A stretch of DNA of 47,429 nt from a bacterium (GTDB lineage: Bacteria > DRYD01). Location of the stretch: assembly GCA_030549815.1 (NCBI GenBank), contig JAUQQQ010000002.1:1-47429 (forward strand). The letters are read 5' to 3'. The position numbers were made by a program, and so were the translations under genes. The notes beneath the pieces are model-generated. The model saw only the letters and a program-made list of their open reading frames with translations. It was not told the origin of the DNA and ran no database searches. Shown piece by piece: positions 1 through 47,429 of the stretch (its first letter is position 1; each line of letters opens with the position of its first letter).

Positions 1-30
1 ATTTTCAGCCTACCTATAAGGGATTGAAAC
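1..30 (+). CRISPR. Possible CRISPR repeat at the window edge
   Basis: The first 30 bases begin ATTTTCAGCC and end ATAAGGGATTGAAAC. This resembles 30-bp repeats of thermophile type I-B/III arrays in length and ending. It could be the last repeat of a genuine CRISPR array lying to the left, or simply the first visible unit of the 89-bp array. Later copies diverge in the first nine bases (for example AATCGCAGT at 90-98). No cas gene is visible in the window. Confidence 0.3.
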
Positions 31-717
31 TGTGTTAATGAGAATAGAATAGTTAATTTTATCCAACTTAGTTGGATAGATTGCTTCGCAATCGCAGTCT
101 ACCTATAAGGGATTGAAACGGTATTAATGAGAATAGGAAAATTCATTTTATCTGACTGTGTCGGATAGATTGCTATGCAATTATAGCTACCTATAAGGAA
201 TTAAAATAGTATTAATTAAAATAGAAGAAAATGCTTTCTGATTGTATTGGATAGATTGATCACAATCCCATGCTACCTATAAGGAATAGAAACCTTTTTA
301 ATTAAAATAGAAGAATTAGTTTTATCCAATTTAGTTGGATAGATTTCTATGCAATCGCAGCCTACCTATGATGAATTGAAACTTACGATTATATCTCATT
401 TGGATGGGACCCTATTGCAAATCGCAGCTTACCTATGAAGGATTGAAACTGTGTTAATGGAAACAGAAAAATTCGTTTTATCCAACTTCGTTGGATAGAT
501 TGTTTTGCAATCCCCGTCTACCTATGAGAGATTGAAATGTTTTTAATTAAAATAGAATAGTTTTTTTTATCCGATGTTGTCCGATAGATTGCTTTACAAT
601 TGCAGTCTATCTATGAGAGATTGAAACATTGTTAATGAGAATAGAAAAATTTGTTTTATCCAATTTTGTTGAATATGTTGCTTTGCGATTGCATCCTACC
701 TATAAAGGAATTAAAAC
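1..717 (+). repeat. Tandem array of ~89-bp CRISPR-like units with two hairpins each
   Basis: A 21-22 bp motif ending in variants of ATAAGGGATTGAAAC recurs at 10, 99, 187, 273, 362, 429, 518, 607 and 696, a spacing of 86-89 bp except one 67-bp unit (362-428). The ATTGAAAC end matches the crRNA 5' handle of many type I-B/III CRISPR repeats (family knowledge). The intervening sequences are not unique spacers. They are homologous to each other, and most contain a 7-bp triloop hairpin (ATCCAAC-TTA-GTTGGAT at 61-77) followed by a 6-bp triloop hairpin (GATTGC-TTC-GCAATC at 79-93). Stem changes are often compensatory: the A-U pair 65/73 becomes G-C at 154/162 and 573/581, and the C-G pair 67/71 becomes U-A at 242/246. 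The array starts before the window and ends 12 bp before the pseudogene stop. No ORF is evident in it. Confidence 0.9.
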
Positions 718-1646
718 TTTGGTTATATATTACCTGTATATAGTTTCCCACATATAATACATTTTTCTTTTTTTAGTATTAAAATTCATTCCACATATTA
801 TTACATTTTTTTCTAAAGTATACTTAGCATAATATTCTTTATTTTTTATTTGTTTTAGTGCTTTTTCTTCATCTTTATCTATCTTAATTTCGAAAATGTA
901 TATTTTTTTGTTTGGAGTTTTAAGGATAATGTCAATTCTTCCCAATTTGGTATGCAATTCTGCATTACAATCGAATCCTGTAGAATACAAATAAACATAC
1001 AGGAATGATTTTATACTTTTTTCATCGTTTCTATATAAATCATAGGGTATGTTCTCAACGAGTTTATTTATTCTAAATTCTATTTCTTGTGTATCAAAAT
1101 TTTCCAAAGCTTTTCGTAAGGGATTGATTTCACTATCTTCACCTTTCCAATCTTTTAAGAACTCTCTTAACAAGTTTTCATTAAAGCTAATTTGTACTTC
1201 TTTATTGGGAAATTTTAATTTATAAAACTTTCTACTGTATTCTTCTTTTACTTTGTGTATTGTTAAATATCCTGTTTGGAACATTAAAGCTTCTATGCTT
1301 ATTTTGTCTATATCAACTCTGTTTAAGTCTTCTTCAGACAACATCAATTCCAAATTAGGAATTTCGTACTTATTATGTTTTATGAGTTTTATTAATACTT
1401 TAGGATTTCCAGTTTCGTACCAATAGCTGCTATAAGATTTATTTTTTAAATAAAGCAAGACATCGAAAGGGTTGTAAATTTTGCTACTTAGCTACCAGTA
1501 GCCGTTATACCAGTTTCTTATGCCTTCTATCTCTTGTTCCTTTATTCTTTCTCCAAATGTAAGCAATAACTCTTTTTCAGTGTATCCGCATAAATCACCA
1601 TATTCTTGATTTAAGCTAATATCTTCTAATTGGTTTAACCCACAAA

Positions 1647-1664
1647 CCGGGGCCCCAAAACCCC
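1647..1664. repeat. GC-rich palindromic insert in pseudogene
   Basis: CCGGGGCCCC (1647-1656) followed by AAAA and CCCC is an island of G/C in AT-rich coding sequence. It adds about eight residues (RGFGAPVC) between SLF and GLNQLED, where relatives run straight through SLFSGLN (recalled family pattern). In-frame insertion suggests a small mobile or slippage-derived palindrome. Confidence 0.5.
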
Positions 1665-1760
1665 TAAAAAGAGAGATTTTGGCAAACTTGCTTATTCCTG
1701 TAATAAAGACAAACTTTAAGTACTGATCCATTCCTTTTATTGTTTGATATAATCCTTTTT

Positions 1761-1788
1761 CTCTTACGAGAGAATGACTTCGTCATTC
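1761..1788 (-). repeat. Two-hairpin palindromic element, pseudogene copy
   Basis: GAATGAC-TTC-GTCATTC (772-788 of the second thousand, 7-bp stem, triloop) abuts CTCT-TACG-AGAG (1761-1772). On the minus strand it reads hairpin with GAA loop, then CTCTCGTAAGAG. This is the same plan as the triplicated 27-bp element at 21892-21972 (GAC-GAA-GTC core, then a TTCT/AGAG hairpin). It interrupts the reading frame between VLE and REKGLYQ and introduces a TGA. Confidence 0.65.
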
Positions 1789-2158
1789 CAATACATCCCT
1801 TATTTCTTGCGCTATTTTTTTTTGTCTATATTATCGAGAATGAGCTTGTCATATTCATCTACTAATTAATACTAATTTTTTGTTGGTTTTTTCTGAAATG
1901 TTTTCTATTAATTTCATCATTCTTGTTCCAATATGTTTTGGATGTAATTTTACTTGATAATTTTTAGCATACTTATCCTGAATTACTTTTATGTATTCAT
2001 TTAATTCTTCTGCATTTTTAAATGTAGTATCGAAAGAAATTCTTATAACAGGATACTTTTCATTCCAATTCCAATTATTTTCCAGATACAACCCTGTAAA
2101 TAATTTTTCTCTTCCTTCGAAGGCGGACTTTAAAGTATCAACAAAAAGGCTTTTACCT

Positions 2159-2167
2159 GCGGAACGC
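2159..2167. repeat. Short palindrome at a frameshift
   Basis: GCG-GAA-CGC (minus GCG-TTC-CGC) lies exactly where the pseudogene reading frame changes between RPRR and AGKS, that is, inside the Walker A region. The GAA/TTC triloop is shared with the element at 1761-1788. It is too short to be sure it is more than coincidence. Confidence 0.3.
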
Positions 2168-2280
2168 CTAATAATCGTCGAGGACGAGATAAAAAATAAT
2201 ACTTACCTTCATCTACTAACTTTTTTACAAAATATGTCTTATCCAAATAATAGTATCCTCCTGTTCTTATCTCTGCAAAA

Positions 2281-2295
2281 GGGGACCCCTGCCCC
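2281..2295. repeat. GC-rich palindromic insert near pseudogene start
   Basis: GGGGACCCC followed by TGCCCC sits in AT-rich sequence. It encodes VGQGSP between ISSF and FAEIRTGG, where family members usually read ISSFKKIRTEG (recalled pattern). It resembles the GGGGCCCC insert at 1647-1664 in the same gene. Confidence 0.45.
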
Positions 2296-2444
2296 ACAAA
2301 ACTACTTATTCCTATTGGTAACTTCTTCACTTATACGCACTCCCACAGGTTTTTTTTATTTCCCTACATTATATTTACAAATTCAATTTGTTATTACCTT
2401 TCAATTGAAATTGTTAAAATGGAGGAAATTAAGGGGAATTAAAA

Positions 2445-4169
2445 CTATATCACTCTGGTGATTTCTTCTATTGAAGTTACTCCTTTTGATAACTTTTCTA
2501 TTGCGTCATTTATTAGGAATTTTTGATTTTTCTCTTGGCTTAATATTTTTTTTATTTTATAATGAGGGACATTTTGAATTATTAAATCTTTAACAAAACT
2601 ATCGAATATTACTATTTCTGCTATTGCGGTTCTTCCTAAAAATCCTGTCCAATTGCACAAGGGACAACCTTGTGGCTCATAAACGTATTCTATTGGATTA
2701 TCTTTTACTAATTCCTGCTCATCTTTGTTATCTCGAGTTATAGCCTTTATTAAATCATTAAAATTAGCTTTTGTTTTCTTTTTACAATTATTACATAACA
2801 CTCTTACTAACCTTTGATTTATAACTCCTATTAAAGATGAAAAAAGATATTCTTGATTAACGTTCATTTCCTTCATACGAATGATTGTTGAAATTGCATC
2901 ATTTGCGTGAATTGTCGATAAAACTAAATGTCCTGTCAATGAAGCCTGTACAGAAATCCTCAATGTTTCCTCATCTCTTATTTCTCCCACTAATATTACA
3001 TCAGGATCTTGCCTTAGAATATATTTCAAAGCATTATCAAAGGTTAATCCTACTTTCTCATTAACCTGTACCTGTGTTATGTTTTCTAAGTCATATTCAA
3101 TAGGATCTTCTATCGTTACGATATTTTTTGATTCTAAATCTATTTCTTTAAGCATAGAGAATAAGGTTGTTGTTTTTCCTCCACCTGTTGGACCAGATAC
3201 AACTATAAAGCCATACGGTTCACTTATCATTGTCTTTATTTTAACAATATTATCCTCTCCAAATCCTAATTTTGATATATCTATTATTGTTTGTTTCTTA
3301 TCAAGTATCCTAACTACAACTTTTTCTCCATACCTTGAAGGTAAAGTTGAAATTCTTAAATCATATTCAGAATTTCTTGTTTTAACTGTTAAATGCCCAT
3401 CTTGAGGTAGCCTATGCTCGGTTATATCCAATTGAGCCATTATCTTTATTCTACTTACAACTTCAGGAAGTTTTTCTAACGGAAACTCAAGGCCTTTGTA
3501 AAGGACTCCATCTATCCTATATCTTACCTTTACATTTTTATTTGTTGGTTCTATATGTATATCTGTTGCGCGGTATGTTATTGATTGCTTAAAAATGGCT
3601 TCTACTAATCTTATTATCCCTGGTTGTGATTCAGATTCGTCAAGATTGATTGATCTAACTAAATCTTCAGCTTCCTCTGTAATTTCTGTTTTTATATCTC
3701 TCAACGCTTGGTCAACTATTATCTTATTCTCAATATCTTGAATAACTTTTTCAAACGCTGTTTTGGATATGACAGCTATATCAACATTTATCGTATTTAA
3801 ATATTCCCTTGCTACATTTATTGCTTCAGTATCCAGCGGATCAACCATCCCCAACAAAACTATACCATACTCATCTTTTTTGATAGGTATTATTTTATAA
3901 TTTTTGATGATATTTATTGGAATTTGATTTATTAAATTTTCTTCTATATTTGTTTCAAGAAGATTGATGTAAGGTATGTTTAAAGATTCTGCTAATGCTT
4001 GAGATAATTCTTCTTCTGTAATATATCCTAATTCTATTAAAACTTCACCTATCCTTTTGTTTGGAGCATTTTTTTTCTGATAATCTAATGCAGTATTTAA
4101 AATTTCATGACTGATTAATCCTTTTTCTACTAATACTTGACCTATTAGTTTTTTCTTTACACCAATCAT
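2445..4169 (-). CDS. pilB: Type II secretion / type IV pilus assembly ATPase (GspE/PilB)
   Basis: A 574-aa hexameric ATPase that would power assembly of type IV pili or a type II secretion pseudopilus at the inner membrane. An N-terminal T2SSE_N-like region (about 1-150) precedes the ATPase core. The Walker A is GPTGGGKT (326-333; Gly instead of the usual Ser at the fifth position), the Walker B is VILVGEIRD (391-399), and the His box LTGHLVLSTIHAND is at 411-424. A tetracysteine zinc site is complete: C459/C462 and C502/C505. Length matches PilB/GspE. The ATG overlaps the upstream lipoprotein stop as ATGA with no clear ribosome site, so translation is probably coupled. No pilC, pilT or pilin gene is nearby, so pilus versus secretion role is open. 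Confidence 0.95.
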   Translation of the reverse strand: MIGVKKKLIGQVLVEKGLISHEILNTALDYQKKNAPNKRIGEVLIELGYITEEELSQALAESLNIPYINLLETNIEENLINQIPINIIKNYKIIPIKKDEYGIVLLGMVDPLDTEAINVAREYLNTINVDIAVISKTAFEKVIQDIENKIIVDQALRDIKTEITEEAEDLVRSINLDESESQPGIIRLVEAIFKQSITYRATDIHIEPTNKNVKVRYRIDGVLYKGLEFPLEKLPEVVSRIKIMAQLDITEHRLPQDGHLTVKTRNSEYDLRISTLPSRYGEKVVVRILDKKQTIIDISKLGFGEDNIVKIKTMISEPYGFIVVSGPTGGGKTTTLFSMLKEIDLESKNIVTIEDPIEYDLENITQVQVNEKVGLTFDNALKYILRQDPDVILVGEIRDEETLRISVQASLTGHLVLSTIHANDAISTIIRMKEMNVNQEYLFSSLIGVINQRLVRVLCNNCKKKTKANFNDLIKAITRDNKDEQELVKDNPIEYVYEPQGCPLCNWTGFLGRTAIAEIVIFDSFVKDLIIQNVPHYKIKKILSQEKNQKFLINDAIEKLSKGVTSIEEITRVI

Positions 4170-5656
4170 TTGTAAACAACCGTATATCTTGCATTATCTG
4201 TATCTGTTCTATCTATGGTGTATCCGGATAAAGTGTTAAACGGCCCTAAGTTTACGCTCAATTTAGTGTACGTTTGGGTTGGTGCATTAAAGGTAACGAC
4301 ACCATTAAATGGAGAATTGGTTTTGTATATATAGAATGCAGAGTAAGGGGATATTGAACTAAAAGCTCCCATTTGACTTAATGTTTTATTTTCAAACCCA
4401 TCATTATCACTTTCATCATATTTAAAAACTCCTTTATCATTTCCTGAATTATCTCCATTTCTATCTATATTGTTGAGATCAATATTATTGAATCCAAAAT
4501 TATTATCCCCACTAACATTTAAAATTACCGCAGTATTAAAAACTTCTACTGTTGTTAAAAAATCCTCGCTTCCATTAATGTTTTCTATTAAGTTAATCCC
4601 ATTTAAATTTGATCTAACCATATTACTCCAAGCATTAGTGAATCTCTGGTTTAATAATTTAACGAAGAGGAATGATTTACCGTAATTTGCAAAATCTGGA
4701 TTATTGGTAACTAATGGTGTAGCATCAGGATTTCTTAAAAAATATCTTATTGAATTTATTCTAACATCTCCACCATATCCGCATAGTTCTTCTCCATAAG
4801 TTGCTAATCCTTCTGCAATCCAAGCGTCATGGTTACCAATACTACTACCATGAAATTCCAATAGGTGGACGAATTCGTGGGCCAATGTTACATTTGCTTC
4901 ATTGTAAGTTCCGTAATTAAGGGTAAAAGTATATGGATGAATATTAACTCTTTGTGGATCTTCAGTTCCCCAAAAGTATCCTATTACTGAAGGAGGATTT
5001 GAAGGATCAACTTGAGTTGTTATGAGAATATCAACATAAAAACTAAGGTTTATTTGTGCAGTTGTCGTTAGAGTATTATAATCGTTTGCAAATCTTAAAG
5101 CTAATTGGTTTATTTCTGCTTGAATAACTGTATTATTATTCCAATCATTATCATCAACCCAAATAGCAAAATTAGGATTATTATTTACATATCGGCAAGT
5201 TGCATTTACTGTGATTCCACTTACGTTGAAATTTTTAGTATCACCTAAATTAGGTGCTGTTGTTGAATAGAGGATATTTTGATTTGTTCTTGATGATGGT
5301 TTAAAACCACATTTGAATTGATGTTCGTTGACTATTTGTCTTGTTGGTTCATTTTGATTTGATAAGATATTGGGCTGTGTAGTTGAGAATGTAAATGAAT
5401 AGTTATTTGAGTTTACTGAGTTTCCTTTTGTAGAGAAAATAATATATGCTCCTGTTGTAGAGTTTATTGAGGATTGGTTAGGATTAAGGTTTCCACCGCC
5501 ACTACCTCCGCCTCCGCCACCTCCACTTCCTCCACTACCGCCACCTATTGGAGGAATTATTCCTCCACCACCCCCACCTCCACAAGCAATAAACAAAAAT
5601 AGCGAAATAACTATTACATTTACAACTATCAGATAATACCATACTTTAGGTTTCAT
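4166..5656 (-). CDS. Secreted lipoprotein zinc metalloprotease (M30-like)
   Basis: A 496-aa predicted lipoprotein. Residues 1-24 form a hydrophobic signal and LFIAC gives a lipobox with Cys25, followed by a low-complexity Gly/Ser linker (26-56) that would hold the enzyme off the membrane. The zinc motif HEFVH (260-264) is followed by EFH, then DAWIAEGLATYGEEL with Glu282 as the probable third ligand. HEFxH plus ExGLxxYxEEL resembles peptidase family M30 (hyicolysin-like); the assignment is from motif spacing only. The C-terminus is beta-rich. A good site (AAGGGGAAAA) precedes the ATG. It overlaps pilB by 4 bases, so the two are co-translated, hinting at a substrate or partner of the secretion system (inference). 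Confidence 0.82.
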   Translation of the reverse strand: MKPKVWYYLIVVNVIVISLFLFIACGGGGGGGIIPPIGGGSGGSGGGGGGGSGGGNLNPNQSSINSTTGAYIIFSTKGNSVNSNNYSFTFSTTQPNILSNQNEPTRQIVNEHQFKCGFKPSSRTNQNILYSTTAPNLGDTKNFNVSGITVNATCRYVNNNPNFAIWVDDNDWNNNTVIQAEINQLALRFANDYNTLTTTAQINLSFYVDILITTQVDPSNPPSVIGYFWGTEDPQRVNIHPYTFTLNYGTYNEANVTLAHEFVHLLEFHGSSIGNHDAWIAEGLATYGEELCGYGGDVRINSIRYFLRNPDATPLVTNNPDFANYGKSFLFVKLLNQRFTNAWSNMVRSNLNGINLIENINGSEDFLTTVEVFNTAVILNVSGDNNFGFNNIDLNNIDRNGDNSGNDKGVFKYDESDNDGFENKTLSQMGAFSSISPYSAFYIYKTNSPFNGVVTFNAPTQTYTKLSVNLGPFNTLSGYTIDRTDTDNARYTVVYK

Positions 5657-5740
5657 AATTTTTTCCCCTTTCTTCCTTCCTTCCCTTTTTATTATTTATC
5701 CATTTTTCAATAGATTTCCCTCTTTTCAAAATTTTTTGAC

Positions 5741-6550
5741 TTACAGATGAAAAAGTTGATTGAATTGATTAATCAAATTTTCCATTAAAGATATCGTAAC
5801 AATTCTTTTATTGTCATCTATTATTGAAAAGTTTATTATGATTAGATTTGTGCAGTTATTGATATAGAACTCTAATTTTATCTTGTTAGCCCATTCTATT
5901 AAATTTATTGTATCGCTTTCATTTAATATGTTCCAGAAATCAAGAATTTTGAGGTTTTCTTCATCAGTTTCTATTCTGTATAAATCCCAGTGATTGATAA
6001 TTTTATCTTTTATTTTAAATGAGTTCATAATGTTGAAAGAAGGGCTTGATGTATTTAAAAATCCTTTTACGAAAGTTGTTTTTCCTGCTCCTAAATTTCC
6101 AGTTAAAAGTATGTTCAATACGTCAAAATTAATGGCAATCTTAAAGAAATCTTGGGAAAATTTAATTAATTGGTAAAGGTCAAACAGAAAAATAAAGTAA
6201 TTATTGAGAAAAGGATAGGTTTTGAATTCTATTTTTATTTTTGCTGGTAAATCATCTTTATCTAACTTTCTGAAATTATTGTTTTCAAATATGTATGGAT
6301 CTAATGCTTTAAAATCATCATTATTGTAGAATATTTCTTGTGAATACTTTATTAATCCTGTAAAGTTTCCGTTTTTAGTTGTTATTTGTGATCTAATATA
6401 CAATTGAGCAGGGATTACATCATGATAAACTGGTGTTAATATTTCTTGATAAGGATCAAAGAAAAATGGATATAAATAATCACCTTGAATATCCCAAATG
6501 AGTATATTTTTTATATCTTCTAAAGTTAATTCATTAATTTTCTTTTTTAT
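5741..6550 (-). CDS. tsaE: TsaE-like P-loop ATPase with N-terminal extension; apparent ATA start
   Basis: The C-terminal ~150 residues match TsaE, the ATPase of the tRNA threonylcarbamoyladenosine (t6A37) system. They contain the Walker [11 protein letters not shown], then HWDLYRIE and NLIEWANKI (family: HxDxYR, EW). TsaE is normally about 150 aa; here about 115 residues of unknown sequence precede the P-loop. The first canonical start in frame is TTG at 6403, without a ribosome site. The frame stays open and protein-like for another 46 codons. It reaches ATA at 6550-6548, which overlaps the rhodanese stop (ATAA) and lies 6 nt after AGGTGA (6562-6557). I extend the gene to that ATA, giving 269 aa. 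If ATA is not used, the product begins at 6403. Confidence 0.8.
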
Positions 6551-7422
6551 GTTAGATCACCTGGTTCTGGACCTTTGACTATTGGTACTTTTACACTATT
6601 ACCCCATTCTGTCCATGAACCATCATAATTTTTAACATTTTTATATCCGAGTAGATATTTTAATACAAACCAAGTCAATGATGACCTTTCTCCGATCCTA
6701 CAGTATGCAATGATTTCTTTATCTTCTGTAATTCCGAATTTGCTATACATTTGTTTTAATTCTTCTACTGTTTTAAAGGTTCCGTCTTCTTTTAAATTTT
6801 TACCCCAAGGTATGTTTATAGCGGTTGGTATATGTCCTCCTCTTAATGCACCTTCTTGTGGATAGTCAGGCATATGGATTAGTTCTCCTGTATATTCTTT
6901 CTCGCTTCTTACATCTATTAATTTTACATCTTTTCCAAGCTTACCTTCTCTATATAATCTAAGGATTTCATCTTTGAAAGCTCTTATTTCTTTGTCGTTT
7001 CTTGGATTTGCTTTGTAATTTGTTTTTGGATAAGAAGGTATTTCTTTGGTAAGGGGTTTATTTTCATCTATCCATTTTTTTCTTCCCCCATCCATTATTT
7101 TACAATTTTCATGGTTGAATAATTTGAAGACCCAAAAAGCATAACATGCCCACCAGTTATTTTTATCTCCATAGAATACAACGAGTGTATCATTTGATAT
7201 TCCTTTGTTAGAACAAAGTTCTTCGAATTTTTTTTCATCTATGAAATCTCTTGTTACAGTATCATTAAGTTCTGTATGCCAGTCTATTTTTACAGCTCCT
7301 GGTATGTGTCCTGTATCATAAAGCAAAACATCTTCATCTACTTCAACTATTCTAACTTTTGGATTGTTGAGGTTTTCTAAAACCCAATCCGTTGAAACAA
7401 GTACTTCAGGTATTGTTAACAT
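6547..7422 (-). CDS. sseA: Thiosulfate/3-mercaptopyruvate sulfurtransferase (two rhodanese domains)
   Basis: A 291-aa protein of typical length for tandem-domain rhodaneses, which move sulfane sulfur from thiosulfate or mercaptopyruvate to cyanide or thiol acceptors. The N-terminal inactive domain (about 1-130) has [10 protein letters not shown]. The C-terminal domain has [12 protein letters not shown] and the catalytic loop CRIGERS, with Cys241 as persulfide carrier. CRxGxR favours a thiosulfate sulfurtransferase over CG(S/T)GVT mercaptopyruvate enzymes (family rule). AGGAGGTGA lies 9 nt before the ATG. It is the first gene of the minus-strand run leading to tsaE, the metalloprotease and pilB. 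Confidence 0.95.
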
Positions 7423-7534
7423 ACTAAAATTTCACCTCCTTTTATACTCTCTATTTATATTATTCTTTTATTTTACCATTTACCTTTTTTGTATAATAAA
7501 GGTAAAAAGTTTAGATTATCTAAGAATATTTGTG

Positions 7535-8437
7535 ATGAATAAAATAATAGTGGATCAAGAAAACATAAGAATTGACAAATTTATATCTCAGAAATTAAAT
7601 CTTTCAAGGACAATGGTCCAAGAATACATAGAAAAAAGATTGATAAAGATTAATAATGTTGTTTTAACCAAAGCTAATAAAATAGTTAAGCAAGGAGATG
7701 TTATAGAAATAGGAAGTGCTCAAGAAGACAAGTTTGAGAATTTTGAAATTGAAAAGCAAAATATAAAATTTTATCAAAATCTTTATATACCCATTATTTA
7801 CGAAGATGAAAATATTATTTGCCTTAATAAACCAGTAATTAATGTGAATAAGGTTGGGAAACAGCCAAGTTTATTTGAGTATCTTCTTTTTATTGGTAAA
7901 AAACCATATTTAGTCCATAGATTGGATAAGCAGACTACGGGTTGTTTGGTTGTCGCAAAAAATTATAAAACTGCTTATAAGATTTCTAACTTATTTAAGG
8001 AAAGAAAGGTTAAAAAAAAATACTTTGCTATTGTCGAAGGAAGATTAAAAGATAATGTTATTATCGAAGCACCTATTTATCATACCAAAAATCCACTAAA
8101 AAAACAAGTAGTATCTTTTGGAAAAGGAGCCAAGACAATTATTAAAATAGAAAAATACCTAAATATAGAAAACATACAATGTTTGGGGGAAATCAGTTTT
8201 AAAAAACCTATAAAAGATTTGACTTTATTAGATATTGAAATAGTAACGGGTAGAACGCATCAAATTAGGGTTCATTTATCAAATTTGGGGTTCCCTATTG
8301 TAGGAGATACTAAATACGGCAGCAGTATTGATATTAATAATGGACAATATTTTTTACTTCATTCTTATTTTATATCTTTTGAACTTGATGGAAAAGATTA
8401 TTCATTTAAATCTTTACCACAATGGGCACAGCTATAA
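7535..8437 (+). CDS. RluA-family pseudouridine synthase
   Basis: A 301-aa enzyme that isomerises uridine to pseudouridine in rRNA or tRNA. Residues 1-60 form an S4 RNA-binding domain (IRIDKFISQKL). The catalytic motif is HRLDKQTTG with Asp131, and GRTHQIRVHL near the C-terminus completes the RluA/RluD signature. The frame is open further upstream, but ATG 7535 gives the standard N-terminus. No ribosome site is seen before it, while a TATAAT box lies at 7492-7497. Target site (RluA, RluC or RluD type) cannot be told from sequence alone. Confidence 0.92.
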   Translation: MNKIIVDQENIRIDKFISQKLNLSRTMVQEYIEKRLIKINNVVLTKANKIVKQGDVIEIGSAQEDKFENFEIEKQNIKFYQNLYIPIIYEDENIICLNKPVINVNKVGKQPSLFEYLLFIGKKPYLVHRLDKQTTGCLVVAKNYKTAYKISNLFKERKVKKKYFAIVEGRLKDNVIIEAPIYHTKNPLKKQVVSFGKGAKTIIKIEKYLNIENIQCLGEISFKKPIKDLTLLDIEIVTGRTHQIRVHLSNLGFPIVGDTKYGSSIDINNGQYFLLHSYFISFELDGKDYSFKSLPQWAQL

Positions 8438-8583
8438 TTTAAGTTTATTTGGTGAAATTCCTTAGAGATTTTATCCAAAAGGATTTTTAAATGGATATTT
8501 TTGAAGGATGTTAGGTTTATTTATATAATTTTTTTGTTAGGATAAAATTTTTGCTTTTGATATAAAACAAAGGGGGTAATGGC

Positions 8584-8868
8584 ATGGCATACAGACCTTG
8601 CAAATACAGACACTCTCAATTGGGGATATTCCAATGTGAGAGGCACTTGTATCAACATACGACTCAGGAACAATATGATGAACTTTACCATTTTTGTTTA
8701 CAAAATGTTCCTGACAAATTCTGTCCTTACATAGATTTTGGTTTTGATATGTCTCAAGATCCACCAAGAATAAACATAAATTGCACACATCCTTACTTTG
8801 GGGGTCCATTAAAGGCAATAGGTGATTGTCCTAATTGCCCATTCCCTGAAGGAGAATCTTTGGCATAG
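8584..8868 (+). CDS. Small Cys/His-rich protein of unknown function
   Basis: A 94-aa protein I do not recognise. It has seven cysteines (6, 18, 38, 47, 67, 82, 85), including a C-terminal CPNC pair, and several histidines (10, 21, 25, 36, 69). This suggests a zinc or iron-sulfur site. There is no signal peptide or membrane segment. AAAGGGGGT lies about 9 nt before the ATG. Codon use is less AT-biased than the neighbours and the reading is clean, so it is very likely real. It lies 44 bp ahead of the 379-aa hypothetical and may share its transcript. Confidence 0.75.
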   Translation: MAYRPCKYRHSQLGIFQCERHLYQHTTQEQYDELYHFCLQNVPDKFCPYIDFGFDMSQDPPRININCTHPYFGGPLKAIGDCPNCPFPEGESLA

Positions 8869-8912
8869 AATGAATTTAAAAGAATAAATTTCTCAAAAAG
8901 GAGAAGAAATCT

Positions 8913-10052
8913 ATGGCCCATGCATATGTGCCAGGGTTAAAAGTATTGGCAAGAACTGTTATAAGAAAGGAAAGAAAGCTACCTTTAGAAGGGGAAGTTT
9001 TGGTTGAAAAAGATTCTATCGTTAGATCAAAAGATGTTGTGGCAAGAGCTCTATTGCCAGGGCCTGTGGATATAATAAACGCTGCTAACAAACTTGGCAT
9101 CGATCCTAAAGAGCTATCTTTCTTCCTCTTGAAAAAGGAAGGGGATAGAGTTGAGGAAGGAGAAGTTATTGTTAAATATTCTTCCTTTTTCGGACTTTTT
9201 AAACAAGAAATAAAATCCAATCTTACCGGTATTGTTGAGTCAATCTCTTTAGCTACTGGCCAAATAATACTTAGAAAAGATCCTACTCCTATAGAGGTTA
9301 TAGCTTTTGTTGATGGAATAGTTGAAAATGTTATTCCTAAGACGGGAGTTGTAGTTAAAACATATGGAACGTACATACAGGGAATATTTGGTGTTGGAAG
9401 AGAAAAAATCGGAAGGTTAAATGTTTTAGTGGAAGATAATTCTAAAGAATTGATGGATATCTCCTTGCTTGACAAAGTTAAAAAAGGAGATATTATAGTT
9501 GGCGGAAGCTATATATCAAAGGAATTTATCGATAAATCTGTTGAAAAAGGTGTTGTTGGTATTATTGTTGGTGGAATAGATGCTGAAACCTTAAAACAAA
9601 TGTTGGGATATGAAATAGGGGTTGCTGTCACCGGCACTGAAGACATACCTGTTACTTTTGTTGTAACCGAAGGGTTTGGAAAGATAAACATGGCTGAAAA
9701 AACTTTTGATTTACTAAAAAAATCACATGGTAGGGCAGTATCAATCTCAGGAGCTACTCAGATAAGAGCAGGAGTCATACGGCCTGAAATAATTATCCCT
9801 TATTTAGAGGAAATTGAATCTATCAAAGATATAAATGAAATACCGATATCTACTGTCCTTCAGGATGGAGCTTTTGTAAGAGTAATAAGGGAACCATATT
9901 TTGGGAAAATAGCTGTTATAACAGAATTAATCGAGGAACCTTATCCTATACCAACAGAATCAAAAGTCAGAGTCGCAAAGATTAAAATTCTTGATACTGG
10001 AGAAGAGGTAATTTTTCCACGAGCTAATATCGAGATCATTGAGGAAAAGTAA
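8913..10052 (+). CDS. Conserved hypothetical with barrel-sandwich and KOW-like segments
   Basis: A 379-aa protein with no recognised catalytic motif. Segments such as EGEVLVEKDSIV, EGDRVEEGEVIV and NLTGIVESISLATGQIIL look like beta-hairpin barrel-sandwich (biotinyl/lipoyl-type) folds, but no biotinylation lysine motif is seen. A Gly-rich middle (GVVGIIVGGID) looks like a swivelling or nucleotide-fold domain. The last ~60 residues (GAFVRVIREPYFGKIAVI to EVIFPRANIEIIE) resemble a KOW/SH3-like barrel. AAAGGAGAAG precedes the ATG. It has no signal peptide, so it is probably cytosolic. Role unknown. Confidence 0.8.
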   Translation: MAHAYVPGLKVLARTVIRKERKLPLEGEVLVEKDSIVRSKDVVARALLPGPVDIINAANKLGIDPKELSFFLLKKEGDRVEEGEVIVKYSSFFGLFKQEIKSNLTGIVESISLATGQIILRKDPTPIEVIAFVDGIVENVIPKTGVVVKTYGTYIQGIFGVGREKIGRLNVLVEDNSKELMDISLLDKVKKGDIIVGGSYISKEFIDKSVEKGVVGIIVGGIDAETLKQMLGYEIGVAVTGTEDIPVTFVVTEGFGKINMAEKTFDLLKKSHGRAVSISGATQIRAGVIRPEIIIPYLEEIESIKDINEIPISTVLQDGAFVRVIREPYFGKIAVITELIEEPYPIPTESKVRVAKIKILDTGEEVIFPRANIEIIEEK

Positions 10053-10112
10053 AGAATCATTTAATGGCTTAGGACTCATTTAGGTATCTATGTGTGGTAG
10101 AAAAGGGAGTTT

Positions 10113-10181
10113 TTGGTAAGAAAAGTGGGGGCTTTAGGCTCTAATGAAGCAGGAAATGTGTGGAGTAATTCACAAAATTAG
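10113..10181 (+). CDS. Possible 22-codon leader ORF
   Basis: A TTG-started reading frame of 22 codons, MVRKVGALGSNEAGNVWSNS then QN, ends in TAG directly abutting the ATG of the DUF3084 gene. GGGAG lies 3 nt before the TTG, which is tight spacing. The DUF3084 gene has only a distant GGAG, so coupling through this ORF is possible. It may also be chance. Confidence 0.25.
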   Translation: MVRKVGALGSNEAGNVWSNSQN

Positions 10182-11204
10182 ATGTGGAATGATATAATTT
10201 CTGCTTTTCTCAAAATCCTGTTTTTTTTTATAGTTGGAAGCTTTATTTCCTTTCTTGCTGACAACATAGGCAAAAGAATTGGAAAGAAAAAGATTGTTAT
10301 TTTTAATCTAAGACCAAAATATACGGCGGTTTTAATAACTTCGATAACCGGAGGGATTATTGCTATTATCAGTGTTTTACTGCTTTCTTCTCTTTCTAAG
10401 GATGCAAGAATCTATTTGTTTGAAATGAACAAGATAGTAAAGCAAATGGATTTTTATAGAAATGAAGTTAAAATTTTACAGGATAGATATACAGAATTGA
10501 CCAGGGATATTTCAGTCCTTATACAAACTACTCATATGGGAGATATAGTTTTTATAAAGGATCAACCTATCTATATCTATTCTTTTTATAATGATGGAAA
10601 TAAAGAACACTTATATTCTGCTATTAATAATTTAAAAAGAATAGTTGTGGATAAATATAAAATTCATTTACCTAAGGGAAAAGTTAACATAGATAAAAAC
10701 CAAAAATATAAAGAAGAAATATATTTAAATGATATTGTAAGAGTTGATGAAGCAGAAATAAGAGATGTTATGAAGCAAATAATGGAAAGAAAGGGGAAGA
10801 GATTGGCTCTTATATTCACTTCTAAAAGAAATATTTTTATTGGTGAATACGTTGATGTTAATGTATTCTTGTTGGAGGATAAATTGTTAGTCCCAGCTAA
10901 CACTATTTTGGAATATGTTGAGATAACTGACCCAACAGATATAGAAGGAAACTTTGCTCTAATAATGAATTCTATATCAAAATTACAAGAGAATCTTATC
11001 GATAAAGGAAAGCTATACATACCTCAGGAAAATTCTATCGGAGGTAGGATCCCTTTTGAAAAAGTTGTTTCTATAATTGTTGAGATTAAAGAAAAATATG
11101 GTTTTACAAAAAGTAAAAGAAAATTTAAAATATTGTTAATAAATAAGCAAGATATATATACTGCAGGAAGTTTTGATTTAATATTGAAAACTATAGAAGA
11201 GTGA
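10182..11204 (+). CDS. DUF3084-type membrane protein
   Basis: A 340-aa protein with two N-terminal membrane segments (about 8-28 and 46-67) flanking a basic stretch (RIGKKK). The loop IVIFNLRPKYTAVLIT is the hallmark of DUF3084 (recalled from cyanobacterial and Aquificales proteins). A coiled-coil region (about 80-115) and a mostly beta soluble C-terminus follow. Function is unknown. It overlaps the RuvC-like gene by one base (TGATG) and forms a unit with that gene and the methyltransferase. Start is ATG 10182, directly after a TAG. Confidence 0.82.
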   Translation: MWNDIISAFLKILFFFIVGSFISFLADNIGKRIGKKKIVIFNLRPKYTAVLITSITGGIIAIISVLLLSSLSKDARIYLFEMNKIVKQMDFYRNEVKILQDRYTELTRDISVLIQTTHMGDIVFIKDQPIYIYSFYNDGNKEHLYSAINNLKRIVVDKYKIHLPKGKVNIDKNQKYKEEIYLNDIVRVDEAEIRDVMKQIMERKGKRLALIFTSKRNIFIGEYVDVNVFLLEDKLLVPANTILEYVEITDPTDIEGNFALIMNSISKLQENLIDKGKLYIPQENSIGGRIPFEKVVSIIVEIKEKYGFTKSKRKFKILLINKQDIYTAGSFDLILKTIEE

Positions 11205-11653
11205 TGAAGAAAAAGTATTTTCTTGGAATCGACCCAGGAAATTACAAAATTGGTATTGCTGTAGTAGACCAAAATAAACAGTTGGTATATAAAAATATTT
11301 TGAAAAATATAAATATATTGGATCCCCTTTACTCAATAATTGAAGAATACGATATTGAGGAAGTTGCAATAGGAAATGGTGGAAATTATAAGAAAATAAT
11401 GGGAATTGTTAATGTTATTAAAATAGCAAGAAATAACCAAAAAAAAAGATTAGAAATATATGTTGTTGATGAAAAAAATTCTTCAATAGAAGCAAGAAAA
11501 ATATTTGTTGATAAGGAAAAAAATATATTCAAAAAAATAATATCATACTTTCAGAGCATTTTTATACCGCTTGATGATTACTCTGCATTTGTTATTATTT
11601 GTAGATTTTTGTCGAGTAAAGGATTTGTAAAAAAACAAACTAAAAGTATATGA
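11204..11653 (+). CDS. RuvC/YqgF-like RNase H-fold protein
   Basis: A 149-aa protein with N-terminal FLGIDPGNYKIGIAVVD, the first strand of the RuvC/YqgF RNase H fold with its catalytic Asp (Asp-Pro-Gly). IEEVAIGNGGN supplies the second strand and YVVDEKNSS the acidic third. This matches the predicted-resolvase class often found beside DUF3084 genes. ATG 11204 overlaps the DUF3084 stop; a GTG one codon earlier is also possible. Its own stop overlaps the methyltransferase ATG (ATGA). It may be a nuclease, but catalysis is unproven. Confidence 0.75.
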   Translation: MKKKYFLGIDPGNYKIGIAVVDQNKQLVYKNILKNINILDPLYSIIEEYDIEEVAIGNGGNYKKIMGIVNVIKIARNNQKKRLEIYVVDEKNSSIEARKIFVDKEKNIFKKIISYFQSIFIPLDDYSAFVIICRFLSSKGFVKKQTKSI

Positions 11654-12531
11654 TTAAAACTATGGACGAAAATCTGTTTATCTCTGGAAAACAATTGAAA
11701 TTTATTCTTAAAATGAAATTTGTTCTTAAACAAAAAGATAAAAAAGTAGATTTTGTTACCTTAAATCTTGATTTAAAGAGAACAGAAAATAATTACAGAG
11801 TTTATTTGAAAGAAGAAGGAGTGTTTTTTCATCATTTTGATCTACTTGTCCCATGGGATACTGTTAAAAAGTTTGCTAAAAAAGAAGAATTATTATATAT
11901 AATTAATTCTGAAGGCTTAACTCCCTTGCTTTTTTTTAAAAATAGGGTTTATAGGGTTCTAAGTACTTATCCTCCTTCGCTTGAGCTTGATGGTGTTAGA
12001 ATGCATACTCATAAAGTTGCTGATGATATAAAAAACAAAATAGAATATCTAAAGATAAAACCAGGAAGTTTGGTTTTGGATACTTGCACGGGTTTTGGGT
12101 ATACTGCAATCGAATCTGCCAGAATAGGAGCGAAAGTTATAACTGTAGAAAACGATCCCTTTGTTATAGAACTTGCTAAGATAAATCCTTATTCTAAAAA
12201 CTTATTCTTTTCAAAAAATATTTTTCTTATCCTTGGAGATATTTATCAACTTGATTTTAAAGACGAGATGTTTGATTTTATTATACACGATCCACCACGC
12301 TTAGGAAGTAAATCGGGGTTACTTTACTCTGATGAAATATATCAAAAATTTTATAGAATACTTAAGCCTAAGGGGGTTCTTTATCACTACGTAGGAAAAC
12401 CTGGCAAAAAATATAGAAATAAAGATATTTTACATAGAGTTACACAGAGATTATCAAATATTGGCTTTTCTACCAAAGTGGTCGATAAATTAGATGGTAT
12501 AATAGCTAAAAAGAACATCTATTGGATATAA
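11650..12531 (+). CDS. SAM-dependent methyltransferase, archaeal-type (COG2521-like)
   Basis: A 293-aa protein. An N-terminal ~115-residue domain of unknown fold is followed by a Rossmann methyltransferase: motif I VLDTCTGFGYTAIESA, the acidic VENDPF, DIYQLDF, and motif IV IIHDPPRLG. Then come LKPKGVLYHYVGKPGKKYRN and an RV-RL-GF tail. DPPR together with HYVGxPGKKYRG is what I recall from predicted archaeal methyltransferases of COG2521. Substrate unknown; the DPPR motif suits an amino-group or base in nucleic acid. It overlaps the preceding RuvC-like gene by 4 bases. Confidence 0.85.
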   Translation: MIKTMDENLFISGKQLKFILKMKFVLKQKDKKVDFVTLNLDLKRTENNYRVYLKEEGVFFHHFDLLVPWDTVKKFAKKEELLYIINSEGLTPLLFFKNRVYRVLSTYPPSLELDGVRMHTHKVADDIKNKIEYLKIKPGSLVLDTCTGFGYTAIESARIGAKVITVENDPFVIELAKINPYSKNLFFSKNIFLILGDIYQLDFKDEMFDFIIHDPPRLGSKSGLLYSDEIYQKFYRILKPKGVLYHYVGKPGKKYRNKDILHRVTQRLSNIGFSTKVVDKLDGIIAKKNIYWI

Positions 12532-12593
12532 AATATTACATTGTCTAAAAGCAACTTATGTTAAGATATCAAAGAGAAGGAAAGTAGTGGAGA

Positions 12594-12683
12594 TTGAAGT
12601 TTGCAAAAGAGACAGAGAAAAAAGAAGATATAAAAGCGAGTGAAACTCCAGATAAGGATGAGTATTATTGGGCAGTGCAATAA
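12594..12683 (+). CDS. Possible 29-aa charged small protein
   Basis: TTG at 12594 opens 29 codons rich in Lys/Glu and ending YYWAVQ. GAGAAGG lies 13 nt upstream and GGAG directly adjacent. The end falls 15 nt before the large envelope gene, whose own ATG has no ribosome site. The frame has no stops and a balanced composition, but it is too short to be certain. Confidence 0.3.
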   Translation: MKFAKETEKKEDIKASETPDKDEYYWAVQ

Positions 12684-12698
12684 AATATGTAAAACATA

Positions 12699-15600
12699 AT
12701 GAATGTTAAATCCTTTTTTTGTTTTTACATCCTACTTTTCTTGGTATTTTTTTTCAATTTTACTTCTTTTACGATTGCTGGAAAATATTCCGATTGGTTG
12801 GAATACAAGATTGAAAATGGAAAAATTCACTCTACTATTTGGATTGACAAATTTTATCAAAGTTCAAAAAGTGGAAAGGATATAGAAAGCTTAGACTTTA
12901 GTTATCCATCTGTTTATAATCAATTTAACACTACTTTAAATAAATCATTAAAAAACCCATTTGTTAAATTGTATGTCAAGTATTTATTAAGAAACAGAGT
13001 AGTTATCTATTCTGAATTTTCTATAAAGGATAAGAAGAATGCGCCTTGGTTCTTGAGTTATCTTGATAAGTTTTTTGCTACCTCCATACTTTTCTTGGAT
13101 CAAAAAGGTAATATGGAGAAATTAGTAGTGGAAGGTAAAAACAATTTTATTAATCTTAATTGCTTTGCTAATAAAGATTTTATTAAAATTAATTCAAAAG
13201 TATATGTGAATCAATTATCTTTTTCGCAAAAAAAATTGACTGATCTTTCTTTTTATGATCTTTATATTTCTTTTGTGTTTTATTCTTTTCCTGTTAATAA
13301 TTTCATTATTGATTTGAGTATTAGTAGGATAATCTATGAAAGTGATAGATTTATCAATGTTTTTAAGGATTTGAAAATGGAAATCAAAGATGAAAAAATA
13401 GGGATAAATTTAGGAAAAATTGATGTTAGTTTATTGAAAAAAGAGTCAATTAAAATTGGTTTTCAAAAAATTTATATCGATCTTTTAAATTTTCCATTTT
13501 TTTCTGCATTGAAAAATCCTACGAGCATTTTTAGCAATTTTAAAGCGGATATAAAAATAGGAAAGTTTATGATTTTTAATAAATTTCTAACCAATATTTT
13601 TATCAATGCTGATTTTTCTTCTATTAATGAGAGTGTTTTTTTTGTTTTTTTTAGAAGAATAATTTTTAATTATAATGAATTGTATTCTGTATTTGTTGAT
13701 AAACAGAAAATTATTGACAACATTGATAATTTTTTAGGTTTTGCTCATGATTACCAAAGCCTTATTCCAAGACTCTTAAAAGATCTTATTAAAAATTATC
13801 GTATTTTTCATGATAACCTAAAGAAAGGAGTTTTGAATAATTTGTTCTTTTGTTTTGACATTAAAAAAAATAGGTTTTATCTTTCCTATAATGGTGTTTA
13901 TTTTTACTTTTTAAATAATATTGTTAGCTTTATTAATAAGGATATGATTGTTTTAGGTAAAAATATAAGTGATTTTGTTGCTTTTAATGGTAGTGAGTTA
14001 GCAACATTATATGGAAAAGAAGTTAATTTTTTTTCAAATTACCAACTGATACATGCTAATTTCAAAGAAAAAAATCATTTTTTTCTATTGTGGACTGATT
14101 ACATAAATAAAATTATAGTAAACAAAAAGGAAAGATATTATTTTTATTTATCTTTCCAAAGTTTTAAAGAAAAACTAAAATTTGTTTCTGGTAATTTGAA
14201 ATATTTTAATTTAGAGACCTATGAAAAAATAGATCGGTTTATCAATAATTTGGGGATAGATAATTTTGAAATGGTGGGGGATTTTGATATTAGTAAAAAC
14301 AAAATGAACACAAGTTTTTCTTTGTTGTCCAAAAATTGGGTTTTGTTTCTAAATTTACAGGATAACTATGGAATTTTGAGTAAAAATGAAAAAATTTATC
14401 AGAAGGTATGGAATGTTTTAACGAATTCCTATTTTTCTCTTTTTTCTTCTTACAAGGATATAGCTGTATTTTTATCTAATAAAGAGGCTTTCGTTTCTAT
14501 AAAAGATAAATTCTACTATGCTAATGTTGATATTGATAAATTTAAGCATATTTATGAATTATTTCCCATTAAAAAAGATAAAGATTTTTGGTTTTACTGG
14601 GTATTAAACAATCATGATTATGTTTTTAGTTTATTAAAAAACAGTAGAATCTTATTGAAGGACGATAATTTATTCTTTTTCAATTATAAGGGAAATATGT
14701 TATTTAGCAAAGACAATATATTATTGAGTAATGAGTTACTTAAGAATTTTGATTTGTTAGTAAGAAGCTTAGAACCTAAAATTTTGCATTTCTTAATAAA
14801 GACAAATTATGGTGTTTTAGGTTTCAATATTAATTTTGGGAAAAAATTTATTGCTTTTAATTCCAATGGTATTTTAAAATTATCAGATAAGATTTTTGTT
14901 GTTTATGATATAGATAAAAAAGATATAAAACCTTTAATGATTTCGATTTACAAAGAATTAAAACACTCAAAAAAATTGGATAATGTATTTTCTTACTTTG
15001 TAGGAAGTAAAATAAATATTTTAGGATATATTCAAGGTAATCAAGTTTTAAAAATAGGTAGCTTTGATTATTGGAATGAGAAAGGAAATCTTGATGTAGG
15101 TTTTGAAATATTTTCTATTTTGCAAAAGGATCAATTATTTAGGATAGTGAAGATCTTTAATATTAAATTAAACGACAAATTAAAAAATCTTGAGTTTATT
15201 GAAAATATTAAGTTTTTAGGTATTCTTAAAATATATGAAAATAAATTTAAAGTCATTATAAAGGATGCTTCTGTTAGATTGGATTATGGTTTAAATAAGA
15301 TTATTTTTTCAAGAGCTGACGTTAATTTTAATGGTTCAATCTTGCTTTCATATAACAAATTAATTAATGCTGGAATTTTCTTTGAAGTTAATGATGTTGA
15401 TAAAGTTAAGTTAGGTTTTGGGAAGTTTTTGTTTAATAAAGATGGAATGGAAGTTGATTTAAAATTTGGAAATGAATTTTTTGGATTTCTAAATCGGGCT
15501 TTCGATATATATTTTGGGGTTCAAAAAAATTCCTCTATTGACTTTTACCTTCATTTTAAGGATAAAAAATTTAATGGGAAAATAAAATTACTTGCTAATT

Positions 15601-17315
15601 TCAATGAAGTAATATTCGATGAATATAGATTAAAGGGTTTTAATGGGGAAATTAGTGCTGATTTCAAAAATGATAAAAATTTAGTAATAAAGAATAGCAT
15701 ATTGGAAACAATTGTGGAAAACATTGACAAAATTTTTCTTGATTTGTTTGTTAATGTTAATTACTATTCTTATAGTGATGGGCTTTACAGAACAAGTTTT
15801 CAAATTTTTAATATGAAACTTAATGATAATAACATTCTATTGGATGGAAACTTGAATTTTTCCGCTTTAAATATTTCTAAATTATTTAAAAATTTATCCA
15901 CGAATAAAGAATTTTTAAAATCTTATTTTGAACAAGTTTTATCTACTGGTTTCTTTGAGTTAAAATTCAATAGAGCAGAATTAAAGGAATTAAAAAAGAA
16001 TGTTCGATATTTTATGTCAAAACAAAACTTTTTTATTGATGAAAAAAATTTATCGTTCTTTAATAATTTGATTTTTAATTTTTATTTTGTTTTGGATGAG
16101 CATGCTTATTCTTTAACTTTTTATCCACTTTTTCAAAAAGGATTAAAGAAAAATAATGATTTGTATTATTTGGATAAGTTGATTATCGATTTAAAAGAAG
16201 ATGGGAATTTTATTGGTAAATTGGGTTTTGATTATTTATCAAGAGAAATTGAGTTTGTAAATATTGTAAAAATACCGGATTATTTGAGAAGATTTGATTT
16301 TGATTATACTGGAGAATTCCAAGCATCTCTTGATTTTAAGAATAAAGATTTTGTTTTATTTTTTAATAATTTAGCTTTTAATTACTTGAATAATGAGTTT
16401 TTTATTAATGGGAAAATGATTTTAAAGGATAATGTTTTTGTGCCTCCCTTTGTTAAGATTAATGGGCAAGAAGTTAAGATAGGGTTTGATGGAAATTTTG
16501 TATCCATTATTTCTGAAATGAAAAAACTTAATATCGGAATGTTAGATTATCAGGGTAATTTAAAGGTTAATTTATTGTTTTCACCTAATTTTAAAAAGTT
16601 ATCACAAACAGAGAATTTGATCAAGTTTTTTGGAACAATAGAAGCTAACAAAGGAATTGTTAAATATCAAAAAGTTAATTATAAAGGTAACTTTATTACT
16701 CCTTTGGACATTAATGTTTCTATAAAAACTAATTCTGTAAGATTTAAAAATAATTTTATTGATGTATTTTTCTCAGGTAATTTAAGGTATAATAATAAAT
16801 CATTGTTTGGTAGTTTAAATTCAAGAAAAGGATTTGTTAGTTTGGTTGATGGTTTATATAGGATTTTGCAAGCTAAATTGGATTTTAACGGTAATTTCAA
16901 AGGTGATTTGTATGCGATTCTTCAAAGGATGAGCTCTTCGATTTTCGAACAAAAAATTACTGTATTGAAAGGTAATTTAGCTAATTTAAATTTAGAACAG
17001 TTTGGTTTTACTGATGTTAATAAACAGGAATACAACAATCGAGATTTAAGACTGGGAATTTATAATACATCTATTTTTGACCTTATCTCTTTTTCTTTTG
17101 AAGGTTATATGTTTCAAAGAGAAGTTTTTCCAAGTATATTTGTTAGTTATTTTAAATCATACAATAAGGATAACTTTAATAGATTAGGTTATGAATGGTA
17201 TTATTCAATCGATTGGTTAATCTTTAGGTTAAAATATGGTGTTTTATCTACCAGTTTTAGATCTTATAGTAATGGAAGGAATAGTATTGGGTTTGTTTTT
17301 GTAAAAGGGTTTTAA
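12699..17315 (+). CDS. Very large envelope protein, TamB/AsmA-like (tentative)
   Basis: A 1538-aa protein with an N-terminal hydrophobic signal or anchor (about 3-28). It consists otherwise of long beta-strand-rich sequence, very high in Phe, Asn, Lys and Ile. There are no catalytic motifs. Repeated strand patterns (such as GNLKVNLLFSPNF, GNLRYNNKSLFGSLNS) in the last 350 residues resemble the DUF490 domain of TamB. The protein ends in Phe after alternating hydrophobic residues (SIGFVFVKGF), an outer-membrane-like C-terminal strand. TamB/AsmA proteins bridge inner and outer membranes and help move lipids or insert barrels. The call rests on size, topology and style, not motif identity. No partner TamA/BamA is visible. 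ATG 12699 lacks a ribosome site. Confidence 0.62.
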   Translation: MNVKSFFCFYILLFLVFFFNFTSFTIAGKYSDWLEYKIENGKIHSTIWIDKFYQSSKSGKDIESLDFSYPSVYNQFNTTLNKSLKNPFVKLYVKYLLRNRVVIYSEFSIKDKKNAPWFLSYLDKFFATSILFLDQKGNMEKLVVEGKNNFINLNCFANKDFIKINSKVYVNQLSFSQKKLTDLSFYDLYISFVFYSFPVNNFIIDLSISRIIYESDRFINVFKDLKMEIKDEKIGINLGKIDVSLLKKESIKIGFQKIYIDLLNFPFFSALKNPTSIFSNFKADIKIGKFMIFNKFLTNIFINADFSSINESVFFVFFRRIIFNYNELYSVFVDKQKIIDNIDNFLGFAHDYQSLIPRLLKDLIKNYRIFHDNLKKGVLNNLFFCFDIKKNRFYLSYNGVYFYFLNNIVSFINKDMIVLGKNISDFVAFNGSELATLYGKEVNFFSNYQLIHANFKEKNHFFLLWTDYINKIIVNKKERYYFYLSFQSFKEKLKFVSGNLKYFNLETYEKIDRFINNLGIDNFEMVGDFDISKNKMNTSFSLLSKNWVLFLNLQDNYGILSKNEKIYQKVWNVLTNSYFSLFSSYKDIAVFLSNKEAFVSIKDKFYYANVDIDKFKHIYELFPIKKDKDFWFYWVLNNHDYVFSLLKNSRILLKDDNLFFFNYKGNMLFSKDNILLSNELLKNFDLLVRSLEPKILHFLIKTNYGVLGFNINFGKKFIAFNSNGILKLSDKIFVVYDIDKKDIKPLMISIYKELKHSKKLDNVFSYFVGSKINILGYIQGNQVLKIGSFDYWNEKGNLDVGFEIFSILQKDQLFRIVKIFNIKLNDKLKNLEFIENIKFLGILKIYENKFKVIIKDASVRLDYGLNKIIFSRADVNFNGSILLSYNKLINAGIFFEVNDVDKVKLGFGKFLFNKDGMEVDLKFGNEFFGFLNRAFDIYFGVQKNSSIDFYLHFKDKKFNGKIKLLANFNEVIFDEYRLKGFNGEISADFKNDKNLVIKNSILETIVENIDKIFLDLFVNVNYYSYSDGLYRTSFQIFNMKLNDNNILLDGNLNFSALNISKLFKNLSTNKEFLKSYFEQVLSTGFFELKFNRAELKELKKNVRYFMSKQNFFIDEKNLSFFNNLIFNFYFVLDEHAYSLTFYPLFQKGLKKNNDLYYLDKLIIDLKEDGNFIGKLGFDYLSREIEFVNIVKIPDYLRRFDFDYTGEFQASLDFKNKDFVLFFNNLAFNYLNNEFFINGKMILKDNVFVPPFVKINGQEVKIGFDGNFVSIISEMKKLNIGMLDYQGNLKVNLLFSPNFKKLSQTENLIKFFGTIEANKGIVKYQKVNYKGNFITPLDINVSIKTNSVRFKNNFIDVFFSGNLRYNNKSLFGSLNSRKGFVSLVDGLYRILQAKLDFNGNFKGDLYAILQRMSSSIFEQKITVLKGNLANLNLEQFGFTDVNKQEYNNRDLRLGIYNTSIFDLISFSFEGYMFQREVFPSIFVSYFKSYNKDNFNRLGYEWYYSIDWLIFRLKYGVLSTSFRSYSNGRNSIGFVFVKGF

Positions 17316-17411
17316 TTTTTTATGTAATCATTTGGTATTGGTATAGTTAGATTTATTAGTTTTATAGTGTATGTTCCTGATAATTTTTGGAATGTAGGTA
17401 CTAAAACTGTA

Positions 17412-17768
17412 CTATTTTTTCCCTGCTGATTCTTCAAAAATCTCGATAATTTTTTCTTGTATTTGTCTTAATTTTTCTTTTGTAGCTGGATCTATGCCAA
17501 TAGGTTTAAACCCTTCTTGAATGACTTTTGATATTTCTTCTTCTTTACTTTTATATAAATCTTTTAATTCTTTCCATACTTTTGATATTGGTTTGATTGG
17601 GTCTACTGTTACATGTTGTACTAGTGATTTTATGCTTAGTTCTGCCAGATTGGCATCCTGCTGTTCTTTATTTTCTTTTTGTTCTACTTTTCTGCTCTTG
17701 ATTTCTTTTGTATTTGTGCTTATGGGAGTATTATCTATATTTTTGTTGTTTAAATTTACTTCTGACAT
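17412..17768 (-). CDS. Small charged hypothetical protein
   Basis: A 118-aa protein rich in Lys, Glu, Asn and Gln. Residues 1-45 look disordered; 60-118 are predicted helical (ISKVWKELKDLYKSKEEE, KEKLRQIQEKIIEIFEE). No family is recognised. AAAGGAGTG lies 5-6 nt before the ATG, and a promoter lies upstream on the same strand at 17804-17832. It stands alone, convergent with the large envelope gene and divergent from rpsB. Confidence 0.7.
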   Translation of the reverse strand: MSEVNLNNKNIDNTPISTNTKEIKSRKVEQKENKEQQDANLAELSIKSLVQHVTVDPIKPISKVWKELKDLYKSKEEEISKVIQEGFKPIGIDPATKEKLRQIQEKIIEIFEESAGKK

Positions 17769-17803
17769 TTTTCACTCCTTTGTTATATTTTTTCTTTCGG
17801 TTC

Positions 17804-17832
17804 ATTATAACTTATGTATTTTTTTTCAAAAA
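17804..17832 (-). promoter_or_regulatory. Sigma-70-type promoter for the 118-aa protein
   Basis: On the minus strand, TTTTTG (17832-17827) and TATAAT (17809-17804) are separated by 17 nt. The start codon is 36 nt beyond the -10 box. Confidence 0.5.
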
Positions 17833-17854
17833 ATTAAAATAATTTGGATAATTT

Positions 17855-17882
17855 TTTACATTTTTTTTACATTTTGTAGAAT
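17855..17882 (+). promoter_or_regulatory. Sigma-70-type promoter candidate for rpsB
   Basis: TTTACA (17855-17860), a 16-nt spacer and TAGAAT (17877-17882) precede rpsB by about 90 nt. This leaves an untranslated leader of about 80 nt. A second TAGAAT occurs near 17930 without an obvious -35. Confidence 0.4.
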
Positions 17883-17971
17883 TTTTGTTATTGGTTTTGG
17901 TTTTGTAGAGGGTTTGAGTAATTTGTGTAGAATAAAGAAGTAGGGAATTAGTTACGAGGAGGTAAAAATGA

Positions 17972-18670
17972 ATGATAGCAACAGTTAAGGAATTGCTGGA
18001 AAATGGATGTCATTTCGGGCATCCTACAAAAAAATGGAACCCTAAAATGAAAAAGTTTATATTCACAAAAAGGGGAGGCATATACATCATCGACCTTGCT
18101 AAGACAGTTGTGCAATTAACCAAAGCATATTACTTCCTCAAAGATGCTGCTTCTGAGGGGAAAACTTTTCTTATTGTCGGAACCAAAAGACATACAAGAG
18201 ATATCATAAAGAACGAGGCAAAAAAAGCAGGAATTCATTTTGTTGTCGAAAGATGGATCGGAGGATTATTTACTAACTTCTCTGTTATTAGAAACAGAAT
18301 AGACTATATGTTACAGCTTGAGAAAATGTTCAATGAAGGAGTCATGAATAACTTGCCTAAGAAGGTTGCTAAAAAGTATCAAAAGGAATTGGAATTCTTA
18401 CAAGTGGAATACGAAGGATTAAGGGATATGTATAGAATACCAGATGTGGTTTTAATCGTTGATGTTAGAAGAGAAGTTATTGCAATAGAGGAAGCAAAGA
18501 AAATGGGATTGACTGTTGTGGGAATTGTTGATACCGATGGAAATCCAGATTTAGTAGATCTACCAATTCCATCTAATGATGATGCTTTCAAATCTGTTCA
18601 GTACATGGTAGGTAAGCTTACAGATGCTATTGTTGAAGGAAAAACAATATACCAATCAAAAACTGCCTAA
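17972..18670 (+). CDS. rpsB: Small ribosomal subunit protein S2
   Basis: A 232-aa protein with all S2 landmarks: LLENGCHFGHPTKKWNPKM, YIIDLAKTV, FLIVGTKRH, RWIGGLFTNF and PDVVLIVDVRREVIAIEEA. S2 joins late in 30S assembly and helps dock S1. An AGGAGG at 17957-17962 serves ATG 17972 at 9 nt. A competing ATG at 17968, at the better 5-nt spacing, would make only a 6-codon peptide (MNDSNS). The usual partner tsf does not follow; the next gene is the CofE-like protein. Confidence 0.97.
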   Translation: MIATVKELLENGCHFGHPTKKWNPKMKKFIFTKRGGIYIIDLAKTVVQLTKAYYFLKDAASEGKTFLIVGTKRHTRDIIKNEAKKAGIHFVVERWIGGLFTNFSVIRNRIDYMLQLEKMFNEGVMNNLPKKVAKKYQKELEFLQVEYEGLRDMYRIPDVVLIVDVRREVIAIEEAKKMGLTVVGIVDTDGNPDLVDLPIPSNDDAFKSVQYMVGKLTDAIVEGKTIYQSKTA

Positions 18671-18725
18671 AAATTAATCTTTTGTAAAGTGATTTTTTTG
18701 TAAAATGATTTTTTTATAGAAAGCA

Positions 18726-19919
18726 ATGATTTATTTAGGAATTGTTCTTTTTATTTTATTCATACCCTTTTTAGGGGCTATGTTTTTGTATATTTACAGA
18801 AAAGGTTGTAAAATTGATGTATCAATCGAAAGAGCTTTCTTTAAAGAAAAAAGTAATTCTTCAGAACTTTGTTTGGATTTTCAAGTAGTAAATAAGGGGC
18901 GTTTTCATTCAATAATTCTAAATGTTGATGCTGGATTTTTACCGGTTATTAATTTTATAAACAAAAAAATACTTTCAAATGGTAAAGATTATTATTTCGA
19001 TACGGTTATACTCAAGAGTGGAAAAAGTTTTAATTTTAAGGTTATTTTTGAATTACCTAAGGAGGTTTTGCATAAAGAGGAACTTGAAAAATTAAAATGC
19101 TTTGTTAATCTTTGTTATTATGATCTTAAGCCAATTAGATTTTTTTATAAAGAATTTAGTATTAATGATTTGGCTACAAATCAGGAAACTGAAATAAAGG
19201 AGAGTGTAGGAGTTAAAGAAGATGATTTTATGGATGAAATTAAATTAATCGAAAAAGAAAATGTTTTTTGTTTAAAAACGCCAATCATTACTCATTATGA
19301 TGGTGTTGATTATGTTGTTTCGTTAATTAATAAAGGGATAGGTGAATTGAAAAATATAGATAAAAAATTTAAGGGAGTTGCTGTTTGTATTGCTGAAAGT
19401 TTGATTGCTATTATTCAGGGTAGGGTGGGGTGTGTTTATAGCATTGTTCCTTCCTCATTAGCCCAACTTTTTAATCATTATTTTAATGAAGATAGTTCTT
19501 TATCAAGTCCTTATGCTTTGGAGTTGGTTTTAAGGGATATTGGTTTTTTTAGGTTTTATTTTTCACTTTATCCTGGAATTATTGGAAAAGTTTTAAGAAG
19601 AAGGGGATGGTTTTATATTTTTGCTGGTAGAAAAGCTGCTGCTGTGGATGATGCTGGCGGCACGGTTAGACCATATGATAAATTTGTTGTTCTTGCTCCT
19701 GATAAACCAGATGAAATATCTATGAAAATTAAAGATAAAATAAATCAAAGTGGTTTTGAAATAGATGTATTTATTGTTGATGCGAATGATCTTGGTAAAG
19801 TTGATATTTTAGGCTCAACAAATGGGAAAATGAATAAAAAGATCATTGATTATTTAAGGAGTAATCCGCAGGGGAATGATGATGAGCAAACTCCTATCGT
19901 TTTTATCCCAATACATTAA
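18726..19919 (+). CDS. Membrane-anchored F420-0:gamma-glutamyl ligase-like protein (CofE-like)
   Basis: A 397-aa protein. An N-terminal membrane segment (about 3-25) leads into a beta-rich domain (30-150). The second half matches the CofE-like family found in cyanobacteria and others: TPIITHYDGVDYVVSLI, KGVAVCIAESLIAIIQGR, LFNHYFN, GKVLRRRGWFYIFAG, DDAGGTVRPYDKFVVLAP and VDANDL (recalled pattern). True CofE adds glutamates to F420-0. Nothing else for F420 synthesis is visible, so an ATP- or GTP-grasp-like amide ligation on another substrate is possible. It ends 44 nt inside comEA. Confidence 0.72.
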   Translation: MIYLGIVLFILFIPFLGAMFLYIYRKGCKIDVSIERAFFKEKSNSSELCLDFQVVNKGRFHSIILNVDAGFLPVINFINKKILSNGKDYYFDTVILKSGKSFNFKVIFELPKEVLHKEELEKLKCFVNLCYYDLKPIRFFYKEFSINDLATNQETEIKESVGVKEDDFMDEIKLIEKENVFCLKTPIITHYDGVDYVVSLINKGIGELKNIDKKFKGVAVCIAESLIAIIQGRVGCVYSIVPSSLAQLFNHYFNEDSSLSSPYALELVLRDIGFFRFYFSLYPGIIGKVLRRRGWFYIFAGRKAAAVDDAGGTVRPYDKFVVLAPDKPDEISMKIKDKINQSGFEIDVFIVDANDLGKVDILGSTNGKMNKKIIDYLRSNPQGNDDEQTPIVFIPIH

Positions 19920-20388
19920 TAATTTGCTTTTGGTTACCTTATTTGTTGTTTTAATATATTTTTTAATTTTTGTTGATAAGCCAAATTTTCTTGATAATCA
20001 AGAGAAAAAAATAAAGGTTTATGTTTGTGGTGAGGTTGAGAGGCCAGGGGTTTATGAAGTTCCTGTTGGAGCAAGAGTTGAAGATGTATTAGGTTTAGCA
20101 AGAGTTAAAAGCAATGCGGACTTACAATCCATAAATCTTGCCAAAAAGTTAAGAGATGAAGATATGATAAGAATTTATCCTGTAAAAAAACAAATTGTAA
20201 AAATAAATATAAATACTGCTTCTGTTGAGGAATTATCAAAACTACCATCTATATCCTATAGAACAGCCAAGGAAATAGTGGAATACAGAGAAAAGTATGG
20301 AAACTTTACTAATATTAATGAATTATTAAGAATAAAGAGTATAAACGTCGAAGATTTGGAACAAATAAAGGATTACATCGAATTTTAA
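19876..20388 (+). CDS. comEA: ComEA-like DNA-binding competence protein
   Basis: A 170-aa protein: one N-terminal membrane anchor (about 15-35), an SLBB domain (KVYVCGEVERPGVYEVPVGARVEDVL), then a helix-hairpin-helix pair (ININTASVEELSKLPSISYRTAKEIVEYREKYG, in parts). In competent bacteria this protein binds incoming DNA outside the membrane. The start lies in a run ATGATGATG within the preceding gene; GGGG lies just upstream. No comEC is nearby. With pilB elsewhere in the window this fits natural competence, but that is inference. Confidence 0.92.
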   Translation: MMMSKLLSFLSQYINNLLLVTLFVVLIYFLIFVDKPNFLDNQEKKIKVYVCGEVERPGVYEVPVGARVEDVLGLARVKSNADLQSINLAKKLRDEDMIRIYPVKKQIVKININTASVEELSKLPSISYRTAKEIVEYREKYGNFTNINELLRIKSINVEDLEQIKDYIEF

Positions 20389-20466
20389 AAAGCTGTTTTA
20401 AGTTTAGGAGAAAGTTTAGGAATGGGATTATTTTGAAGCAAGATAAAAAGTTCAGGGGGTGTTTTT

Positions 20467-21225
20467 ATGAGGAAAATAATGTTTTTATTTATGGTTTTTA
20501 TCTTTTTAGTAAAGATTAGTTTTTCCTTAAGTTTGGAATATTTAGGGCATTCTTGTTTTGTTTTGGATATCAATTCAAAAAAAATAATGATAGATCCTTA
20601 TTCTTTTGAGCTGAAATATCCTTTTTTATTGAATTATGATTTTAAAAATCTTGATCTTGTGGTAAGTACTCATGAGCATTTTGATCATTATAACGAACTT
20701 GTTTTTAAGATTTGTCAGAAATTTAATATCCCTTATTTTATTGGGACAAAAAATGATGGGAATGATTGGAATCCGATTGATTACGAACTTTCTGGAATTA
20801 GAATAATTTCAGTTAATACTTTTCATGATAAATCTAATGGAAAAGAAAGGGGTAAGAATTCTGCTATAATTTTTAGATCTGGTAAATTAAAGATTGTGCA
20901 TTTGGGAGACTTGGGACATCTTTTGGATAAAAATCAAGTCGATAGATTAAAAAATCCTGATATACTTTTTATTCCTGTTGGTGGGTTTTTTACGATTTCT
21001 TCTTCCGAGGCAATAAGTGTCATAAATTCTTTATCTCCTAAGATAATTGTTCCAATGCATTATAAAACAAAATTCACTCAAGATTTACCTATTTCAAAAG
21101 TTGATGATTTTATAAAATTGTTAAATACAAGTTATCATGTTAAGTTTATTAAAGGTAGAAAAGTTGGAATAAACGAAGGAAAAATAGAAAAAAATACTGT
21201 TTTTGTTTTTGAGGGTATAAAATAA
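20467..21225 (+). CDS. Exported metallo-beta-lactamase-fold hydrolase (UPF0173/UlaG-like)
   Basis: A 252-aa protein with a hydrophobic signal sequence (about 1-20). The MBL-fold zinc motif STHEHFDHY is followed by LGDLGH and IVPMHYKT. LEYLGHSCFVL at the mature N-terminus is typical of the UPF0173/UlaG-like branch. Zinc ligands are complete. Substrate is unknown. A signal peptide is unusual for this branch, suggesting periplasmic action. AGGGGGTG precedes the ATG. The stop is immediately followed by the glycosyltransferase ATG. Confidence 0.85.
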   Translation: MRKIMFLFMVFIFLVKISFSLSLEYLGHSCFVLDINSKKIMIDPYSFELKYPFLLNYDFKNLDLVVSTHEHFDHYNELVFKICQKFNIPYFIGTKNDGNDWNPIDYELSGIRIISVNTFHDKSNGKERGKNSAIIFRSGKLKIVHLGDLGHLLDKNQVDRLKNPDILFIPVGGFFTISSSEAISVINSLSPKIIVPMHYKTKFTQDLPISKVDDFIKLLNTSYHVKFIKGRKVGINEGKIEKNTVFVFEGIK

Positions 21226-22101
21226 ATGGGAAAAGTGGTTATTATTTGTCCTATTTTTAATGAAAAAGAAAATATAATAGATTTTTTATATAGCATTTCT
21301 AATTATATTAATGATGATGTTCATTTACTTTTGCTTGATGATTTTTCTACTGATGGTAGTAGAGAATTATTGCAAAAAATTAGTCAATATAATTTTTTGA
21401 ATGTTTATTTTATTTTTAATGATTATAATTTGGGTTATGGAGAGAACTTGTTAAGAGGTTTTTTATGGGCTTTGGAAAAAGGTTATGAAATAATATTAAC
21501 TATAGATGCTGATTTTCAACATCTACCTTCTTATATACCAATATTTATTAATTTGGCTGAAAAATATGAATTTATCACAGGTAGTAGGTATTCTTTTAGT
21601 AGTTTAAAAATTGATGAGAAGAATTTTTTTAGATATTTGATCAATAAAAAAATGGTTGAATTTGTTAAAAGTTTTTTTAATGTAAGAATAACCGATTTCT
21701 TCTGTGGTTTTAGAGCATATAGAAGAGATTTACTTAGTTATATTTGCAAAAATTTACTTGCTTTGAAAGAAAGGAGGGGATTACATTTTTCTTATGATTT
21801 TCCGATATATCTATGGATTGATTTACTTAGTTATGGTTGTGTTGTTAAGGAGTTTCCTATACCTTTCATTTTTTTCACCCACCGAAAGTTCAAAGGACGA
21901 AGTCCTTTCTCGGAGAGGGAGGGACGAAGTCCCTTCTCGAAGAGTGAAGGACGAAGTCCTTTCTCGGAGAGTGAAGAGCAAGTTAATATCAATAATCATT
22001 ACAAAAGAATCAAACTTTATGTAGATATCTTTTGTTGGTATTATTGGGAAAGAATGGGAAAAAAATCATTGATTGGTAAAGATTGTTGGTTAAGGAGGTA
22101 A
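21226..22101 (+). CDS. Family 2 glycosyltransferase with an in-frame palindromic insert
   Basis: A 291-aa GT2 enzyme (dolichol-phosphate-mannose-synthase-like). It has VVIICPIFNEKENI at the N-terminus, LLLLDDFSTDGS (nucleotide binding), LTIDADFQHLP with the DxD-type metal site, and ITDFFCGFRAYRR. It would transfer a sugar from a nucleotide or lipid donor at the inner membrane face. Near the C-terminus residues GRSPFSERE, GRSPFSKSE and GRSPFSESE form three 9-residue repeats encoded by the palindromic element at 21892-21972. They sit between PIPFIFFTHRKFK and the basic tail. The reading frame is preserved. The end overlaps the start region of the next gene. Confidence 0.92.
   Translation: MGKVVIICPIFNEKENIIDFLYSISNYINDDVHLLLLDDFSTDGSRELLQKISQYNFLNVYFIFNDYNLGYGENLLRGFLWALEKGYEIILTIDADFQHLPSYIPIFINLAEKYEFITGSRYSFSSLKIDEKNFFRYLINKKMVEFVKSFFNVRITDFFCGFRAYRRDLLSYICKNLLALKERRGLHFSYDFPIYLWIDLLSYGCVVKEFPIPFIFFTHRKFKGRSPFSEREGRSPFSKSEGRSPFSESEEQVNINNHYKRIKLYVDIFCWYYWERMGKKSLIGKDCWLRR
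21892..21972 (+). repeat. Three tandem 27-bp two-hairpin palindromic elements
   Basis: Units 21892-21918, 21919-21945 and 21946-21972 each hold a hairpin with GAC-GAA-GTC core (AAAGGAC-GAA-GTCCTTT in the first) followed by TTCT-CGG-AGAG. The second unit changes A894-T906 to G921-C933, a compensatory substitution. A period of 27 keeps the glycosyltransferase frame open, giving nine extra residues per unit. The sequence is much richer in G/C than its surroundings. Confidence 0.9.
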
Positions 22102-22106
22102 AGGGA

Positions 22107-23318
22107 ATGGTTATAAGATTTATTTTTTTTGTTTTTGTTATTTTTATCGTTTTATTTTTTAGTTCTTGTTCTAAGGGGGGTGAAAATGAAGAGATTATTT
22201 TTTGGTCTTCTTCGTTAAAGCCATATTTTACTGATTATATTGAGGGATGTATTAAAAATTTTGAGGAATTATATGGTATTAAAGTTGTTTGGCAGGATTA
22301 TCCTTTGGATTCTGTTTATCAGAAAATAATTACTACTTATGGTAGTGATTTATCTCCTGATGTTGTAAATGTTAATCCTCAGATTGCTGCAGGGTTATAT
22401 AAGAAGAATTTTGTTGTTAATGTATTGGTTTATGATAAAGATTTGGAAAAGAGTTATTATGGTAATTTAATTGAGGGGTGTAAAATATATGGAGCTTTGA
22501 TAACTATTCCTTGGTATGCTTCTACTAAGATGTTAGTTTTTAATAAGGAGATTTTTGATTTTAGTAAGGTGAAGATTAATGATTATAAAGGTTTCTTGGA
22601 AGTTGTTAAGAGTATAAAGGATAGGGAGGGGGTTTATGGGTTTTATCCTTTTGTAAAGTTTGAGCAGGATATGTTGGCTTTGGGATTGATCGATTCTCCA
22701 ACGGATCCTTTCAATAATAGGGTTATGAGTTTTTTTGAGGGTTTAAGGGAGTATAAGGAGTATTTGCCATCTGGCTTTTTGGCTTCTTCTGTTGATGTTG
22801 CTTATTCTATGTATAAAGACAGGAAGGTTGCTTCTATTCTCATTGGCCCTCAGTTCTTGTATAGGATAAAAAAGGAAGATCCTAATTTGTATAAAAGCAC
22901 TGATGTTATGCTTTTTCCTTTCCCTAATTATCCTGTTAGTTTAATGAGTTTATCTGTTTTAAATAATAGGGATGTAAAGAGGATAGAGAATTCTATAAAA
23001 TTTGTAAGATTTTTGACGAATTTTGAAAATCAAGAGAAGTTCTTTGAGATTGTTCCTGTATTACCCACAATACAAGGTAATTATGTTGCGAAGGATGATG
23101 ATGAATTAATAAGAAAGGCAAAGAGTGAAATGTTAAAAGTTTTTCCAAAAGCTAAAGTTTTTGATTTTTACTTTTATTCTGTTATTCCTGACCCTCTTGT
23201 TAGAAGTAATATTTTCAAAAACTTTTTAAATGATGTTTTTAATAGTCAGGATAAACTTAAGGATATTCAAGAAAGGTATAGAAAAATTTGGTTAGAGGAA
23301 ATAAGTAAAAATAAATGA
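22107..23318 (+). CDS. Sugar-type ABC transporter solute-binding lipoprotein
   Basis: A 403-aa type 1 extracellular solute-binding protein: signal sequence, lipobox FFSSC, then IIFWSSS, SPDVVNVNP, IPWYASTKMLVFNKEIF and the C-terminal SLMSLSVLNN and VRFLTNF patterns of MalE/UgpB-like proteins. ATG 22107 follows GGAGG at 7-8 nt; the frame is open upstream to 22083, but that would place the signal peptide late. No permease or ATPase gene follows, so it must work with components encoded elsewhere or act as an orphan sensor. Confidence 0.87.
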   Translation: MVIRFIFFVFVIFIVLFFSSCSKGGENEEIIFWSSSLKPYFTDYIEGCIKNFEELYGIKVVWQDYPLDSVYQKIITTYGSDLSPDVVNVNPQIAAGLYKKNFVVNVLVYDKDLEKSYYGNLIEGCKIYGALITIPWYASTKMLVFNKEIFDFSKVKINDYKGFLEVVKSIKDREGVYGFYPFVKFEQDMLALGLIDSPTDPFNNRVMSFFEGLREYKEYLPSGFLASSVDVAYSMYKDRKVASILIGPQFLYRIKKEDPNLYKSTDVMLFPFPNYPVSLMSLSVLNNRDVKRIENSIKFVRFLTNFENQEKFFEIVPVLPTIQGNYVAKDDDELIRKAKSEMLKVFPKAKVFDFYFYSVIPDPLVRSNIFKNFLNDVFNSQDKLKDIQERYRKIWLEEISKNK

Positions 23319-23373
23319 ACTAAACTTTCTTTAATTATGGTTTGATATTTTTGTAGGAAAATATATCTTTTTG

Positions 23374-23402
23374 TTGAATATATTATATATGAAGCTTATA
23401 TA
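23374..23402 (+). promoter_or_regulatory. Promoter candidate for the S10 operon
   Basis: TTGAAT (23374-23379), 17 nt, TATATA (23397-23402). The predicted transcript would start near 23409, leaving only about 20 nt before the S10 start, with AGGAGG at 23412-23417. So there is no room for the long S10 leader that binds L4 in enterics. Confidence 0.5.
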
Positions 23403-23428
23403 ACAGTTGTTAGGAGGTGTTTGTAGAG

Positions 23429-23743
23429 GTGTCAAAGTTACCAAAGATAAGAATAAAAATGGTTGGATGGGATCATGAAGAATTGGATAGGTCTGTTAGT
23501 AAGATAGTTGATGTTGCTTTGGGAACAGGTGCTACAATTTCAGGACCTGTTTATTTACCTGTTAAGAGAAGGCTTTTTTGCGTGACAAGATCTCCACATG
23601 TTGATAAAAGGTCAGGAGAACATTTTGAATTGAAAATTCATAAAAGGTTGATTGATATCATAAATTACACTCCAAAAACGATAGAAGAAATCAAGAAGAT
23701 GGAAGTTCCTGCAGGGGTGGAGGTTTTTATTAAGACAATATGA
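23429..23743 (+). CDS. rpsJ: Small ribosomal subunit protein S10
   Basis: A 104-aa protein: KIRIKMVGWDHEELDRSV, SGPVYLPVKRRLFCVTRSPHVDKRSGEHFELKIHKR (in two parts), and a C-terminus VPAGVEVFIKT, all as in S10, which also forms the antitermination complex with NusB. GTG 23429 is chosen because it follows AGGAGG at 11 nt and gives the standard N-terminus; a GTG at 23417 overlaps the ribosome site. Its stop overlaps the MFS gene start as ATGA. Confidence 0.96.
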   Translation: MSKLPKIRIKMVGWDHEELDRSVSKIVDVALGTGATISGPVYLPVKRRLFCVTRSPHVDKRSGEHFELKIHKRLIDIINYTPKTIEEIKKMEVPAGVEVFIKTI

Positions 23744-24963
23744 TACAAAATCCATTTAGGACTTTTAAGAATAGTGCATATCTTTTTTACTGGGCTTTCA
23801 ATACATTTTCATTATTAGGTACTTGGATTGATTTTACTTTAAGGCAGTGGATTATAGTTGAAATGATTAAGAACGAAAGAGCAGCTACTCAATATGTTGG
23901 GTTTTATAATTTGGTTAGATTCATTCCTTCTTTATTTTTATCTTTTATAGCTGGTTATTTATCTGATAGGATTGGTGCGAGGTTGATTTTATTTTTTGTT
24001 AGTTTAATAGATTTCTTTAATGCTTGTGCTATTTCATATTTGGTTTACACTAATAATTTGAATGTTTATAATTTTATGATTTTGGCTTTGTTTTTGGGGA
24101 TAACGAATAGTTTTTATTTTCCTTCGAGGAGCAAATTGATTAATAGTATTGTGCAGGATAAAGAGGATATACCAAGTTCATTTAGTTGGCAAGGTATTTC
24201 GTTTAATTTATCAAAGATTATTGGACCTGTTGTTGCTGGTATGATTGCAAAAAATTTTGGTTTAGCATTGGGTTTTCTATTAAATGCTATTTCTTATATC
24301 CCACTTATTTTTTATCTTTTGTTCTTAAATGATAAAGTGGGAAATAATAGTTTTGAAGATAAAAGGAATGTTTTTACTTCTATACTTGAGGATTTTAAAA
24401 ACACTATTTCTTATGTTTCTTGCCGGGTTAAGTTAAAAAAATGTTTTTACAGTATATTTACGATTAATTTTTGGGGTATATCGCTGATGTCCTTCCTTCA
24501 AGTTTTTACTAAGGAAATATTGAATGAGAATATAAATTATTTTTCGTATTTGCTTTCTATGCTTGGTTTAGGTGCTGTTATAGGTGCTTTTTTTGTGGCA
24601 TCTACTAATTATCAGGTTATATTGAATACAAGAGAAGAAATTTTCATAATTATTTATGGAATTTGCATTTTATTATTAACTTTATTACCAAAATTTTCAT
24701 TTTTTATTATGTTTTTGATTGGTTTTTCTCAGTCATTGGTATTTGGTTTTACTAATAACAAGGTGCAGTTATTAACGGATAATGATATGATAGGTAAAGT
24801 TAGCGGGATATATTCTTTGTTTAATATTACTCTTTCATATTTAGGAGTATTTGTTATTTCACAGGTTGGTTATTTATTTGGAGTTTTAAATTTGTTTAAA
24901 ATTGTTGCTTTTATTGTTATTTTTTCTGCTTTTATGATTGGTATAAAAGTAAAGGAGGGATAG
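23740..24963 (+). CDS. MFS transporter inserted between rpsJ and rplC
   Basis: A 407-aa major facilitator protein with about 11-12 membrane segments. The loop 2-3 motif is GYLSDRIGARLILF (family: G-X-L-aD-R-X-G-R), and NSFYFPSRSKLINSIVQ matches the EntS/MFS_3 branch. Such proteins export drugs, siderophores or other small solutes. It overlaps rpsJ by 4 bases and ends 3 bases before the L3 start, with the L3 ribosome site inside its last codons. It is therefore fully embedded in the ribosomal operon. Codon use matches neighbours, so the insertion is probably not recent. Confidence 0.93.
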   Translation: MIQNPFRTFKNSAYLFYWAFNTFSLLGTWIDFTLRQWIIVEMIKNERAATQYVGFYNLVRFIPSLFLSFIAGYLSDRIGARLILFFVSLIDFFNACAISYLVYTNNLNVYNFMILALFLGITNSFYFPSRSKLINSIVQDKEDIPSSFSWQGISFNLSKIIGPVVAGMIAKNFGLALGFLLNAISYIPLIFYLLFLNDKVGNNSFEDKRNVFTSILEDFKNTISYVSCRVKLKKCFYSIFTINFWGISLMSFLQVFTKEILNENINYFSYLLSMLGLGAVIGAFFVASTNYQVILNTREEIFIIIYGICILLLTLLPKFSFFIMFLIGFSQSLVFGFTNNKVQLLTDNDMIGKVSGIYSLFNITLSYLGVFVISQVGYLFGVLNLFKIVAFIVIFSAFMIGIKVKEG

Positions 24964-24966
24964 AGT

Positions 24967-25581
24967 ATGAAGGAAGTAAAAATGGGAATTTTAGGTGTTA
25001 AAATAGGTATGACAGAGATTTATCAGGATAAGGAGCTTGTGCCTGTTACTGCTATTCTTGCAGGGCCATGCAAAGTTATAGAAGTTAAGATGAATGAAAA
25101 TTATTGTGCTTTGAAATTGGGTTTTGTTAAAGTTGATAAATTAAATAAGCCTTTAAGTGGGGTATTCAAAAATGTTGGTGAAAAGTATAAAGTTATTGCT
25201 GAGGTAAGAGTGGATAAGGAAACTGCTTCCAAGTATAAGGTAGGAGATGTTATAGATGTTAATGTTTTTTCAAAAGGGGAGTTGGTTAATGTTACTGGTT
25301 TTACAAAGGGTAGAGGTTTTTCGGGTATGATAAAAAGGTGGAATGCTTCAAGAGGGCCGATGTCTCACGGAAGTAAGCATCATAGAAAAGCAGGAAGTAA
25401 TGCTACTTCAAGGATAGGACCAACCAGACCAGGTAAAAGAAGACCAGGAAGATATGGTAACGAAAAAGTTACTATAAGGAATTTGAAGATTATTGATATT
25501 ATACCTGATAAAAACATTATTTTGGTTAAAGGTGGAATACCAGGACCTAAAAATTCAGTTGTTAAGATAGTAAAGAATTAA
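24967..25581 (+). CDS. rplC: Large ribosomal subunit protein L3
   Basis: A 204-aa protein with GILGVKIGMTEIYQ, VTGFTKGRGFSGMIKRW, GPMSHGSKHHRKAGS and the basic loop RPGKRRPGRYGNEKVTIRNL that reaches the peptidyl-transferase centre. AAGGAGG lies 7 nt before ATG 24967. Length is normal for L3. Confidence 0.97.
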   Translation: MKEVKMGILGVKIGMTEIYQDKELVPVTAILAGPCKVIEVKMNENYCALKLGFVKVDKLNKPLSGVFKNVGEKYKVIAEVRVDKETASKYKVGDVIDVNVFSKGELVNVTGFTKGRGFSGMIKRWNASRGPMSHGSKHHRKAGSNATSRIGPTRPGKRRPGRYGNEKVTIRNLKIIDIIPDKNIILVKGGIPGPKNSVVKIVKN

Positions 25582-25597
25582 AAGAGGTGAAAGTGTT

Positions 25598-26296
25598 ATG
25601 AAAAAGGATGTTAATGTTTATAAATGGGATGGAAAAGGTAAGTTAAGTGTTGTTGAAAATTTGAGTTTTGAGTTTTTGAAGGATCCGTCTGCACATCATT
25701 TGCATCAGCATCTTATTATGCAGTGGTCTAATAGAAGGTTGGGGACAGCTTCAACAAAGAGAAGGGGAGAAGTAAGAGGTGGAGGAAGAAAACCTTGGCC
25801 TCAAAAACATACGGGAAGAGCAAGACATGGTAGTATTAGATCTCCAATTTGGAGGAAGGGTGGAGTTGTTTTTGGACCAAAACCAAGAGATTGGTCCATT
25901 AAAATGAATAAAAAAGAAAGAAAATTAGCACTTTATTCTCTTATTTATACAAAAATAGATGATTTTATCGTGCTTGAAAATTATGATATTAATCAACCGA
26001 AGACAAAGAATATTGATTTGCTAATTAATAGTTTGCAAAATGAATTTGGAAAAATTAAAAAGGTTGTTTTCTTGTATTCTGATAAGGATCAACAAACTGT
26101 TAATCTTATTAAGAGTGCAAGGAATCATGAAAAGGTTAGAAAGGTTTTGAAAGCAAATAATATAAATGTAGAGGATTTGTTAAGTGTTGATAAGGTTATT
26201 GCTGATAAGAAATCTCTTTTGAAGTTAAAAGAATTATTTGTGGATTATGTAAATAAGGGGGTAAAAGAGCATGAGCAAGCAAAAGTTGGAGCATAA
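25598..26296 (+). CDS. rplD: Large ribosomal subunit protein L4
   Basis: A 232-aa protein: the RRLGTASTKRRGEVRGGGRKPWPQKHTGRARHGSIRSP loop (in parts, about 45-85) lines the exit tunnel, and GPKPRDWSIKMNKKERKLAL follows. The C-terminal ~25 residues are longer than usual and overlap the L23 start by 26 bases. GAGGTG precedes the ATG. L4 autoregulates the S10 operon in E. coli; the short leader here argues against the same mechanism. Confidence 0.96.
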   Translation: MKKDVNVYKWDGKGKLSVVENLSFEFLKDPSAHHLHQHLIMQWSNRRLGTASTKRRGEVRGGGRKPWPQKHTGRARHGSIRSPIWRKGGVVFGPKPRDWSIKMNKKERKLALYSLIYTKIDDFIVLENYDINQPKTKNIDLLINSLQNEFGKIKKVVFLYSDKDQQTVNLIKSARNHEKVRKVLKANNINVEDLLSVDKVIADKKSLLKLKELFVDYVNKGVKEHEQAKVGA

Positions 26297-34560: not shown

Positions 34561-35324
34561 AGATTTTGGAAGAATGCGAAAGTACGCAAGAAGAAGTAAA
34601 GAAAAGATTGAATGAAACTTCAGATATTGCTGTTCTTTCTCTAAAACAAAGCAAAGGAAAGGGAAGCTATGGTAAAGAATGGATCTCCGACAGAGGAGGA
34701 TTATATCTGTCTTTTGATTTTCCGTCTATAAATACAACGATTCCTGTTTCGATTGTTTTTTCTTTGTTGGTTTTGGAATCGATTAACCAATATTTGGATA
34801 TTGAAAAACAAAATTTTATCAAAAATTATATAGGAATAATATTCCCAAATGATCTTGTTTTAGAAATAGATAATAATTTTTACAAGATTGGCGGGATATT
34901 AGTTGAAAGTTTAAGAAATAAATATATTATAGGAATTGGGTTTAATGTTAATAATAATATTTCTTCTTATCAACTTGAGCACAAGGCTATTAGTTTAAAA
35001 GAGTTCTTTGAAAAGGAGATAAACTTAAGCATTGATTTTGATGTCTTTAAGATAGCTAAAATTATAATTTCTAAAGCCCAAGATTTGAGGTATTCTTTAA
35101 ATGGAAACGATTATCTTTTTCCTGAATTTTTGAAAAAATTGGATAAATTTGATTTTACTAAAAAACTTAGAAATGTTGATGTTATTCTTTTTATGGATGG
35201 TAAAGAAATTGTGGATAGATTTGATCAATTAAAGGTAGATTTCCAAAATAGAAAAATTATCTTTTATAAGAATAGGATGAGAAAAGAATTAGATTTTGAA
35301 AAAATAAGGAGGATATTATATTAA
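34548..35324 (+). CDS. birA: Biotin-protein ligase, non-repressor type
   Basis: A 258-aa ligase that attaches biotin to carboxylase carrier domains. ECESTQEEVKKRL begins the catalytic domain; the biotinoyl-AMP loop is KGKGSYGKEWISDRGGLYLSF (in parts; usually GRGRRGR-W). Then come PNDLVLEIDNNFYKIGGILVE (in parts) and IGIGFNVNNN. There is no N-terminal winged helix, so it cannot be a BirA-type repressor. The C-terminal SH3-like domain is present. It runs convergent with the sigma gene, overlapping by 4 bases. Confidence 0.92.
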   Translation: MYKLEILEECESTQEEVKKRLNETSDIAVLSLKQSKGKGSYGKEWISDRGGLYLSFDFPSINTTIPVSIVFSLLVLESINQYLDIEKQNFIKNYIGIIFPNDLVLEIDNNFYKIGGILVESLRNKYIIGIGFNVNNNISSYQLEHKAISLKEFFEKEINLSIDFDVFKIAKIIISKAQDLRYSLNGNDYLFPEFLKKLDKFDFTKKLRNVDVILFMDGKEIVDRFDQLKVDFQNRKIIFYKNRMRKELDFEKIRRILY

Positions 35325-36127
35325 TTATTAATAATACCGTCGAATTTATTTTCATCAAGTTTATTTTTATTTATTTCATTTTCATTAGGTATTTCATTTG
35401 ATATTTCATCCAATACTAATTTTTTTAGTTTTTTTAATGCTTTAGATTGTATTCGAGATATATTTACTTGGAATGTATTTAGTTTTTTAGCTATTTCTTC
35501 TTGGGTTAAACCTTCGAAAAATTTTAGATTTATAACTGTTTTTTCTAATGGATCTAATTTGGATATTGCTTCTTGTAGAGATACTTTTTTATCGATATCT
35601 TCTAAGAAGTTTTCGTTATCTGTGATTATTTCTACGATTGGTTTTTTATTTTCTAGAACACTATCTTCTATTGAGTATAATTTATTTTTTGAAAATTCAA
35701 AAAATTCTATTAATTTTTCCTTGTTTATTTTGGTATATTCCTCTAATTCTTTTAGAGTTGGTGGCCTTTTTAGCTTTTCTGTTAATTCTCTTATTTTTTG
35801 TTTAATAAATGTTTGGCTTTCATATATTTCTCTTGGGGGTTTTATTAAATTATAGAAATCTCTATAATATTTTTTTATTTCTCCGATTACATATAGTGAG
35901 GCAAAGTTTATAAAGTTGTCGGATTTATTAAAATCAAAGTTTTCTATCGCTTTTATTAATCCTATTACACCATTTTGAATATTATCTTCTACTTCTTGTG
36001 GTTTGGAGTGTTTATAAGCTAAATATTTTATGTAAGGTAGTAGTAGTTCTACTATTTTATCACGGTATTGATTCTCTTTGGTTACATGGTATTTTTTTAG
36101 AAGAAGATTTATTTCTTCTTTTTTCAT
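35321..36127 (-). CDS. Alternative RNA polymerase sigma factor (group 3-like)
   Basis: A 268-aa sigma-70-family protein. Region 2 (about 30-100) has NIQNGVIGLIKAIENFDF and FASLYVIGEIKKYYRDF. Region 3 holds TEKLKRPPTLKELEEYTKI, and region 4 is LDPLEKTVINLKFFEGLTQEEIAKKLN with its helix-turn-helix. The size and missing region 1.1 place it with SigB/SigF/FliA-type factors rather than RpoD. The last ~25 residues are Asn/Glu-rich. No anti-sigma gene adjoins it. ATG 36127 lacks a ribosome site; a short palindrome lies just upstream. Confidence 0.9.
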   Translation of the reverse strand: MKKEEINLLLKKYHVTKENQYRDKIVELLLPYIKYLAYKHSKPQEVEDNIQNGVIGLIKAIENFDFNKSDNFINFASLYVIGEIKKYYRDFYNLIKPPREIYESQTFIKQKIRELTEKLKRPPTLKELEEYTKINKEKLIEFFEFSKNKLYSIEDSVLENKKPIVEIITDNENFLEDIDKKVSLQEAISKLDPLEKTVINLKFFEGLTQEEIAKKLNTFQVNISRIQSKALKKLKKLVLDEISNEIPNENEINKNKLDENKFDGIINN

Positions 36128-36133
36128 TATAAA

Positions 36134-36147
36134 AAGTAAAGTTACTT
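36134..36147. promoter_or_regulatory. Palindrome upstream of the sigma gene
   Basis: AAGTAA-AG-TTACTT is a perfect inverted repeat seven bases before the sigma factor start (minus strand), followed by another TTTACTT. It could be an operator or a hairpin covering the initiation region. AT-rich palindromes this short also occur by chance. Confidence 0.3.
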
Positions 36148-36200
36148 AATTTACTTATTTTTTTATGCTTGGTTTTTTTATATAGTTGATTAATATATTT

Positions 36201-37508
36201 TTATGGTCTGTATCGATATAGCATTCTTGGGAAGGGTATTGCTTCTCTTACGTGTTCTAATTTACATATCCATGCTACAAATCTTTCGATACCTAAGCCG
36301 AAGCCGCTATGAATTGCACTTCCATACTTTCTTAAATCCAAATACCACTGATAATCTTGTATTGGTATATTTTCTTCTTTCATTCTTTGTAATAAGATTT
36401 CATAGTTATCTTCTCTTTGGCTTCCTCCAACTATTTCCCCGTATCCTTCTGGAGCTATTATATCCATGTTTAAAACAAAGTTTTGGTTTTCTGGATCTAT
36501 TTTCATATAGAATGGCTTTATATTTTTGGGATAATGTGTTATAACAACGGGTTTATCAAAGCTTTCTGATATTGCACTTTCTTCAGGGGATCCAAAATCG
36601 TCTCCAAAATTAAATTCTAACCCTTTACTTTTTAATATTTCTACTGCTTCAGAGTATCTTATTCTATAGAATGGTGGCGTTATTTTTCTTAAATTATCAA
36701 CATTTCTTTCTAAAAGTTGTAATTCATAATAGTTATTTTCTATTATTTTTTGAATGGTGTAGGAAATCATATTTTCTGCTATATTAATTATGTCTTCTAA
36801 AGTGGCGAATGCAACTTCGGGTTCTACCATCCAAAATTCTATTAAATGCCTCCTTGTTTTACTTCTTTCTGCTCTGAAAGTTGGACCAAAACAGTATACT
36901 TTACTGAATGCTAATGCTCCTGCTTCTTGGTATAACTGTCCACTTTGGGATAGATACATCTTTTCACCAAAGTAATCGACTTCGAACAATGTTGTTGTAC
37001 CTTCACATGCCGATGGTGTGAATATCGGACTATCGAATTCTATAAATCCTTCTTTATGTAAAAATTCTCTTATGTAGTTTTTTACACTATGTCTTATCCT
37101 TAGAATGGCAAATTGTTTTCTACTTCTTATCCATAGATGCCTGTGATCCATTAAAAAATCGATACCATGTTCTTTAGGAGTTATAGGATAATCCTCTGTT
37201 TTAAAGAGTATTTTTAAATTTTGTACAAGTATTTCAAAACCTAAGGGTGATCGTTTATCTTCTTTCAGTAATCCTTGAACTTCGCAGGTGCTTTCTTGAG
37301 ATATTTCATCAAACGTGCTAAAAAGATCGGGGTTTTCTATGACACATTGGATAAAACCTTTGCCATCTCTTATTACTAAAAATCTTATTTTTCCGCTACT
37401 CCTTTTTATCCATACCCATCCTCTTATTGTTACTTGTTTTCCTTCTAAATTTTTCCCTTCTTTTCTAATTTTTTCAGTATCTATTATGATTTTTTCAGTT
37501 ATACCCAT
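36201..37508 (-). CDS. asnS: Asparaginyl-tRNA synthetase
   Basis: A 435-aa class IIb synthetase: an N-terminal OB anticodon-binding domain (QVTIRGWVWIKRSSGKIRFLVIRDG, in parts), then motif 2 FRAERSKTRRHLIEFWMVEPE (in parts) and motif 3 GFGLGIERFVAWI. ACEGTTTLFEVDYFGEKMYLSQSGQLY (in parts) separates it from AspRS and lysyl forms. It lets the cell charge tRNA-Asn directly. AGGAGAT lies upstream of ATG 37508. It sits 21 nt after cvpA in the same direction. Confidence 0.95.
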   Translation of the reverse strand: MGITEKIIIDTEKIRKEGKNLEGKQVTIRGWVWIKRSSGKIRFLVIRDGKGFIQCVIENPDLFSTFDEISQESTCEVQGLLKEDKRSPLGFEILVQNLKILFKTEDYPITPKEHGIDFLMDHRHLWIRSRKQFAILRIRHSVKNYIREFLHKEGFIEFDSPIFTPSACEGTTTLFEVDYFGEKMYLSQSGQLYQEAGALAFSKVYCFGPTFRAERSKTRRHLIEFWMVEPEVAFATLEDIINIAENMISYTIQKIIENNYYELQLLERNVDNLRKITPPFYRIRYSEAVEILKSKGLEFNFGDDFGSPEESAISESFDKPVVITHYPKNIKPFYMKIDPENQNFVLNMDIIAPEGYGEIVGGSQREDNYEILLQRMKEENIPIQDYQWYLDLRKYGSAIHSGFGLGIERFVAWICKLEHVREAIPFPRMLYRYRP

Positions 37509-37529
37509 AATACCATCTCCTACCGTATT

Positions 37530-38048
37530 TTATTTTATTATTTTTTTTATTTCTTTGTTAATTTTCTCAGGGAAAACGTATTTAAAGATTTCTGTAATGT
37601 ATGGGTTCAATTGTGAAATAAATTGGTAAGAGTATGAATCCATTATGTATTGTTTTAAGTACCCTTGTGTTGGAAAGATCGATATTATTAAAAATATTGC
37701 CCACCAGAAGATGAGGGTTTTCAATGTTGCTAATATTCCACCTATTAATTTATTGGTTTTATCGATTACTTCAGATGTTTTTGAGTATAACTCTAATCCA
37801 TAACCTATCGCCAAGATAATAAAAAATGAGATAAAGAATATGATAATACCTGCAAGAAAATTAAGAAAACCTTTGTTTTCAAATTTTATTATTGAATTTA
37901 CTAAGTGAGCGAATGGTTCTGTCAAATTGAACGTTGCTATTATGGCAATGATTAAAGCAAATAAATCGGTTAATTCCGCTATTATACCTCTTTCATAACC
38001 TATTTTAAATAAAGCCAAAAATGATATTAAAACTATTATATCAATCAT
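37530..38048 (-). CDS. cvpA: CvpA family membrane protein
   Basis: A 172-aa protein with four membrane segments (about 3-20, 28-48, 63-88, 103-125). FKIGYERGIIAELTDLFALIIAIIATF (in parts) is the typical CvpA opening. CvpA supports envelope integrity and colicin V export in E. coli. It begins 10 nt after the preceding acidic protein without its own ribosome site, suggesting coupling. Confidence 0.86.
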   Translation of the reverse strand: MIDIIVLISFLALFKIGYERGIIAELTDLFALIIAIIATFNLTEPFAHLVNSIIKFENKGFLNFLAGIIIFFISFFIILAIGYGLELYSKTSEVIDKTNKLIGGILATLKTLIFWWAIFLIISIFPTQGYLKQYIMDSYSYQFISQLNPYITEIFKYVFPEKINKEIKKIIK

Positions 38049-38057
38049 TAATAAAAA

Positions 38058-39527
38058 TCATTTACTTTTTATTGCTTTGGTAATTAAAGATGATATTAAG
38101 GATGGATTTGCTTTTTTGGAACATTTAGCAATGATTATTCTTGAGTCATCTATATTTGTTATGATTTGATAGTATGAATTTGTATCTATTACTATATTAT
38201 TTATTGATTCTGAGGAGAAGCTGGACATCATTGATAAATCCTTGAATGTTGCTATTATAGTTGATAATAGAAAATCATCTATTGATTCATTTGAAGAATA
38301 TTCTAATTCTTCACTTTCTGTGTTTATTATGTGAAATTCTTCTAATGGAGGAATATTGGAAAGTTTATTAACTATATTATCTATTAACATTTGTATTTTT
38401 TCCTCCCTTTTTTCAATCTTTTTAGCTTTTCCAATTTTTTTATCGATATTTTTTATTTCATTTATATTGATTTCTTCAAATTCTTCTTTTATTTTCTCTT
38501 CATCATTTTCTTGGACTTTTTCTTCAATGGTTTCTATTATTTCAATTTGATCATATTCGATTTGATTTATTAAATTAGTTGATTCTATTTTTTCTTCTAT
38601 TTTTTGCTCAATGTGCTCATCTTCTTTACTAATTTCTTCAACATCTAATTCTTTTTCTTTGTTTTCTGTTAATTTTTCTTGATTTGTTATTTCTTTTTCT
38701 GTTTCTTCTACTGATTTTTCTTCTGTTTCCTCTACCAATTCTTCTGCATTTACTTCAATAGTTTTCTCTTGGTCTTCCTGTATGACTTTAATATTGTTAT
38801 CCATCTCTTCCTTTTCTTCTTCTATTTTTTCTTTTTCTATTTCAATCTCTTCTAATTTTTCCTCTTTTTTATCTTCTGTGTTTATACTTTCTTTTATAAT
38901 ATCTTCCTCTAAAGTTTCTATTTCTTCGATTTCTTTTTGGGGTTGTGTTTGTTGTTTTTTAACTTCTTCTTTTTTATCTATTTCTAATAAAAGAGCTTCT
39001 ATTTCTTTATCTAACTCATCAAGGGATATATCTGAAGTTTGTTTATCTTCTATTTTTTTTTCCTCTTTTATGGATTCTTCCATTTCAATTTCAAATTTTA
39101 TATCCTGAGGTCTATATTTAATCATTGATTCTAAAGTTTCTAATAAATTTTCTTCTTCTAATCTTTTTTTGAGAAACATTGGTAGGTAGCTTAATAGGTC
39201 TTCTTCAGTTAATTGTATTAGATAAATAATAGCTTCTATATCTGTATATTCGTCAAATGATACATCTATAATTATCCCATTTTTCAGAATCATTTTTCCT
39301 GTTAGGCTTCCATGATTTAATATAAGTTCTATGACATTTGCTTTCTGTTTTAGTTTTTCTATTGTTTTAATTAGACTTTCCCTTTCTAAATCTACTATTT
39401 CTGTTATGTTTTCTACTTTTTTTATAGTCGATGATAACTTTTGTTTATCTGATGGTGGTGGTTTTAAGAATTCGGGTTTTTGGAATAGTTTTTCCCCCTT
39501 TGGATCTTTTCTTTCAAATCCTTGCAT
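38058..39527 (-). CDS. Acidic linker protein with DUF4388-like and roadblock/LC7-like ends
   Basis: A 489-aa protein in three parts. Residues about 50-120 (IELILNHGSLTGKMILKNGIIIDVSFDEYTDIEAI, in parts) resemble the DUF4388/PATAN sensory module. Residues 125-375 are an extremely Glu/Lys-rich, low-complexity coiled coil or disordered linker. The last ~110 residues (IVNKLSNIPPLEEFHII, INNIVIDTNSYYQIITNI, IIIAKCSKKANPSLISSLI) look like a roadblock/LC7 domain as in MglB. Both ends are judged by pattern only. Roadblock proteins usually regulate small GTPases of the MglA type; none is visible nearby. AAAAGGGGAG precedes ATG 39527. Confidence 0.7.
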   Translation of the reverse strand: MQGFERKDPKGEKLFQKPEFLKPPPSDKQKLSSTIKKVENITEIVDLERESLIKTIEKLKQKANVIELILNHGSLTGKMILKNGIIIDVSFDEYTDIEAIIYLIQLTEEDLLSYLPMFLKKRLEEENLLETLESMIKYRPQDIKFEIEMEESIKEEKKIEDKQTSDISLDELDKEIEALLLEIDKKEEVKKQQTQPQKEIEEIETLEEDIIKESINTEDKKEEKLEEIEIEKEKIEEEKEEMDNNIKVIQEDQEKTIEVNAEELVEETEEKSVEETEKEITNQEKLTENKEKELDVEEISKEDEHIEQKIEEKIESTNLINQIEYDQIEIIETIEEKVQENDEEKIKEEFEEININEIKNIDKKIGKAKKIEKREEKIQMLIDNIVNKLSNIPPLEEFHIINTESEELEYSSNESIDDFLLSTIIATFKDLSMMSSFSSESINNIVIDTNSYYQIITNIDDSRIIIAKCSKKANPSLISSLITKAIKSK

Positions 39528-39683
39528 TTATATCTCCCCTTTTCTATATAAAAAACACAATATGATAGATCTTTAATCTTTTATATTTTCCCTGTTAAGA
39601 ATTTTATAAGAAAAGTATATAAATCCCTTCTCCTTTTTTTAAAATAAAGTTAAATTATTGTAAATTTATTATTAACATTTTTT

Positions 39684-40073
39684 TTATTTTATTTCTACTT
39701 TCGCTCCTACTTCTTCTAATTTTTTCTTTATTTGTTCTGCTTCTTCTTTTGTAACGCCTTCTTTTACTGGTTTAGGAACGCTTTCTACAAATTCTTTGGC
39801 TTCTTTCAATTGCATATTAGTTATTTCTCTAACTACTTTTAAAACATTTATCTTTGCATTATCGGGATAGCTAACTAAAACGACATCGAAAGATGTTTTT
39901 TCTTCTTTTTCTTCGGTAGCAGCTGCAGCTCCTGCTCCTTGTGGGAATGCTGCAAATGCTACTGGTGCACTTGCCTGTACACCGAACTTTTCTTCGATTG
40001 CTTTTATTAAATCTACTAATTCTAATACACTCATTTGCCCTATTGCTTCTACTATTTGTTCTTTAGTAACCAT
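39684..40073 (-). CDS. rplL: Large ribosomal subunit protein L7/L12
   Basis: A 129-aa stalk protein: N-terminal dimer domain ([27 protein letters not shown], in parts), Ala-rich hinge (36-60), and C-terminal factor-binding domain ([32 protein letters not shown], in parts). AAAGG lies about 9 nt before the ATG. rpoB, its common downstream neighbour, is absent. Confidence 0.97.
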
Positions 40074-40090
40074 AGTTTTTACCTTTCTTT

Positions 40091-40142
40091 ACAAGCTTTT
40101 CGCTTGTCCAGAGTATTTTTATACCGCGCTCTTGAACGCGGT
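40091..40142 (-). promoter_or_regulatory. Second pseudoknot candidate plus hairpin in the rplJ-rplL gap
   Basis: On the minus strand stem 1 is ACCGCG (40142-40137) with CGCGGT (40128-40123) around loop TTCAAGAG. The linker is ATAAAAATA (40122-40114). Loop AGAG (40132-40129) can pair with CTCT (40113-40110), extendable by UUC/GGA with a bulge. A further hairpin ACAAGC-GAAAA-GCTTGT (40107-40091) follows, then the L7/L12 ribosome site. Architecture, the ATAAAA start of the linker and the GAG/CTC pairing match the element before rplE. The first stem overlaps the L10 stop codon. Confidence 0.6.
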
Positions 40143-40756
40143 TATTGTTTTTCTTTCTTTTCTTTAACAGCTTGTAAAGCCCATAATAACTTTAGAATAA
40201 TAGTGTTCAAAGTATTTGCTAATTTACTTACTGGTGCTTTCAAGGTACCTGCTAATTGAGCTAATAAGACTTCTCTTGGTGGTATTTTAGCTAATTGTCT
40301 TACTTCTTCTGCTCCTATTACTTTTCCTTCTAAAATACCGAACAATATTTCAGGAATATCCTCTTTTATATTTTTCTCTTTTCTAAAATTTGTAATTATT
40401 TCATCTACCTTTTTGGCTAATGATATAGGATCTCCTTTAGTATAATTTACTACTACTGCTCCTCTTATTTTGGGTACTAGTTCATTGTAATTTTTTTCTT
40501 CTAAAGCTATCTTTAGTAAAGAATTTTTTATTACTTTAATATCTCCACCTGCTTCCTCTATATCCATGTTATATTTGACAAAATCCCATGCTTTTAAACT
40601 TACATTTGGTTTTTGGTATAAAGCAAAGACTACGAGTTTGGAATTATTTACTATATCTCTTGCTTTGTTTAGATTTTCTTCTTTTTGTTTGCTTACTTTT
40701 GGAGTGTAGTTAGGCAAAACTTTTCTTGGCTTTTCTTTTAGTTTTAAAACAGACAT
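40142..40756 (-). CDS. rplJ: Large ribosomal subunit protein L10
   Basis: A 204-aa protein, about 30 longer than usual, with a basic N-terminal extension (1-28). The core LNKARDIVNNSKLVVFALYQ, KVIKNSLLKIALEE and GAVVVNYTKGDPISLAK leads to the C-terminal helix that binds L7/L12 dimers. It has AGGAGG upstream. rplK and rplA, its normal partners, are absent, so rplJ-rplL forms a free-standing pair with its own promoter. Confidence 0.95.
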   Translation of the reverse strand: MSVLKLKEKPRKVLPNYTPKVSKQKEENLNKARDIVNNSKLVVFALYQKPNVSLKAWDFVKYNMDIEEAGGDIKVIKNSLLKIALEEKNYNELVPKIRGAVVVNYTKGDPISLAKKVDEIITNFRKEKNIKEDIPEILFGILEGKVIGAEEVRQLAKIPPREVLLAQLAGTLKAPVSKLANTLNTIILKLLWALQAVKEKKEKQ

Positions 40757-40789
40757 TTCTCAAACCTCCTCTAAATTACCTATATCTAT

Positions 40790-40816
40790 TTAAAATAATT
40801 TGACAACTATTATCAT
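40790..40816 (-). CDS. Possible 8-codon leader peptide ahead of rplJ
   Basis: AAAGGAGGG followed 2 nt later by ATG opens MIIVVKLF and a stop, within the rplJ leader. The predicted transcript start (about 40828) would place this ribosome site at the very 5' end. It could be a leader peptide or a translation-enhancing entry site. Spacing between ribosome site and ATG is short. Confidence 0.25.
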   Translation of the reverse strand: MIIVVKLF

Positions 40817-40834
40817 TTCCCTCCTTTATAAATA

Positions 40835-40863
40835 ATTTTATCATATAAAGAATTTTTTTACAA
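40835..40863 (-). promoter_or_regulatory. Promoter for rplJ-rplL
   Basis: On the minus strand TTGTAA (40863-40858), 17 nt and TAAAAT (40840-40835), with a TGn extension before the -10. It is the best sigma-70-like match in the window and lies about 80 nt ahead of rplJ. TTGTCA with TATAGG at 40806-40779 is a weaker alternative. Confidence 0.6.
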
Positions 40864-40915
40864 CCCATAGACAAGGGATTTTACATGCAAAGGATAAAAT
40901 AATTAAATAGGAAAA

Positions 40916-41245
40916 ATGGATGAAAAATTATTTATTAATAGATTAAAAGAAATTATAAATATATTCTCTACTGAAAATTTTTATTTGGCAATTGATAAAG
41001 CTAAAGAATTGAAAAAAGAACTTAATGATGATGAAGAAAAATTGTTTGTCGAAAATATAATAAAAATAATACAAGCAACATTGCTACTTAATCAACAGAA
41101 TATTGACGAATCTTTGGAATTACTGGAATCTGCCTATTTTCAACTAAAAAATTTTAGACCTAACTATAAGGGACTTAAGGTTGAAAACCTACTTAATAAT
41201 ATAAACCAATCAATATCAGAAATAAAGAAAATAAGTAAAAAATGA
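40916..41245 (+). CDS. Small helical hypothetical protein
   Basis: A 109-aa protein, predicted all-helical with TPR-like spacing (FYLAIDKAKELKKEL, NQQNIDESLELLESAYFQLKNF). No signal peptide. A weak AGGAAA precedes the ATG. It overlaps the CCA-adding gene by 4 bases (ATGA), so they are co-translated. Function unknown. Confidence 0.72.
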   Translation: MDEKLFINRLKEIINIFSTENFYLAIDKAKELKKELNDDEEKLFVENIIKIIQATLLLNQQNIDESLELLESAYFQLKNFRPNYKGLKVENLLNNINQSISEIKKISKK

Positions 41246-42447
41246 GTTTATACGAAGAAAAGCTTTCAAAAACTATAAAAAAAATAAAGTTAGATAAAAT
41301 TGTCAACTTTTCTATTCTTAATAAAAAAAATCTAAAATTATTTATTGTAGGTGGATTTATTAGAGATATACTTTTCAATAAAAGAGATTCAAAAATAGAT
41401 GCTGATGTTGTTATTCTTATAAAATCAAAGAATATAGAAGATTATAAAAGTTTAATAAAGTGTTTGTGTAATGAATGTAATTACAAAATTGTTGAACTCG
41501 ATAATAAAAACCTCGTTTACAGATCTATTATAAATCAAAACCTTTATTTGGATTTTACATATACACTTGACCTTAACCAAGATTTTAACAGGAGAGATTA
41601 TACTATTAATTCCCTATATTTTGACCCTATGGATAAAAAATTAATAGATTTTGATGATTGTCTCAATGATATAAAAAACTATCTCCTAAAAGCTCACAAT
41701 TTGGATAATTTAGTTTTAGACCCTATAAGAATGCTTAGGGGTATAAGATTTAAAAATGAATTTAATCTAACCTTTGAACAACAAACTTATGATTTCATTA
41801 AATCTAACTTTTTTCATGTTGTTAATACTAACCCAACAAGAATGAAACAAGAATTGATAAAAATATTTAATCTTAAGAAAACTTTTTCTGCTATAAATGA
41901 TCTTGTCGATCTAAAATTTTTTGAATTATATGATATAAAGCTGAATAAACCGGATGAGTTGATTCAAATTATTAAAAGCTTTGATATACTGTACCAAATT
42001 TTTCAGGATGTTTTACCAAAGGAATATGAATTTTCAATCAAGGAAAAAAATTATTATCTTTTTCTTCTTTTATCTTCCTATATATTGAAAAATTCAAGAG
42101 ATCTAAACTCATGGGGAATTTCCTTGTTATTTGGTGAAAATTTTATTAAAAAAGCCCAAAAAATACTTAATGACTGGAACAAAAGAGAAGACCCTAAATA
42201 CATTATCAACAACTTCAAGCATAAAACAAGTAACCAGATTTTTGAAGTGATTTTTATTAACATGCTTATAAATATCTCAAAGATAAATAATGAAGAGTAT
42301 TTATCTACACTTCAAACTTTGTTTAAAGTGTGTAACTATGTATGCGAACTAAAACGAACTATTATACCTTTCGATAAATATTCAGAAATATTCCAAGAAA
42401 CAGATTATTCCAAATATATTGACTATGTTATATCTACACTTACCTAA
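41242..42447 (+). CDS. cca: CCA tRNA nucleotidyltransferase / poly(A) polymerase family
   Basis: A 401-aa class II nucleotidyltransferase that builds or repairs the tRNA CCA end. It has FIVGGFIRDILF (Gly37-Gly38, Arg41-Asp42), the catalytic DADVV (Asp53, Asp55), DFNRRDYTINSLYFDP (in parts) for nucleotide choice, and DPIRMLRGIRFKNEF. The C-terminal helices are shorter and more diverged than usual. Whether it adds CCA, CC or A only cannot be told. The start is coupled to the upstream gene. Confidence 0.9.
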   Translation: MSLYEEKLSKTIKKIKLDKIVNFSILNKKNLKLFIVGGFIRDILFNKRDSKIDADVVILIKSKNIEDYKSLIKCLCNECNYKIVELDNKNLVYRSIINQNLYLDFTYTLDLNQDFNRRDYTINSLYFDPMDKKLIDFDDCLNDIKNYLLKAHNLDNLVLDPIRMLRGIRFKNEFNLTFEQQTYDFIKSNFFHVVNTNPTRMKQELIKIFNLKKTFSAINDLVDLKFFELYDIKLNKPDELIQIIKSFDILYQIFQDVLPKEYEFSIKEKNYYLFLLLSSYILKNSRDLNSWGISLLFGENFIKKAQKILNDWNKREDPKYIINNFKHKTSNQIFEVIFINMLINISKINNEEYLSTLQTLFKVCNYVCELKRTIIPFDKYSEIFQETDYSKYIDYVISTLT

Positions 42448-42516
42448 GATTTAAATTAACATTTTTTTTACAAATTTTTGGATTTTTTTGCCCTTTGTCT
42501 ACTAAATAAATTATAG

Positions 42517-44376
42517 ATGAGTGAAGTTTACTTTAATAAATACAAGCCTGTATTTGAAAATTATAAAATCTTAAAAAATAGTAAAAAAAATAAAGGTAAA
42601 AAAAAGAGTTATATAGATTTCTTTACCCATAATAAAAATCATATTTATATTAAGAGTATTCCAAAATACATTTCAAATACCTCATCTATTCCACTTAGCT
42701 CTAATAACTTGTTTAAAGCTTTTTTGAAATCAATAAACAAAAATTACCTTATTCCTTCTGAATTGAAAGATTCTTTCCCACAAACTTTCAAACTGATAAA
42801 TGATTTGGAATTTTTAAATTATAAAATTGATTATTACCAGCCTATATATAGCATTTTGTCTAACAGATTAGTTCAAAATTTTGATTATTTATTTAAGGCG
42901 GGGATTATATTTTTCCTTCTTGCTAATTCAAAAAATGATCAAAAACAAATAGATGAACTGAAAAACTTAATGAAAGCTAACAATGATACACTTTTGGATG
43001 AAGTAAATTTTTTCCTTGATAACCAAACTTACCTAAATAAAAAGGTTTTTGAGTTTTTATCAAATTTATTCTTGTCCAACTCTGTGTTTTATTCTTCAAA
43101 CATTCCTCAAAATTCTTTTGAGTTATTTGTTGATTCAAAAAGAATATTATATGAATTAAACAATAAATCTTTTATAGATTCAAATCTTTTATCTGAAATA
43201 AATAATTTTCTTAATAGTTTTTCATCTTCTATTGGTATCAATTTGAATACTTACTTAAAAAATGTTAATTACTCTGATATAGAAATTTGGAGAAAAATTT
43301 TCTCTTACTTTTCCTCTATTTTGAATGTTTTTAATAATATTAAATCTTATCCAATACAAAATAAGCAAGACTTAGAAAAATTTTTGGAACTAATGTATTT
43401 ATTAAACTTATCTGTTAAAGACTCTTCTAACGCTTTTTACGTACAAAACAAACTACCAAAGGAACACAAGGATATATTTTCTAAATCCATTGATAGTTAT
43501 CAATCTTCTTCTTTTTCATATGATATAGCAGTTAAAAATACTTCTTCGGATTTCCTTTCTTCTTACAACCTTTATGTTAATTCTTTTATCAAAAAAACTC
43601 TAAAAAATAAAGATTTTTCTTATGGTGATTCATACCATTTTCTTAGAATATATCTCTATTCTTCTTACCTTTTAGAGTTATTGAAGAATTCAATGGATAA
43701 TACTAACGAATTTAAACAATATAAACAATTTTTGGCTTCTACACTTTTGAATAAAGGTTTTGCTAATAATTTTTATCAAATTCTAAATTTACCAGACAAA
43801 CAAAAAATTTTATCAGCTTTAGAAATATTGCGAACAGTTTCCTTAAGAGCTACTTTTTTTGCTTTTCCCAATGACCAAAATCTTCCTAAAGACAGAACTT
43901 TATACCTCAGACTTAACTTTTGGATAAAGGTGTTTAAAAATATTCCAAAAGATGATAATTATCAAAAAAATGTTAATTATATGCTTTCTTATTTAAGAAA
44001 AATATTATCTGACTACCCAAATACTAATCAATTAATTTCTGTTTTTTCTTTTTTAGATTCAAAGAATATAAACTATCTGATTACTTATTTAGATTCTATA
44101 TTTTCACTACTTTCTTCTTCAAATATATCAAAAAAATATGAAAACCTTGATTATTTGTTTTCCCAGTCTGTAATCTATACTTATTTTCAAAATGAGCCTA
44201 ATTTTTCTAAATCCATGGTTGATAATTTTATAAGTAATATTTATCAAAATGATAGAGAGTTATTGCCAATAACCGATGATTATAATTATTATTCTTCTCT
44301 TGATAGTAAATCATCTACTAATGCTTTGTTAAATGTGCTTGGATCATATTATAATAACTGTTTGGCTCTTTTATAA
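42517..44376 (+). CDS. Orphan 619-aa helical protein
   Basis: I do not recognise this protein. It is rich in Asn, Ser, Leu and Phe. Long amphipathic helical stretches (such as LLDEVNFFLDNQTYLNKKVF, NLDYLFSQSVIYTYF) give it an alpha-solenoid look. No signal peptide, membrane segment, Cys cluster or nucleotide motif is seen. ATG 42517 has no ribosome site; TAAATTATAG directly before it could be a -10 box, so the message may be leaderless. Codon use fits neighbours. Confidence 0.75.
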   Translation: MSEVYFNKYKPVFENYKILKNSKKNKGKKKSYIDFFTHNKNHIYIKSIPKYISNTSSIPLSSNNLFKAFLKSINKNYLIPSELKDSFPQTFKLINDLEFLNYKIDYYQPIYSILSNRLVQNFDYLFKAGIIFFLLANSKNDQKQIDELKNLMKANNDTLLDEVNFFLDNQTYLNKKVFEFLSNLFLSNSVFYSSNIPQNSFELFVDSKRILYELNNKSFIDSNLLSEINNFLNSFSSSIGINLNTYLKNVNYSDIEIWRKIFSYFSSILNVFNNIKSYPIQNKQDLEKFLELMYLLNLSVKDSSNAFYVQNKLPKEHKDIFSKSIDSYQSSSFSYDIAVKNTSSDFLSSYNLYVNSFIKKTLKNKDFSYGDSYHFLRIYLYSSYLLELLKNSMDNTNEFKQYKQFLASTLLNKGFANNFYQILNLPDKQKILSALEILRTVSLRATFFAFPNDQNLPKDRTLYLRLNFWIKVFKNIPKDDNYQKNVNYMLSYLRKILSDYPNTNQLISVFSFLDSKNINYLITYLDSIFSLLSSSNISKKYENLDYLFSQSVIYTYFQNEPNFSKSMVDNFISNIYQNDRELLPITDDYNYYSSLDSKSSTNALLNVLGSYYNNCLALL

Positions 44377-44393
44377 ATTTTATTTGCTTTAAT

Positions 44394-45597
44394 ATGAATA
44401 TTGAGAATTGTGATTTTGTGGTTATTGGAGCGGGTATAACAGGACTTTTTCTTGCTAAAAATTTAGCTGAAAAATATCCCAATAAAAAGATCATTATTAT
44501 CGAAAAAGAAAAAGATGTTGGTTATCATACAAGTGGAAGGAATAGTGGTGTTATTCACGCCGGAATTTACTATAAACCAAACTCTCTAAAAGCTAAGTTT
44601 TGCAAGGAAGGAAATGAATTTTTAACAAATTACTGTCTGAAAAATAATATCCACATAAATAAGGTTGGAAAATTAATTGTCCCTACCAATGAAAAAGAAT
44701 TAGAAAAACTCTATGAAATATATGATAGAGCAAATAAAAATCAAGCTGTTGTTAAATTGGTCGACTCATATGAAGCTAAACAAATAGAACCAAAAGTAAA
44801 AGTTTTTCAAAAAAGCAGTATGGAATCCTAATACTTCTACTGTCAACCCTCTTGATATGCTCTTTTCATTGAAGAAGGAATTAATTGAAAAGGAAATCGT
44901 TTTTTTATTTAATACTAATATTTTTAAAATAAATTGTAATGATAATACCCTAAAAGTAATTAATGGAAAAAGAATAACGATTATAAAATGGAGAGAGAAA
45001 TTTATCAATTGTGCAGGTTTATACACAGATAAAATAGCTAAAATTTTTGGCTTAGCAAAACATTACATTGTGCTACCTTTTAAAGGATCATATCTTCAAA
45101 CTAATAAAAGAATTCTTAACACTAATGTTTATCCAGTTCCTTTATTGGATAGTTTCTTAGGAGTCCATTGGACAATTTACAAAGATAAAACTAAAATTGG
45201 ACCAACTGCATTCCCTGTGTTATCTAGAGAAAACTATCATCTCTTTGAAAATATAAAAATTAATGAACTTCTTCAATCTGTTATTTACAATCTAATTTTG
45301 GCAATAAAAAATGACAATTACAGAAAATTTGCTCTTGAGGAGATGAAAAAATATATTGGAAAAAATATTTTTCAACAGGGATTAAATTTAGTTGAATTTG
45401 ATAAAGAAGTTATTGAAGATTTTAAACCTTCAGAGCCAGGAATAAGAGCTCAAATTTTGAATACTAAAACTATTAAGTTGGAAGAAGATTTCATTATTGA
45501 AAAAACGGATAACAGTATTCATGTTCTTAATGTTGTGTCTCCAGGGTTTACATCCTCTTATCCTTTTACTAAATTGATCGTAAATAATTATGTGTAG
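44394..45597 (+). pseudogene. lhgO: L-2-hydroxyglutarate oxidase-like FAD enzyme, frameshifted
   Basis: The N-terminal part (44394-44831) has the FAD motif VVIGAGITGLFLA, IIIEKEKDVGYHTSGRNSGVIHAGIYY (in parts) and LKAKFCKEGN, as in LhgO. It stops after KVFQKSSMES. In the next frame the family continues AVWNPNTSTVNPLDMLFSLK (44813 on), then FINCAGLYTDKIAKIFG, LPFKGSYL, GPTAFPVL and the end SPGFTSSYPF. One A fewer in the A6 run at 44809-44814 restores a ~400-aa enzyme, normal length for LhgO. The rest is undamaged, so this is a recent lesion, a slippage site, or an assembly error. Confidence 0.88.
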
Positions 45598-45641
45598 TTT
45601 AAGCAGGATTGTTTTTATCTGAATAAAATTTAATTTTAGAA

Positions 45642-45980
45642 ATGAAATATTTTGCTTTAGCATGTGGCATATTATTTGCTATTTACTATATTTTGGATGA
45701 AGATAAATTTGTGTTTATAGATAATTTTTATCTTATGATTCACGAGTTTGGACATATGTTTTTTAGTGTTTTGGGTAATACTGTTGGCTTATGGGGAGGA
45801 ACTATAATGCAATTACTTCTTCCTGCTATTATTATTTTGAATGTTTCACGGTATGTAGTGGATGCACAAGAGATGGCATTACCACTGTTTTCTCCTGGAG
45901 TGAATAATGAAAGTGTTATAAATGATTGGAATGCTATCTTTTATATGGCTGATATTTCAAGAAAATCCGAAGGAAATTGA
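45642..45980 (+). CDS. Small membrane HEFGH protein (M50-like)
   Basis: A 112-aa protein with two or three membrane segments. MIHEFGHMFFSVLGNTVGLWGGTIMQLLLPA (in parts) carries an intramembrane-type HExGH zinc motif. RYVVDAQEMALPL and NDWNAIF match the rest of a short M50-like family I recall as about 150 aa. A third zinc ligand is not obvious, so it may be a non-proteolytic relative. No ribosome site is evident. The end overlaps the frame-start of the next gene. Confidence 0.7.
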   Translation: MKYFALACGILFAIYYILDEDKFVFIDNFYLMIHEFGHMFFSVLGNTVGLWGGTIMQLLLPAIIILNVSRYVVDAQEMALPLFSPGVNNESVINDWNAIFYMADISRKSEGN

Positions 45981-45985
45981 AAATT

Positions 45986-47296
45986 ATGGAAATAGTTGAA
46001 AAAATAATAAAAAAAATTGAAAGCAAAGAAGTAATTATTGGAGTCATAGGATTAGGTTATGTTGGATTACCTATCCTTATTAATTTCGCTTCAAAAGGTT
46101 TTAAAGTTATAGGATTTGATATAGATAAAAATAAAATCGAAAAATTAAACAAAAATATAAGCTATATAAAACATATACCTTCAGAAAAATTGGAAGGAGT
46201 TAAAGATAATTACCAGGCAACAGAAGATTTTAGTAGATTAAAAGAAGCGGATTTTATAATTATCGCGGTGCCTACTCCACTTGATAAGCACAGAAACCCT
46301 GATATGAGATTTGTTTTTGACACATCAAGAATTATTGCCCAGAATCTAAGACATTATCAAGTTATCATTTTGGAATCTACTACTTATCCAGGAACTACTG
46401 ATGAAGATGTTAGGAGCATTTTAGAAAGTAGTGGTTTAAAAGCGGGAATTGATTTCTTTTTAGGATTTTCTCCTGAAAGAGAGGATCCCGGAAACAAACA
46501 GTATTCATTTTCTAACATCCCAAAGATAGTTAGTGGTTATACTCCTAATTGCCTAAAATTAATAAAAAAATTGTACGAACAGGTTGTAGAGAAAGTTGTA
46601 GAGGTTAGTAGTACTAAGGTTGCAGAAGCTGCGAAACTCTTGGAAAATATATATAGGTCTGTCAATATTGCTCTTGTTAATGAATTAAAAATAGTTTTTG
46701 ATAGAATGGGAATAGATATATGGGAAGTTATAGAAGCTGCTAAGACTAAACCGTTTGGATTCCAAGCTTTTTATCCGGGCCCTGGCCTGGGAGGACATTG
46801 TATCCCTATCGACCCATTTTACCTAACCTGGAAAGCTAAAGAATATGATATAACTACAAGGTTCATAGAACTCGCAGGCGAAATTAATTCTTACATGCCG
46901 TATTTTGTCATAAATAAAGTAATCGAGGTTATGAATAGATATAACAAAAGTATATTTGGTAGCAAGATTTTGGTTTTAGGAGTTGCCTATAAGAAAGATA
47001 TTGATGATGCTCGTGAATCCCCAGCTTTGAAAATAATAGACATATTGACAAAAAATTATTTCTGCTTTGTCGATTATCACGACCCCTATATTCAAGAATT
47101 AGGAGAATTTAGAAAATATAAATTTAATCATAAATCTATTGAGTTGTCAGAGGAAAATCTAAAAAAGTATGATTGTGTTATTGTAATTACTGACCACGCC
47201 GTTTATGATGGAGATTTTATTGCCAAAAATTCAAAAATGGTAATCGATACCAGAAATCTAATAAAGAAAAAATACCCAAATGTTTTCAAAGCATGA
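45986..47296 (+). CDS. UDP-N-acetylglucosamine/mannosamine-type nucleotide sugar dehydrogenase
   Basis: A 436-aa enzyme oxidising C6 of a UDP-HexNAc to the uronate, feeding surface polysaccharide synthesis. It has the NAD motif VIGLGYVGLPILINFA, then AVPTPLDKHRNPDM, LESTTYPGTT, FSPEREDPGN, LLENIYRSVNIALVNEL (in parts) and the catalytic Cys in GGHCIPIDPFYL. The fold and PGP-GGHC loop fit the WbpA/WecC branch rather than simple UDP-glucose dehydrogenase. ATG 45986 follows AAGGAAA at about 11 nt; TTG 45977 overlapping the previous stop is possible. Confidence 0.92.
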   Translation: MEIVEKIIKKIESKEVIIGVIGLGYVGLPILINFASKGFKVIGFDIDKNKIEKLNKNISYIKHIPSEKLEGVKDNYQATEDFSRLKEADFIIIAVPTPLDKHRNPDMRFVFDTSRIIAQNLRHYQVIILESTTYPGTTDEDVRSILESSGLKAGIDFFLGFSPEREDPGNKQYSFSNIPKIVSGYTPNCLKLIKKLYEQVVEKVVEVSSTKVAEAAKLLENIYRSVNIALVNELKIVFDRMGIDIWEVIEAAKTKPFGFQAFYPGPGLGGHCIPIDPFYLTWKAKEYDITTRFIELAGEINSYMPYFVINKVIEVMNRYNKSIFGSKILVLGVAYKKDIDDARESPALKIIDILTKNYFCFVDYHDPYIQELGEFRKYKFNHKSIELSEENLKKYDCVIVITDHAVYDGDFIAKNSKMVIDTRNLIKKKYPNVFKA

Positions 47297-47429
47297 AAGT
47301 TTCTAACCACTTATTAAAGTAAAGTAAACTACAAATGAAATTGAAAGTTATTCTATATTAAGTTATTCTATTAAGGAAGAGAGCAAAGGAGATATTGGAA
47401 AGGTTTTATAGATGTTTTAATGGTTTTTA

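Follow-up and report, generated by a model that had tools for sequence, protein, structure and literature searches.

The review literature on CRISPR arrays covers duplications that arise when repeats recombine, spacers inserted at ectopic sites and trailer ends that are conserved, and proposes that divergence of the terminal repeats, together with loss of their dyad symmetry, stabilises the trailer end against collapse (PMC8047081). The tandem array examined here resembles such trailers or anchors in its leader-distal position, mutated terminal repeats, lost dyad symmetry and duplication of spacer-repeat blocks (PMC8047081). Known trailers, however, usually comprise one or a few degenerate repeats and unique old spacers, whereas here ~8 repeats carry the same structured ~66-nt pseudo-spacer, which is kept across species. 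RNA anti-CRISPRs (Racrs) are likewise CRISPR-repeat-like units with structured RNA potential, but they are virus- or plasmid-borne and solitary and keep the Cas6 stem-loop (PMC10651486), whereas the present units are chromosomal, tandem, inside true arrays and devoid of the 5′ arm of the repeat; a Racr assignment was rejected given the tandem chromosomal trailer location, the loss of the Cas6-binding repeat stem and the lack of any phage, plasmid or viral match. CreA of the CreTA systems likewise lies near CRISPR loci and has a pseudo-spacer flanked by degenerate repeat-like sequences, yet it is a single psi-repeat/psi-spacer/psi-repeat guide with palindromic psi-repeats that represses an adjacent toxin (PMC10097628), unlike a tandem series with two hairpins in each pseudo-spacer. 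REP/MITE palindromic repeats also form short adjacent palindromes and head-to-tail clusters, but these families are dispersed and the present units occur in CRISPR trailers only. Among open-access papers (subscription journals being largely absent) no description of such trailers was found, and in our analysis the locus appears to fit the reviewed trailer scheme with an unusual twist, namely that the pseudo-spacer itself is a conserved double palindrome.

The array occupies positions 1–717 of the window (the whole 47,429-nt stretch of DNA that was analysed), at the extreme start of contig C5 of a 1.59-Mb, 23-contig genome from a hot-spring bacterium; it is cut by the contig end at base 1 and therefore runs off the contig. 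It opens with an intact CRISPR repeat, ATTTTCAGCCTACCTATAAGGGATTGAAAC (1–30, plus strand), which is the last true repeat, reads in the crRNA sense, matches Rfam CRISPR-DR2 at 41.9 bits (the only known RNA family matched) and recurs unchanged as the leader-proximal repeat at C3:1-30 and C9:25-55. Beyond it, direct reading gives successive intervals of 89, 88, 86, 89, 67, 89, 89 and 89 bp, comprising seven homologous ~89-bp units and one 67-bp interval, each closing with ATTGAAAC or a near variant, and TRF recovers two 89-bp blocks (6–382, score 362; 415–703, score 317). At 6 occurrences against an expected 3.95, the motif ATTGAAAC by itself is no rarer than chance would give in a window this AT-rich; the 89-bp periodicity, rather than the motif count, is the significant signal.

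Each unit consists of four variable bases, a box near TTAATNARAATAGAA, an AT-rich linker, hairpin 1, a directly adjoining hairpin 2 and the last ~23 nt of the CRISPR repeat. In unit 1 (31–119), a 66-nt body holds the box, the triloop hairpin TATCCAAC-TTA-GTTGGATA (hairpin 1, 60–78) and the triloop hairpin GATTGC-TTC-GCAATC (hairpin 2, 79–93), with the 23-nt 3′ repeat part at 97–119. A covariance model of the units (R1) scores 79–107 bits on every full-length unit in the window, with E-values down to 1e-15; all lie on the plus strand: unit 1 (107.1 bits, delimited also by alignment A1), unit 2 (120–207, 95.1 bits), unit 3 (208–293, 79.2 bits), unit 4 (294–382, 99.5 bits), unit 6 (450–538, 98.2 bits), unit 7 (539–627, 97.9 bits) and unit 8 (628–717, 89.9 bits), the most distal, with an indel in its repeat part. 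The paired stem changes pointed out earlier are all present in the sequence: relative to unit 1, positions 154/162 (unit 2) and 573/581 (unit 7) carry G-C in place of A-T, and 242/246 (unit 3) carries T-A in place of C-G; unit 7 also holds a C-C mismatch at 572/582. The tandem array of homologous, structured ~89-bp intervals that the earlier note had described is thus borne out by direct reading, TRF and R1 scores, and its two-hairpin architecture holds for seven units and fails at 383–449 (plus strand). That interval consists of an ordinary ~36-nt spacer (383–418) and a unit-type repeat, has the normal CRISPR period (66–67 bp in the true arrays) and shows no significant similarity to the hairpin units. 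Two general features of the window were also considered: triloop palindromes, whose count is close to shuffle expectation and which were rejected as a genome-wide feature, and a TTGAAA (the repeat end) that lies, between 24 and 561, upstream of a TAGAAT/AATAGT-like box hexamer in each unit in a promoter-like arrangement. Promoter and terminator consensus matches do not exceed shuffled expectation and were set aside.

The true arrays of this genome are built from the repeat ATTTTCAG(T/C)CTACCTATAAGGGATTGAAAC with 36–37-nt spacers (C3:198586-199845), and their direction of transcription is fixed by leaders at C3:1 and C9:25 that are 94–97% alike. Within the genome, units are confined to C5, C14 and the end of C19, R1 giving no strong site elsewhere; the C14 block is 93% identical to that of C5 over 707 bp. 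On C19 the units come directly after two true repeats with a unique 35-nt spacer between them, which places the units at the leader-distal end of real arrays in the crRNA sense. There the array meets the series at unit 6, the pattern expected from repeat-mediated deletion of units 1–5. The direct repeats agree in sequence and orientation with the functional CRISPR repeat of the host and adjoin true repeats, a contiguity that in the window is carried by the single intact repeat at 1–30, arrays in these draft MAGs breaking at contig ends. Since the intervals are homologous ~66-nt bodies in place of unique spacers of uniform length, the unit stretch is array-derived and not an ordinary functional array. 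The suspected CRISPR derivation, with repeat ends like the organism's own, was accordingly upheld by the CRISPR-DR2 match at 1–30 and the true arrays on C3. The free-standing small-RNA locus or dispersed element that had also been proposed gave way to the leader-distal part of ordinary CRISPR arrays.

The same module stands at the trailer end of CRISPR arrays on three contigs here and at four loci in two congeners (Candidatus Calescibacterium). An R1 search of 59 genomes (this one and 58 relatives) found matches beyond the genome itself in the two congeners only, and a pattern scan of 84,980 species genomes returned two contigs, both from congeners (G002:C36 and G003:C44). The congeners' own CRISPR repeat is GTTTTCAGCTTACCTATGAGGAATGAAAAC, and their loci run from true repeats with unique spacers through units to an AAA-ATPase_like/PDDEXK_9 gene where the contig continues. 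Units are immediately preceded by true repeats with unique spacers in C19, G002:C36, G002:C47 and G003:C44, a leader and cas2 (by reading of the translation) lie upstream in G002:C47, and all unit loci are in the crRNA sense. Ordinary 35–37-nt spacers are interleaved with units at three loci (window 383–418, G002:C36 and G003:C146). Successive units in G003:C44 become less recognisable with distance from the array, and relics of units are found in G003:C124 and G002:C25.

Among related genomes, G001 gave no unit match and G005 no repeat match, both being incomplete MAGs. A search of six related genomes for the double-hairpin pattern (≤3 mismatches) matched trailer arrays only, and a dispersed palindromic or REP element was rejected as all double-hairpin matches in the genome itself lie within the three trailers. 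Units gave no blastn match to phages or plasmids; a viral origin was likewise rejected, none of 63 matches to a loose pattern in IMG/VR being supported by the covariance model and tighter patterns giving 0. Units are absent from four arrays of another genus of the family (G004), where the trailers of C4 and C16 (L142, L143) have another sequence in common, ATCTGAA..TAG.GGAATTGAAA and additional GAATTGAAA copies, a likeness suggesting that trailers may often be conserved between arrays of one genome. In the same genome, a gene that by eye is Cmr1-like (RAMP) starts right after a CRISPR array trailer (G004:C26:33800-34845, L145), suggesting a putative type III-B system.

We consider the units, on balance and with appreciable doubt, to be the old, leader-distal part of the host's CRISPR arrays, where a single palindromic pseudo-spacer unit multiplied, was copied along with its array and is now decaying. 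Before at least three Calescibacterium species diverged, a ~66-nt module (an AT-rich box plus two adjacent triloop palindromes) would have come to occupy one spacer position, displacing also the 5′ arm of the following repeat; the junction is identical in every species. Head-to-tail multiplication of the unit may then have come about through inter-repeat recombination or replication slippage, after which the trailer would have been copied with its units to several loci, as indicated by the unit order kept in C5, C14 and C19. Units would subsequently have decayed away from the array, a trend visible in a congener and suggestive here. The likeliest role would be that of a recombination-refractory trailer or anchor and not of guides, any transcript presumably being the 3′ tail of the pre-crRNA. 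Paralogues are equally similar whatever the distance between them (0.74–0.79), species separate in the unit tree with 98% support and unit order is kept between C5 and C14, all of which fits old lineage-specific amplification, block copying and then decay. C5 and C14 are identical at 492/508 positions in units 2–7 and at 890/917 in the 3′ part of the neighbouring gene, an equal rate that leaves no recent purifying selection on the units visible in this comparison.

Three observations count against a relic. First, stems diverge less than loops, linkers and junction: among paralogous units here, divergence is 0.19 in stems and 0.18 in the box, below that of loops, linker, junction and first bases (p=0.003 and 0.010). 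Second, the paired changes in hairpin 1 are not predicted by plain decay, unless lineages each re-amplified a perfect palindrome. Third, persistence in three species (the number sampled), in several arrays per genome, suggests some benefit.

The leading alternative is that the units are functional tandem structured RNAs released from pre-crRNA, Cas6 or another RNase cutting the repeat-derived ends and the two-hairpin RNAs binding Cas proteins or another partner. We judge this unlikely, and marginally more so in its specific form, in which Calescibacterium arrays would end in conserved, tandem, crRNA-like structured small RNAs with AUUGAAAC-type repeat-derived 5′ ends and two hairpins, selected because they bind or regulate Cas components or shield the array 3′ end. 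The better conservation of stems and 5′ box and the crRNA-sense orientation at every locus speak for it, as does covariation in hairpin 1 across species. In 17 units from three species, 19 cells had changed on both sides of a pair, compared with 8.8 in column shuffles (0/500 shuffles reached 19), and all 19 fall in hairpin 1. Because relatedness can mimic covariation, a null was built by simulating unlinked evolution on the unit tree; against it, the 19 cells and the covariation score retained p-values of about 0.001–0.003. Covariation is marginal within this genome (p 0.03 for the score, 0.15 for double changes) and absent within congeners (p 0.28–0.75), which counts against structured RNAs; most of the signal is thus the contrast of TATCCAAC..GTTGGATA here with TATCTTGC..GCAAGATA in congeners and possibly reflects few events. 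The assertion that structure is kept while sequence drifts consequently stands between species for hairpin 1, is marginal inside the genome and does not extend to variation within congeners; a statistical test of covariation, which the earlier note had called for, bears out hairpin 1 across species (p about 0.002), hairpin 2 having no double changes. Nor is there an excess of G-U over A-C on the transcribed strand after tree correction (p 0.48–0.93): an apparent RNA-strand bias in the raw cells of this genome (26:8) was removed by the tree-aware null and was discarded, so that RNA-level selection is not shown. The relic copies in G003:C124 and G002:C25 also weigh against such RNAs.

Processing by Cas6 meets a further difficulty. 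Where the CRISPR repeat has its 5′ arm (ATTTT or GTTTT), every unit instead carries the 3′ arm of hairpin 2, a replacement that makes Cas6 processing less plausible, and the repeat is predicted to fold less stably in a unit than in its true form (−4.7 against −7.6 kcal/mol here; −0.1 against −5.3 kcal/mol in a congener). Units therefore look, in these folding predictions, like poorer Cas6 substrates than true repeats. In favour of structured RNAs, Cas6 genes are present in all three genomes, the one here lying at C10:8728-9342. At 75 °C, a temperature assumed from the hot-spring lineage, hairpin 1 alone is predicted to stay folded (−1.8 kcal/mol), outdoing the true repeat, whereas hairpin 2 is predicted to have melted by 70 °C. 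The description of the units as Cas6-processable is thus doubtful in view of the missing dyad arm and weaker predicted fold, its surviving element being a genome that encodes Cas6. We favour a palindromic trailer module, whether relic or anchor, over a Cas6-processed small-RNA locus.

A less probable reading, which we hold to be improbable, treats the units as DNA-level palindromic sites of a mobile element that is tied to an AAA-ATPase/PD-(D/E)XK gene and settles in trailers, the nuclease-ATPase acting on the palindromes. In the window, a broken AAA-ATPase_like/PDDEXK_9 gene (730–2330, minus strand; PF08011 4.6e-17, PF09820 1.4e-13) lies convergent to the array, and an intact copy of this DUF1703-type gene (C14:851-2368, 505 aa) stands beside the C14 units; sequence comparison puts the end of the block common to C5 and C14 at 2360–2401 of the window. 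Beyond the C14 gene, at ~2454–2490, lies a degenerate CRISPR repeat (score 19, none in controls), so the gene, flanked on both sides by degenerate repeats, sits inside an array remnant. This flanking favours a mobile element, as do the gene or its remnant beside units in C5, C14, G002:C36, G002:C47 and G003:C146 and beside a unit-less array in G002:C25, and the expansion of the family (16 matching segments and about 12 copies here; about 30 in G005). The C3 trailer holds a short sequence resembling the upstream region of the gene. Against it, other copies in this genome have no repeats or units nearby, which argues that the gene is not a general carrier of units; moreover, the gene is convergent here and codirectional in congeners, C19 has units without the gene, and another genus with many AAA genes has unit-less trailers. 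A family of this type has 25 paralogues of unknown function in a Cardinium (PMC6387759), and PADLOC gave no match for the AAA/PD-(D/E)XK protein, leaving membership of a defence system unsupported.

Several side observations concern this gene family and its surroundings. Head-to-tail AAA-ATPase_like/PDDEXK_9 clusters lie at G000:C15:74193-77451 (two full copies and one cut) and G005:C73:7410-15062 (at least five full copies). GC-rich palindromic inserts of ~21–23 bp (GGGGCCCC-type) break AAA-ATPase_like copies in this AT-rich genome, at window 1644–1664 (absent from the intact C14 copy) and at about G000:C12:94520 (L157), near a gene start. Elsewhere in the window, three 27-bp tandem copies of AAGGACGAAGTCCTTTCTCGGAGAGGG (a triloop palindrome with a tail) occupy 21893–21976, near the end of the ORF at 21226–22101.

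That palindromes and covariation are purely mutational, produced when template switching corrects quasi-palindromes in a neutral tandem repeat devoid of DNA or RNA function, would accord with paired changes lacking strand bias and concentrated in hairpin 1 and with free decay in congeners, but deserves very little credence, palindrome correction offering no account of the equally strong conservation of stems and unpaired box.

The memories in a CRISPR array are generally regarded as unique, yet in these three species several arrays end, on their oldest side, in copies of a single palindromic pseudo-spacer, in units that have lost half of the symmetry of the repeat. Such units are a trap for array-finding software and for taking ATTGAAAC repeats as guides. 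They also offer a natural test case for trailer stabilisation versus collapse, for the entry and multiplication of non-spacer sequence in arrays, and for non-guide RNAs in array transcripts.
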